From the NCBI RefSeq assembly GCF_001990485.1, contig NZ_LBFC01000009.1:1-49952 (forward strand): DNA of 49,952 bases, in the 5' to 3' direction. The position numbers were made by a program, and so were the translations under genes. The notes under the pieces were generated by a model. That model did not search any database. It worked only from the letters and a program-made list of their open reading frames with translations, and was not told the origin of the DNA. Below are positions 1 through 49,952 of this stretch, piece by piece (the stretch's first letter is position 1; each line of letters starts with the position of its first letter). The DNA is from Thermosipho affectus (GTDB lineage: Bacteria > Thermotogota > Thermotogae > Thermotogales > Fervidobacteriaceae).

Positions 1-36
1 GATGAATTAATCGAAAATATTTCTAAACTTAACTAA
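1..36 (+). CDS. C-terminal end of an upstream gene (partial)
   Basis: An open frame enters from the left edge and closes at a TAA 14 bases before the next ATG. Only eleven residues (DELIENISKLN) are visible, so the product cannot be named. In Thermotoga the next gene's homologue lies beside [FeFe]-hydrogenase maturase genes, so a maturase is a guess from synteny only. The close spacing suggests it shares a transcript with the next gene. Confidence 0.4.
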   Translation, partial: DELIENISKLN

Positions 37-50
37 AAAGGGGGGGTATT

Positions 51-317
51 ATGGATATAACAGTCAGAACGGTCATGGCCATTTTAATCGATAACAGGGA
101 AAAATCTGCAACTAAAGTGCAAGAACTATTAACAGAATATGGATGTTACATCAAAACTAGACTAGGACTTCACGAAGGAGTACCTCAATACTGTTCAAAT
201 TCTGGGCTAATCATTCTAGAACTAGTAGATGATGAATCAAAACACGATGAATTAAAGGAAAAGTTAAACCAAATACCCGGTGTAAAATCAGATTTAATGA
301 GACTAAAATTTGACTAA
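51..317 (+). CDS. TM1266-family putative [FeFe]-hydrogenase system regulator
   Basis: An 88-residue protein that fits the small ACT/NikR-like family typified by T. maritima TM1266, usually found beside [FeFe]-hydrogenase maturation genes. Visible family features are an N-terminal beta strand (VRTVMAILIDNR), a central R-x-G-L-H element (about residues 37-41), a single cysteine before S-G-L-I (about 48-54) and a C-terminal I-P-G-V turn. There is no DNA-binding helix-turn-helix, so if it regulates it probably senses a small ligand or metal and acts through a partner; that is inference. The start is set by a strong G-run Shine-Dalgarno (38-46) before ATG. It is followed directly by a bidirectional hairpin terminator. 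Confidence 0.85.
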   Translation: MDITVRTVMAILIDNREKSATKVQELLTEYGCYIKTRLGLHEGVPQYCSNSGLIILELVDDESKHDELKEKLNQIPGVKSDLMRLKFD

Positions 318-320
318 AAA

Positions 321-346
321 AAAGGCTCCCAATGGGAGCCTTTTTA
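321..346. terminator. Bidirectional intrinsic terminator
   Basis: GGCTCCC (324-330), loop AAT, GGGAGCC (334-340), flanked by A-run and T-run on either side, between two convergent genes. The stop codon of the minus-strand receptor gene (344-346) lies within the T-run, so one hairpin serves both genes. Confidence 0.85.
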
Positions 347-2137
347 TATATCTATCTTCTCTATATTTTCTTGTATCAATTCTAGCAAACTAATAGTTTT
401 GCTTACGTTATCAAAGACTGTCCTTAATTCCGTCAAAAATCTTTGAATAGATGCACTTATTTCTTCTGCTGTTGCACTACTTTCCTCTGAGATTGCCAAC
501 AGATTTTGAATACTATTTGTTATATCTTCCAATTTACTTGCTTCTGTATTTAACGATTCAATCAAAGAATTTAAATGTCCGGTAATATCCGATATCACCT
601 GACTAGATTCCTTACTTTTTTTAGAACTTTCCGAAAGTGCCTTTGTCTGTGCTTTTAAATTTTCATATCCAGAAACAACTCCAACACTCAAATTCTCTAT
701 ACCGCTTGAAATCTTTGTTAGGAAATCAGATATCTTATTTGCAGATTCTTTACTTTCTTCTGCTAGTTTCCTTATTTCATCGGCAACTACTGCAAATCCT
801 CTTCCAGCTTCCCCGCTTCTTGCTGCTTCAATTGCAGCGTTAAGTGCAAGTAAATTTGTTTGTTCTGCTATGCTCATAACAGTATCGGCAATTTCTTTTA
901 TTTCATCTGCTTGTTTTCTAAGTTCTTTACTTTCATTTGCTATTTTTTCAAAATCATCACTTACATTTTCTATGTTAAATGATACATTTTCAACACTCTT
1001 TGCCGCAGATATAATATTTTCAACCGCCTCGTTTAAATTTTGCACTATTTCATTTTGAACACTTATCGTTTGTGAAATAGTATCCACATTTGATGTTACT
1101 GCATCTGAAATCCTTTCTGCATCATTACTTATTTGAACGGCGGTATCCGCAACCTGTGAAGATAATTCCTTCATCGTATCAATCTGTTCTTCAACAACTT
1201 CAATTGATGACATTGTCTTGCTGGAAAAACTCAACAATTCTTCGGTATCACCTTGGAATGATATCAACAACTCTTTGATTTTTTCATTTGCCTTGTTTAA
1301 CTCATGTGTTATTTTCTCAAAGTTTTCTTCACCAGAAACATATGTAACAGAGGAAAGATCTTCAAATTTTAGTGCACTAAATCCCTTCTTTAAATCTAAA
1401 ACAATAGGCAAAGACAAAGCAAATGTGGAAAGCGCCACTATTATCGAAGAAACAACCGGTGATAAAAAGCTTGAAGACAGTAACGAAACAATAAATACAA
1501 TTAACGGAAGGAAAATAACATTACTCTTTAATATATTTTTCAAAATACCAAATGATACCAATCTAAACGACTTTAATTTTATCAACTTTCCGTATGGTTT
1601 TGAAGCCTTTATTCTTATTTCCACAAAAGAAGTGCTATTATTTGTACCTTGATCCAGCACTTCCGTAGTTATGGGATCTTTGAAAAAGTCAGAAGCTCCC
1701 CTCACTAACCCTAAAAAGTAACTTCTAAAATCCCTATTTGATTGATACCTTACAATCGCAGTTTTTTCGTCTATATATTTGTATATAATCCTTGGAGGCT
1801 TTGCCCCCTTAATTCTCCTTGTAAGTGCCCTATGGACCATATCCATAGTGCTCAAAAATGAAAGAATACCATCTTTTTTAAAATACCCTGGATAATACTT
1901 ATGAAAGCTTTTAATATTTTCATATCCTGTTTCTTCCCAAACTTTCTCAAATGTTTTCCCAGTCTTTTCTGCAAGTTTTCTTGAAAATCTAATTACCATT
2001 TCATCATCTACATCATTAATTGGACTTTGGAGTATGTCTAAATCTACGTTGAATTCATTAATAAGAGAATCTACAAGACTTTCACCGTATAGTCTTTTCC
2101 AAGTATTTATCCAAATGTTCATAACAAAACTCTTCAT
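344..2137 (-). CDS. H-NOX heme gas-sensor / methyl-accepting chemotaxis protein fusion
   Basis: 597 residues. Residues 1-187 are a heme-nitric oxide/oxygen-binding (H-NOX) domain that aligns without a gap, from memory, to the Caldanaerobacter tengcongensis H-NOX: proximal heme ligand H102, propionate clamp Y131-x-S133-x-R135, P115, and the three distal-pocket residues of O2-binding members, W9, N74 and Y140. Next comes a short hydrophobic hairpin (about 205-250), then a coiled coil and a chemotaxis signalling domain with the conserved tip ([18 protein letters not shown], about residues 425-445). The sensor is therefore cytoplasmic and membrane tethered, and should signal to CheA/CheW. The start is supported by alignment of the N-terminus and by an AGAGGTGA site 5' of ATG. 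It lies 21 bases after the DUF445 gene, probably one operon. O2 binding rather than NO only is inferred from Y140. Confidence 0.93.
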
Positions 2138-2158
2138 ACAATCACCTCTCTTAAATCA

Positions 2159-2875
2159 TTAAATCATTTGTATAACACTTATTAAAATCCCAAGTGGAAT
2201 ACCTAAAAGTTCTATATACCGCAACTCTCTCTTTGCTATCCTCAAAATTACAGTTTCCATCTCATCGACTGTGTAATTTTCTATCTTTTCCCTTACAATA
2301 TCTTTAAAGGGTATTCTTTCGAAGACTTTTTCCAACACTTTTATTATATCATATTCTCCATCCGTTAAATTCTTTTCAATCATTTTGTATATACTTCCTT
2401 TACTTTCAAGATCTACTTTTATATCCTTAAAAACATTGTCTAAAACAGAAGAAACAATCCTATCAACAGGTATTAAAGGTATACTTATTTTTGAAGATAA
2501 ATATCGCAAAATAGCATTTTTTGTATCTTCATTCAAAAGCTTTGAAAAATTTCCAACAATAAAACGCATAATGTCATCTTTGAAATTCAATTGATCTAAA
2601 TTTCTTTTCATGAAATTCTTAAGAGATTCAGTATTAATAAATTCGTCTTCTATCACCCTTGAAAGATTTTGGGCAATCTCATACTTTTTCCTTGGAATTA
2701 CCCCTTGAATTCCCAAAATTTTTCTTTTAGGGTTAAAAAGCATCCAAATTGCAAGCATATTTGTAATATATCCTACCAATGCACCTGTTGCAAGAATTCC
2801 AAGTGGAGAATGGAAAATAAATTTTGTCAATACAAAAATAGTTAAAAGTATCAAAAAAGGCAAATCAAAAAACAT
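2159..2875 (-). CDS. DUF445 family membrane protein
   Basis: 238 residues. An N-terminal hydrophobic segment (about 4-20) is followed by the family signature G-Y-I-T-N-M-L-A-I-W-M-L-F-x-P (about 35-49), then a G-V-I-P-R-K-K-x-x-I-A-x-N-L motif (58-71), a long helical middle, and a C-terminal hydrophobic helix beginning E-L-R-Y-I-E-L-L-G (217-225) that fits the family's closing membrane segment. The family (YheB-like) has no established biochemical role. AAGGAGGG lies just upstream of the ATG. It is the first gene of a minus-strand pair with the gas-sensing receptor; whether the two are functionally linked is unknown. Confidence 0.85.
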   Translation of the reverse strand: MFFDLPFLILLTIFVLTKFIFHSPLGILATGALVGYITNMLAIWMLFNPKRKILGIQGVIPRKKYEIAQNLSRVIEDEFINTESLKNFMKRNLDQLNFKDDIMRFIVGNFSKLLNEDTKNAILRYLSSKISIPLIPVDRIVSSVLDNVFKDIKVDLESKGSIYKMIEKNLTDGEYDIIKVLEKVFERIPFKDIVREKIENYTVDEMETVILRIAKRELRYIELLGIPLGILISVIQMI

Positions 2876-2922
2876 AAAATCCCTCCTTATAATGATAAAA
2901 TATATTGGAAAGGGGTGAAAAA

Positions 2923-3633
2923 ATTAAGTTGCAAAAGTACCTTCAACTTTGTGGATACGCTCGAAGAAAGGCAGATATAATTATATTTTCTGGAAGGATA
3001 AAAGTCAATAACAAAGTGGTTAAAGAACCATGGTACGAAGTTAAAAATAGTGATGTTGTATCTTTAGACAATCAAAAATTAACGTCAAACAACTTTGAAT
3101 ATTACGCTTTACACAAACCAAAGGGATACGTTACTACCCTCTACGATCCAAAGGAAAAGAAAACCATAAAGGAATTTTTCAAAGACAAACCATTAAAAGT
3201 GGCAGGACGCTTAGACAAAGATGCAACTGGTGTTTTAATTTTAACTAATGATGGAGAGTTAATAAATATTCTAACTAGTGCAAAATACAGGGTAAAAAAA
3301 GTTTATATTGTAAAAGTAAAGGGAAAAATAAACTTCAAAGAACTTTTAACTTTAAAAAAAGGGATATGGGACAACGGCGAATTTTTAAGATTGGAATACT
3401 TTGAAATATTAGACGTGGGATTTAATTATTCCACAGTTAAAGTAGAAATGATAAAGGGAAAAAAACATGAAGTAAAAAGATTATTCAAAAACATAAACCA
3501 CGAAGTGTTAGAGTTAAAAAGAATCTCACATGGACCAATTGATATCTCCTTTGTTCCAAACCCAGGTGATATAAAAGAAATAAAGGGAAAGCTTTTAAAA
3601 AAACTATTAAAACTAAAGGAGAGGAAAGCATGA
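2923..3633 (+). CDS. RsuA/RluB-family pseudouridine synthase, probable ATT start
   Basis: About 236 residues. An N-terminal S4 RNA-binding domain (starts K-L-Q-K-Y-L, G-Y-A-R-R-K-A) precedes the synthase domain with the catalytic-Asp motif G-R-L-D-K-D-A-T-G-V-L-I-L-T and a C-terminal G-K-K-H-E-V-K-R motif. It isomerises a uridine in ribosomal RNA; which site cannot be told. Start choice is the oddity: no ATG is available. TTG at 2905 has no Shine-Dalgarno and lies 12 bases after a TATAAT (2888-2893). ATT at 2923 sits seven bases after GGGG of AGGGGTGA (2911-2918), the same layout used before ATG elsewhere here, and gives the family-typical N-terminus. TTG at 2929 is the fallback. The stop overlaps the galE start by four bases. 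Confidence 0.88.
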   Translation: MKLQKYLQLCGYARRKADIIIFSGRIKVNNKVVKEPWYEVKNSDVVSLDNQKLTSNNFEYYALHKPKGYVTTLYDPKEKKTIKEFFKDKPLKVAGRLDKDATGVLILTNDGELINILTSAKYRVKKVYIVKVKGKINFKELLTLKKGIWDNGEFLRLEYFEILDVGFNYSTVKVEMIKGKKHEVKRLFKNINHEVLELKRISHGPIDISFVPNPGDIKEIKGKLLKKLLKLKERKA

Positions 3634-4613
3634 ATATTTTGGTTGCAGGAGGAGCAGGATACATAGGTTCACACGTTTGTAAGATGCTAAATGAAAAGGG
3701 ATATAACGTAATAGTACTTGACAACCTATCAAACGGACATAGAGAATTTGCAAAATACGGAAAATTCATACCAGGTGATATATCAGATAAAAAACTTTTG
3801 GATATTATCTTTGAACATTACAACATCGCTGCAGTTATGCATTTTTGTGCATATATAGAAGTTGGAGAGTCTGTAATAAACCCATATAAATACTATGAAA
3901 ACAACGTTTCAAATACACTTGTTCTTTTAAATTCAATGTTAAAACACAACGTTAATAAATTTATTTTTTCATCCACAGCAGCAGTCTACGGCATGCCAGA
4001 GAAAATTCCCATAAAAGAAGATGCCCCCAAAAATCCCATTAATCCGTACGGAAAGAGTAAATATATGGTAGAGGAAATTTTGGACGATTTTGATAAAGCG
4101 TATAACCTAAAAAGTATAAGATTTAGATATTTTAACGCAGCAGGAGCAGATGAATCAGGGGAAATAGGTGAAGCACACAACCCAGAAACACACCTTATAC
4201 CGCTAATATTAGATGCAGCACTTGGAAAAAGAGAAAGTATAAAGATCTTCGGAACAGACTATGAAACAAAAGATGGAACATGTATCAGAGATTTTGTACA
4301 TGTCAATGACCTTGCAAATGCACACATAAAAGGACTTGAATATCTTTTAAAAGAAAACAAAACCGATTGTTTTAACTTGGGAAGTGGTAATGGTTATTCT
4401 GTAAGAGAAGTCATAGAGAAGGTAAAAGAGATAACAAATATAGATTTCAAAGTAGAGGAAATAGAAAGAAGGCCGGGAGATCCTGCATATTTGATTGCAG
4501 ACAACCAAAAAGCAAAAAAAATACTCTCATGGGAACCAAAATATTCACTAGATGATATCATTAAAACAGCTTGGACTTGGCACAAGGAGAGATATAATGG
4601 GCGTACTCGATGA
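3630..4613 (+). CDS. galE: UDP-glucose 4-epimerase
   Basis: 327 residues, normal for GalE. It interconverts UDP-glucose and UDP-galactose in the Leloir pathway and for surface glycans. Visible: NAD-binding Rossmann motif G-G-A-G-Y-I-G-S-H (7-15), D-N-L-S-N-G, active-site S-S-T-A-A-V-Y-G and catalytic Y-x-x-x-K (Y-G-K-S-K), then R-Y-F-N-A-A-G and the substrate-domain run G-T-x-x-x-T-x-D-G-T-C-I-R-D. The ATG overlaps the stop of the pseudouridine synthase (ATGA) behind GGAGAGGAAAG, so the two are translationally coupled. Its last 17 bases overlap the start of the addA-like gene. Confidence 0.95.
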   Translation: MNILVAGGAGYIGSHVCKMLNEKGYNVIVLDNLSNGHREFAKYGKFIPGDISDKKLLDIIFEHYNIAAVMHFCAYIEVGESVINPYKYYENNVSNTLVLLNSMLKHNVNKFIFSSTAAVYGMPEKIPIKEDAPKNPINPYGKSKYMVEEILDDFDKAYNLKSIRFRYFNAAGADESGEIGEAHNPETHLIPLILDAALGKRESIKIFGTDYETKDGTCIRDFVHVNDLANAHIKGLEYLLKENKTDCFNLGSGNGYSVREVIEKVKEITNIDFKVEEIERRPGDPAYLIADNQKAKKILSWEPKYSLDDIIKTAWTWHKERYNGRTR

Positions 4614-7611
4614 GATTAAAAGCAATATAAACAGAAATTACTTTATTTCCGCATCAGCAGGTACGGGAAAAACTTATACTATTACCCACTACTACGTGGA
4701 AATACTAAACGAATACGAAAAAATAAATTATCCAGAAATAGTCGATGAAATAGTTGTTGCCACATTCACAAAAAAAGCGGCTTCAGAAATGAAAGAAAGA
4801 ATCTTTCAACTTGTAAAAGAGAAAAATTCTCCATATTGGAAGAAAATAAAAAACTATCTGCCACGTGCAATAATTTCCACAATAGATAGCTTTTGTCAAC
4901 GGATATTAAGAGAGGAAAATGTAAACGCAAAAATAGATCCAAATTTTACCATAATCAGTGATTTAAAAATGAATAAATTAATAGAAAGATCTGTATATTT
5001 GACTTTAAAATTTGTCTTTCAACTGTACGACTATGATAAAACAGACATAAACCTAAACATTTCAAAGTTAAGAAAAAAACAAATCGAGATTATACTACAA
5101 AGTCTGAAAAAAAACAAAAATAGCATAAAAAAACTTTTTGAAATATATCAAAACATAGACGAAGTAGAAAATTTGTTAAAATATACACTTTCAAATTGGA
5201 GAACAGAGATGAAAAATGCAACTATTCTAGAAAAGCTATTTGAAACTGCAAAAGAAGAATCACTAGCCTTAAAAGCCTTTAAAGACATGCTTCTGATTTC
5301 AAAAGAAATATATGAAGCTTTTACAGTTGATAATTTTGAATACGACTTTAAAGGTATTTTAGAAAAAACACTAGACATTTTAGAAGATAAAAACATAAGA
5401 AAAAAATACCAAAAAAGGTTTAAATATATAATTATCGATGAATTTCAAGATACAAACTACCTACAAAAAGAACTATTCGATAAATTACACACAAAAGAAA
5501 ATTATCTCTTTTACGTAGGGGATAGAAAGCAATCAATATACAGATTTAGAAATTCAGACGTCTCCGTATTTTTAAAAACTCAAAATGAATTTGAAGAAAA
5601 TGGTGAAAAAATCTTGGCACTAAAAGACAACTATAGATCAAACAGCGAACTTGTAAAATACTTCAATTTCATATCAAAACACAAAATTTTCAACAAACAT
5701 ATAGTCCAAAAAACAAATAACATAGATAAGTACGAAACATTTAAAGTACTTGAACCAAATATATACAAAAAACTATGGTTTGATGATGAAAAAGACACGT
5801 CAAAGCCCACTATTTTTTGCAAAGGAAAAGTTCCTTCATTAAATAACAAAGAAAACGGAAGGATAAAATACGTTATTGTATCACTAGATAAAAAAGAAAA
5901 AAAAGAAAAAAAAGAAGCGCTAGTTGCAGCGTATATAATAAAAAAACTCGTTGGAAAAGAATTAACCATTAATGTAAAAAATAAATGTATAGACAAAAAG
6001 ATCACATACGGTGATTTTGCTATATTAAGATCCAGACTGTCAAATGCAGAAGGCATCTACAAAGAAGTATTTGAAGCGTACAATATTCCATTACACATAG
6101 TAGGCGGAAAAAGTTTCTACAAACAACTAGAAATTCAAACAATTTTAAACGCATTATTTGCTGTACAAAATCCAAATAACAACTATTATTTTACAAGATT
6201 TTTCTTCTCGCCACTTGTACTAGGAAAGTTTAAAGACTACGAGAAAATTGTAAGCGAAAAAAAAGAAAATGAAACATTATTTGAAGCGGCAAAGAGAATA
6301 CATAAAAGTCATGCACTAGAAGTACTTGAAAAATACGCACATTTAAAATACTACATAAGACCAACAGAAATTTTAAAGGGATTAATTAAAGACCTAAATT
6401 ATTTTGAAAAATTAGTCTATTTTAAAGATAAAGAATCCGCTATCTTAAACGTCAAAAAACTTATCTTGGAAGCGGAAAACTTTGATCAACTTGCAGATTC
6501 TTTTTCTGAGTTAATAAAGCTAATTCAAAAAATAGGTGATACAAACGAAGCAGAAGCTTCTACAGAAGATGAAACATCAGAAAGTGTCAAATTAATGACC
6601 ATTCACGCATCTAAAGGTCTCGAATTTAAAATTGTCTTATTAGGCGATCTTTTCGCTAATTTAAACACAAAAAATTCCAAAGATTTAAAATTCTACAACA
6701 AGAAAGATAAAAATTATTTTATGTTGACCAAAATAATGGATAACCTAGATAAAAACACACTGGAATTGATAAAGGAATTTTACCTTGATGAGGTATACGA
6801 TGAAACAGAAGTATTAAGAAAAATATATGTTGCAATAACGAGGGCTTCTGAAATGTTTATTCCAATAATCTTTAACGAAAACAAAGAAAACGTTGCAAAA
6901 TATCTAAAATTATCAGATGACGAAATAGAAGAATTAAAAAAGGAAATTAAAAGTTTTGAATACGTAGAAATTAATAATGTAGAAATTCCAACAGAACAAA
7001 AAAAGCACACAAAGGAAAAAGAAGATATTCCACAAGAAAATTTAAAAGATTTTTCCCATCTATCGTATAAATCGTACATCTCACCCACTACATTATACGG
7101 ATATCTAGGAAATGAAAACGAGGCAAAAGAAGAGATAACATTGGATTTAAACGAACAAACTTTTAAAGGATCGCAAATTCACAGAAAACTCTCAAACGCA
7201 AATACACTCTCACAACTGAGATACCTTGAAGAAACTGGAGAAATAAAGGTGAAACTTTCACATAAAATAGGACATCTTTTTGAAAATTCAAAAATCTTGC
7301 CAGAGTGGAGAATAGTAAAGCCTTTTTTCCATAAAAACAGAAAATACATGCTCTTTGGCATACCAGATAAAGTAATCTTTAAAGACAATTTCATATACAT
7401 TCTTGATTTTAAAAACACAAAAAATTTAGACGATGAAAAATACATATTCCAAGTAAATTTTTATATGTATCTCTTAAAAGATTTTGGAAATGTAAAAGAA
7501 GCATACATTATCTCCACTAAAACAGGAGATATGCTAAAAATATCGTATAAAGAAGGATTTGAAGAGATGATAAAAAAAGCTATAGATAATTTTGAGAAGG
7601 TGGAAAAATGA
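4597..7611 (+). CDS. addA: AddA-like ATP-dependent helicase/nuclease subunit A
   Basis: 1004 residues. UvrD/RecB superfamily 1A helicase for double-strand break end processing with the next gene's product. Motifs in order: Walker A (A-S-A-G-T-G-K-T, about 18-26), motif Ia (V-A-T-F-T-K-K-A-A), S-T-I-D-S-F-C, Walker B (I-I-D-E-F-Q-D-T, about 279), motif III (G-D-R-K-Q-S-I-Y-R-F-R, about 307), motif IV (D-N-Y-R-S-N), motif V (T-I-H-A-S-K-G-L-E-F, about 667) and motif VI (Y-V-A-I-T-R-A, about 744). A C-terminal RecB-like nuclease follows: G-x-x-x-H near 870, then D-K-V-I-F and I-L-D-F-K-N (about 924-942). ATG at 4597 is chosen for its AAGGAGAG site; an ATG at 4552 lies inside galE without one. 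The stop overlaps the next start. Confidence 0.9.
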   Translation: MGVLDEIKSNINRNYFISASAGTGKTYTITHYYVEILNEYEKINYPEIVDEIVVATFTKKAASEMKERIFQLVKEKNSPYWKKIKNYLPRAIISTIDSFCQRILREENVNAKIDPNFTIISDLKMNKLIERSVYLTLKFVFQLYDYDKTDINLNISKLRKKQIEIILQSLKKNKNSIKKLFEIYQNIDEVENLLKYTLSNWRTEMKNATILEKLFETAKEESLALKAFKDMLLISKEIYEAFTVDNFEYDFKGILEKTLDILEDKNIRKKYQKRFKYIIIDEFQDTNYLQKELFDKLHTKENYLFYVGDRKQSIYRFRNSDVSVFLKTQNEFEENGEKILALKDNYRSNSELVKYFNFISKHKIFNKHIVQKTNNIDKYETFKVLEPNIYKKLWFDDEKDTSKPTIFCKGKVPSLNNKENGRIKYVIVSLDKKEKKEKKEALVAAYIIKKLVGKELTINVKNKCIDKKITYGDFAILRSRLSNAEGIYKEVFEAYNIPLHIVGGKSFYKQLEIQTILNALFAVQNPNNNYYFTRFFFSPLVLGKFKDYEKIVSEKKENETLFEAAKRIHKSHALEVLEKYAHLKYYIRPTEILKGLIKDLNYFEKLVYFKDKESAILNVKKLILEAENFDQLADSFSELIKLIQKIGDTNEAEASTEDETSESVKLMTIHASKGLEFKIVLLGDLFANLNTKNSKDLKFYNKKDKNYFMLTKIMDNLDKNTLELIKEFYLDEVYDETEVLRKIYVAITRASEMFIPIIFNENKENVAKYLKLSDDEIEELKKEIKSFEYVEINNVEIPTEQKKHTKEKEDIPQENLKDFSHLSYKSYISPTTLYGYLGNENEAKEEITLDLNEQTFKGSQIHRKLSNANTLSQLRYLEETGEIKVKLSHKIGHLFENSKILPEWRIVKPFFHKNRKYMLFGIPDKVIFKDNFIYILDFKNTKNLDDEKYIFQVNFYMYLLKDFGNVKEAYIISTKTGDMLKISYKEGFEEMIKKAIDNFEKVEK

Positions 7612-10475
7612 AAAGAGCTATAATTACAAAATTAGATGAAAATCACTTTGAATATATGGCAAATGAAATGGAAAAATACTATGACCCATTTTCTTTTTTA
7701 TTTATCGGACCCACGGGATACTATGTAAGGCAAATATCTGATAAATTTTCAGAAAAACTTGGAAAGACAATAAACCGAGATGCTTTTAGGGTAATAAATC
7801 AATATGTTGTTGAAACTTTAAAACTAAACAATATGGACACGGTATTTTTCGACAGGGATTTTTTTAAAGCATTTATAGCTTCTCAAATAGAAGAGTATAT
7901 TAAAAATGAAAAAGACGATGAATATTTGGAATTTTTAAGGACAGTTTCAAGATCAAAAGGCATTTTAAATTACATACTTGAACTTTTTGAAAAAGCATGG
8001 GAAATCAAAGTTTCAAGCGGAGATTTTCTCACACCGTATTACTATGAAATAAATCAATTACTTGAAAAAAACGAAAAAATTTCAAAACTAATCTTAAATC
8101 TACTAAATGATACAAGCCTTATTATGCAAAAATCTGGAAATATCTTTGATCAGATAACCACATACAAATGGTACGTTGAAGAATACTTTGAAGAAAAAAA
8201 GAAAAATCTTGTTTTAAGTGGCTTTTTCGATATTCCACCCATCTTAAAAGACGTTTTTAAAAAGATGTTTAAAAACTTTGAAAATGTCTATTTTTACGTT
8301 TGGGAACAAATAAACGATAGGGCCTTTAATCAACTCAACGACATATACAATTTTTTGAAAAGCGAAGGCTTCAAAATAGAAGAGACAATTCCACATACAC
8401 TCAAATTAAAAGATAAAACAAAAGTAACTTCCTACAAAAACTCTATTGTGGAAATCTACGAAATAACTGGAAAAATAAAGGAACTCTTAATAAATGGTAA
8501 ATCACCAAATGAGATAGCAATTGTCGTACCAAATTTTTCAATTGCAAAACAATTCTCTGAAAAATTAACGGAAATTGGTATACCAAACAACGTTAATTTA
8601 CAATCAAAACTATCGGAGAGTAAAATTGTAAAAATCTTACTCCAACCAATAAAAACCATTTATTACAACTTTGAAACAGAAGATCTTCTAGCATTAATAG
8701 AATCTCCATATATAGATACAAGACAACTCACAATAGAAAAGATAGAAAAATTCTTTAGAGAATTCCGTATGTTAGATGAAAAATTTTCAAAAGAAAAAAT
8801 ACAAGAAATATCTGCGCATATAAAACAACTTGAAAAAATAAAAGATGATGATACATACCAAGACAGAATGGAAAAGATAGAAGAATACAAAGTCTTTATA
8901 GAAATTCTGGACAATTTGCTCAATTTATTGGAAGAGGTCAAAAACGGTATAACTAATGACTTCATCACATGGTTTATTGAATTCATAAAATTTTCAATAG
9001 AAAAGTTTGATATATTTACAAACGATAAATACCTCTTTGAAATAAAAGAAGAAAAAAATGCACTTATAAAATTCATAGAAGTACTAAATAACCTAAAAAG
9101 TTATAATTTAAAAATAAACTCTTGGAGAACTTTCTATAAAATACTAACAAGTATTATAAACGTTGAAAAATACAGATTCTCCGAAAGAAAAGAAAATGCA
9201 ATAGACATATTTGATATAACCCAAGCAAGATTTGTACGGAAAAAATTCAAATTTTTTGTTAATTTCACTGACGCATTTTATCCAAATTTTGATATTAATC
9301 CACTTATCTTAAACGTTTTATCTGATCCAAACAAATTAAGATCATTTAATGAGGAGATAGAAAGAAGAAACGTAATACTTTCGTTGATCTTTTCGGAAAA
9401 TAATCATATATCATTTCCTCATTCAACCCTATCAGGAGAACCCATTTTACCTTCTACATACGCAACTGAATTTGGAGAAGTAAAAGATATTGAAACAAGT
9501 TTTTACATAATTCCACAAGCCAGCAAAATATACTCAGAATTTGATAAAAATTTATATAAAGCATTTAACGAAGAAAGAAAGTTAAAATTAAACGTAGAAT
9601 GGAAAAGTAGTTTAAACGTAAAAAAAGTAAGTCACAGTTTAATCTCAACATATGTTAATTGTCCGTTCAAACTCTTTTTATCGGAAAAAGCAAATGTAAG
9701 AAACATAGATAGTGACAAATCCAATCTATACATAGGTATTTTTTACCACAGGGTTCTAAAAAGATATTTTGAAGAAGTTGTTTTTGAATTAAAAAAACTA
9801 GTCGAAGAAGTATACGATGAAGTATTTATAGAAGAATTCTTTCAATATTCCATACCAAAGTCGATAAACATAGAAAATTATACAAAAAAACTAAACGAAT
9901 TTTTAATGCATTTACATGAAAACGTGGAATCTAAAAATATATACCAACTTGAAAAAACATACATGACTAAATTAAGGGGAAATATTTTGGCAGAAGCACG
10001 TATTGATAGAATAGATAAAGATAAAGATTCTTATACAATTATAGACTACAAAAAAAATTCAAAAAATAGTGATATGGGTCAACTTCTCTTGTACGACTAT
10101 ATCTTCAAAAGTAATATAAACAAAGATTTTGAAACTACGCTGTTATTTTTGGGAATAGAAGATAGAAAAAGTTATAAAATTAAAAGAATTAAAGAAAAAA
10201 TTTACTATAACTATTATAAATCAGAAAAAGAAATAGACTACGATATTTACTTATCTTGGCTTGATAGTATACTGGAAAAGCTAACAAGCGGAGATATAAC
10301 CCCTATATTCGTCGAGCAAAACAACGTAAAACCATTTATGATGTATTTAAAAGATATGGGATTTAAAATACAAAGTAAAAAAAGATTTTGCAAATCTTAT
10401 GCCGTTTCTTGCCATTTTTACGAAATTTGCAAAAATTTCGAAATCTACAACAACGTAAAATTAGTAGAAAAGTAA
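7608..10475 (+). CDS. addB: AddB-like nuclease subunit with iron-sulfur cysteines
   Basis: 955 residues, start overlapping the addA-like stop (ATGA). The N-terminal P-loop position reads F-I-G-P-T-G-Y-Y (about 33-40) and lacks the G-K-T/S lysine, so this subunit probably does not hydrolyse ATP. The C-terminal nuclease has C-P-F-K-L-F (C685), a H in G-I-F-Y-H-R, and the PD-(D/E)XK core R-I-D-R-I-D ... I-I-D-Y-K-K (about 797-815), closed by C928, C935 and C941. The first cysteine plus the last three would ligate a 4Fe-4S cluster, as in Bacillus AddB. The spacing here is C-x6-C-x5-C, while the usual is C-x2-C-x5-C. Position next to addA and these motifs make the assignment firm; sequence is otherwise very divergent. 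Confidence 0.85.
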   Translation: MKRAIITKLDENHFEYMANEMEKYYDPFSFLFIGPTGYYVRQISDKFSEKLGKTINRDAFRVINQYVVETLKLNNMDTVFFDRDFFKAFIASQIEEYIKNEKDDEYLEFLRTVSRSKGILNYILELFEKAWEIKVSSGDFLTPYYYEINQLLEKNEKISKLILNLLNDTSLIMQKSGNIFDQITTYKWYVEEYFEEKKKNLVLSGFFDIPPILKDVFKKMFKNFENVYFYVWEQINDRAFNQLNDIYNFLKSEGFKIEETIPHTLKLKDKTKVTSYKNSIVEIYEITGKIKELLINGKSPNEIAIVVPNFSIAKQFSEKLTEIGIPNNVNLQSKLSESKIVKILLQPIKTIYYNFETEDLLALIESPYIDTRQLTIEKIEKFFREFRMLDEKFSKEKIQEISAHIKQLEKIKDDDTYQDRMEKIEEYKVFIEILDNLLNLLEEVKNGITNDFITWFIEFIKFSIEKFDIFTNDKYLFEIKEEKNALIKFIEVLNNLKSYNLKINSWRTFYKILTSIINVEKYRFSERKENAIDIFDITQARFVRKKFKFFVNFTDAFYPNFDINPLILNVLSDPNKLRSFNEEIERRNVILSLIFSENNHISFPHSTLSGEPILPSTYATEFGEVKDIETSFYIIPQASKIYSEFDKNLYKAFNEERKLKLNVEWKSSLNVKKVSHSLISTYVNCPFKLFLSEKANVRNIDSDKSNLYIGIFYHRVLKRYFEEVVFELKKLVEEVYDEVFIEEFFQYSIPKSINIENYTKKLNEFLMHLHENVESKNIYQLEKTYMTKLRGNILAEARIDRIDKDKDSYTIIDYKKNSKNSDMGQLLLYDYIFKSNINKDFETTLLFLGIEDRKSYKIKRIKEKIYYNYYKSEKEIDYDIYLSWLDSILEKLTSGDITPIFVEQNNVKPFMMYLKDMGFKIQSKKRFCKSYAVSCHFYEICKNFEIYNNVKLVEK

Positions 10476-10540
10476 ACAAAATGCTCCAACACAACAAAAT
10501 TTCATTTATATTGCCATATTATTAAGCAATGGTTAAATTG

Positions 10541-10569
10541 TTGATTTATTTTAAAGTTATTGTTATAAT
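10541..10569 (+). promoter_or_regulatory. Sigma-70 type promoter
   Basis: TTGATT (10541-10546), 17-base spacer, TATAAT (10564-10569) preceded by TGT, giving an extended -10. It sits 35 bases before the start of the hypothetical gene at 10604. Confidence 0.75.
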
Positions 10570-10603
10570 CCGATTGTAAATGTACGTTGTGGGGGTGAAA
10601 AAT

Positions 10604-11155
10604 ATGAAAAAAAGGATATTTGCCGAAGATATTGCTATATGTCTAGCGGGAACAAGAAAAGAACCTTTAAATTATAGGGAAAAATACGACAATTTTTACA
10701 GAGCGGCAAAACTTTTCCTTGAAACAAAAGATGAAGAACTTACAAAGCACATCCTGGATGAAGAATTTGAAAATTTATTTCAAATTTTCAAAGAAACAAT
10801 TTGCAAAACAAAATTTTTCAATTTTATAAATCCTATCCCAAAAGAATTTTCAAAGATTTTTTTGATAAACAATAAAGAATACGAGGTAGTATTAAAAACG
10901 GACTTTTACGTAAAAAATAGAAGAAAAACCTTTTATTATTTTATACTACCAGATGCTATGGGGTGGACAGAATCAGCACTAAAACACTTTCACAGACTTG
11001 GAAATGACATTATCAACTACACACTCCCACCTGAGGAATCAGAATTTAGAATCATTAATCTTTTTAAAAGAAACATAATAAAAGGAAATAGTGTAAGCTA
11101 CAGATATCACAGAAAAGTTTCACATATAGTTTCTAAAATGGTTTCAACTTTCTAA
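10604..11155 (+). CDS. Hypothetical protein (unknown)
   Basis: 183 residues, not recognised. It has no signal peptide or membrane segment and is rich in K, F and E. A stretch V-V-L-K-T-D-F-Y-V-K followed by a Y-Y-F-I-L-P-D strand and a helix with repeated H (A-L-K-H-F-H-R-L) loosely recalls the strand-strand-helix layout of PD-(D/E)XK nucleases, but the catalytic lysine is not in place, so this is only a suggestion. ATG at 10604 follows GGGGGTGA at the usual distance; an ATG at 10580 lacks a ribosome site. It has its own promoter, so its position after addAB need not mean a shared role. It ends in a G/C hairpin shared with the convergent HU gene. Confidence 0.7.
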   Translation: MKKRIFAEDIAICLAGTRKEPLNYREKYDNFYRAAKLFLETKDEELTKHILDEEFENLFQIFKETICKTKFFNFINPIPKEFSKIFLINNKEYEVVLKTDFYVKNRRKTFYYFILPDAMGWTESALKHFHRLGNDIINYTLPPEESEFRIINLFKRNIIKGNSVSYRYHRKVSHIVSKMVSTF

Positions 11156-11157
11156 AA

Positions 11158-11182
11158 AATCCCCCCAGTTTTTCGGGGGGAA
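11158..11182 (-). terminator. Intrinsic terminator between convergent genes
   Basis: CCCCCC (11161-11166) and GGGGGG (11175-11180) form a stem with an eight-base loop. Read on the minus strand it is followed by a T-run, so it best terminates the HU gene; on the plus strand the T-run is poor. Confidence 0.75.
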
Positions 11183-11186
11183 TTAC

Positions 11187-11465
11187 TTATTTGTTTACTT
11201 TTTCCTTTAATTCCTTACCAGGTTTGAATTTTGGGACCTTTCTTGCAGGGATTGTTATTTTTTCTCTTGTTCTTGGATTAACTCCTGTCCTTTCCTCTGC
11301 TTCTCTTACCTCAAACGTTCCAAAACCAATAAGCTGAACTTTTTCTCCATTTGACAAAGCCTCAGTTATAGTTTCAAAAACCGCATCAATAACTGCTTTG
11401 ATATCTTTTTTCTTTAATTCTGGCATCTTTTCTGCTACCTTGTTTACAAGTTCCTTTTTACTCAT
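11187..11465 (-). CDS. hup: HU-type nucleoid DNA-binding protein
   Basis: 92 residues, the usual HU length, and clearly like Thermotoga maritima HU. Helical N-terminus (M-S-K-K-E-L-V-N-K-V-A), then the hallmark G-F-G-T-F-E-V-R (about 49-56), G-V-N-P-R-T-R-E-K-I-T-I-P in the DNA-clamping arm, and V-P-K-F-K-P-G-K-E-L-K-E-K-V near the end. It bends and compacts DNA as a dimer. The start is ATG at 11465, preceded by GAGGAGGG; an upstream in-frame extension has no ribosome site and is outside the family. A plausible promoter lies at 11507-11536. It is the third gene in a minus-strand run, but the promoter suggests independent expression. Confidence 0.95.
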   Translation of the reverse strand: MSKKELVNKVAEKMPELKKKDIKAVIDAVFETITEALSNGEKVQLIGFGTFEVREAEERTGVNPRTREKITIPARKVPKFKPGKELKEKVNK

Positions 11466-11506
11466 AACTTTTCCCTCCTCACATGTGATAGTTAAAATAC
11501 GTATAT

Positions 11507-11536
11507 AATATATCATTTTTTTACATCAGAATGCAA
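11507..11536 (-). promoter_or_regulatory. Candidate promoter of the HU gene
   Basis: On the minus strand TTGCAT (11531-11536), 18-base spacer, TATATT (11507-11512), 41 bases before the HU start codon. The -10 match is imperfect. Confidence 0.45.
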
Positions 11537-11537
11537 A

Positions 11538-12011
11538 TTATTTTCTAAAACTTTTTCTATAGAAATCATCTATGATTTTTGCAATATCAAATTTTGTCTT
11601 GTTTTCAGAAGAAATAACAAGATCCGCATCCTTTGAGAATGTAAAATGAAATTTTTCATACAAATCGTCTAAATTTTGAAATTTATCAGAGACCATCTTT
11701 ATCCTTCTAATAAATTTTTCTTTGGGGACCTTTATGTATACTACCTTTCCCTTGTAGCGATCCTTTTCCGCTATCAAACCAAGGGTAACTATTATCTTTT
11801 CATCAAACCTTTTAAACCTTTTTAAAAATTTTCTTTCAAGGTTTTCTAAAGTAACAAACCCATTGGAAAGAAGTATTGCATTAAATCTCTTTCCCGTTTC
11901 AAGGTTTAAAATTTCATCAAAATCGATTATATCGTAACCAAAATCTTCCTTTAAAATTTTACCCACAGCCGACTTTCCACTCCCAGGAAGTCCGATTATG
12001 TACAACGGCAA
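11538..12011 (-). CDS. Shikimate-kinase-like P-loop protein
   Basis: 157 residues. N-terminal Walker A G-L-P-G-S-G-K-S (7-14), then a D-F-D-E pair at about 30-33 that matches the Mg/shikimate-contacting D-x-D of AroK-type kinases, an E-x-x-x-L-K-R helix, and a lid-like R-R-I segment (about 101-103). The glycine triplet that binds shikimate is not present; the corresponding strand reads I-V-T-L-G-L-I. It may be a divergent shikimate kinase or a related nucleotide-dependent kinase. The start codon is TTG at 12011, behind GGGGGGATAT; no ATG is available. It sits 10 bases downstream of the YjbQ-family gene, so they are co-transcribed. Confidence 0.75.
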   Translation of the reverse strand: MPLYIIGLPGSGKSAVGKILKEDFGYDIIDFDEILNLETGKRFNAILLSNGFVTLENLERKFLKRFKRFDEKIIVTLGLIAEKDRYKGKVVYIKVPKEKFIRRIKMVSDKFQNLDDLYEKFHFTFSKDADLVISSENKTKFDIAKIIDDFYRKSFRK

Positions 12012-12021
12012 AATATCCCCC

Positions 12022-12420
12022 CTAATCGGTAATTATTTTCAAAAATACCTTTCTTCTCCTTGGACCATCAAATTCGCAAAAATATATTCCCTGCCAAGTT
12101 CCTAGTAAAATTTTACCACTTTCTATAATCAAAGTAATACTAGGGGAAACAAGTGTAGACTTCACATGAGAATCTGAATTACCCTCTAAGTGTGTGTATT
12201 CCCAATTTGGTGGTACTATTTTGCTCAAAGTCCTCTCTATATCACCTTTTACAGATGGATCTGCATTTTCATTAATGGTAATACCTGCAGTAGTGTGTGG
12301 GATAAACACTACACAAATTCCAGATTTTACACCAGAATCTTTTACCACTTTGTTCACTTTTTCTGTGATATCAATCAAAGAATTTCTAGATCTTGTCATA
12401 ACCTCAAAAGAATAAAGCAT
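12022..12420 (-). CDS. YjbQ/UPF0047 family enzyme
   Basis: 132 residues, typical of this one-domain family, some members of which show thiamine-phosphate synthase activity. Conserved marks: I-P-H-T-T-A-G-I-T-I-N-E-N-A-D-P-S-V (about 48-65) with the metal-binding-type H, H-L-E-G-N-S-D-S-H-V-K-S (about 86-97), and G-T-W-Q-G-I-Y-F-C-E-F-D-G-P-R-R-R near the C-terminus. ATG at 12420 is chosen over the longer frame because GGGGGAG lies eight bases upstream. A strong promoter lies directly before it, divergent from the zinc operon. Physiological role in this organism is not established. Confidence 0.9.
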   Translation of the reverse strand: MLYSFEVMTRSRNSLIDITEKVNKVVKDSGVKSGICVVFIPHTTAGITINENADPSVKGDIERTLSKIVPPNWEYTHLEGNSDSHVKSTLVSPSITLIIESGKILLGTWQGIYFCEFDGPRRRKVFLKIITD

Positions 12421-12444
12421 TTTTACTCCCCCTTTTTCTCGAAT

Positions 12445-12474
12445 ATTATAACACAAAAATTAGTAAATATGCAA
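12445..12474 (-). promoter_or_regulatory. Promoter of the YjbQ-kinase operon
   Basis: On the minus strand TTGCAT (12469-12474), 18-base spacer, TATAAT (12445-12450) with TGT before it (extended -10). The start codon is 24 bases downstream of the -10. Confidence 0.75.
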
Positions 12475-12480
12475 TTTTCC

Positions 12481-12509
12481 TTGACTTTTTTTCAATATTT
12501 TACTATAAT
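12481..12509 (+). promoter_or_regulatory. Promoter of the zinc-uptake operon
   Basis: TTGACT (12481-12486), 17-base spacer, TATAAT (12504-12509): close to consensus. The inverted-repeat operator starts three bases downstream, where the transcript begins. Confidence 0.85.
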
Positions 12510-12511
12510 AT

Positions 12512-12540
12512 TTTTTGCAAATAACTTGCATTTGCAAAAA
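12512..12540 (+). promoter_or_regulatory. Inverted-repeat operator, probable Zur/Fur-family box
   Basis: TTTTTGCAAAT (12512-12522) and ATTTGCAAAAA (12530-12540) are perfect 11-base inverted repeats around a seven-base centre. It covers the expected transcription start of the operon whose first gene is a Fur-family repressor, so autorepression by zinc-loaded repressor is the natural reading. The repeat does not closely copy the Bacillus Zur or Fur consensus, so the binding protein is inferred. Confidence 0.75.
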
Positions 12541-12554
12541 TAGGGGTGTGAAAA

Positions 12555-12920
12555 TTGACAAAGTGGAGAAAAGCCATTTGGGATATACTTAAAAATAGTA
12601 AAAAACCACTGTGTGCAGAAGAGATTTACAAAATAAATGGCTTTAAACCGAATCTATCGACTATTTACAGGGCGCTTAATTACCTTGAGAAAAAGAATAT
12701 TATCTCATCTGTATCATTTGAAAATTCCACAAAGTACTTTTTCCCAAAAGAAAGACATATTCATTTTCTATATTGTATTAAATGTGGAAACATTGAAGTT
12801 TTTAACGAATGTACGGCAAAAGAAATAAAAATGAAAATCGAAAAACAATTTGACTATCAAATACTAGATCACGTGTTTTATTTTAAAGGAATTTGCAAAA
12901 AATGTAGAGAGGAGGAATGA
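12555..12920 (+). CDS. zur: Fur-family metalloregulator, probably Zur
   Basis: 121 residues. Winged-helix DNA-binding N-terminus with A-E-E-I-Y-K and the recognition-helix region N-L-S-T-I-Y-R-A-L-N-Y-L (about 33-44), then a metal-binding dimer domain with H-I-H-F (about 68-71), C-I-K-C-G-N (74-79) and a C-terminal C-K-K-C, the structural zinc pair typical of Fur-family proteins. The genes behind it are a zinc/manganese-type ABC importer, so a zinc sensor is favoured over iron or peroxide sensing. Start is TTG at 12555, with AGGGGTG seven bases upstream. Promoter and operator directly precede it. Its stop nearly overlaps the binding-protein gene. Confidence 0.85.
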   Translation: MTKWRKAIWDILKNSKKPLCAEEIYKINGFKPNLSTIYRALNYLEKKNIISSVSFENSTKYFFPKERHIHFLYCIKCGNIEVFNECTAKEIKMKIEKQFDYQILDHVFYFKGICKKCREEE

Positions 12921-12922
12921 TT

Positions 12923-13702
12923 GTGAAGAAGTTTTTTTTACTTTTCTTGCTATTTTCCTCTGTTATGTTCTCATATGTAGTAGTTACTATAAATCCATAT
13001 TATTTGTTGGTAAGTGAACTTTTAAAAGGTGTAGACGATGTAAAGCTATTATTACCCCCAAACGTAAATCCACACGTTTATTCCCTAAAAGTAAGTGATG
13101 TAAAATTACTAGCAAAAGCAAATTTAATAATTGCAAATGGAAATTTAGAACCAAATTTAGAAAAATACGATAATGTTTTATACGTAAAAAACTACATTCC
13201 AGAAGTATTTATAGAACATAAAAATCCTCATTTTTGGCTTGATCCATACTTTGTGAAGTTCTATATCATACCTTCACTTTCTGAAGAATTTTACAAAATG
13301 TATAAAGATAACAAAATAATGGAAAATGAAAAAAAATTATTGGAGAAAATAGATATATTTATAAAAGATGCATGGAAAGTATTAAAAACTGACGGATTGG
13401 TACTTGTAAATCATCCAAGCTTTTATTACTTTTTCAAGGAATTTGGAATAAAAATAAAATGGTTAGAAGAGGGGCACAACGTATCCATTGGTCTTAAGAA
13501 GATTATAAATACCATAAAGGGGAGAAAACTTATCGCATTATTCACTGAAAAACAACAACCTGAAAGTAAAATTAAAGTAATCTCAAAAGAATTAAAGAAA
13601 AAATACTATGTTCTTGATCCATTGGGAATAGATGCAAAAAATTTTGTGGATTTATATTACAAAAACCTTGAAATTATAAGGAAGGCGTTGAAAAATGAAT
13701 AA
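12923..13702 (+). CDS. znuA: Metal ABC transporter substrate-binding protein, ZnuA type
   Basis: 259 residues, exported: signal peptide K-K-F-F-L-L-F-L-L-F-S-S (1-17). Cluster A-1 metal-binding protein with candidate ligands H51 (N-P-H-V-Y), H103 (N-P-H-F-W-L-D), H164 (V-N-H-P-S) and D232 (L-D-P-L-G), the set seen in ZnuA/TroA proteins. It lacks the histidine-rich loop of enterobacterial ZnuA, so zinc against manganese rests on the Zur-like neighbour. No lipobox cysteine is seen, so it would be free or held by an uncleaved signal. GTG at 12923 is preferred to ATG at 12917 because the GAGGAGG site ends only one base before that ATG. Overlaps the ATPase gene by eight bases. Confidence 0.88.
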   Translation: MKKFFLLFLLFSSVMFSYVVVTINPYYLLVSELLKGVDDVKLLLPPNVNPHVYSLKVSDVKLLAKANLIIANGNLEPNLEKYDNVLYVKNYIPEVFIEHKNPHFWLDPYFVKFYIIPSLSEEFYKMYKDNKIMENEKKLLEKIDIFIKDAWKVLKTDGLVLVNHPSFYYFFKEFGIKIKWLEEGHNVSIGLKKIINTIKGRKLIALFTEKQQPESKIKVISKELKKKYYVLDPLGIDAKNFVDLYYKNLEIIRKALKNE

Positions 13703-14417
13703 TATCGCCATTTTAGTTGAAAATTTAAATTATAAAATTGGTGAAAAGGAAATCCTAAAAAATATCAATTTTAAGATAAAAAAAGGCGAATTTGTAGGAA
13801 TTATAGGCCCCAATGGTGCGGGTAAATCCACCCTTATAAAGATAATCGTAGGAGAAATCAAAAACTACACGGGACAGATATCGGTAAATGGAAAAATTGG
13901 TTATCTTCCCCAAGTTCAAACTATTAACAGAGAAGTACCTATTAATGCTTTACAATTTGCAAAAATGGGAGCGTATAAGAAAAAGGTAAGTAAAGAACAA
14001 ATATCAACCCTTCTAAAAAACGTAGGACTAGCTGGAAAAGAAAGACAACTTGTTGGAACAATGTCAGGTGGAGAACTTCAAAGACTTTCACTTGCACGAG
14101 CACTTTTATACAACCCTGATATTTTGATCTTAGACGAACCAGAAGCAGGTGTTGATCAAATGGGAAAAGCTAGGTTCTACGAACTTTTGTATAAAGTTAA
14201 AGAGAAAAAAAACTTAACAATTTTGATGATTTCACACGATATAGGTATGGTTTTTGAAAAGTGTACCTCTGTAATGTGCTTAAATAAAACATTACATTGC
14301 CATGGGCCTACCGAAAAAATCAAACCAGACGAATTAAAAATATTATTCCCGGACTTTGATCTATGGCTTCGTGCAAAAAATCATTACGAAAGGGAGCATG
14401 AAAATGGAGATATTTGA
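13695..14417 (+). CDS. znuC: Metal ABC transporter ATP-binding protein, ZnuC type
   Basis: 240 residues. Walker A G-P-N-G-A-G-K-S-T (about 38-46), Q-loop Y-L-P-Q, signature M-S-G-G-E-L-Q-R (about 123-130), Walker B I-L-I-L-D-E-P-E-A-G-V-D, and switch histidine S-H-D. The C-terminal C-H-G-P-T-E element is common in metal-importer ATPases of the ZnuC/MntB group. It energises the permease encoded by the next gene. Position between znuA and znuB with overlaps on both sides shows one operon. Confidence 0.93.
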   Translation: MNNIAILVENLNYKIGEKEILKNINFKIKKGEFVGIIGPNGAGKSTLIKIIVGEIKNYTGQISVNGKIGYLPQVQTINREVPINALQFAKMGAYKKKVSKEQISTLLKNVGLAGKERQLVGTMSGGELQRLSLARALLYNPDILILDEPEAGVDQMGKARFYELLYKVKEKKNLTILMISHDIGMVFEKCTSVMCLNKTLHCHGPTEKIKPDELKILFPDFDLWLRAKNHYEREHENGDI

Positions 14418-15192
14418 ACTTGAATTTTTAAGAACGGCATTAATAGCAACTATTTTAGCAGCTATTTCCTCTTCTATTATGTCTCCTACTATTGTTTTTA
14501 AAAGAATGGAATTTATAGGAGATGGAACCGCTCATGCGGCTTTTGCAGGATTGGCAATTGCGCTGCTTCTTGGATTAGATTATAGATTAATTTCAATAAT
14601 TACTGCCATTATCTTTTCTCTACTTATAAGTTATTTCACAAACAAAAAACATATACACGAAAATAGCGCAATTGGTATGTTACTTCCAGTTTTTATGTCC
14701 ATTGGCGTAATTATCCTTTCAAAAAGTTCAACTTACACCCAAAATATAACAAGTTATCTGTTCGGAGATATTCTACTTGTAAACATGAAAGATGTGTACT
14801 TTTTGATATTTGTAGTTATCTTAGAATCACTATTTTTTTTCTTTTATAAAGAGGAAATACTATATTTTCTTGCAGATGAAAAAATGGCTGGATTCTACGG
14901 TGTAAAAACACAATTTTTAAGAACGACATTATTAAGCTTAATTTCAGTTGTAGTTGTAAGTATCGTTAAAATATCCGGAGTTATTCTTTTAGGAGCGTTA
15001 ATTATAATTCCAGGGATTGTTTCAAAAAAACTTGCAAAATCATACAAAGGATTGTTTTTGATATCAACACTATTTAACATTTCCGTTTCATTTATAGGGT
15101 TTTATTTTGCTTATCTTTTTGATATTGCACCAGGTCCATCAATTGTACTTGTGTCATTTATATCATTTGTTGTGCTCTCGTTAATTTTTTAA
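14404..15192 (+). CDS. znuB: Metal ABC transporter permease, ZnuB type
   Basis: 262 residues, about eight hydrophobic segments, ABC-3 family. Family marks: near the N-terminus S-P-T-I-V-F-K-R-M-E-F-I-G-D-G-T-A-H-A-A-F-style loop, and late in the protein G-A-L-I-I-I-P-G (about 200-207). ATG at 14404 is preferred: AGGGAG ends seven bases upstream, while ATG at 14398 would be only one base from it. It overlaps znuC by 14 bases. The next gene starts six bases after the stop. Confidence 0.92.
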   Translation: MEIFELEFLRTALIATILAAISSSIMSPTIVFKRMEFIGDGTAHAAFAGLAIALLLGLDYRLISIITAIIFSLLISYFTNKKHIHENSAIGMLLPVFMSIGVIILSKSSTYTQNITSYLFGDILLVNMKDVYFLIFVVILESLFFFFYKEEILYFLADEKMAGFYGVKTQFLRTTLLSLISVVVVSIVKISGVILLGALIIIPGIVSKKLAKSYKGLFLISTLFNISVSFIGFYFAYLFDIAPGPSIVLVSFISFVVLSLIF

Positions 15193-15197
15193 TAGTT

Positions 15198-15647
15198 TTG
15201 TTGCTTTTTTCGATCTTGGCATTTCCATTTTTCATAGGTATTGATCTTCCAGAATATCCCGCACCTCAAATCGAGTTGTTTGCAAAAGCAGACTTTGGTA
15301 TTTTGTATTTCACATTGCCATTTGGTACATATAACGAAGATGGTAGCTTTTATCTAAAAGATAATATTGAACTTAACTATGTAAAAAGTTTTTTAGGAAT
15401 TGAACTTCAACTTACCCCAAGTTTTTCAAAAAATCTATACATGAAGCTTTCCACTGACATACCACTTATTAAGGCAATCTCGATGAAGCAATTTGACTTT
15501 TTAAATTTAAAAGTAGGTTTGGGTTTAAAACTTTCCATACTCAAATTAGAAGCAGGTGTAATTGGAATGGTAAAAAAACTAAAAGATAATTCCTTGGAAA
15601 TGAAATTTGGAAAAATGTATTACATAGCAAGTGGATTTGCATTTTAA
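15198..15647 (+). CDS. Small exported beta-rich protein in the zinc operon (unknown)
   Basis: 149 residues, not recognised. It begins with a short hydrophobic segment (L-L-F-S-I-L-A-F-P-F-F) and continues with alternating hydrophobic/polar stretches ending Y-Y-I-A-S-G-F-A-F. That is the look of a beta-barrel or outer-envelope protein with a C-terminal aromatic residue. Start is TTG at 15198 or 15201; there is no purine-rich ribosome site, and the distance to the znuB stop (six bases) points to translational coupling by reinitiation. A terminator overlaps its stop, so it is the last gene of the zinc operon. An outer-envelope role in metal entry is inference from location only. Confidence 0.7.
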   Translation: MLLFSILAFPFFIGIDLPEYPAPQIELFAKADFGILYFTLPFGTYNEDGSFYLKDNIELNYVKSFLGIELQLTPSFSKNLYMKLSTDIPLIKAISMKQFDFLNLKVGLGLKLSILKLEAGVIGMVKKLKDNSLEMKFGKMYYIASGFAF

Positions 15648-15672
15648 AGGCTCTGGAAACAGAGCCTTTTTA
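15646..15672 (+). terminator. Intrinsic terminator of the zinc operon
   Basis: AAAGGCTCT (15646-15654) and AGAGCCTTT (15661-15669), nine perfect pairs with a six-base loop and a T-run. The stem begins within the stop codon. Confidence 0.9.
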
Positions 15673-15674
15673 TA

Positions 15675-15683
15675 TGGTATAAT
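15675..15683 (+). promoter_or_regulatory. Extended -10 promoter before ribF
   Basis: TGGTATAAT. No clear -35. It is placed immediately after the terminator and gives a leader of about ten bases, too short for an FMN riboswitch. Confidence 0.6.
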
Positions 15684-15701
15684 TTTTTTGAGGTGATTTG
15701 T

Positions 15702-16571
15702 TTGAGAGTATTAACTATCGGAGTTTTTGATGGAGTACACATTGGACATGTAAAAATTTTAAACACTTTAAAAAAAATGGCAGAGACTTTTCAATCTAAA
15801 CCTGAAATATACACTATAGTATTTCCTATGGAATATTATACTGGTAAATTTGATGGACTTTTGATACCACTTGAAGATAGAATAACATTACTTGAACTAT
15901 ATGGAGATGTATTTACATTAAATCTGGAGGAAATTAAAAATATTGAAGCAAAAGATTTTTTTGAATTTCTATCAAAAAACACAACTGGCATAGTGGTTGG
16001 AAAAGATTTTAGATTTGGCAGAAATGCAAAAGGAGATATTAAACTACTTGAAAAACTTTCAAAAGAAGAAGGAATTAAATTAAAAATAGTGGATGATTTA
16101 ATAGTAGGCGGAGAAAGGGTTAGTAGTACATTAATTAGAAAGTTGATCAAAGAAGGAAAAGTAAAAAAAGCAAACAAACTACTTGGAAGGGCATATCCCA
16201 TCTATGGTAGGGTTTATAAAGACAAGCAACTTGGAAAAAAACTTGGATTTCCCACCGCAAATATTAGAAGGGGTAAAGAACTTATTATCCCTAAATTTGG
16301 TGTTTACCTATGTAGAGTTTATACACCAAAAAGATACTACGGGCTCATTAACATAGGACTAAGACCCACTATTGAGAAAACTAAAAATGTAAAATACGAA
16401 GTTTACATTTTAGATTTTGAAGGTAATCTATACGGAAAAGAAATTAGAGTAGAATTACTTGATTTTTTACGAGAAGAAAAAAATTTTTCCTCAATTGATG
16501 AATTGATAAAACAAATGCACGAAGACAAAAAAATAGCAAGAAAGATATTGGAGAGAGAATATGAATATTGA
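15702..16571 (+). CDS. ribF: Bifunctional riboflavin kinase / FAD synthetase
   Basis: 289 residues, usual for RibF. The N-terminal FMN adenylyltransferase has G-V-F-D-G-V-H-I-G-H (7-16), G-K-D-F-R-F-G and the S-S-T-L-I-R motif (about 142-147). The C-terminal riboflavin kinase has G-K-K-L-G-F-P-T-A-N-I (about 177-187), an N-I-G-x-R-P-T loop and catalytic-region E-x-Y-I-L-D. It makes FMN and FAD from riboflavin. Start is TTG at 15702 with AGGTGA five bases upstream; a GTG at 15693 lies within that site. Overlaps nth by 11 bases. Confidence 0.95.
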   Translation: MRVLTIGVFDGVHIGHVKILNTLKKMAETFQSKPEIYTIVFPMEYYTGKFDGLLIPLEDRITLLELYGDVFTLNLEEIKNIEAKDFFEFLSKNTTGIVVGKDFRFGRNAKGDIKLLEKLSKEEGIKLKIVDDLIVGGERVSSTLIRKLIKEGKVKKANKLLGRAYPIYGRVYKDKQLGKKLGFPTANIRRGKELIIPKFGVYLCRVYTPKRYYGLINIGLRPTIEKTKNVKYEVYILDFEGNLYGKEIRVELLDFLREEKNFSSIDELIKQMHEDKKIARKILEREYEY

Positions 16572-17172
16572 AAAAATTGCAAAAAAAATTGTCGAAGAAT
16601 ATCCAAGAATTCACAGTGAAAAAGATCCATTTAAAGTTTTAATTACAACCGTTTTAAGCCAAAGAAGCAAAGATGAAAACACGGAAATAGCAGCTAAAAA
16701 TTTATTTAAAAAATACAAAACAGTGGAAGAACTTTCAAAAGCTAAAGAAGAAGCCCTTTATGAACTAATTAAACCCGCAGGACTCTACCGACAAAAGGCT
16801 AAAAGAATAATAGAAATTTCAAAAATAATTATAGAAAAATTCTCAGGCAAAGTTCCCGATAATCTAAACGATTTAATTTCTTTGCCCGGGGTTGGAAGAA
16901 AAACTGCAAACATAGTATTGTACGTTTCTTTTTCAAAACCTGCCCTTGCGGTAGATACACACGTCCATAGGATTTCAAACAGAATTGGCTGGGTAAAGAC
17001 TAAGACTCCTGAAGAAACAGAATTTGAACTTATGAAAATCCTTCCCAAAAATCTTTGGGGGCCTATTAACGGTTCGATGGTGGAATTTGGGAAAAATGTA
17101 TGTCTACCTAGAGCACCAAAATGTAATATTTGTCCAATTTATAAGTATTGTAAATGGGAGGGGAAAAAGTGA
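16561..17172 (+). CDS. nth: Endonuclease III, DNA glycosylase/AP lyase
   Basis: 203 residues. It removes oxidised pyrimidines and cuts the abasic site. Helix-hairpin-helix L-P-G-V-G-R-K-T-A-N with catalytic K114, catalytic D132 in A-V-D-T-H-V-H-R, and the C-terminal 4Fe-4S loop C-x6-C-x2-C-x5-C (starting at N-V-C-L-P). All key residues are present. ATG overlaps the end of ribF; the stop overlaps the following GTG start (GTGA), so ribF-nth-aminotransferase is a tightly coupled run. Confidence 0.96.
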   Translation: MNIEKIAKKIVEEYPRIHSEKDPFKVLITTVLSQRSKDENTEIAAKNLFKKYKTVEELSKAKEEALYELIKPAGLYRQKAKRIIEISKIIIEKFSGKVPDNLNDLISLPGVGRKTANIVLYVSFSKPALAVDTHVHRISNRIGWVKTKTPEETEFELMKILPKNLWGPINGSMVEFGKNVCLPRAPKCNICPIYKYCKWEGKK

Positions 17173-18302
17173 TACCACTATTTGATCTCACAAGACAATA
17201 CAAGGAAATAAAAGAAGAAATAATAAACGCCATTGACAACGTTCTATCAAGCGGAAGAGTCATTTTAGGTCCAGAAGTAGAAAAACTAGAAAAGACTATA
17301 GCTGATTTCATAGGTGTTAAATACGGGGTAGGTGTTGCAAATGGAAGCGACGCCTTGGTTATAGCACTTAGAGCAATGGGAATCCAAGAAGAAGATAAAG
17401 TTATCACCACACCTTACACGTTTTTTGCAACCGCCTCATCTATCGTGAGAAATAAGGGAATTCCCATATTTGTTGATGTAGATAAAGAAACTTACAACAT
17501 AGATTTAAACCAAGTTGAAAATGTACTAAAAAAAGAAAAAGTATTCGGCATAATACCCGTACACCTTTTTGGAAGAACTGTTAACTTGGAGGATTTAAAC
17601 TTTCTAAAAGAAAAATACGGTATAAAAATATTGGAAGATTGTGCACAATCTATAGGTTCTGAAGGTATCATTAACAATACCGTAAAAAAAAGTGGAAGTA
17701 TAGGAGATGCTTCCATCTTTTCGTTTTTCCCCACAAAAAATTTGGGAGCATATGGTGATGGGGGATTAATAGTTACAAATGATGAAAATATCTATCAAAA
17801 TGCTAAATCTCTCAGAGTTCACGGTACAAAAAAGAAATACTTTCATGATGAAATAGGCTATAACTCCAGACTCGATGAATTACAAGCGGCTATTTTAAAC
17901 GTAAAATTTAAATACATAAAAAAGTGGACTGAAAAAAGGATAGAAATTTCCAAAAAATACGCAAAAGAATTTGAAAAACGCAAATTAGACTTAAAATACC
18001 CCAAAACAAGCGGAAAATTAAAGGTTCACGTTTTTCATCAGTATGTGGTTGAATTTGGTTCAAATGAAAAAAGAGAAAAGGTAAAAAGACATCTTGCAAG
18101 TAAAGGAATTGGAACTAGCATTTATTACCCTGTTCCTTTGCACCTTCAAAATTGTTTCAAATATCTAGGTTACAAAGAAGGAAGTTTACCCGTTTCAGAA
18201 AAACTATCAAAAACAACGCTTGCTTTACCAATTTTTCCTGAATTGTCCTTTGAAGAAGTAGAAATAATTGTAGATGAAATAGAAAAAGCTTTAAGGAGGT
18301 AG
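17169..18302 (+). CDS. DegT/DnrJ/EryC1-family sugar aminotransferase
   Basis: 377 residues. PLP-dependent fold I enzyme that adds an amino group to a nucleotide-activated keto-sugar for surface glycans. Visible: N-terminal I-P-L-F-D-L-x-R-Q-Y, G-V-G-V-A-N-G-S-D-A-L near 58-68, phosphate-binding P-Y-T-F-F-A-T, D-C-A-Q-S-I-G, PLP-lysine K190 in F-F-P-T-K-N-L-G, and N-S-R-L-D-E-L-Q-A-A. Start is GTG at 17169, eleven bases after the start of GGGAGGGG; an ATG at 17154 overlaps that site. The exact sugar substrate cannot be told: no other amino-sugar genes lie beside it. Confidence 0.92.
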   Translation: MIPLFDLTRQYKEIKEEIINAIDNVLSSGRVILGPEVEKLEKTIADFIGVKYGVGVANGSDALVIALRAMGIQEEDKVITTPYTFFATASSIVRNKGIPIFVDVDKETYNIDLNQVENVLKKEKVFGIIPVHLFGRTVNLEDLNFLKEKYGIKILEDCAQSIGSEGIINNTVKKSGSIGDASIFSFFPTKNLGAYGDGGLIVTNDENIYQNAKSLRVHGTKKKYFHDEIGYNSRLDELQAAILNVKFKYIKKWTEKRIEISKKYAKEFEKRKLDLKYPKTSGKLKVHVFHQYVVEFGSNEKREKVKRHLASKGIGTSIYYPVPLHLQNCFKYLGYKEGSLPVSEKLSKTTLALPIFPELSFEEVEIIVDEIEKALRR

Positions 18303-18305
18303 AAT

Positions 18306-18500
18306 ATGGAAAATCAGACACTTGAAGAACTTTTAAAGAGGTATCTAAAAGTAAAGGAAACTATAAAAGAATTAAATAGGGAGAAAAAAGAACTAGAAGA
18401 AATGATAGTTGATTTCGTTGAACACATGGATATCGACAATATCGTTGTGGATGGGGTTTTAATTGAATTTACAAGAAAAACAAAAATAAACATAAAGTAA
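18306..18500 (+). CDS. Small coiled-coil protein (unknown)
   Basis: 64 residues with heptad-like L/I spacing and many K/E residues through about residue 40 (E-L-L-K-R-Y-L-K-V-K-E-T-I-K-E-L), then a short beta-like C-terminus (N-I-V-V-D-G-V-L-I-E-F). No family recognised. An ideal AAGGAGG site ends six bases before ATG, and it follows the aminotransferase stop by three bases, so it is very likely translated. A role is not visible. Confidence 0.75.
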   Translation: MENQTLEELLKRYLKVKETIKELNREKKELEEMIVDFVEHMDIDNIVVDGVLIEFTRKTKINIK

Positions 18501-18529
18501 CACTCATATCTCAAGGGGGAGGAGAAAGT

Positions 18530-19870
18530 ATGGAAAAATTTTTCAAAATTAGGGAAAGTGGTTCAAGTGTAAAAACCGAGATAGTTGCTGGTATCACTAC
18601 CTTTCTTACCATGGCATATATTATTTTCATCAACCCAAACATCTTAATCAACGTGATCCCCGGATTAAGCCCAGACAATCCGCTATATGCTCAATTCTTC
18701 GGTGCATTTATGGTTGCAACCATTTTAGGTGCTGCAACTGCAACGTTAATAATGGGACTTTGGGCAAATTATCCATTTGCACTTGCACCTGGTATGGGAC
18801 TAAATGCGTATTTTGCATTTACAGTTTGTGGAAAGCTCGGTATTGACTGGCGTGTTGCACTTGCAGCGGTATTTATTGAAGGTATTCTATTCATACTACT
18901 CACAATAAGCGGTGTTAGAGGCTTTGTAGTTAAGGCAATTCCAAATTCTGTTAAAATAGCAACAAGTGCAGGTATTGGATTGTTCATCGCATTTATCGGT
19001 CTTAAAAGTGCAGGTATCGTTGTTTCAGACCCCGCAACCTTTGTAACATTAGGTGATATAACATCACATACCGCATTAGTTACTATTATAGGGTTTTTCA
19101 TTATTTCTATTTTATTTGCACTAAAAGTGCCCGGTTCAATATTAATAGGAATTTTGGCTTCCACATTTATTGGGGCAATCCCCATATTTGGAGTTACAAA
19201 ATTCCAAGGAATCGTGGGAAAAATACCTGATATATCCCCAACATTTCTAAAACTATTTGAAAAATTCTCTTGGACAGATCTTGCTTCTGGAACTTTCTGG
19301 ATTGTAGTATTCACCTTCTTCTTTGTAGACTTTTTTGACACACTTGGAACTTTAACGGGACTTGCTGAAAGTGCTGGTTTTATAAAAAAAGGAGAATTTC
19401 CAAGAGCAAACAAAGCCTATTTAGCAGATGCCATTGGTACCACAGTAGGTGCATTGTTTGGAACTTCGACTGTTACAACATATATCGAAAGTAGTACGGG
19501 TATAGCAGAAGGTGGGAGAACAGGACTTACAGCTGTTACAGTGGCTATTTTAATGCTTTTAATGCTCTTTTTTGCACCTCTTGGATTAACAATTCCTGCC
19601 GCAGCAACGGCACCTGCACTAATCTTTGTCGGAGCATTAATGCTAAAAGGTTTAAAATTAATCAATTGGGATGACATAACAGAGGCTATTCCCGCCTTCA
19701 TTACAATGATTGTAATGCCACTTACCTACTCTATTGCAAATGGAATTGCATTGGGATTAATTGTATATCCAATTGTAAAGACATTTAGCGGCAAAACAAA
19801 AGATGTCCATATCCTAAACTGGCTCCTTGCATTTTTATTCATCCTATATTTAATCTTCCTTAGAGGATAA
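18530..19870 (+). CDS. NCS2 purine permease (guanine/hypoxanthine, AzgA/PbuG type)
   Basis: 446 residues, about 12-14 hydrophobic segments. Family marks: N-terminal T-E-I-V-A-G-I-T-T-F-L-T-M-A-Y-I-I-F-I-N-P, the loop P-G-M-G-L-N-A-Y-F-A-F, a central D-F-F-D-T-L-G-T-L-T-G (about 265-275) and S-T-V-T-T-Y-I-E-S-S-T-G-I-A-E-G-G-R-T. These define the AzgA-like branch of NCS2, which imports adenine, guanine or hypoxanthine. GGGGGAGGA precedes the ATG. Only 29 bases separate it from the previous gene, so there is no room for a purine riboswitch. Followed by a terminator. Confidence 0.92.
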   Translation: MEKFFKIRESGSSVKTEIVAGITTFLTMAYIIFINPNILINVIPGLSPDNPLYAQFFGAFMVATILGAATATLIMGLWANYPFALAPGMGLNAYFAFTVCGKLGIDWRVALAAVFIEGILFILLTISGVRGFVVKAIPNSVKIATSAGIGLFIAFIGLKSAGIVVSDPATFVTLGDITSHTALVTIIGFFIISILFALKVPGSILIGILASTFIGAIPIFGVTKFQGIVGKIPDISPTFLKLFEKFSWTDLASGTFWIVVFTFFFVDFFDTLGTLTGLAESAGFIKKGEFPRANKAYLADAIGTTVGALFGTSTVTTYIESSTGIAEGGRTGLTAVTVAILMLLMLFFAPLGLTIPAAATAPALIFVGALMLKGLKLINWDDITEAIPAFITMIVMPLTYSIANGIALGLIVYPIVKTFSGKTKDVHILNWLLAFLFILYLIFLRG

Positions 19871-19902
19871 AAAAAGGGGAGGTAGCTCCCCTTTTTTTTT
19901 TA
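19871..19902 (+). terminator. Intrinsic terminator after the purine permease
   Basis: GGGGAG (19876-19881), loop GTAG, CTCCCC (19886-19891), extended by A/T pairs and a long T-run. Confidence 0.9.
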
Positions 19903-19995
19903 AAACTTCAAATGTTACAAATAAATTAAACAAAAAGATAATTTATGTGTATATAGACTTTTTTAATATATACTAATATTTTCATTGCAATATTT

Positions 19996-20024
19996 TTGAC
20001 AATCATCTTATTTTTTGTTATATA
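19996..20024 (+). promoter_or_regulatory. Promoter of the pilin-like gene cluster
   Basis: TTGACA (19996-20001), 17-base spacer, TATATA (20019-20024). A consensus -35 is uncommon in this window. Confidence 0.7.
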
Positions 20025-20063
20025 TAAATTAGGATGTTTTTTTATACTGTGGGGGGATTTTTT

Positions 20064-21734
20064 TTGAGAAAAGGGTCAATTAGTATCATTCTTTTAATGT
20101 TACTTGTAGTTTTTACAATATTTTCTGCTGCTACATTTAGCATACTTAAAAACACAGAAAATATGTATTTTAGAAAAATAAAAGAAGAAAACGTCGAATT
20201 TATCGCAAATAATCTTTTAGAATTTTCCATTGCAACTGTTAAGATGGGGGTAGATAACTCAAGTAATTTAAGAGAAGATATATTTTCATTTAAAGACTAT
20301 TCACAAGAAGTCTCCTATATAAAAAATGTAAAGTGGCCTACTCAAACAAAGCAATTTATAGAAAAAAAAGTAGACACAAAAAAGGCAACAATTATATTCT
20401 CAAATAACAAAAAATTAAGCACTTCATCATTTGAAAAGCTTTCCCTCAAAGATTATTACAAAGAATTTAAAAAATATATAGAAAGCTTTCCTAATCTTTC
20501 GGTATTTTCTGCTGTATATAAAATCAAAAATAGTGGAAAATACCTACTTTACGTTAGAATAAAAAAAGAAAACACTGGATTTAACAAAATTGCCATATTT
20601 ACCTCCGAAAAGTTAAACAAGTATATTTACTATTCTCAAGAAGAACCGTTAATTTACTTTACAAGCAATGAGATAATATACGGTCCATTAAAGAGTAATG
20701 ACTATATCAACGTGTACCAATATTCAGGAACCGATCAAAAATTTACCGTACTTGGAACATTAGAAGTTCCTGGGATCAAATACTATAATGAAAGCAACAA
20801 TACATCAACTACATATGATTCACAACACAATCCAGACATGGTTTACGATTTATTAAAATTAAAAGGAAATCCACCTGTAAAATTTGTAGATTCTGATATA
20901 GGTTTTACAAATATTTATAAAGATTATTCTAGTGCTACATCAAAACTTGTACTCCCTTTAGAAGATTTTTTAAATACATCTACAGAGTGTGGAATTAAAT
21001 TGCCAAATAATGCAATTATTACCTCAAAGGTTGTAAATGGTGAAAATATATTAACTATATATACTAATGGTAAAAGTTATGAACTATCCTGGGAAGTAGG
21101 AGAACTTCCAAAAGCAAGAATAAGATACAACGGTAAATCAAATAACGTAAAGTTTAATGGGGTTATAACTTCTGATTACGATATAGAACTGACGGATAAT
21201 AACCCCCTACAAAAAAGGTTATTTACCTATGATGGAAACTTAACCATATTCTCTAAAAGTAATATCTACATCAACACACGTATAGTACCGTATAAAACCC
21301 TATTAAATGTTTCTTTTGATTTGAACAAAGAAATATCATTAGAAAAAACAGAGGAAATTAAAAATTTCGTGTTAAATAACGAAGATTCCTCTTTGGATTT
21401 AGTTGCAAAAAACGATGTAATTATAAGATCAAATAAAGATTTTTCAAGAATAAACAACCACAAAATATTTGCAAATATATATTCTTTCAACGGCTCTTTT
21501 AGGGTAGAAGACTATCAAAATGGTCAAAAAAACAAGCAACTCTTTATTTTCGGAAGTATTATGCAAAGAAAAAGGGGACCAGTGGGACTTGTTGGGCAAT
21601 ATGTTCCTGGTTATTACAAGTTTTACGTTCATGACTCAAGGGCTTTGCTTGGAAGAATTGGAACAAATGCCACTCCATCAAAGAAACAGAGTATCATGAT
21701 ACTTTATTTGGAGAATGTTATAAATAGGGGATAG
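20064..21734 (+). CDS. Type IV pilus-associated protein, PilX-like N-terminus
   Basis: 556 residues. The N-terminus R-K-G-S-I-S-I-I-L-L-M-L-L-V-V-F (2-17) is a basic residue, a glycine and a long hydrophobic helix, as in PilX-like minor pilins; the glutamate at +5 is missing. The rest is a large, mainly beta-rich extracellular region with many Y/N/S residues and no recognised domain; late parts (after about residue 400) resemble a beta-solenoid by composition. Start is TTG at 20064, behind GGGGGG and a T-tract; the longer frame from ATG 20034 is upstream of that site. First gene of a three-gene run with prepilin-like proteins, so a surface pilus or secretion pseudopilus role is likely. Confidence 0.65.
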   Translation: MRKGSISIILLMLLVVFTIFSAATFSILKNTENMYFRKIKEENVEFIANNLLEFSIATVKMGVDNSSNLREDIFSFKDYSQEVSYIKNVKWPTQTKQFIEKKVDTKKATIIFSNNKKLSTSSFEKLSLKDYYKEFKKYIESFPNLSVFSAVYKIKNSGKYLLYVRIKKENTGFNKIAIFTSEKLNKYIYYSQEEPLIYFTSNEIIYGPLKSNDYINVYQYSGTDQKFTVLGTLEVPGIKYYNESNNTSTTYDSQHNPDMVYDLLKLKGNPPVKFVDSDIGFTNIYKDYSSATSKLVLPLEDFLNTSTECGIKLPNNAIITSKVVNGENILTIYTNGKSYELSWEVGELPKARIRYNGKSNNVKFNGVITSDYDIELTDNNPLQKRLFTYDGNLTIFSKSNIYINTRIVPYKTLLNVSFDLNKEISLEKTEEIKNFVLNNEDSSLDLVAKNDVIIRSNKDFSRINNHKIFANIYSFNGSFRVEDYQNGQKNKQLFIFGSIMQRKRGPVGLVGQYVPGYYKFYVHDSRALLGRIGTNATPSKKQSIMILYLENVINRG

Positions 21735-21746
21735 GAGGGGGTTTTT

Positions 21747-22136
21747 TTGAAAAAAGGGTTTAGCCTAACCGAAACACTTGTTTCATTATTGCTTATAGCT
21801 TTAATATCAACAGGGGTATTCTCCCTGGTTTCTTTTTCTTCATTTCAAAATGGAAAATTAAAATTTCAAAACAAACTTTCAAATTTCAAACAATTTGTAG
21901 TCAATGAAATACTAATACGTGGCGTAAAAGATAAAAGCATAGAATCTCTGCCAAATATACTAAACAAAAAATTTTACGGGACACAAGATCCAAACATATA
22001 TCCAAAACTCTCAAGGATTAAGGTAGAAAAAGTATATAAAAGTTCAAATATTGTTATTGCAAGGATATTAAAAGTAACGATACTAAAAACCGCAAACAAG
22101 ACAGAAGAATTTCTAATATTCCAAGGAAGACCATAA
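21747..22136 (+). CDS. Type IV prepilin-like protein (minor pilin)
   Basis: 129 residues. Class III prepilin signal K-K-G-F-S-L-T-E-T-L-V-S-L-L-L (2-16): G4 is the expected cleavage point and E8 the +5 glutamate, followed by a hydrophobic helix. The remainder is short, with few conserved features, as in minor pilins of the PilV kind. Start is TTG at 21747 after GGAGGGGG and a T-run. It lies 12 bases after the preceding gene and 13 before the next. Confidence 0.85.
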   Translation: MKKGFSLTETLVSLLLIALISTGVFSLVSFSSFQNGKLKFQNKLSNFKQFVVNEILIRGVKDKSIESLPNILNKKFYGTQDPNIYPKLSRIKVEKVYKSSNIVIARILKVTILKTANKTEEFLIFQGRP

Positions 22137-22149
22137 TGGGGGGGAGAAT

Positions 22150-22602
22150 ATGAGCTTTTCAATTTCCGGAATAATCTCTTTTCTTCTTATCTTTGTAATA
22201 TTATTTGCAACTGTTTTATCTCTTTTTTTACTTTTGACAAAAAATTTAGAAGTTACATTTAAAAATTGCAGTTTAGAACAATGTACAATATATTCTTTTT
22301 ACACTTTACAACATTTTTTTAAAAATGCAAATGTATCATATGGAGTAAAAGTTTTAGAAAATGAAATTTCATTTATCGTTTCCACGCCTGATGGAAAGGG
22401 AAAAGAATATAAATACATATTAGAAAGTGACAATACGGAAAAAGTTATTAAATTATTTGATGGAAAAAAATACTACAAAATAGTTTCAATCCCTGGGGTA
22501 ATTTCCGTAAAATTTAGCGTTAGAGAAAATCTTCCCACAGTGGAATTTTCATTTGGAAAACACAAAAGCAAGTTTATACTAACCTCTGATATCTCCACGT
22601 AG
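22150..22602 (+). CDS. Minor-pilin-like membrane-anchored protein
   Basis: 150 residues. An N-terminal helix I-I-S-F-L-L-I-F-V-I-L-F follows S-G (6-7), like a prepilin leader, but the +5 position is phenylalanine instead of glutamate, so processing is uncertain. Two cysteines (C-S-L-E-Q-C, about 40-45) may pair outside the cell. The C-terminal part has beta-like segments. Third member of the pilin-like run; GGGGGGAG precedes ATG. No family recognised with certainty. Confidence 0.65.
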   Translation: MSFSISGIISFLLIFVILFATVLSLFLLLTKNLEVTFKNCSLEQCTIYSFYTLQHFFKNANVSYGVKVLENEISFIVSTPDGKGKEYKYILESDNTEKVIKLFDGKKYYKIVSIPGVISVKFSVRENLPTVEFSFGKHKSKFILTSDIST

Positions 22603-22631
22603 TTTACAACTAACAAAAAAATATGTATAAT
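22603..22631 (+). promoter_or_regulatory. Promoter of the DUF368 gene
   Basis: TTTACA (22603-22608), 17-base spacer, TATAAT (22626-22631). It begins right after the upstream stop codon. Confidence 0.75.
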
Positions 22632-22658
22632 TAAAGAAAAACTCATGGAGGAGTAGAT

Positions 22659-23429
22659 ATGAGAGATTTTTTGCTTGGTATTTTAATGGGTATTGCAAAT
22701 TTACTCCCTGGAATTAGTGGTGGTACTATTGCGGCAATTTCAGGAAGATACGATATAATATTAAAAGCATTTTCAGATTTATTATCCTTTAAAATTAAAA
22801 AAAATTCTTTAAAAACCGTTGCATTTCTTATCTTTGGTATAGCAATATCCATCTTGCTACTTTCTAAAATTCTTTCAAAAGTTTTTGAAAAATATCCAGA
22901 ATATTCTTATGGTCTTTTCTCTGGCCTCATTATCGGTGGACTTTTTTACCTTTTAAAAGAAATAAAGATAAAAAAAATCTCAAATTTTTCAATAATTACC
23001 TTCTCATTTGTTATCACGTATTTTATATTATCTTTCACTCAATCTGTAGAAAAATCAAATACAAATTTGTTTTACTTGTTTGTTAGTGGCATAATAGGTG
23101 CAGCCACCATGGTTCTCCCAGGCATTAGTGGCTCTTCCATGTTATTAATATTGGGAATATACAAACAAGTCATAGATGCTATTTCAAGTTTGGATTTTAA
23201 AATTTTGATACCCTTTGGTCTTGGCGTTTTATTTGGATTGATACTAATCGTTAAACTCTTAGAAATTTTAATGGAAAAATTCAGAGAAAAAGTTATTTCC
23301 TTTTTAATAGGCTTGACCTTAGCAGGTACATTTTTGATCTTCCCAGTCACTACAAAATGGTTTTCATATGTATACTTTGTATTGGGTATTCTTATCTCAA
23401 AATATCTAGAAGCAATTTTAAAAGAATAA
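22659..23429 (+). CDS. DUF368 (PopT-type) undecaprenyl-phosphate transporter
   Basis: 256 residues, about eight hydrophobic segments. Two copies of the family motif: G-I-A-N-L-L-P-G-I-S-G-G-T (11-23) and G-A-A-T-M-V-L-P-G-I-S-G-S-S (about 146-159), consistent with an inverted-repeat transporter fold. Members of DUF368 were shown to recycle the C55 lipid carrier across the membrane for cell-wall and surface-glycan synthesis; that role is transferred by family. GGAGGAG lies six bases before ATG. It has its own promoter and terminator. Confidence 0.88.
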   Translation: MRDFLLGILMGIANLLPGISGGTIAAISGRYDIILKAFSDLLSFKIKKNSLKTVAFLIFGIAISILLLSKILSKVFEKYPEYSYGLFSGLIIGGLFYLLKEIKIKKISNFSIITFSFVITYFILSFTQSVEKSNTNLFYLFVSGIIGAATMVLPGISGSSMLLILGIYKQVIDAISSLDFKILIPFGLGVLFGLILIVKLLEILMEKFREKVISFLIGLTLAGTFLIFPVTTKWFSYVYFVLGILISKYLEAILKE

Positions 23430-23457
23430 GTCCTTCCGTTTGGAAGGACTTATTTTT
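23425..23457 (+). terminator. Intrinsic terminator after the DUF368 gene
   Basis: Thirteen-pair stem: arms 23425-23437 and 23442-23454, loop GTTT, followed by Ts. The stop codon lies in the left arm. Confidence 0.92.
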
Positions 23458-23489
23458 ATAATTCAAAATCAATTTTCAAATCTTTTCCC

Positions 23490-23620
23490 TTAATTTTTTT
23501 GAATCTTAATTTCCTCATCTGGAATTGTAATACAAAATTTCATGCCTGTTATAGTAACAGTTGCTCCATCATAACCTTATCTGTGTTAGTGTTGCATTTT
23601 CAGATAATTCAACCTCATTT
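23490..23620 (-). pseudogene. Possible decayed gene end (frameshifted remnant)
   Basis: On the minus strand one frame gives V-E-L-S-E-N-A-T-L-T-Q-I-R-L then a stop; the neighbouring frame picks up as G-Y-D-G-A-T-V-T-I-T-G-M-K-F-C and ends K-I-Q-K-N at TAA (23490-23492). The two pieces read like consecutive strands of one beta-rich protein broken by a frameshift near 23578. No family is recognised, no start site is evident, and chance cannot be excluded. Confidence 0.35.
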
Positions 23621-23627
23621 CACCTTA

Positions 23628-26600
23628 TCATTTTGAAATACTTTTAAGGTACTCAAAAATTTCTTCTTTTGTTTTTAAAGGTGTTGCATCAAACAAAACA
23701 TTACTCCAATCATCTATAACATTTTCCCACATATTATCTGTCATCTTAGAATATGTATCAAGCAATTTTTCTGCATTAAATTTCAAATCGTTTTCTATTA
23801 AAGCATAATGTGCTATAAACCTTGCATAAGATTCATATACGCTTACATATGTAGGATTGTTAATAAGATTTTGGATCTTTTCTCTGATGCTTAATATAAT
23901 ATTTGTACTTACACCCATCTTTTGTAATTCTGAAAGGAATTCATTTAAGTGTTTTACAATTATTGCACCCCATACACTGTTTTTAGGAACATCATACCAA
24001 CTTGAAGGATTCCTTAACACAACCTTTTTCATATAATTTGTTTCAACTGAAAGATAGTTGTAATTTTGAAAATCTCTATTTGCGTTATCTAAAGCTCTTT
24101 CAAATTCATCTTTGATCACTTTTATTGCACTATTTGGGATAGAGTTTTCTGTCAAGATATCCTCTATTTTTTTACCGTATTTTTCTTTCAAGTAATTTAT
24201 CTGATTGTCAAGTGATTTTTTGTACTTTGAAAGTTGTTTCTCTGCCATACCATATGAAGATTTATACACATCTTTAAGTTTCTCAAGTAAGTATATGGCC
24301 TCTTGCATCATTCCACTTTTGTAATATTCAAAGGCAGATGCGTGCAAGAAGTCAATTACACCATTTGGTACCCCCCAGACACCTTTTAAGTTCATATACT
24401 TTACAGCCTTTATTTCCATATTTGCAAGCCAATAAATAAAATCACTTACAGGTTTAACGGTGGGGGGTTGAAGTTTAAATATCATTCCCGTAAAAAATCT
24501 ATATATATCTTCTCCGCGCGAAGCCTTTGTAATATTTGGATTTTTCCAATCGGGAAATCTATTCCAACCACCTGGCATATTAATTATCGTCTTTTTGGCA
24601 TATTCTACGTACTTATCAAATGTAAGTACAACTAGTTTTTTAACTTCTTCTTTATATTGCTTTTCATCTATTAAAGAAAGCAACTTTCTCATCATTATAT
24701 GTAAACTGTGAAATCTCATCGCAAGTGCTTTATACGTATTTCTTTCGTTAAAACAAAGAAGTGAAGTTTCATACAAACTTATGGAATCTATAAGTGCTTG
24801 TGTGGTTGCAAAATCAAATTTATCTAAAATATCTTTGTTTTTTTCAATATAAGGTATAAGAACAGAAAGCCATTTATGTTTGACTTTCACAACCTTTTGG
24901 AAATCACTAAATTCTTGATTAAATATCTCCTTGTAGTTATGGTCCAAGTTTTTCTTTAAATTTTCTATTTCAAATTCCTGTACCGCTAGTGTTGCAAGGT
25001 AAAAATACGACTTGCCATACGTGTGATTTATCTTTACACTTTTTAGCAATTTTTCCTTTGCTTGGGTATAATATTGCTTAGCTAATGCCGGCATACTAGC
25101 TTTTTGCATCTTTATTTTTTCAAGCTGAGCTTTTAACTGTTTCCTTATATTTTCTATCTGTGCAATCCTTTGGTTTTCTATTTCAAATTCATTAAACGGT
25201 ATATTTTTATTTTTGTATTCTCTTATCTTTTGTTGCTCCCATACTTTTTTATTTAGATAAGAAAACTCACCTTGTTGTTTTTCCAATGCGTCCAGTTTTG
25301 ATTCAAGACTGGATATATATTCAGAAGCTTTTGGATATTCTTCGATAATTTTTGCAAAAGTAAGGTATGCCGCATTTCCATCTTTAAAATAAACTTCTGA
25401 TATAAAATGATTCCACCTCAAATAGGTTGAAGAATAAGATACAGTCAAAGCAAGTATTGATATTAATATTGCCTTACCTCCTGTTACTTCTTTTAATTTC
25501 CTCTTCGTAAAGTATGGACCAATCGCTAAACTTGCAAATACCGTTGCGGCAAGTGCGTTTGGCAAAAGATGTCCTGGAAAACTAAAGAAACTTTGAATGG
25601 CAAATCCCACTATGGAAATGGATAATGAAAGAAAAAGTAGTAGATCATCCCTCTCATCTATTTTTTTTGGAATTGTAAAAAAGTAATACACAAGTATAAC
25701 TAATAGTAAAACTATTAAAACAAATCCAACGGTACCAGTTTCACCAAGTACTTGAAAATAATCGTTGTGTGCTCTCTTAAAATTATTCCATCCATAGTAC
25801 AATTCTGGGTGTTTTTTCAAATATTCTCCCATCTTTGAAAGAGAAAGTAACTGGTATGTTCCTATACCACTCCCAAATATTTTGTGATCCTTCCACAATT
25901 CAAGTGAGGTAAACCATGACAAAAACCTTTCATCTTTACTCGAAACAGAACTCATAGCTTCAAATCTCTTTGTCATATTTACCTTTCCTTGACCGGTAAG
26001 TGGATTTTCCGTGTTGTATATAACTACTAAAAATATAGAAGCAACTATCAATATTGCAAACAACACATTGGTTAACTTCTTTACATTTCTATCAGAGTCA
26101 CACTTTTTTCCTTTTTTCCAAATAAAGTAAAACACTACATACATAACACTCATGATAATTATCGCAAGATATTCTGATCTAGTCTGCGAAACTATTACCG
26201 CGACAAATCCCGTTAAAAAACTAATTAAAGCAAAAATCTTTAAAACTAAAATCTGCCAAAACTTTGTTAAATTCATATTATATGCAAGTAAGAAATAAAG
26301 TGCAATAGGAAGAAGCATATCTATGTAGTTTGCCGCAAAAATAACATTCCCAACACTTGCTTTAATTGAAGCCCTTGTAAAAGGTGCACCCACCCTTCCA
26401 AGGAAAAAGTCATATCCCGTATAAAAATTTAAAAGTGCATCAATAGAGATTATAAATCCCGTTATCATAAAAACAAAAAGAAGTGAGTTTATTCTATTTT
26501 TCTCCTTATACTCACTACTTATATAAAAAGCAACTAATACGTTAAAAAGCACATAAAGTCCTATATCAAAAGATTGTCTAAAGTAAAAGGGATTATACCT

Positions 26601-26846
26601 TAAAACGTTAAAACTTGAAATTATAGATACAATTGCAAAGAAAAACCAAATTACGTGCGCAGTTGAAATGTAAAATGAAATTTTCTTTTCTTTTATCCAT
26701 TTGACTGCAAGATATGTAAATAATATGGAAATTGAAAGTGTTAAAATAGCATACTTTGGAACACTAAATTCGTAAGTATATTTTGGACTTGCAAATAACG
26801 CTACTAGCACAATAGTAATTTGAAGCAACAAATCTTTAAAAATCAA
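23628..26846 (-). CDS. O-antigen ligase/polymerase-like membrane protein with long C-terminal domain
   Basis: 1072 residues. The first ~470 are about 12 hydrophobic segments with the Wzy/WaaL-family central loop, including T-R-S-E-Y-L near residue 220 and the H-N-D-Y-F-Q-V-L-G-E-T-G motif (about 360-371) before a membrane helix, typical of enzymes that ligate or polymerise lipid-linked glycans. Residues ~470-1072 are charged, alpha-helical and repeat-like, probably TPR-type or coiled; such a tail is about as long as the enzyme itself. Start is TTG at 26846 behind AAGGAGGG. Divergent from the exported-protein operon, with back-to-back promoters. Substrate is unknown. Confidence 0.85.
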   Translation of the reverse strand: MIFKDLLLQITIVLVALFASPKYTYEFSVPKYAILTLSISILFTYLAVKWIKEKKISFYISTAHVIWFFFAIVSIISSFNVLRYNPFYFRQSFDIGLYVLFNVLVAFYISSEYKEKNRINSLLFVFMITGFIISIDALLNFYTGYDFFLGRVGAPFTRASIKASVGNVIFAANYIDMLLPIALYFLLAYNMNLTKFWQILVLKIFALISFLTGFVAVIVSQTRSEYLAIIIMSVMYVVFYFIWKKGKKCDSDRNVKKLTNVLFAILIVASIFLVVIYNTENPLTGQGKVNMTKRFEAMSSVSSKDERFLSWFTSLELWKDHKIFGSGIGTYQLLSLSKMGEYLKKHPELYYGWNNFKRAHNDYFQVLGETGTVGFVLIVLLLVILVYYFFTIPKKIDERDDLLLFLSLSISIVGFAIQSFFSFPGHLLPNALAATVFASLAIGPYFTKRKLKEVTGGKAILISILALTVSYSSTYLRWNHFISEVYFKDGNAAYLTFAKIIEEYPKASEYISSLESKLDALEKQQGEFSYLNKKVWEQQKIREYKNKNIPFNEFEIENQRIAQIENIRKQLKAQLEKIKMQKASMPALAKQYYTQAKEKLLKSVKINHTYGKSYFYLATLAVQEFEIENLKKNLDHNYKEIFNQEFSDFQKVVKVKHKWLSVLIPYIEKNKDILDKFDFATTQALIDSISLYETSLLCFNERNTYKALAMRFHSLHIMMRKLLSLIDEKQYKEEVKKLVVLTFDKYVEYAKKTIINMPGGWNRFPDWKNPNITKASRGEDIYRFFTGMIFKLQPPTVKPVSDFIYWLANMEIKAVKYMNLKGVWGVPNGVIDFLHASAFEYYKSGMMQEAIYLLEKLKDVYKSSYGMAEKQLSKYKKSLDNQINYLKEKYGKKIEDILTENSIPNSAIKVIKDEFERALDNANRDFQNYNYLSVETNYMKKVVLRNPSSWYDVPKNSVWGAIIVKHLNEFLSELQKMGVSTNIILSIREKIQNLINNPTYVSVYESYARFIAHYALIENDLKFNAEKLLDTYSKMTDNMWENVIDDWSNVLFDATPLKTKEEIFEYLKSISK

Positions 26847-26884
26847 AACAATCCCTCCTTATATATTTTCTCACTCTATTGAGA

Positions 26885-26893
26885 ATTATACCA
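26885..26893 (-). promoter_or_regulatory. Extended -10 promoter of the ligase-like gene
   Basis: Minus strand TGGTATAAT, about 38 bases before the TTG start. No clear -35. Confidence 0.6.
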
Positions 26894-26901
26894 CCAAATT
26901 C

Positions 26902-26910
26902 TGTTATAAT
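26902..26910 (+). promoter_or_regulatory. Extended -10 promoter of the exported-protein operon
   Basis: TGTTATAAT, 22 bases before the GTG start. TTGAGA at 26879-26884 would give a 20-base spacer, which is long, so the extended -10 probably carries the activity. Confidence 0.6.
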
Positions 26911-26932
26911 TATTAAAACAAGGAGGGATTAT

Positions 26933-28123
26933 GTGAAAAAACTTATCATACTTTTTTTCATCCCAATAATTATTTTTTCAAAGCCGTTAATAATAATTAA
27001 CGTACACGCACCGGAATACTCTGAGATTTTCTATGCAAATGTACAAGGTATCTTCGGTGAAAATAAATTTGAAATACTACTAAAAGATGCCTTAAAAAAA
27101 TTGGGGTTTGAAGTAAAACTTCAGGATCTACTTTCTGGTGAAAATATTATCCTCAGTGAAAACGTACAATCTCCTTTAGTTTTGAATTTGTATTTAAAAA
27201 ATTTTAGTGTAACTATTCAAAGTAAAGAAAAATTTTTTCTGGAAAATAATGCATCTGGAAACTACATAAATGTAAATGGAAAATACATAAAAGTATACGT
27301 TGGAAAATGGTACGATGCAAATGGCGGAAAAGATGGGATTTTTGTAAAAGGATATGATGGAAATCTATACTCTGCAACATCATTTTTCACAAAATTCTAC
27401 CACATCTTGGAATATTTTATCGTAAAAGGTAAAATATATTACAACTTCGCCGGAAAAGATGGGGAAATAGAAATAAACAAAAAAATTAAAAAATCGTGGT
27501 ATGAATGGAACGAATCAATCCAAAGTCCTATAAAAAAAGAAAATAGCTTTTTTATAGATCAAATTGCAGAAACAATTGCATATAATCTATTGAATAAACT
27601 AAAATACAATATTAAAGCAAATGTAGTTGCATTAAAGGATAATAGAGTAGTTTTAGACGTCGGAAAAAATGACGGAGTTAAATTAAACACGGTATTTAGT
27701 GTAGATGAAAAAGCACAGGTAATTGTAAGAAATGTGGAAAAAAATTTTTCAGAAGCAGAAGTTATTTATTTAAAAAAAGGAGAAAAGATAATCCCAAAAG
27801 ACTTGGCAAAAGAATCTTCCAAAATGGTTTCTTTACCATTTGAACTTGGAATTTATTATTCCACAGAAGGTCTTCTCTTTTCTTTTGGTCTTGTCCAAAA
27901 AAATATTCACAACGAAAAAATCGCATTTTTAGATATCAAAACATCGGATTTTAAAATTTCTAGATATGATATGGGATTTAGAATCTTCGATTTTGAAAAG
28001 TTTGGAGTATTTTTAACATACTCCATAAATGCCCCTGGAATACTTTTGAGATATCAATTTTTGGACTTTTTCATCAAATTTAACAAAGAAAATTACACGA
28101 TAGGAGGTGGAATATCGTGGTAA
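26933..28123 (+). CDS. Exported protein of unknown function, envelope operon gene 1
   Basis: 396 residues. Signal peptide K-K-L-I-I-L-F-F-I-P-I-I-I-F-S (2-16). Around residues 100-150 lies a module with N-Y-I-N-V-N-G-K-Y and Y-D-G-N-L-Y-S-A-T that reappears in the next protein. At about 225-285 a V-V-L-D-V-G-K-N-D-G-V-K-L-N-T-V-F-S-V segment resembles the C-terminal barrel domain of FlgT-type proteins. The last ~90 residues alternate hydrophobic and polar and end G-G-G-I-S-W, as in outer-membrane strands with a terminal aromatic. GTG at 26933 is chosen: AAGGAGGG lies six bases upstream. Overlaps the next gene by seven bases. Not assigned to a known family. Confidence 0.75.
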   Translation: MKKLIILFFIPIIIFSKPLIIINVHAPEYSEIFYANVQGIFGENKFEILLKDALKKLGFEVKLQDLLSGENIILSENVQSPLVLNLYLKNFSVTIQSKEKFFLENNASGNYINVNGKYIKVYVGKWYDANGGKDGIFVKGYDGNLYSATSFFTKFYHILEYFIVKGKIYYNFAGKDGEIEINKKIKKSWYEWNESIQSPIKKENSFFIDQIAETIAYNLLNKLKYNIKANVVALKDNRVVLDVGKNDGVKLNTVFSVDEKAQVIVRNVEKNFSEAEVIYLKKGEKIIPKDLAKESSKMVSLPFELGIYYSTEGLLFSFGLVQKNIHNEKIAFLDIKTSDFKISRYDMGFRIFDFEKFGVFLTYSINAPGILLRYQFLDFFIKFNKENYTIGGGISW

Positions 28124-29880
28124 AAAAAGCAATATTTCTTATCTTATTGCTTCCAATTCTTTCTTTTCAAACAGTAATAATAAAATCCGATTATAACTTT
28201 AACATAAAAAAAGAGCTTTTTGAAAGCAATAATCTTGTAGTAATAGAAATATTCTCCGTTGAAAAAGAAATTACTTTAAAGAAAGTTATAAATTATATCA
28301 AAGATGAAAAAGGGCATTACATAACCTACAATGGAAACTACTATTACACAAATGATAAAAAAAGATATAACCTTCAAGATGATAAGTTTGTAGTTGACAA
28401 AAATGGCATTTATGTTTATGCAACCAACTTTCCTTGGGCAAGAGACGAACATCAAAAATACATAATAAGTGATTTTTACAGAAAAGAAATAATAAATAAA
28501 AAAGAAGAAAAGTACTATGTTTCAGGTTATTTAACCGAAATAGATTCTTTTTATATAAAATCTTTTACACCTTTTGTGTTTAAAGTAAAAAAATTCGATG
28601 AAGTAGAAAAAAAACTCTTAAATTTGAAAAAAAACAAAAACAACTTTTACAGTGACAAATACGATGTAGTTGTAAATTTTTCAAATACTCAAAACAAACT
28701 AAAGGCATTTATTATGGAAAAGCTACAACAAGATAAAAGGTACAACATCTACGATAGAGATTACATAAGAGAAATATTAAAAGACGTAGCAATAAAAGAC
28801 CTATTTGGAGAAATATCGTTTGACTTTCGTGTACCAAAATACATAATCAACATTAAAACCATAAATTTTCAAAAAAGAATAATGAAAAAAGACTTAGTCG
28901 ACTTTTTTCCCAATGAAATGTCAGGAAGATACCTAATAAGTGGTGAAAAAGTAGAATTGGGAAGATACTACAAAGAAGGAGATGATAACAGCTACATTCT
29001 AGATAAAAAAGAAGGTAATTACGTTAAGATATTAAACTTTCCTTGGAGAAAAGAGCGTTTTAAACTTGCAAGTAATTTCTATGATCTGTTTTTTGTAAAA
29101 AATGTTGAATATATCAACTACCATCTATCTATTTTACTAAATATCATAGATACAAAAAATGCAAAAATAATTTTCGCTAAAACCTTTAAAGCTTCTATTA
29201 ATATTCCACAAACATTCTACTCAAAAAGATTGGTAATACGAAATGAAAAGATTGAAAAAATAAACAACCTTTTCAAAGATATCTCAAAAGCCATTAATAA
29301 AAAATTAAAAGAAGTCTTCTACTTATCAAGTGTGGTAAAAGATGTAAAGGGGTTAACTGTCTTTCTCTACGACGGAGAAAACATTGGAATAAAAAAAGGG
29401 CAAGTTTTTAGAATTTTCAACAATCACCTAACACAAGGATATATAAGAATAAAAGAGGTAGGACAAAATAATTCAAATGGTAATATATTCCGCTCAATTG
29501 AACCAATAGGGAAGTACTCACTTGCCATGGAAAGTTTCTACTATCCTTCTAGTCTAAGTTTTTCAATGATTTTTGAATACAATGATATTCCAATGGTAGG
29601 TGCAAAAATAAACTTTTTAGACTTATACGGCTCTGAAAATTATTCAATTTTATTTGGTTTCTCACCACAAGTCTATTATATAGGAATTTCCAAAAGAATC
29701 TATTCTTTTGACTTTTCAGTAAAATTATTTCTAAAAGAAACCGAATACTACATTTCCCCAGAAATATCAATCACCTCTTTTAAAAGAAAGTCTAAGTTCT
29801 TACCAATTGGTAGTGGTATATCGTTAGGGATAAATTTATTAAGCAAAAAGTTAATATTTGGTTATGAATCTTCATTCTAA
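28117..29880 (+). CDS. Exported protein of unknown function, envelope operon gene 2
   Basis: 587 residues. Signal peptide K-K-A-I-F-L-I-L-L-L-P-I-L-S-F. Two copies of a module are visible: G-H-Y-I-T-Y-N-G-N-Y ... Y-A-T-N-F-P-W (about 65-110) and G-R-Y-L-I-S-G-E ... V-K-I-L-N-F-P-W (about 270-310). After about residue 185 a stretch resembles CsgG/TolB-type lipoprotein folds (V-V-V-N-F-S ... D-R-D-Y-I-R-E-I-L). At about 410-450 a G-E-N-I-G-I-K-K-G-Q-V-F-R-I segment parallels the FlgT-C-like part of gene 1. The C-terminus is strand-like and ends E-S-S-F. GTG start at 28117 after AGGAGGTGG. Probably partner of genes 1, 3 and 4. Confidence 0.72.
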   Translation: MVKKAIFLILLLPILSFQTVIIKSDYNFNIKKELFESNNLVVIEIFSVEKEITLKKVINYIKDEKGHYITYNGNYYYTNDKKRYNLQDDKFVVDKNGIYVYATNFPWARDEHQKYIISDFYRKEIINKKEEKYYVSGYLTEIDSFYIKSFTPFVFKVKKFDEVEKKLLNLKKNKNNFYSDKYDVVVNFSNTQNKLKAFIMEKLQQDKRYNIYDRDYIREILKDVAIKDLFGEISFDFRVPKYIINIKTINFQKRIMKKDLVDFFPNEMSGRYLISGEKVELGRYYKEGDDNSYILDKKEGNYVKILNFPWRKERFKLASNFYDLFFVKNVEYINYHLSILLNIIDTKNAKIIFAKTFKASINIPQTFYSKRLVIRNEKIEKINNLFKDISKAINKKLKEVFYLSSVVKDVKGLTVFLYDGENIGIKKGQVFRIFNNHLTQGYIRIKEVGQNNSNGNIFRSIEPIGKYSLAMESFYYPSSLSFSMIFEYNDIPMVGAKINFLDLYGSENYSILFGFSPQVYYIGISKRIYSFDFSVKLFLKETEYYISPEISITSFKRKSKFLPIGSGISLGINLLSKKLIFGYESSF

Positions 29881-29885
29881 ATTTA

Positions 29886-29894
29886 TGATATAAT
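29886..29894 (+). promoter_or_regulatory. Internal extended -10 promoter before the CsgG-like gene
   Basis: TGATATAAT in the 34-base gap between envelope genes 2 and 3. Suggests genes 3-4 can be expressed apart from genes 1-2. Confidence 0.55.
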
Positions 29895-29914
29895 TTAAAT
29901 AAGGGGGTGAAAAA

Positions 29915-31099
29915 ATGAAAAAAATTGTATTCTTATTTTTACTCTTTTTTGGAATAGCTTTTGGTATTACTATAAGTGAAAAAACGGGTTTGGTAATCTT
30001 ACCTGCAAAAGTAGGAAATGGTTGGAATATGGATGAAGCAGATTACTTAATATCACTACTTGAAGAAAAAGCATTATCCCTTGGAAGATTTAGGGTTTTT
30101 TCAAGAAATGATTTAGATATGATAGTAAAAGAACGAAACCTTGCAGATCTGGGAATAGTAGAACAAACCTTTGAAGCGGGAAAGATTTTGGGAGCAAAAT
30201 ACGCTGTTTTGCTCACATTAACGGAACTTTCCGCACAATACGAAAAAAACGGCTACACCGCAAGCCTACGTCTTTCCTTAAAACTTTACAATTTAAGCAC
30301 AGGAGAACTTCTAGCTGCAAAAACCTTTGATAAAAGTACTTACGTTGAAGAAGAAACATCACAAAAGGCTATAAACAGCCTATTAGAATTGATATCTGAA
30401 GATATTTGGATTACCTTAAGGGAATTTTTTAAAGTAGAAGCATATGTAAAACGCGTGGAAAACGGGAAAGTATACCTTGCAGGTCTAGATCCAAATATCG
30501 TCAAAAAGGGATTTATATTCAAAATCGAAACCTCAGAAGGAGATGTGGTATACGCTAAAGTTATAGGCGTGGATAGAAATGAAAATCTCGTCATTGCAAA
30601 AATAAAGTACGGCGGTAACCCATCAGTATATGATCCTGCCTTAGAATATCCTATTTCCAATACTTTTGGAAGTTTTTCGATTGGAATGTACGCTGGAAAA
30701 ATATCCTTAGGAATCTTTGGATATAGCAAAAATATATTTGCGGATATTGGCATTATTTTATCTTCTGAACTTGGATATGTGCCTGGTTATTCAACTGTCG
30801 GTGGAATAATAGAACTTTTTGAAATGGGACAAGTTAGTGTTTCTGGATTTGGAGGATTACAAATTCTTGGAATATATGATACAAACAGTGAAAGTAGTGA
30901 TTCTTTCTTAAACGTATTTGGAGTTAGCGGTGGAATACAACTAAAGTATGAATTTGAACCAAAAAATGGTGTATTGGTAAACGTCGGATATACTATGTTA
31001 TTCCCAGGAGACCTTGTAAAATATATTTATGAACAACTATTTGGAATAGATAAAACATCGTTTACACAAATTAGTCTTGGATACTTTATGTCATTCTAA
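29915..31099 (+). CDS. CsgG-family exported protein, envelope operon gene 3
   Basis: 394 residues. Signal peptide K-K-I-V-F-L-F-L-L-F-F-G-I-A-F-G (2-17). Residues ~22-170 fit the CsgG/FlgO-type fold: V-I-L-P-A-K, L-E-E-K-A-L-S-L-G-R-F-R-V-F-S-R-N-D-L-D, then E-A-G-K-I-L-G-A-K-Y-A-V. CsgG forms a secretion pore in curliated bacteria and FlgO a flagellar outer-ring part; there is no lipobox here, so pore formation cannot be assumed. Next comes a beta domain with V-Y-L-A-G-L-D-P-N-I-V-K-K-G-F (about 188-202), then a glycine-rich barrel-like C-terminus ending S-L-G-Y-F-M-S-F. GGGGGTGA precedes ATG. The next gene starts 11 bases after its stop. Confidence 0.82.
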   Translation: MKKIVFLFLLFFGIAFGITISEKTGLVILPAKVGNGWNMDEADYLISLLEEKALSLGRFRVFSRNDLDMIVKERNLADLGIVEQTFEAGKILGAKYAVLLTLTELSAQYEKNGYTASLRLSLKLYNLSTGELLAAKTFDKSTYVEEETSQKAINSLLELISEDIWITLREFFKVEAYVKRVENGKVYLAGLDPNIVKKGFIFKIETSEGDVVYAKVIGVDRNENLVIAKIKYGGNPSVYDPALEYPISNTFGSFSIGMYAGKISLGIFGYSKNIFADIGIILSSELGYVPGYSTVGGIIELFEMGQVSVSGFGGLQILGIYDTNSESSDSFLNVFGVSGGIQLKYEFEPKNGVLVNVGYTMLFPGDLVKYIYEQLFGIDKTSFTQISLGYFMSF

Positions 31100-31110
31100 G
31101 GAGGAAAAAT

Positions 31111-33132
31111 ATGAAAAAAATTACGTATATAATGCTACTCATTTTGGCATTTTTTCTCTTTTCTTGCAACAACACTGAGAGTAAAACTACCACAAATAAT
31201 GATTTTTCCATTCCATATGGGTTTATCGGCGCTTTTGGAGAAGGCATCTCAGATTCAGAGGGAAAGTCTGAAGAAATAGCTAGAAAAGAAGCTCTAAGAA
31301 AGATTTCCGAGCAAATATTTGTTGAAGTAAAAAGCAATTCAACGTTGTACGAAAATCTCATTCAAATAACAGATGATGAAAAAGTAAAAGAACAAATTGA
31401 AACAAAATTAGAAAGTGTTATACAAACAAACGTGAGTATTGAACTTGTAAACGTAGACTTTACATTAGTAGATAAAAGGTATGAAAACGGAAAATACTAC
31501 ACAAAAGTTCTAGGATTACTGGATAAAGACACAGCACTAAATACTTACAAAGTATATTTTGCAATAAAACTTGGCCAATCACTTTTAAAAGACAAGATGA
31601 TATACAGTGCTCAAAGGATAGTAAAAGAATACGAAATACTCTTATCACAAAACAAAACACAAATACCTGCAAATATGTTTTCTAGCTTAACCCAAATCGT
31701 ATCTGAAATAAAGATTGAATGGGAAAAGGTTAACGAACTATACAGGCAATTATCACAAAAGGAAATAAAGAACACTAATGAAGCACTTAAATTGCTTGAG
31801 GGTATAGATAAGATAAAGGAATTTTCAAAAGACTTTCCCGAAAACAAATTAATTTCTTTAAGGGAAAAAGCACAACCTTTTTTAAAAGATGTTGTATTGA
31901 AAATAGAAGGTCCTGATAAAGTGTCTGTGGGAATGAGAATAGATTTAACCGTAAAGTTAACTCCAAATATAGATGATATTGTTTTAAAAGTAACATCTAA
32001 AAATGGAGATTTTCCAAAAAATATTTCACTAAAAAATGGTAAAGCAATATTAAGCGGTGTAGTGAAGAATAAAAACATAGAAGTGGAAATCTCACTTGGG
32101 GGCGTAATTTCCAAAAAATACGCACCTGGAACAACCCAGGGAACTGGTATTTCTTCACAAGAAACAGGTAAATTACTGAGAATTTCTTCCGAAGGTGCAG
32201 GCAACACACGTGAAAAAGCAATAGAAAAAGCATTGATACTAGCTGTAAAGAAAGCAATGGGAATGTTATTTGCAAATGATGTAAATTTACTTTTGAGTTT
32301 ACCCGTAGACGCTGAATTAATCGATTCTCTAATTGGTGTTCTACAATATGAAATAGTCAACGAAGATACAAAAAATGGGATATATCATGTGGTACTCAGC
32401 GTAAGCTTTGAAAAAGATAAATTCAAGGATTTAGTAAAAAAGATAATAAATAACAAACCCCTTGGATATGCTGTCTTAGTGGTAAATAACGATCAATATG
32501 GCTATATAGAACCATACATTGAACAAAGGCTAATCAACTCCGGTATAAAACTTGTTTCCAAAGAATATTCCAAAAACTTAGTAGGTTACAAAGATCCAAA
32601 CCTTTTATCAAAACTTGCACTCTTATCCGCAGCCAAATACGTTATAAATGTTAAAGTAAGTTATGGTGAAAAATACTTACAAGGCTATGAACTGTGGTCT
32701 GTAAGATTACTACTCAATGTCCAATTAATAGATACATTCTCTGGGCAAATAATAAAAAGTCTTACCTTTGAAGATACAGGAGCAGGTGCAACAAAACAAT
32801 CTGCTCTTTCCAAAGTGTTAAATAAAGAAAAATTTGTAAATTTCATGAATAATCTAGTAGGTAACTTAAGAAAAGAAGAAGATTTGGCGGAAAATAAAGT
32901 AAAACTAATATTTAATGTTTCACGTTCTACCTATGTATTAGTTCTAAAAGATTATTTAAATGAGATGTTTAAAAAAGTAAACTTGATTGAAAGAACACCA
33001 AAAAAAGGAGTTTTTGTAATTGAAACATCCGAAAATTTAGAATTAATAATCAAAAAAGTAAAAAACATTCCCAATTTAAATATCAACGTCCTGGAAATAA
33101 AAGATAAAGAAGTAGTATTTAATATAAAATAA
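31111..33132 (+). CDS. LPP20/FlgT-like lipoprotein, envelope operon gene 4
   Basis: 673 residues. Lipoprotein signal with lipobox L-F-S-C (C19). Two related domains: residues ~37-160 open with G-A-F-G-E-G-I-S and E-I-A-R-K-E-A-L-R-K-I, an LPP20/FlgP-like pattern; residues ~355-460 open with I-S-S-E-G-A-G-N-T-R-E-K-A-I-E-K-A-L, like the N-terminal domain of flagellar FlgT. Between them is a helical stretch and a beta-sandwich-like segment (about 265-340). The C-terminal 200 residues are not recognised. AAGGAGG precedes ATG. CsgG-like and LPP20-like proteins often work together at the outer membrane, which supports a joint role with gene 3. Confidence 0.8.
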   Translation: MKKITYIMLLILAFFLFSCNNTESKTTTNNDFSIPYGFIGAFGEGISDSEGKSEEIARKEALRKISEQIFVEVKSNSTLYENLIQITDDEKVKEQIETKLESVIQTNVSIELVNVDFTLVDKRYENGKYYTKVLGLLDKDTALNTYKVYFAIKLGQSLLKDKMIYSAQRIVKEYEILLSQNKTQIPANMFSSLTQIVSEIKIEWEKVNELYRQLSQKEIKNTNEALKLLEGIDKIKEFSKDFPENKLISLREKAQPFLKDVVLKIEGPDKVSVGMRIDLTVKLTPNIDDIVLKVTSKNGDFPKNISLKNGKAILSGVVKNKNIEVEISLGGVISKKYAPGTTQGTGISSQETGKLLRISSEGAGNTREKAIEKALILAVKKAMGMLFANDVNLLLSLPVDAELIDSLIGVLQYEIVNEDTKNGIYHVVLSVSFEKDKFKDLVKKIINNKPLGYAVLVVNNDQYGYIEPYIEQRLINSGIKLVSKEYSKNLVGYKDPNLLSKLALLSAAKYVINVKVSYGEKYLQGYELWSVRLLLNVQLIDTFSGQIIKSLTFEDTGAGATKQSALSKVLNKEKFVNFMNNLVGNLRKEEDLAENKVKLIFNVSRSTYVLVLKDYLNEMFKKVNLIERTPKKGVFVIETSENLELIIKKVKNIPNLNINVLEIKDKEVVFNIK

Positions 33133-33170
33133 ACACCGCAAATTAGAACAAAAAATCAATTTATAATTAA

Positions 33171-33213
33171 AAAAACATGGCTTTGGAACTCTACCGGAGC
33201 CATGTTTTTTTAT
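33171..33213. terminator. Bidirectional intrinsic terminator
   Basis: Long stem: A-run plus ACATGGCT (33175-33182) pairs with AGCCATGT (33198-33205), with inner pairs GG/CC closing a seven-base loop. A-run and T-run flank both sides, so it can serve the envelope operon and the convergent repeat-protein gene. The 230 bases from 33133 to 33362 hold nothing else recognisable. Confidence 0.85.
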
Positions 33214-33362
33214 CTCTTCCCGCATAGGATAGAAAATTGGTAAAAAATAGACTTTTTTGTATCCTACATGCTCTTTAAGAAATTCAGGTTAGAATAAAAA
33301 ATGGAAATGGTCCTCCTTTTTTATAACACAACAAGATTTCTTATTTACGTTCTTTCTCTTTC

Positions 33363-34346
33363 TTACATAGATATATCCAAAACAACACTAAACAACATCA
33401 TATTTGCTACTTTCTTTGGATTTGTTGGATCGCTTATGTCCACTATTACTAAACCATTAGAATCATCTGCAACATATGCATATCCTTCTAAAACGTATAT
33501 CCCACATGCAGAACCCTCTGTATCTAAATATCCCACTTTCTTTGGATTTGCTGGATCGCTTATATCTACTATTACTAAACCATTTGTATAATCTGCAATA
33601 TATGCATATTCTCCTGAAACGTACACTCCATTTGCACTCCCTTTCGTATCTAAACATCCTACCTCCTTTGGATTTGCTGGATCACTTATGTTCACTATCA
33701 CTAAACCATTAGAACCATCTGCAACGTATGCATATTTTCCTGATATGTATACTTCAATTGCATAACCTTCCATATCTAAATGTCCTATTTTCTTTGGATT
33801 TGTTGGATCACTTATATCTACTATTACTAAACCATTTGTATAATCTGCAATATATGCATATTCTCCTGATACATATACCCCACCTGCAATGTTATCTGTA
33901 TCTAAATATCCCACTTTCTTTGGATTTGCTGGATCGCTTATATCTACTATTACCAAACCATTTTCATAATTTGCAACGTATGCATATTCTCCTAAAACGT
34001 ATACTTCTCTTGCAAGATCATACGTATCTAAATGCCCCACTTTCTTTGGATTTGTTGGATCACTTATGTCTACTATCACTAAACCATTTTCATAGTCTGC
34101 AACGTATGCATATTCTCCTGAGATGTATATTCCCCATGCACTTCCTTTCGTATCTAAACATCCTACTTTCTTTGGATTTACTGGATCTGTTACATCTATT
34201 ACAAATATTCCTTTACTATATCCAGCCGCATAAATATATTTTGCAGAACTTTCAATTTGTTGATTTGCATTTGTTAAACAACCTTCCAAAAATGCCAAAA
34301 ATATTATTAGAAGTAATATTATTCCAAGCTTTTTTCCTCGTAACAT
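33363..34346 (-). CDS. LVIVD-repeat surface lipoprotein
   Basis: 327 residues. Lipoprotein signal (basic start, hydrophobic helix, lipobox L-E-G-C with C23). From residue 37 come six full 42-residue units and one cut-short seventh, each with Y-A-Y-V-A-D-x-x-N-G-L-V-I-V-D-I-S-D-P and N-P-K-K-V-G: the LVIVD repeat, a beta-propeller blade. The last 15 residues (V-A-N-M-M-L-F ...) leave the pattern abruptly, so the end may have been lost by repeat recombination or a frameshift. ATG at 34346 is preferred over GTG at 34355, which lies in the AAAGAGGTG site. It is probably a surface adhesion or binding protein; ligand unknown. Confidence 0.88.
   Translation of the reverse strand: MLRGKKLGIILLLIIFLAFLEGCLTNANQQIESSAKYIYAAGYSKGIFVIDVTDPVNPKKVGCLDTKGSAWGIYISGEYAYVADYENGLVIVDISDPTNPKKVGHLDTYDLAREVYVLGEYAYVANYENGLVIVDISDPANPKKVGYLDTDNIAGGVYVSGEYAYIADYTNGLVIVDISDPTNPKKIGHLDMEGYAIEVYISGKYAYVADGSNGLVIVNISDPANPKEVGCLDTKGSANGVYVSGEYAYIADYTNGLVIVDISDPANPKKVGYLDTEGSACGIYVLEGYAYVADDSNGLVIVDISDPTNPKKVANMMLFSVVLDISM
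33411..34238 (-). repeat. Tandem 126-base coding repeats
   Basis: Six complete and one partial 126-base units in frame with the LVIVD protein. Neighbouring units are very alike at DNA level (for example the segments encoding N-G-L-V-I-V-D-I-S-D-P), so unit number can change by recombination. Confidence 0.9.
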
Positions 34347-34561
34347 ACTACACACCTCTTTCTTAGAAAATTTCTTGTCATTTTAAGCATACGAAAAATT
34401 TCAAACTTTCTACTAATAAATTATAACATTATACTTTGTAATCATTAATCAATAAGATAAAATAAGCGGTAAATTCAGATCGTATATTTTAATGAAAACC
34501 TCACTGATTCAAATATTTTCTTAATTTCAAATGGTTAGTCGCAGTCTAAGATAGTATTAAA
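34347..34561. other. Gene-free stretch, AT-rich
   Basis: Upstream region of the LVIVD gene. It has TATAAT-like sequences on the minus strand near 34417-34432 that may serve that gene, but no clear -35. No open frame with a ribosome site and no repeat was seen. Confidence 0.5.
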
Positions 34562-34757
34562 GGTAACAGGTCACAAAAATTACACCATTTCAAAACTTTG
34601 GATTAAAAGATATGAATATCTATACGGTGACATTTTTGAAGAAAAAAGGGAAAACATTTTGATCTCTTTGAATTTTTCTACAAAGTAGTCTCATACATCA
34701 ATCAATAAAGCGAAAATTTAGATTACGCAAAACCCATATCTTTTCACAAAAAAGAAG
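34562..34757 (+). pseudogene. Decayed 5' fragment of a maltosyltransferase gene
   Basis: Closely similar to bases 38044-38247 inside the intact maltosyltransferase gene (codons ~12-79). The copy has a four-base deletion (near 34660, shifting frame) and a CAA-to-TAA stop at 34706-34708. About half of the base differences I can see are third-position silent changes (e.g. GTG/GTA, TAT/TAC), so the copy seems to have been a working, diverged gene before decay. It has no start codon or ribosome site and ends without the rest of the gene. Confidence 0.88.
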
Positions 34758-34818
34758 CACCACCACCCACGCTACGGATTTAATTCTTTACTTTCCAATT
34801 TAAATAGAATTTTTTCAT

Positions 34819-34847
34819 TTGCATTTACGTTAAACGTATGATATAAT
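34819..34847 (+). promoter_or_regulatory. Promoter of the ABC-2 exporter/TetR operon
   Basis: TTGCAT (34819-34824), 17-base spacer, TATAAT (34842-34847) with TGA before it (extended -10). Sits between the decayed fragment and the operator. Confidence 0.8.
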
Positions 34848-34852
34848 CTATA

Positions 34853-34868
34853 CTGACCATGTGGTCAG
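34853..34868 (+). promoter_or_regulatory. Inverted-repeat operator, probable TetR-family site
   Basis: CTGACCA-TG-TGGTCAG: seven-base arms around two bases, placed over the expected transcription start. The GACC/GGTC core is common in TetR-family operators, and the operon's last gene encodes a TetR-type repressor, so autorepression is likely. Confidence 0.8.
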
Positions 34869-34894
34869 ATAACTCTAAAAAAGGGGGCATATAT

Positions 34895-35752
34895 ATGATT
34901 GTAGTAAAGAACCTGAAAAAGCGCTATGGAAAACGTATAGGTATAGAAGATGTTAGCTTTGAAATAAGAGAAGGAGAAATTTTGGGGCTGATAGGTCCAA
35001 ATGGTGCGGGGAAAACAACTACAATACGTATATTAACTGGTTTTTTGACACCTGATGGTGGGGAGGCATTAATTTCCAATAAAAAGATGCCAATGGAAAT
35101 AGATCAAGTAAAAAAGGATATAGGTTACATACCTGGAGAGGTCAATTTCTACGGTGATATGAAAATAAAAGATTTCTTGAAGTTCAACCGTTCTTTTTAT
35201 AAAAATATAGATTTGGAATATGAAAAATATATAATCAACACACTGGAAATAGATTTGAATAAAAAATTTAAAGAACTTTCCCTTGGAAACAAAAAGAAAG
35301 TAGCAATATTACAAGCTCTCGTTCACAACCCCAAGTATTTGATATTAGATGAACCTACAAGTGGACTTGATCCATTAGTGCAACAAAAATTCTACGCATT
35401 ACTTGAAGAACACAAAAAAAGAGGAGCTGCAATACTATTTTCCTCTCACATATTATCTGAAATAGAAAAATTATGTGACAAATTTTCAATGATAAAAGAA
35501 GGAAAGGTGATAATAAGTGGTGAGATTTCAAAATTGAGGGATATTTCTTTAAAACAAGTATTTGTATATGGTTTGAATTTTTGTGAATTCTTGGAAAACT
35601 ATCCTTATCAAAAAGAGGGAACAAATTACGTTTTTGAGATAAAACAAAATCAACTTAAAGATTTTTTAGGCAACATTTTAAAGTGTGAATTTAAAGATAT
35701 AGAGATTAAAAGTCAAGCACTTGAAGACATATTTTTAAAGATGTATATATAG
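34895..35752 (+). CDS. ABC-2 exporter ATP-binding protein
   Basis: 285 residues. Walker A G-P-N-G-A-G-K-T-T-T (about 37-46), Q-region I-G-Y-I-P-G-E, signature reading L-S-L-G-N-K-K-K (about 131-138) instead of L-S-G-G-Q, Walker B Y-L-I-L-D-E-P-T-S-G-L-D, and switch S-S-H. The C-terminal ~70 residues are a typical exporter-ATPase tail. Probably drives the paired permeases behind it in export of a drug, peptide or lipid. ATG at 34895 follows AAGGGGG; the longer frame from 34859 would start in the operator. Confidence 0.92.
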   Translation: MIVVKNLKKRYGKRIGIEDVSFEIREGEILGLIGPNGAGKTTTIRILTGFLTPDGGEALISNKKMPMEIDQVKKDIGYIPGEVNFYGDMKIKDFLKFNRSFYKNIDLEYEKYIINTLEIDLNKKFKELSLGNKKKVAILQALVHNPKYLILDEPTSGLDPLVQQKFYALLEEHKKRGAAILFSSHILSEIEKLCDKFSMIKEGKVIISGEISKLRDISLKQVFVYGLNFCEFLENYPYQKEGTNYVFEIKQNQLKDFLGNILKCEFKDIEIKSQALEDIFLKMYI

Positions 35753-35764
35753 GTGGTGATAAAA

Positions 35765-36562
35765 ATGCATATTACAAAAAAAGAGTTAAAATTCAATTTA
35801 AGAACTTTTATTCTATGGTGTGTTATAATCTCTCTGTTCGTCTTTTTGTATGCTTCCGTTACAAATATTTTCTTGCAACAAAACAGTTCTGCTCTAAAAT
35901 TCATTGAAAAACTCCCAAAAAATCTATTAAAGACCTTTAACATAGATATGGAAATTCTGTCAAAACCTGAGGGACTTTTTGGGACAGAAAGTATGGTATT
36001 TATGTTCATTTTATTTGGAACATTCTCAATTTTACTTTCCAGTAAGATACTTGCAAGTGAATTTGACGAAAAAACAATAGAATATATTTTACTAAAACCT
36101 TTAAAAAGAAAAAAGATTTTCTTTGAAAAAACCTTGGCCATATTCATTTACAACATACTTTTATTTTTTGCTTTTTTTACATTTGAAGTTATATTCTTTA
36201 AAACCTTTGTTGAAAAATTCAGTGTAAAAGTTATGTTTGGGTTTGCTCTATACCTTTTATCAATTGCAATTTTCTTTTCTTCAATTGCAATTCTTCTTTC
36301 TATTTTCATAAAAAAAAGAAAGGTTGTAAATTCCCTTTCGATAGCCATTTTGTTTTTGTTTTATTTTTTGGATACAGTAACCAAAGGTGTAAAAAATTTT
36401 GCATTTTTGAGAAAAATTAGTATGTTTTATCACCTATCCACAATACAGTTAGTAAATCAACATACAATAAACTATATTGCTGTATTTTTTATAATTTTAA
36501 TATCTTTTGCTTTGATATTAGTATCAAAAAAATCTTTTGAAACACAAGATATTTTGATATAA
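35765..36562 (+). CDS. ABC-2 type permease, subunit 1
   Basis: 265 residues, six hydrophobic segments. Near the N-terminus it has L-K-F-I-E-K-L-P-K-N-L-L-K-T-F-N-I and P-E-G-L-F-G-T; after the second helix A-S-E-F-D-E-K-T-I-E-Y-I-L-L-K-P, the coupling-helix motif of ABC-2 exporters. The next gene encodes a clearly related protein with the same motifs, so the exporter is probably a heterodimer. ATG at 35765 follows AGGTGGTGA; a GTG at 35753 lies within that site. Confidence 0.88.
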   Translation: MHITKKELKFNLRTFILWCVIISLFVFLYASVTNIFLQQNSSALKFIEKLPKNLLKTFNIDMEILSKPEGLFGTESMVFMFILFGTFSILLSSKILASEFDEKTIEYILLKPLKRKKIFFEKTLAIFIYNILLFFAFFTFEVIFFKTFVEKFSVKVMFGFALYLLSIAIFFSSIAILLSIFIKKRKVVNSLSIAILFLFYFLDTVTKGVKNFAFLRKISMFYHLSTIQLVNQHTINYIAVFFIILISFALILVSKKSFETQDILI

Positions 36563-36573
36563 GGGGTGAAAAA

Positions 36574-37368
36574 ATGCTTTTTTTAAAAGATTTAAAACAT
36601 AACTTAAAGGTCTTTTTTATTTGGTTTGCCATTTTGTTTATGTTTTCATATATGGTTGCACCATTTATAGATACTGTAATGAACGATTCTGAAGAAATAT
36701 TAAAATTTGTAAACTCACTTCCAAAATTTATGTTAAAAGCATTTAATATTTCGGAAAGTTTTATAACTCCAGAAGGTTTTTTTGGTGCAAAAGTTATGAT
36801 GATGGCTCAGATATTCGCCGCAATATTTTCTGTATTACTAGCGTCAAGTATCTTTTCACAAGAATTTGAGTACAAGACTATCGAATATTTACTCATCAAA
36901 CCTATAAGCAGAAAAAGAGTATATTGGTATAAAACATTCGTGCTTTTTTTGTTCTACAGCACCTTTGCGCTTGCATTTGGGTTAAGCGTTTTGTATTTAT
37001 TCAACGTTTACGTAAACTTTGAGTATAACGCACGTATATTGTTGGGATTTGCACTATACCTATACGTTGTGGAAACATTTTTTGGATTTTTAACACTACT
37101 TTTTTCTGTCTTATTTCAAAAATCCACGTTTTCAATTTCCCTTTCAATTGGATTATTTGTTATAATGTATATAACTGATCTTGTGGGAACTACCATGGAA
37201 AAAATGGAAAACATAAGATATTTTAGTATATTTAAATATATTTCTATTGGCGATACTTTAAAGACAAATACTGTTTTCGTTAAAAATTCTATTTGTTTAA
37301 TACTTATAAGTTTTGTAATGTTAATAATTGGAGAAGTTATATTCAGAAAAGAAGATATAAAGATATAA
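36574..37368 (+). CDS. ABC-2 type permease, subunit 2
   Basis: 264 residues, six hydrophobic segments, paralogous to subunit 1: L-K-F-V-N-S-L-P-K-F-M-L-K-A-F-N-I, P-E-G-F-F-G-A and Q-E-F-E-Y-K-T-I-E-Y-L-L-I-K-P occupy the same positions. GGGGTGA precedes ATG by the usual distance. Starts 11 bases after subunit 1 ends. Confidence 0.88.
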   Translation: MLFLKDLKHNLKVFFIWFAILFMFSYMVAPFIDTVMNDSEEILKFVNSLPKFMLKAFNISESFITPEGFFGAKVMMMAQIFAAIFSVLLASSIFSQEFEYKTIEYLLIKPISRKRVYWYKTFVLFLFYSTFALAFGLSVLYLFNVYVNFEYNARILLGFALYLYVVETFFGFLTLLFSVLFQKSTFSISLSIGLFVIMYITDLVGTTMEKMENIRYFSIFKYISIGDTLKTNTVFVKNSICLILISFVMLIIGEVIFRKEDIKI

Positions 37369-37379
37369 GGTGGTGATTT

Positions 37380-37952
37380 ATGAAAAACAAAATCATAGAT
37401 GTTGCAATAAAAGAATTCGCAAAAAAGGGATTTTTTGCAGCTTCTACTAATACCATTTCTACAAACGCCCATGTTTCAAAAGGAGCAATTTTTTATCACT
37501 TCAAAAGCAAAGAAAATTTATACTTGATTTGTTTTAAAAGCATTATTAGTCTTTTTGAGAAAGAATTAGATCTTTTCCTTAAAAAAAATCCAAATCTAGA
37601 TTTTTTTAACCTTATATTAAAATGGAGTAAGAAGAAGATAGAAATTATAAACAAACAAAAATATATACTTGATTTTCTTGAAACCACAAAAAATCTTCCA
37701 AAAAGCTTGGAAGAGAAAATTCAAACTATTCTAAGAGAAAATTACACAAAATACATGCCTGTTTTAAGAGAAAAATTTGAAAAAGTAGAATTAAAAGAAG
37801 GACTTGATAGAGATTTTACATTTTCAATAGTTTTAGATTTTTTTGACACATTTTCAAGAAGGTACAACAATACAAGCTATATACCTGATAAAATGTTATC
37901 AGAATTTGAAAATGTCATAAAAATTATAAAATACGGAATATCAAAATATTAA
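37380..37952 (+). CDS. TetR-family transcriptional repressor
   Basis: 190 residues. N-terminal helix-turn-helix: A-I-K-E-F-A-K-K-G-F-F-A-A-S-T-N-T-I-S ... V-S-K-G-A-I-F-Y-H-F-K-S-K-E-N-L-Y. The rest is helical and variable, the ligand-binding and dimer part. Last gene of the exporter operon; the inverted repeat at 34853-34868 is the likely target. AGGTGGTGA precedes ATG. Confidence 0.93.
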   Translation: MKNKIIDVAIKEFAKKGFFAASTNTISTNAHVSKGAIFYHFKSKENLYLICFKSIISLFEKELDLFLKKNPNLDFFNLILKWSKKKIEIINKQKYILDFLETTKNLPKSLEEKIQTILRENYTKYMPVLREKFEKVELKEGLDRDFTFSIVLDFFDTFSRRYNNTSYIPDKMLSEFENVIKIIKYGISKY

Positions 37953-37959
37953 GTATTTG

Positions 37960-37968
37960 TGGTATAAT
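37960..37968 (+). promoter_or_regulatory. Extended -10 promoter of the maltosyltransferase gene
   Basis: TGGTATAAT, 42 bases before the ATG. No convincing -35. Confidence 0.6.
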
Positions 37969-38009
37969 TTTTTTGTTAACATTGGAACCGTTTCTATGGA
38001 GGTGTGTAT

Positions 38010-40004
38010 ATGCTAAAAAATCTTGAAAAATATTTAAAATCAAAGATAACAGGTCACAAAAACTATGCCATTCCAAAACTTTGGATTAAAGGATATGAAT
38101 ACTTATATGGTAACATTTTTGAAGAAAAAGGGGAAAACATTTTTGTTGATCCCTTTGAGTTTTTCTACAAAGTGGTTTCATATATCAATCAACAAAGGGA
38201 AAATTTAGATTATGCAAAACCTATATCTTTCCACACAAAAGAAAAAAACTGGGAAAAAAAGGCAATAATGTACGGAACACTTCCAAGAATGACAACTGCC
38301 TTTAATCACAAAGGTTTCGGGAATTTTGAAGAAGTAGACATTCTTGGATATAAAGAAGCGGGAACATTTTTAAAAATGATCGCTTTTCTTATGTATTTGA
38401 AAAACTTTAATGTTAATACACTATACATGCTTCCAATTAGTAAAAACAGTAATTTATTCAAAAAAGGAAGTATTGGTTCTCCATATGCTGTAAAAAACCC
38501 ATTAAAACTTGATGAAGGTTACCATGATCCTTTGCTTGAAGATTTCACAGTGGAAGATGAATTTAAAGCTTTAGTAGAGGCTGCACATATTTTGGGTATA
38601 AGGGTAGTACTGGACTTTATTCCAAGAACAGCTTCAAGGGATTCCGACTTAATAAAAGAGCATCCAGATTGGTTTTATTGGATTAAGATAGATGACTTAT
38701 CCGAATACAAACCACCAAAAGTTGAAGAACTTCCCTTTAAAATACCAGATAAAGAAGATATACAATTGTTGTACAGAAACAAAGAAGTGAGAAAACACTT
38801 AAAAAAATTTGTAGATTCACCGGATAAACTTGATCCAAAAAAATGGGAAAAAGTAAAAAACATGGATGGCAATATCCTTGTGAATATAATCAAAGAATTT
38901 GGAGTTGTAACTCCTCCTGGTTTTTCAGATTGGATTAACGACCCACAGCCCACTTGGGATGACGTTACATTTTTAAGACTTTATCTTGACAATCCAGCGG
39001 ATGCAAAAGATTACATTTCAAAAGATCAAAAACCATACATTTTATTCGATGTTATAAAATCTAGTAAATTCCCAGGAAATGTACCAAACAAAGAGCTTTG
39101 GGAATATATTTCAAATATTATTCCCACCTACCAACAAAAATTTGGAATAGATGGTGCAAGAATAGATATGGGACACGCTCTTCCTGCAAAATTGCAAGAG
39201 ATGATAATTTCTAAAGCAAAGAAAATAGATCCATATTTTTTATTTATCGCAGAAGAACTTGAAATAGAAAACGACAAAAAATCAAAGGCAGATGGATATG
39301 ATGTAATTTTAGGAAATTCTTGGTATGTTGCTCCAAGAAAAGATGAAATATACAAATTTATAGAAGAAAAGGCAAAAAAACTTGTTATACCATTTATAGC
39401 TTCCGTTGAAACACCTGACACTCCAAGAATAAAAGCAAGGGAATTTGGCAACAAATTAAAATATTTATCTCCGTTTTTACTTTATTTTTCGCCAAATGGT
39501 ATCCCGTATATTAATTCAGGTCAAGAAATTGGTGAAATACAACCGATGAACCTTGGGCTTGATAACACCATCTGGGGTAAAACTTTGTTACCACCAGATG
39601 ATGAATTTTACTCAAAACTTGCGTTTTTTGATCACTATGCATTACATTGGAGCAAATACGATAAAGAAACATTTGAGTTTTTAAGAAAGTTACTTTTCAT
39701 TAGAAAAAAATACGATAATTTCGTCTTAAACGGAGAATTCAAATACGTGTACTTTAACTATCAAGATGGGTTTTTGGCAAATTACTCCTATTGGATAGGG
39801 GACAAAGGAATAATCATAGTTGGAAATTTAGACCTTTCCTGGGAAAGAAATGTTGAAATCTATCTAGAAAACACCGTCGGAAAAAATCTAGATGTTAAAA
39901 ACATAAAAATTTGGAATAGAGATGAAAGCTTTTATCCACCGGAAAAAGTTGTTAAATTAAACCTAGAATCTGGCGGTTTTGCACTTATAATAGTCAACGA
40001 ATAA
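38010..40004 (+). CDS. mmtA: Maltosyltransferase (maltodextrin glycosyltransferase), GH13
   Basis: 664 residues, close to the T. maritima enzyme recalled at about 640, with long shared runs (Y-H-D-P-L-L, H-P-D-W-F-Y-W-I-K, P-Q-P-T-W-D-D-V-T-F-L-R-L-Y-L). It moves maltosyl units between maltodextrins. The (beta/alpha)8 catalytic set is complete: nucleophile D386 (G-A-R-I-D-M-G-H), acid/base E415 (I-A-E-E-L), and D470 in V-E-T-P-D-T-P-R, the last replacing the usual H-D motif as in the Thermotoga enzyme. No signal peptide, so cytoplasmic. ATG at 38010 follows GGAGGTG by five bases. Its 5' part has a decayed twin at 34562. Confidence 0.93.
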   Translation: MLKNLEKYLKSKITGHKNYAIPKLWIKGYEYLYGNIFEEKGENIFVDPFEFFYKVVSYINQQRENLDYAKPISFHTKEKNWEKKAIMYGTLPRMTTAFNHKGFGNFEEVDILGYKEAGTFLKMIAFLMYLKNFNVNTLYMLPISKNSNLFKKGSIGSPYAVKNPLKLDEGYHDPLLEDFTVEDEFKALVEAAHILGIRVVLDFIPRTASRDSDLIKEHPDWFYWIKIDDLSEYKPPKVEELPFKIPDKEDIQLLYRNKEVRKHLKKFVDSPDKLDPKKWEKVKNMDGNILVNIIKEFGVVTPPGFSDWINDPQPTWDDVTFLRLYLDNPADAKDYISKDQKPYILFDVIKSSKFPGNVPNKELWEYISNIIPTYQQKFGIDGARIDMGHALPAKLQEMIISKAKKIDPYFLFIAEELEIENDKKSKADGYDVILGNSWYVAPRKDEIYKFIEEKAKKLVIPFIASVETPDTPRIKAREFGNKLKYLSPFLLYFSPNGIPYINSGQEIGEIQPMNLGLDNTIWGKTLLPPDDEFYSKLAFFDHYALHWSKYDKETFEFLRKLLFIRKKYDNFVLNGEFKYVYFNYQDGFLANYSYWIGDKGIIIVGNLDLSWERNVEIYLENTVGKNLDVKNIKIWNRDESFYPPEKVVKLNLESGGFALIIVNE

Positions 40005-40019
40005 AGGAGGGAGTTTTCT

Positions 40020-42551
40020 ATGAAAAAAGTGTTTGTCTTTCTGTTTGTTTTACTTTCATTGATTGCTATTTCCTCAACAACCATTGTTGTCCATTATCAC
40101 CGCTTTGATGGTAACTACAACGGATGGAATTTATGGATATGGCCTATGAAACCCGTTGCCATGGATGGAAAATCATACGCATTCACGGAAAAAGATGACT
40201 TTGGTGTGGTTGCCAAGATAGTGCTTGATATGGACCTTGAACAAGTTGGAATTATCGTACGACTTAACGAATGGCAAGCAAAAGATGTAGCCAAAGATAG
40301 ATTTATAGACATTAAAGATGGAAAAGCGGAGGTGTGGATTTTGCAAGGAGTTGAAGAAATATACACAAAAAAGCCAGATACAAAACCAAGAGTATTTTTT
40401 GCAGCTGCAAAAGCTTCAAACATCATAGAAGCATATTTGACAAATGCGATTGACACAAAAACATTCAAAGGAGTTAAGGTAACGGTCGATGGCAAGGAAA
40501 AAAAGGTATCTAAAATTGAAAAGGCAGATCCAACGGACCTCTCTAAGACAAACTATATAAAAATAGTTTTAGAAACACCACTTACAGAAGATGATTTTAG
40601 AAAAGATGTTAAATTGTTAATAGAGGGCTTCTCACCGTCTACTGTTTACATGTTAGATATCTTAGATAATTTATACTTCGATGGAAAACTAGGTTATATC
40701 TACTCAAAAGACAGTACACTCTTTAGAACATGGTCCCCCGTTTCAAAAACGGCACAAGTTTTACTATACAAAAATGGAGAAGACAAAAAGCCATACAAAG
40801 TTGTTAATATGACGTACGTTGGAAATGGTGTTTGGGAAGCAAAAGTTGACGGTGACTTAGATGGTATCTTTTACAAATACAGATTTGAAAGTTACGGTAA
40901 AGTTAGAGAAACTGTGGACTACTACTCCAAGGCCGTTTATAAAAATAGCTTAAAAAGCGCCGTGGTAGACCTTTCTAAAACAAATCCAAAAGACTGGAAA
41001 AATGATACAAGACCTTACATGGAAGCACTCGAAGATGCCATAATTTATGAAATACATATTGCAGATATGACAGGACTTGATAATTCAGGTGTGAAAAATA
41101 AAGCTACTTACTTGGGATTGGTTGAGGAAAACACAACAGGTCCTGGTGGAGTTACAACGGGATTATCACACCTTGTAGAACTTGGAGTTACACACGTTCA
41201 CATTCTTCCAATGTTTGATTTTTACACAGGAGATGAAGAAAACAAGGATTTCGAAAAAAGTTATAATTGGGGATATGATCCTTACCTTTTTACAGTTCCA
41301 GAAGGAAGATATTCAACAGATCCAAAAAATCCATACACACGAATCTTTGAGGTTAAAAAGATGGTTCAAAAATTACACGAAAAAGGTATAAGGGTAATAC
41401 TTGATATGGTCTTTCCACATACATTTGGAATTGGCCAACTTTCCGCATTTGATCAAACTGTTCCTTATTACTTCTACAGATTAGATAAAACCGGAGCCTA
41501 CCTAAACGAAAGCGGTTGTGGAAATGTTATTGCAACTGAAAGACCTATGATGAGAAAATACGTTATTGATACACTACTTTATTGGATAAACGAATACCAC
41601 GTTGATGGATTTAGATTTGATCAAATGGGACTAATGGATAAAAAAACAATGTTGTCACTTGAGAAAAAAATTCATGCAATTGACCCAACAATTATACTGT
41701 ACGGTGAACCTTGGGGCGGCTGGGGTGCACCAATAAGGTTTGGTAAATCAGATGTAGCAAACACACATATTGCAGCATTCAACGACGAGTTTAGGGACGC
41801 TCTAAGAGGTTCTGTTTTCAACGAAAAGGTTAAAGGATTTTTAATGGGGGCAATAGGAAAAGAAACACGCGTAAAAAGAGGGGTTGTGGGTAGTATCCAT
41901 TATGACTCAAGAATCAAAAGCTTCGCAAGTGATCCAGAAGAAACTATTAATTATGTTGCATGTCACGATAACCATACACTTTGGGATAAAAATGCACTTG
42001 CCGCAAAATACGACAAAAAATACAAATGGACAGATGAAATGCTCAAAAATTCTCAAAAACTTGCAGGTGCTATACTCCTAACATCTCAAGGAATACCATT
42101 CATACACGCAGGTCAAGATTTTGCTAGAACAAAGAAATTCAACGAAAATTCATATAATGCACCTATTTCTATAAATGGCCTTGACTACCAAAGAAAATAT
42201 GAATATTTGGATGTCTTTGAATACTACAAGGGACTTATTAACCTTAGAAAACAACACCCTGCGTTTAGAATGACAACAGCAGAAGAAATTAAAAAACATC
42301 TAAAAATTCTATCCAGTAGAAAAAGAAGGGTTGTTTCCTTTATAATCCACGACAACGCAAGAAATGACACATGGAAAGACATTTTGGTTATATACAACGG
42401 TAATGTAAATTCTATAGAATATGATTTACCAGAAGGTAATTGGAATTTAGTTGTAAACGGCGAAACAGCAGGCACTAAAGTAATAAAGACAGTTTCTGGT
42501 AAACTAGTATTAGAAGGAATTTCCGCCTATGTTTTGTACAAGAATGAATAA
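40020..42551 (+). CDS. pulA: Type I pullulanase, exported
   Basis: 843 residues. It debranches pullulan, starch or glycogen at alpha-1,6 links. Signal peptide [15 protein letters not shown] (2-17). The N-terminal CBM41-type starch-binding domain ([16 protein letters not shown]-x-W, about 24-41) precedes beta domains, then a GH13 barrel with the type I motif Y-N-W-G-Y-D-P, nucleophile D534 (F-R-F-D-Q-M-G), acid/base E563 (Y-G-E-P-W-G-G) and D650 (C-H-D-N-H-T). AAGGAGGGA precedes ATG, 15 bases after mmtA, so they are co-transcribed: outside debranching and inside dextrin remodelling. Confidence 0.96.
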
Positions 42552-42554
42552 TTG

Positions 42555-42563
42555 TGATATAAT
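42555..42563 (+). promoter_or_regulatory. Extended -10 promoter of the receiver gene
   Basis: TGATATAAT, 32 bases before the ATG. Confidence 0.6.
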
Positions 42564-42594
42564 TTAATGTAGTATTTCTCTGAGGGGTGATAGT

Positions 42595-42954
42595 ATGTCT
42601 AAAAAAAGAATATTAGTTGTAGAAGACGAAGATAATATGAGACTTTTAATAACAGAAGAGCTCGAAGAAAGTGGATACGAAGTAGATGAAGCAAGAAACG
42701 GACAAGAAGCATTGGAAAAATTTAGATCAAAAGAGTACGACCTTGTAACAGTGGATATTGAAATGCCCGGCATGAATGGGCTTGAAGTTGCTGGAAAAAT
42801 TCGTGAGATGAAAAAGGACGCAAAAATCATTATTTTGACCGCCTATTCCCATTATAAAAGCGATCTTGCTTCATGGGCAGCAGATGCATACGTAGTTAAA
42901 TCTTCTGATTTAACGGAATTAAAAGATACTATTGCAAAAATAATTAATATGTAA
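42595..42954 (+). CDS. Stand-alone response-regulator receiver protein
   Basis: 119 residues, receiver domain only. Acidic pocket E10-D11-E12, phospho-acceptor Asp in T-V-D-I-E-M-P-G-M-N-G (about 53), T in I-I-L-T-A-Y (about 81), and the conserved K in V-V-K-S-S-D-L (about 102). There is no output domain. It could be a phosphorelay intermediate (Spo0F-like) or a CheY-type protein; the K-S-S-D-L end fits stress-relay receivers better than classic CheY. No kinase lies nearby. GAGGGGTGA precedes ATG. Confidence 0.88.
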   Translation: MSKKRILVVEDEDNMRLLITEELEESGYEVDEARNGQEALEKFRSKEYDLVTVDIEMPGMNGLEVAGKIREMKKDAKIIILTAYSHYKSDLASWAADAYVVKSSDLTELKDTIAKIINM

Positions 42955-42959
42955 GATAA

Positions 42960-42990
42960 GCCCTCCCCCAATAAAAGGTGGCGGGAGGGC
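42960..42990 (+). promoter_or_regulatory. Alternative hairpin overlapping the terminator
   Basis: GCCCTCCC (42960-42967) can pair with GGGAGGGC (42983-42990), eight pairs. It shares bases with the terminator stem at 42974-43000, so the two exclude each other. Confidence 0.5.
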
Positions 42991-43001
42991 CACCTTTTTT
43001 G
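42974..43001 (+). terminator. Intrinsic terminator before ileS
   Basis: AGGTGGC (42976-42982) with GCCACCT (42989-42995), A/T pairs outside and six Ts after. It separates the receiver gene from ileS; 38 bases remain to the ileS start, without a visible TATAAT. Confidence 0.75.
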
Positions 43002-43038
43002 TTAATAATACAAGTTAAAATATATGGAGGTGTAGAAG

Positions 43039-45765
43039 ATGGATTACAAAGAAACGTTGAACTTGCCTTCAACCCAGTTTTCTATGAGGGCCAACCTTGT
43101 AAAAAAAGAACCCGAAATGTTGAAAAAATGGGAAGAAATGGATGACTACAAATTGGTATTGCAATCAAGAGAGGGTAAACCAAAATTTGTACTACACGAT
43201 GGCCCTCCATATGCAAATGGAAACATACACATTGGAACGGCTACAAACAAAATCCTAAAAGACATAGTTATCAGGTACAAAACCATGCGTGGATATTATG
43301 CACCATACGTACCCGGTTGGGATACCCACGGTCTTCCCATTGAACATAGGGTGTCAGTGGAAATGGGTGAAAAGATAAAGGAAATGTCACCAGTTGAAAT
43401 CAGAAAAAAATGTAAAGAATTTGCACTAAACTTTGTAGATATCCAAAGGGAACAATTTAAAAGGTTGGGAGTACGTGGTGATTGGGACAATCCATACCTT
43501 ACACTTGATCCCAAATACGAAATACACATTTTAAACATTTTCAAAACACTTGTAAAAAATGGAAATGTTTATAGGGGAAACAAACCCGTATACTGGTGTC
43601 CAACTTGTAAAACCGCACTTGCAGAAGCAGAAGTTGAATACCATGATCATTCATCACCATCTATATACGTAAAATTCGAACTTGAAAAAGACACATATAT
43701 AGTCATATGGACAACAACTCCCTGGACTCTTCCGGCGAATGTTGCAATTGCGGTACACCCAGATTATGATTATGTAAAAATAAAAGTAAACAACGAATAC
43801 TGGATAGTTGCCGAAGGTTTATTGAACAAATTTGCCGCTGAAACGGAAATAGAATACACAATTGTAGAAAAATTCAAAGGAAAAGACTTGGAATACAAAA
43901 AGGCAAAACATCCTTTTATCGATAGAGACTCTCTTGTAGTGCTTGCAGATTACGTTACACTGGAAGATGGTACGGGATGTGTACACACAGCACCAGGGCA
44001 CGGTGCAGAAGACTATTTAACAGGGTTAAAATATAACTTACCCGTACTTTCACCAGTAAATGAAGAAGGAGTATTTACAAAAGAAGCTGGAAAATACGCT
44101 GGTTTAAAAATATGGGATGCTAATAAAGTAATAATTGAAGACCTCGAAAAAAGTGGTGCATTAATAAAGACACACAAAATAGAACACAGTTATCCACATT
44201 GTTGGAGATGTAAAAATCCCGTTATTTTCAGGGCAACTCCACAATGGTTCATTTCAGTTGATAAAAACGGATTAAGGGAAAAGGTCTTGGACGAAATTAA
44301 AAAAGTAGAGTGGCATCCAAAATGGGGCGAAAATAGAATCACGGCAATGGTAAAAGAAAGACCAGATTGGACCATCTCAAGGCAAAGAGTATGGGGAACT
44401 CCAATACCTGCAATAAAGTGTAAAAATTGCGGAGAAGTCTTTTTAGACGAAAAAGTTATAGATAACTTCATAAAAATAGTACAAGAAAAAGGTACAGATG
44501 CTTGGTTTGAACTTTCAGAAGAAGAACTAATACCCAAAGATGTAAAATGTCCAAAATGTAATAGTACTTCTTTTGAAAAGACCTACGACACATTAGATGT
44601 ATGGATAGATTCTGGTTGTTCTTTTGAAGCGGTTATACGGTCAAATGGTGAAAAATTCCCAGTGGACTTATACCTTGAGGGGGACGATCAACATAGAGGA
44701 TGGTTTCAAAGCTCTATCTTCATGTCTGTAGCCCATACAAACATGGCTCCATACAAGACCGTCGTCACCCATGGATTTATTAAAGACGAACACGGAAGAA
44801 AAATGAGTAAATCTCTGGGAAACGTTATAGATCCAAAAGAAATTGTGGACAAATATGGTGCTGATATCCTAAGACTATGGGTATCAAGCATTGACTTCTT
44901 TGACAATATCAGAGTTGGAAAAAATATCATTCAACAACAAGTTGAAGTGTACAAAAAAATAAGAAACACAATAAGATACTTACTTGGTAATCTCAGTGAT
45001 TTTGAAGAAAAACACATACTCCCATTTGAAAAGCTATTACCACTTGATAAATGGGCACTTGGCAGATTACAAGAAGTAATTTCACAAGTAACAGATCACT
45101 TTGAAAAGTTCGAATATTCAAAAGTATATAGCTTGTTAAATAAATATTGTACAGTAGAACTTAGTGCAACTTATCTTGATATTATAAAAGATAGGTTATA
45201 CGTTGAAGCAAAAGATTCTATATACAGACGCTCAGCACAAACTGTAATGTATTATATACTACAGGCATTGGTTAAAATGCTCGCACCTATTTTGGTATTC
45301 ACCGCAGAAGAAGCGTATCAATTAAGTCCATTCAAAAAATACGAAACAGTACACTTGGAACTCTGGCCTGAAGTAAAAGAAGAATTCATTGACAAAGAAA
45401 TTATGGAAGACTTTAAAATGTTATTACTCGTACGTGATGATGTTTTAAAGGCATTAGAAGAAGCAAGAAAAAATAATATAATTGGTCACTCACTAGATGC
45501 AAATGTAACACTTGAAGGGGCAAACGAACATGTACAAAATATAATAGAAAAGTACGAAGAATATCTAGCAGAATTCTTTATCGTTTCAGATGTGAAAGTG
45601 GGAAGTGGAAATATCAAAGGTGAATTTTCAAGTGTTAAAGTTGAAAAGGCACAAGGTGAAAAATGTCAAAGATGTTGGAAATATAGCAAAGATGTAGGAA
45701 AAGATGAAGTTTACAAAGATGTCTGTCCAAGGTGTGCAGCTGTTTTAAAAGGTGAAAGAAAATAA
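43039..45765 (+). CDS. ileS: Isoleucyl-tRNA synthetase
   Basis: 908 residues, class I synthetase. HIGH motif reads H-I-G-T in [10 protein letters not shown] (about 55-64), W-D-T-H-G-L-P-I-E follows, editing domain with T-T-P-W-T-L-P-A-N, catalytic K-M-S-K-S at 588-592, and a C-terminal zinc finger with two C-x-x-C pairs (C-Q-R-C and C-P-R-C). Bacterial eukaryote-unlike type, complete. GGAGGTG precedes ATG. A T-box leader is absent; only a terminator and an alternative hairpin lie upstream. Confidence 0.97.
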
Positions 45766-45787
45766 GCGGGGAATTCCCCGCTTTTTT
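45764..45787 (+). terminator. Intrinsic terminator after ileS
   Basis: AAGCGGGG (45764-45771), loop AATT, CCCCGCTT (45776-45783), T-run. It starts inside the stop codon. The ribosome site of the next gene follows closely, so read-through may feed it. Confidence 0.88.
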
Positions 45788-45802
45788 CGAAAGGAGGAGC
45801 AT

Positions 45803-46303
45803 ATGAAAAAAGTCGCTGTAATAGGTTACTCTGGAGAAATAGACCAAAAACTTGAAAAAATATGTTTTTTGCTTGGAAAAGCCCTTTCAAAAAAATACAT
45901 CGTCCTAACTGGCGGAAGAGATGGAGTAATGGAAGCAGTTTCAAAGGGAGTGAAAAGTGAAAATGGAACATGTATAGGCATTTTACCGTTTGAAGAAAAG
46001 GGCAATGCCTATAACTTTTTGGATATTACAACAGGTCTTGATTTTCAAATGAGATCCTTTATACTATTAAAAAATGCAGACGCGGTAATTTCCGTTGGCG
46101 GTGAAATAGGTACAGCAATAGAAATACTAGGGGCATATGCATATGGGAAACCACTAATTTTGTTTAATGAAACCGGAGGATGGACTGATAGCATCCAAAA
46201 AGTACTAATAGAAGGTAAATATTTAGATAATAGAAAGATCGTTGAAATCAAAATCGCAAGTAGTATAGAAGAAATACTAAAAATATTGGAGGATTTAATG
46301 TGA
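45803..46303 (+). CDS. LOG/TIGR00725-type Rossmann protein
   Basis: 166 residues. N-terminal V-A-V-I-G-Y-S-G-E, then L-T-G-G-R-D-G-V-M-E-A-V-S-K-G (about 33-47) and S-V-G-G-E-I-G-T-A-I-E (about 95-105), the two glycine loops of the lysine-decarboxylase-like/LOG and DprA superfamily. Members bind nucleotides or nucleotide-sugars; some cut cytokinin phosphates, but this bacterial branch has no settled role. ATG at 45803 follows AAAGGAGGAG; a longer frame from 45752 lies in ileS and the terminator. Stop overlaps the next GTG start. Confidence 0.85.
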   Translation: MKKVAVIGYSGEIDQKLEKICFLLGKALSKKYIVLTGGRDGVMEAVSKGVKSENGTCIGILPFEEKGNAYNFLDITTGLDFQMRSFILLKNADAVISVGGEIGTAIEILGAYAYGKPLILFNETGGWTDSIQKVLIEGKYLDNRKIVEIKIASSIEEILKILEDLM

Positions 46304-47169
46304 GATATCTTCCATTAACCTTAGTAGTCCTCTTTTGGGGGCTTTCTTTTATTTCAACAAGTGTGGTGGTAAAGGAAATAAGCCCACTTTTTGCTGCATT
46401 TATGCGGTTTTTAATAGCATTGCTGGTTTTATTTATAGTACCTAAAAAGAGAAAAATAGATTTATTCAACATTCATAAAATACTTGCGGGATTTTGGGGA
46501 ATTACAATGTATTTTGTCGCAGAAAATTTTTCTCTAAAATTTACCACCCCCACAAATGCCGCAATGATAGTTTCTACAGCACCGATTTGGTATATACTTT
46601 TTACCCAAATTGTACACAAGAAAAAAACACATATATTTCAATATATTGGCTCCACCATTGCAATCGTTGGAGTAGGACTTGTTATTTTAAACGGTAGATT
46701 GTACCTTAACGTTAACCCTATAGGTGATTTGCTTGCATTTGGAGCTGCACTTTCTTGGGTATTTTATACACACCACATTGTAAAACTTTCCGATCATTCA
46801 TCGATAACTGCCGTCTTTGAAATTACTTTTTGGGGTGTAGTTACTTTAATACCATTTACCTTTGTTGAATATGCATATTTTACTCCAAAGATTATTTTTT
46901 CAATTAATGTTGTTTTTGGATTACTTTACCTTGGTATACTTTGCTCTGCTGTGGGATACATTCTCTGGAACAAATCAATTGAAATACTAGGAGATAGAAC
47001 AACAACAAATGCCGTATATATCATTCCGATTGTAACTGCCATATTTGAAAATATTCTTTTTAAAAGATGGCCAACATTTTTGCTAGTTTCAGGTATAATA
47101 TTAGTTGTTACAGGATTATATATTTTTGAAAAGTTCGAAGAAAGGAGAGAAAAATATGGGAAAGAATGA
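46300..47169 (+). CDS. EamA/DMT-family transporter
   Basis: 289 residues, ten hydrophobic segments as two five-helix EamA repeats: first repeat L-F-W-G-L-S-F-I-S-T, second G-A-A-L-S-W-V-F-Y-T. Substrate unknown: an amino acid or metabolite exporter is typical. Start is GTG at 46300 (GTGA overlap with the preceding stop), GGAGG seven bases upstream. Its last 14 bases overlap mreB. Confidence 0.9.
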   Translation: MRYLPLTLVVLFWGLSFISTSVVVKEISPLFAAFMRFLIALLVLFIVPKKRKIDLFNIHKILAGFWGITMYFVAENFSLKFTTPTNAAMIVSTAPIWYILFTQIVHKKKTHIFQYIGSTIAIVGVGLVILNGRLYLNVNPIGDLLAFGAALSWVFYTHHIVKLSDHSSITAVFEITFWGVVTLIPFTFVEYAYFTPKIIFSINVVFGLLYLGILCSAVGYILWNKSIEILGDRTTTNAVYIIPIVTAIFENILFKRWPTFLLVSGIILVVTGLYIFEKFEERREKYGKE

Positions 47170-48163
47170 TTTAGGAATAGACCTTGGAACTGCAAACTTT
47201 TTGGTGTATCAAAAAGGAAAGGGAATTGTACTTTACCAACCCTCTGTGGTGGCAATTTCCAAAAAAACGGGTAAAATCATTGCAATAGGTGATGAGGCAA
47301 AAGAAATGATAGGTAAAACCCCTGAAGAAAGTATCGTTGCTATTAGGCCAATGAAAGACGGGGTTATAGCCGACTATACTATTATTTCAGAAGTACTTAA
47401 GATGTTTATAAAGAAAGTAACAAAGGGATTTTTCCTAAAACCAAATATGGTTATTGGAATACCAGCAAAAACTACAACAGTGGAAAAAAGAGCGGTATTT
47501 GATGCAGCTATGAGTGCTGGTGCTAAAAAAGTATATGTTGTATCTGAACCACTTGCAGCTGCAATTGGGGCTGGAATTGACGTTACAAAACCAGAAGGAA
47601 ATATCATCGTCGATATAGGTGGTGGAACAACGGATATTGCGGTGATAAGCTTGGGTGGAGTCGTTGTGGGTGATTCGGTAAAACTTGCAGGAGATTCCAT
47701 GGATGACTCAATCGTAAAGAGTGTAAGAAAAATTCTTGGCCTAATAATCGGTGAATCAACAGCTGAAGAAATCAAAAAAAGAATAGGAAAAGCACATCCA
47801 GAAGTAGAAGATTTTGAAATGGACGTAAAGGGAAGAGATGCAGTAACAGGACTTCCTAGAACAGACAAACTTAACTCCAATGATGTTTATAAAATTTTAA
47901 AACCAATAATTGAAAATTTAATATCTAGAATAAAAGTGGTACTTGAAAAAACACCTCCAGAACTTTCTGCAGATATAATGGAAAAAGGTATTGTTATAAC
48001 AGGCGGCGGGGCATTGTTAAGGGGTATTGATAAGGCCATTTACGATGAAATAGGTGTACCATGTAAAATCGCAGAAGATCCATTAACATGTGTTGCAAGA
48101 GGTACAGGAATTTTACTAGAGGATGAAGAATTATTAAATGAGGTGGCAGTAACATACGAATGA
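47156..48163 (+). CDS. mreB: Actin-like cell-shape protein MreB/Mbl
   Basis: 335 residues. Actin fold: phosphate-1 loop G-I-D-L-G-T-A-N (8-15), R-P-M-K-D-G-V-I-A-D-Y, phosphate-2 D-I-G-G-G-T-T-D-I-A, and adenosine motif G-G-G-A-L-L-R-G. It forms membrane-bound filaments that guide wall synthesis. ATG at 47156 follows AAAGGAGAG and sits inside the EamA end. The two rod-protein genes follow at nine and fourteen bases, the same order as Bacillus mbl-flhO-flhP, hence the Mbl alternative. Confidence 0.95.
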   Translation: MGKNDLGIDLGTANFLVYQKGKGIVLYQPSVVAISKKTGKIIAIGDEAKEMIGKTPEESIVAIRPMKDGVIADYTIISEVLKMFIKKVTKGFFLKPNMVIGIPAKTTTVEKRAVFDAAMSAGAKKVYVVSEPLAAAIGAGIDVTKPEGNIIVDIGGGTTDIAVISLGGVVVGDSVKLAGDSMDDSIVKSVRKILGLIIGESTAEEIKKRIGKAHPEVEDFEMDVKGRDAVTGLPRTDKLNSNDVYKILKPIIENLISRIKVVLEKTPPELSADIMEKGIVITGGGALLRGIDKAIYDEIGVPCKIAEDPLTCVARGTGILLEDEELLNEVAVTYE

Positions 48164-48172
48164 GGTGAAAAT

Positions 48173-48874
48173 ATGTACAAAGGAATTTATCTTGCATCCA
48201 TGGGAATGCTAGCAGATATTACAAAACTTGATACCCTTTCAAACAACATATCAAACGCTGAAACAGCTGGGTATAAATCTGATTCTTTGGCATTTAAAGC
48301 ATATTTTGATAAAAATTTGTACTCTTTCAACCCTATGCCCCAAGAAAAGAAAGTGGAAATAAAAAAAATAGGTAATTTTGAACAAGCACTCATTCTGGAT
48401 CAGGTGAAAACCAATCTTTCACAAGGCGTAATAGAGCATACGGGAAATGCATTAGATTTTGCAATTGATGGCGAAGGTTTCTTCGTATTGGAAAATAATG
48501 GAAAAAGGTTATACACGCGTGCTGGAAACTTTAAAGTAAATGATGAAGGCTTTTTAGTAAACTCTGATGGAGCCTATGTTTTAGGAAAAGATGGCCAAAA
48601 ACTTAAGGCAGATGATAATTTAATTGAAAAAATATTGGTGGTTGATTTGGAAAATCCTAAAAAGATAGGTTATACGTTCTTCGAAGGACAAGAAAAAGCA
48701 AAGAAGAATTTTAGGATTTTACAAGGTTATATAGAAAAATCAAATGTAAACATAGTACGTGAAATGGTTAAGATGATCGAAGCAACAAGACATTATGAAA
48801 CTCTATCAAAGGCCGTTACAGTTCACGATGAACTGCTTAATAAATCTATTAACTCTGCGGGAAGTTTAAAATAG
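48173..48874 (+). CDS. flgF: Flagellar rod protein FlgF/FlhO type
   Basis: 233 residues. N-terminal rod motif L-D-T-L-S-N-N-I-S-N-A-E-T-A-G-Y-K (about 21-37), central G-N-A-L-D-F-A-I-D-G-E-G-F-F, and C-terminal Q-G-Y-I-E-K-S-N-V-N-I-V-R-E-M-V-K-M-I-E. These are the FlgBCFG family ends. It is shorter than FlgG (next gene), fitting the proximal-rod protein. GAGGTGA precedes ATG. Exported by the flagellar type III system, without a signal peptide. Confidence 0.88.
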   Translation: MYKGIYLASMGMLADITKLDTLSNNISNAETAGYKSDSLAFKAYFDKNLYSFNPMPQEKKVEIKKIGNFEQALILDQVKTNLSQGVIEHTGNALDFAIDGEGFFVLENNGKRLYTRAGNFKVNDEGFLVNSDGAYVLGKDGQKLKADDNLIEKILVVDLENPKKIGYTFFEGQEKAKKNFRILQGYIEKSNVNIVREMVKMIEATRHYETLSKAVTVHDELLNKSINSAGSLK

Positions 48875-48888
48875 GAGGTGTTTAAGAA

Positions 48889-49674
48889 ATGATTAATGGT
48901 CTTTACACAGCAGCAACGGGAATGTGGGCTCAACAATTTAAATTGGATACTCTTTCAAATAATATCGCCAATGTGGATACTGCAGGTTACAAAAAGGTAA
49001 AGACAGAATTTCAAGACCTCTTGTATGATTACTCTAAAAACGCCGGCGCTGCAACTGCTCAAAATTCGTTACATCCTACCGGCATATATGTAGGACATGG
49101 AACAAAATTATCCGCAACAACACGAATCTTTACACAAGGAAATCTTGAGAGAACAGGAAACTCATTAGACTTGGCAGTTTCTGGTGATGGTTTTTTCCAA
49201 GTACAACTCCAAGATGGTAGAATAGCATACACAAGAGATGGACAATTCAAAGTAGATGGTAATGGAAGAATAATTACAAGCAATGGTAATCTACTCTCAC
49301 CTAATATTGTTGTCCCACAAAATGCGGTAGCACTAAGTATATCACCAGATGGTATTGTTACTGCTGAACTTCAGGACGGAACTCTACAAAATTTGGGAAC
49401 AATTACATTAGTAAGGTTTATAAATCCTTCAGGTCTAAAAGCTATAGGTGATAATTTATACCTTGAAACTCCTGCAAGTGGCGCACCTGTAGAGGGCACA
49501 GCAGGACAAGATGGATTTGGAACGATTCTCCAAGGATATGTGGAAAAATCAAATGTTGATATAGTAAAAGAAATGGTAGATATGATAAGTGCAATGAGGG
49601 CATACGAATTAAATTCAAGAACCGTTCAAACTGCAGATGAAATGTTAAGAACCGCAAGCAATATGAAGAGGTAA
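48889..49674 (+). CDS. flgG: Flagellar distal-rod protein FlgG
   Basis: 261 residues, the canonical FlgG length. L-D-T-L-S-N-N-I-A-N-V-D-T-A-G-Y-K-K (about 22-39), G-N-S-L-D-L-A-V-S-G-D-G-F-F and C-terminal Q-G-Y-V-E-K-S-N-V-D-I-V-K-E-M-V-D-M-I-S-A-M-R-A-Y-E. AGGAGGTG precedes ATG. Follows flgF by 14 bases. A hairpin comes after the stop at 49672-49674. Confidence 0.95.
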   Translation: MINGLYTAATGMWAQQFKLDTLSNNIANVDTAGYKKVKTEFQDLLYDYSKNAGAATAQNSLHPTGIYVGHGTKLSATTRIFTQGNLERTGNSLDLAVSGDGFFQVQLQDGRIAYTRDGQFKVDGNGRIITSNGNLLSPNIVVPQNAVALSISPDGIVTAELQDGTLQNLGTITLVRFINPSGLKAIGDNLYLETPASGAPVEGTAGQDGFGTILQGYVEKSNVDIVKEMVDMISAMRAYELNSRTVQTADEMLRTASNMKR

Positions 49675-49721
49675 AAATAACTTCTAAAACTATAAAACTA
49701 AAAAAATGAAACAATAAAAAG

Positions 49722-49761
49722 TACCCCCACGGTGATAAAACCGATAAGGGGGTATTTTTTT
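49722..49761 (+). terminator. Hairpin with T-run after flgG, overlapping the next ribosome site
   Basis: TACCCCC (49722-49728) pairs with GGGGGTA (49748-49754) with an inner CGGT/ACCG stem (49730-49733, 49740-49743), then seven Ts. It looks like a terminator. Its right arm is also the Shine-Dalgarno of the gene starting at 49760, so it may instead control that gene. Confidence 0.7.
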
Positions 49762-49850
49762 GCAAAAAAGGATGAAAATCTTACCGTCTTATTTACTTTT
49801 ATCTTTTAACATAAGTTATTTTTCTTTGTTTTTAATAATATTAAATTTAA
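49760..49850 (+). CDS. Start of a truncated gene, probably exported
   Basis: TTG at 49760, eight bases after AAGGGGG, or ATG at 49772. The visible 30 residues are K-R-M-K-I-L-P then a hydrophobic run (Y-L-L-L-S-F-N-I-S-Y-F-S-L-F-L), as in a signal peptide. Genomic sequence ends at 49850; the open frame that runs on to 49907 is adapter and not protein. FlgA would be expected after flgG, but that is from synteny alone. Confidence 0.5.
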
Positions 49851-49907
49851 AGATCGGAAGAGCGTCGGGTAGGGAAAAGGGTAGATCTCGGGGGGCGCCG
49901 GATCATT
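49851..49907 (+). other. Illumina sequencing-adapter sequence (contamination)
   Basis: Begins AGATCGGAAGAGCGTCG and carries on with the TruSeq universal-adapter reverse complement (GTAGATCTCG, CGCC, ATCATT in order), with several T-to-G and G-to-A errors typical of poor read ends. Its G/C content is unlike the flanking genome. It is not biological. Confidence 0.97.
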
Positions 49908-49952
49908 AAAAAAAAAAAAACAGTTAAAAACACTGAGGTGGTGAGTAGTGTA
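49908..49952 (+). other. Poly-A run and tail of doubtful origin
   Basis: Thirteen As follow the adapter, as when a read runs off its end, then 32 bases of unknown source. This part should not be treated as adjacent to 49850 in the genome. Confidence 0.75.

Follow-up and report, generated by a model that had tools for sequence, protein, structure and literature searches.

Four consecutive genes of Thermosipho affectus encode exported proteins that we judge, at about even odds (probability roughly 0.5), to make up a non-flagellar envelope scaffold of the FlgT/CsgG type, that is, an outer-membrane-anchored ring or tether together with a membrane-anchored partner. The genes occupy positions 26933-33132 of the window, by which we mean the whole stretch of 49,952 nucleotides that was analysed (contig NZ_LBFC01000009.1; 31% GC). 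Domains of this type are already known to build rings in flagellar, curli and Pel systems. New here is their fusion to predicted outer-membrane barrels of their own, in three paralogues accompanied by an LPP20 partner and set in no flagellar or curli context. The system is probably undescribed so far, and searches of the literature on Thermotogae with CsgG, or on Fervidobacterium with curli, returned nothing relevant.

Layout and genomic setting of the operon

All four open reading frames lie on the plus strand, where the sequence-only reading had placed a run of exported proteins: gene 1 (P1, 26933-28123), with a GTG start after AAGGAGGG; gene 2 (P2, 28117-29880), also starting with GTG; and gene 3 (P3, 29915-31099) and gene 4 (P4, 31111-33132), both opening with ATG. 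Successive spacings of -7, 34 and 11 nt make this a compact operon, and each gene is preceded by a purine-rich Shine-Dalgarno sequence. That of gene 2 (28100-28116, plus strand) falls inside the terminal GGG codons of gene 1; between 28090 and 28135 gene 1 ends in a conserved GGG-x-S-W, which serves at the same time as the Shine-Dalgarno sequence and the start of gene 2. Across genera the two genes usually share this overlap of 7 nt. Reading and folding of the sequence located an intrinsic terminator that closes the operon at 33168-33212 (plus strand; -24.9 kcal/mol, z -8.6), a hairpin which, since it carries both an A-tract and a T-tract, is possibly bidirectional. A promoter and terminator scan gave a yield no higher than that from shuffled sequence. 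Against two relatives, dN of genes 1-4 ranges from 0.15 to 0.50 with dS saturated, conservation being highest in gene 3 and lowest in gene 1; at such low dN the genes look to be under purifying selection.

The divergent upstream neighbour (23628-26846, minus strand) encodes a Wzy_C O-antigen ligase/polymerase-type protein and is treated here as context outside the system. It adjoins the operon in all four congeners and lies a few kilobases from genes 1 and 2 in four Fervidobacterium genomes. However, it occurs in 97 of 103 Thermotogota genomes, with or without genes 1-4; tested as a functional partner, it proved nearly universal, hence not specific to the operon. At 22659-23429 there is a gene resembling an undecaprenyl-phosphate translocase. 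Directly downstream and convergent with the operon is a gene for a seven-repeat LVIVD beta-propeller with an exported N-terminus (33363-34355). The earlier remark that no curli or flagellar genes lie beside the operon holds for its immediate neighbours but not for the window at large, in which mreB followed by two flagellar rod genes of the FlgF/G type occupies 47105-49674, about 14-16 kb away.

Domain content of the four proteins

Gene 3 has been described from its Pfam match, a structure model, Foldseek and a family alignment. A signal peptide without a lipobox is followed by a CsgG/FlgO/PelC-like domain (residues 24-171), a FlgT_C-like domain (172-245) and a predicted 8-stranded barrel of OmpA size (250-393) ending in F. 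The CsgG/FlgO-type fold proposed for it is borne out by a Pfam CsgG match of 1.7e-6 (27.9 bits, cut-off 20.8) and by the model, which was built from eight sequences and has a mean pLDDT of 79.5. In this model an alpha/beta domain and a small beta domain precede eight antiparallel strands at 250-393; the strands, together with the terminal aromatic residue (F in 14 of 15 homologues), predict an 8-strand outer-membrane barrel. Foldseek against the PDB placed FlgT first (3w1e, 5.4e-10) and the Vibrio LPHT ring next (5.1e-9), followed by the lipoprotein GNA1162, PelC and CsgG. The barrel part matched OmpA (TM 0.59 by OmpA length) and Ail; unlike the OmpA/Opacity-type barrels, the one in gene 3 comes after periplasmic domains. 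Searches of PDB sequences with phmmer and profiles gave no meaningful relative.

Searched individually, genes 1 and 2 gave no Pfam match; they are connected to gene 3 through their families. In single pairwise profile-profile comparisons, the gene 1 family aligned with that of gene 3 at 96% (E 2.6e-9) and the gene 2 family at 97.5% (E 6.4e-12), and the families of genes 1 and 2 aligned with each other at E 1.6e-28; judged by these profiles, the three are paralogues. Individual members of the gene 1 family also match FlgT_C weakly (0.016), and individual members of the gene 2 family match CsgG, again weakly (0.0026). Gene 1 consists of a signal peptide, a CsgG-like alpha/beta core, a FlgT_C-like segment and a short strand-rich C-terminal domain ending GGGISW; gene 2 has the same kind of core and segment before a strand-rich C-terminal domain ending in F. 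A beta-rich module is inserted into the core of gene 1 at the position of the CsgG TM1 hairpin. In the alignment of genes 1 and 3 the additional residues fall at a hairpin tip (gene 3 residues 110-114), and this hairpin of gene 3 corresponds to the first membrane hairpin of CsgG. Gene 2 contains the module twice, at residues 240-345 and, as a second, N-terminal copy, at 37-143. The last residue is F in 11 of 12 members of the gene 2 family and W or F in all 13 of the gene 1 family. The profile links, the FlgT_C match and these counts agree with the earlier description of genes 1-3 as carrying a FlgT-C-like segment and ending in W or F after strand-rich sequence. Homology and the terminal aromatic residue suggest that genes 1 and 2 would likewise end in outer-membrane barrels. 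A test of alternating hydrophobicity in the C-terminal tails was not significant, and their alternation is not used as evidence.

Gene 4, a protein of 673 residues, was correctly recognised from the outset as an LPP20/FlgT-type lipoprotein; its lipobox reads LFSC, with the cysteine at position 19. The N-terminal part comprises an LPP20/SHS2 domain, a helical bundle and an Ig-like domain, and is followed by a second LPP20/FlgT_N-like domain, a FlgT-M/CsgG-like domain and a C-terminal alpha/beta domain. The LPP20 match (2.6e-5) scores 25.0 bits for the open reading frame, just below the cut-off of 25.9, and 30.3 bits, above it, in a six-frame search. Across the family, LPP20 is matched by ten of 12 members (E 0.1 or better) and FlgT_N by four of 12, the best value being 7.9e-6. 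A model made from two sequences (mean pLDDT 64.9; good for roughly residues 40-340 and weak in the second half) contains two SHS2-like units, the helical bundle, the Ig-like domain and a FlgT-M-like domain, and its top PDB match is again FlgT (5.3e-5), ahead of PelC, GNA1162 and CsgG. Structure prediction thus assigns FlgT-like folds to both gene 3 and gene 4, and the relation to FlgT and CsgG on which the sequence-only reading had staked its case stands for these two proteins. In the first SHS2 unit a long insert separates the helix from the second strand, a likeness to the FlgP/LPP20 family; in the FlgP/FlgT family one structural study has linked such an insert with ring oligomerisation (PMC12222027). 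Gene 4 differs from that family in its length and in having two LPP20-like domains and other modules. The lipobox is shared with relatives in genera g1 and g5 and is absent from the Fervidobacterium homologues, whose N-terminal hydrophobic segment lacks it, so anchoring may differ there.

The closest structural parallel, FlgT of the Vibrio H ring (3w1e; LPHT ring 8z5n), helps to place both proteins. Gene 3 corresponds to its M and C parts, and gene 4 to an N/LPP20 part with an M-like domain. Whereas FlgT unites N, M and C in one protein, here they are split over gene 3 (M and C) and gene 4 (N and M). Features that set them apart from FlgT are the outer-membrane barrel of gene 3 and, in gene 4, the Ig-like domain, helical bundle and lipid anchor.

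Distribution and gene order

Family searches of the T. affectus genome gave one CsgG and one LPP20 match, and the two are neighbours. Conservation of gene order across Thermotogae, which had been expected of a genuine system, was found in part: the order of genes 1-4 is kept in all four congeneric genomes, but elsewhere the genes occur as two modules, one of genes 1 and 2 and one of genes 3 and 4. Wherever intact copies of both were recovered, genes 1 and 2 sit side by side. The two modules lie apart in Fervidobacterium and others, with genes 3 and 4 often adjacent in swapped order; in two Fervidobacterium genomes these two genes are unlinked. The rpsP-rplS-lepB block that adjoins genes 3 and 4 in Fervidobacterium consists of housekeeping genes and was discounted as functional context.

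Genes 3 and 4 each have matches in 23 of 103 Thermotogota genomes. With weak matches included, they occur in an identical set of ten of 38 genera (p about 2e-9, ignoring phylogeny), a count in which the gene 3 match of genus g10 is a homologue of gene 2; with strong matches only, six genera are common to sets of seven and seven (p 2e-5, uncorrected for phylogeny). The gene 3 architecture also extends beyond the phylum. In a Spirochaetota sample 64 of 149 genomes gave some match, and about ten of them have a protein of 480-500 residues. Two of these were scanned with Pfam; both match CsgG and the Opacity porin family, and one also matches FlgT_C. At the six Spirochaetota loci that were read, the 480-500 residue protein adjoins a 200-residue gene outside known families. 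The original proposal of an envelope machine of the toga must accordingly be narrowed: at 23 of 103 genomes, and with the architecture also present in Spirochaetota, gene 3 is no Thermotogota-wide toga component. Scans of viral contigs with the families of genes 2 and 4 gave no matches.

Variants on the same domains were also seen in the surveyed genomes. In Fervidobacterium, genes 4 and 3 are flanked by genes for short LPP20-like proteins of 220 residues that begin with a hydrophobic segment (L143:6518-7180 and 11203-11874). Two Fervidobacterium paralogues of gene 3 (L141:67-2316 and L142:1148-3532) have a fibronectin-III domain and propeller-like repeats in place of the barrel. Other Thermotogota carry a three-gene operon of LPP20-like, VWA/LPP20 and LPP20/TPR proteins (L121:1059-6488, L122:3436-8814, L118:6946-12433 and L135), and in another family of the phylum a 586-residue open frame contains a near-complete CsgG domain (G029:C15:27115-27612; 4e-25).

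A candidate envelope scaffold and its alternatives

As an envelope scaffold, the system could work as follows. The predicted C-terminal barrels of the exported proteins of genes 1-3 would insert into the outer membrane, the toga, holding the CsgG-like and FlgT_C-like domains in the periplasm just beneath it. By analogy with FlgT, PelC and CsgG, these domains may build a complete or partial ring, possibly a hetero-oligomeric one. Gene 4, membrane-anchored and LPP20/FlgT-like, would dock on this layer through its own FlgT-like domains and tie it to a second layer, either the inner membrane or the peptidoglycan. Hetero-assembly, the membrane that anchors gene 4 and a part in scaffolding instead of transport are what we infer. 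A published precedent for anchoring by a CsgG-like protein is HfaB of the Caulobacter holdfast, which anchors a surface structure (PMC6707917); the comparison is with its published description only. A bolder version seems possible but less likely: the three FlgT/CsgG-type barrel proteins would assemble into one hetero-oligomeric collar beneath the toga, and the lipoprotein of gene 4 would connect that collar with a second layer. Made of the kinds of parts that build the Vibrio flagellar H ring, it would serve as a toga anchor or as a new export or attachment complex, a dedicated machine of Thermosipho-type bacteria.

The structural matches also invite a flagellar explanation, with the proteins forming a ring like the H/T ring or the basal disk round the flagellar rod at its passage through the toga, comparable to what FlgT, FlgO and FlgP form in Vibrio. 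FlgT is the top match of genes 3 and 4 and the LPHT ring close behind, the rod genes lie about 15 kb off in the same window, and FlgI is present in every genus with gene 3, although it is present in 33 of 38 genera overall (p 0.2). The operon nevertheless stands outside any flagellar operon, no flagellar gene adjoins it, and FlgI is on a separate contig of the T. affectus genome. FlgI occurs in 84 of 103 genomes, a poor fit to the 23 with gene 3, and FlgI without genes 3 and 4 is found in genus g4 of the same family as well as throughout family f2. The flagella of Spirochaetota, where the gene 3 architecture recurs, are periplasmic. Because of the disparity with FlgI and the Spirochaete relatives, a general flagellar role is unlikely. 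Also improbable, in our estimate, is help in glycan export, with genes 3 and 4 as a PelC-like ring below the outer membrane guiding a polysaccharide made with the Wzy_C protein. PelC, the periplasmic dodecamer of Pel export and a ring of twelve beneath the outer membrane (PMC12141448), is among the best structural matches (TM 0.71 by PelC length for the core of gene 3), and the neighbouring Wzy_C and translocase-like genes would suit such a role. Yet Wzy_C occurs irrespective of genes 1-4, and PelC is a lipoprotein partnered with the 16-strand PelB, whereas gene 3 has no lipobox and the proteins here carry the domain and a small barrel in one chain. These predicted barrels are too narrow for polymer export; beside genes 1-3 no PelB-like 16-strand barrel was recognised, and no pel genes are among the Pfam-matched neighbours of the operon.

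A pore that secretes amyloid or other proteins fares worst; the sequence-only reading had mentioned secretion pores among the structures that such folds build in proteobacteria. The alpha/beta core of gene 3, its Pfam score and the Foldseek match to CsgG speak for a curli-type pore, but the region of the second pore hairpin has 15 residues against 37 in E. coli CsgG, so that this hairpin is missing, and that of the first is shortened to 35 against 46. Gene 3 further differs from CsgG in lacking a lipobox and in its additional FlgT_C domain, and its membrane insertion is predicted to occur through the separate 8-strand barrel. Among curli components the search covered curlin repeats, and none were found in the T. 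affectus genome; an hhalign comparison with E. coli CsgG as a lone sequence gave no usable information. Since the second hairpin is missing, the first shortened and curlin not found, a CsgG-type pore is disfavoured, and we think it highly improbable. A role as LpoB-like proteins that regulate or tether peptidoglycan synthesis at the outer membrane is very unlikely, too. Weak LpoB Pfam matches in relatives and a generally similar class of fold point that way; against it, LpoB is a small lipoprotein with neither FlgT_C nor a barrel, and three paralogues with an LPP20 protein would be unexpected.

As components of a scaffold, genes 1-4 are concrete candidates for holding or organising the toga, the little-understood outer sheath of these bacteria. 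The recurrence of the gene 3 architecture in Spirochaetota suggests that they belong to a wider, overlooked envelope family.
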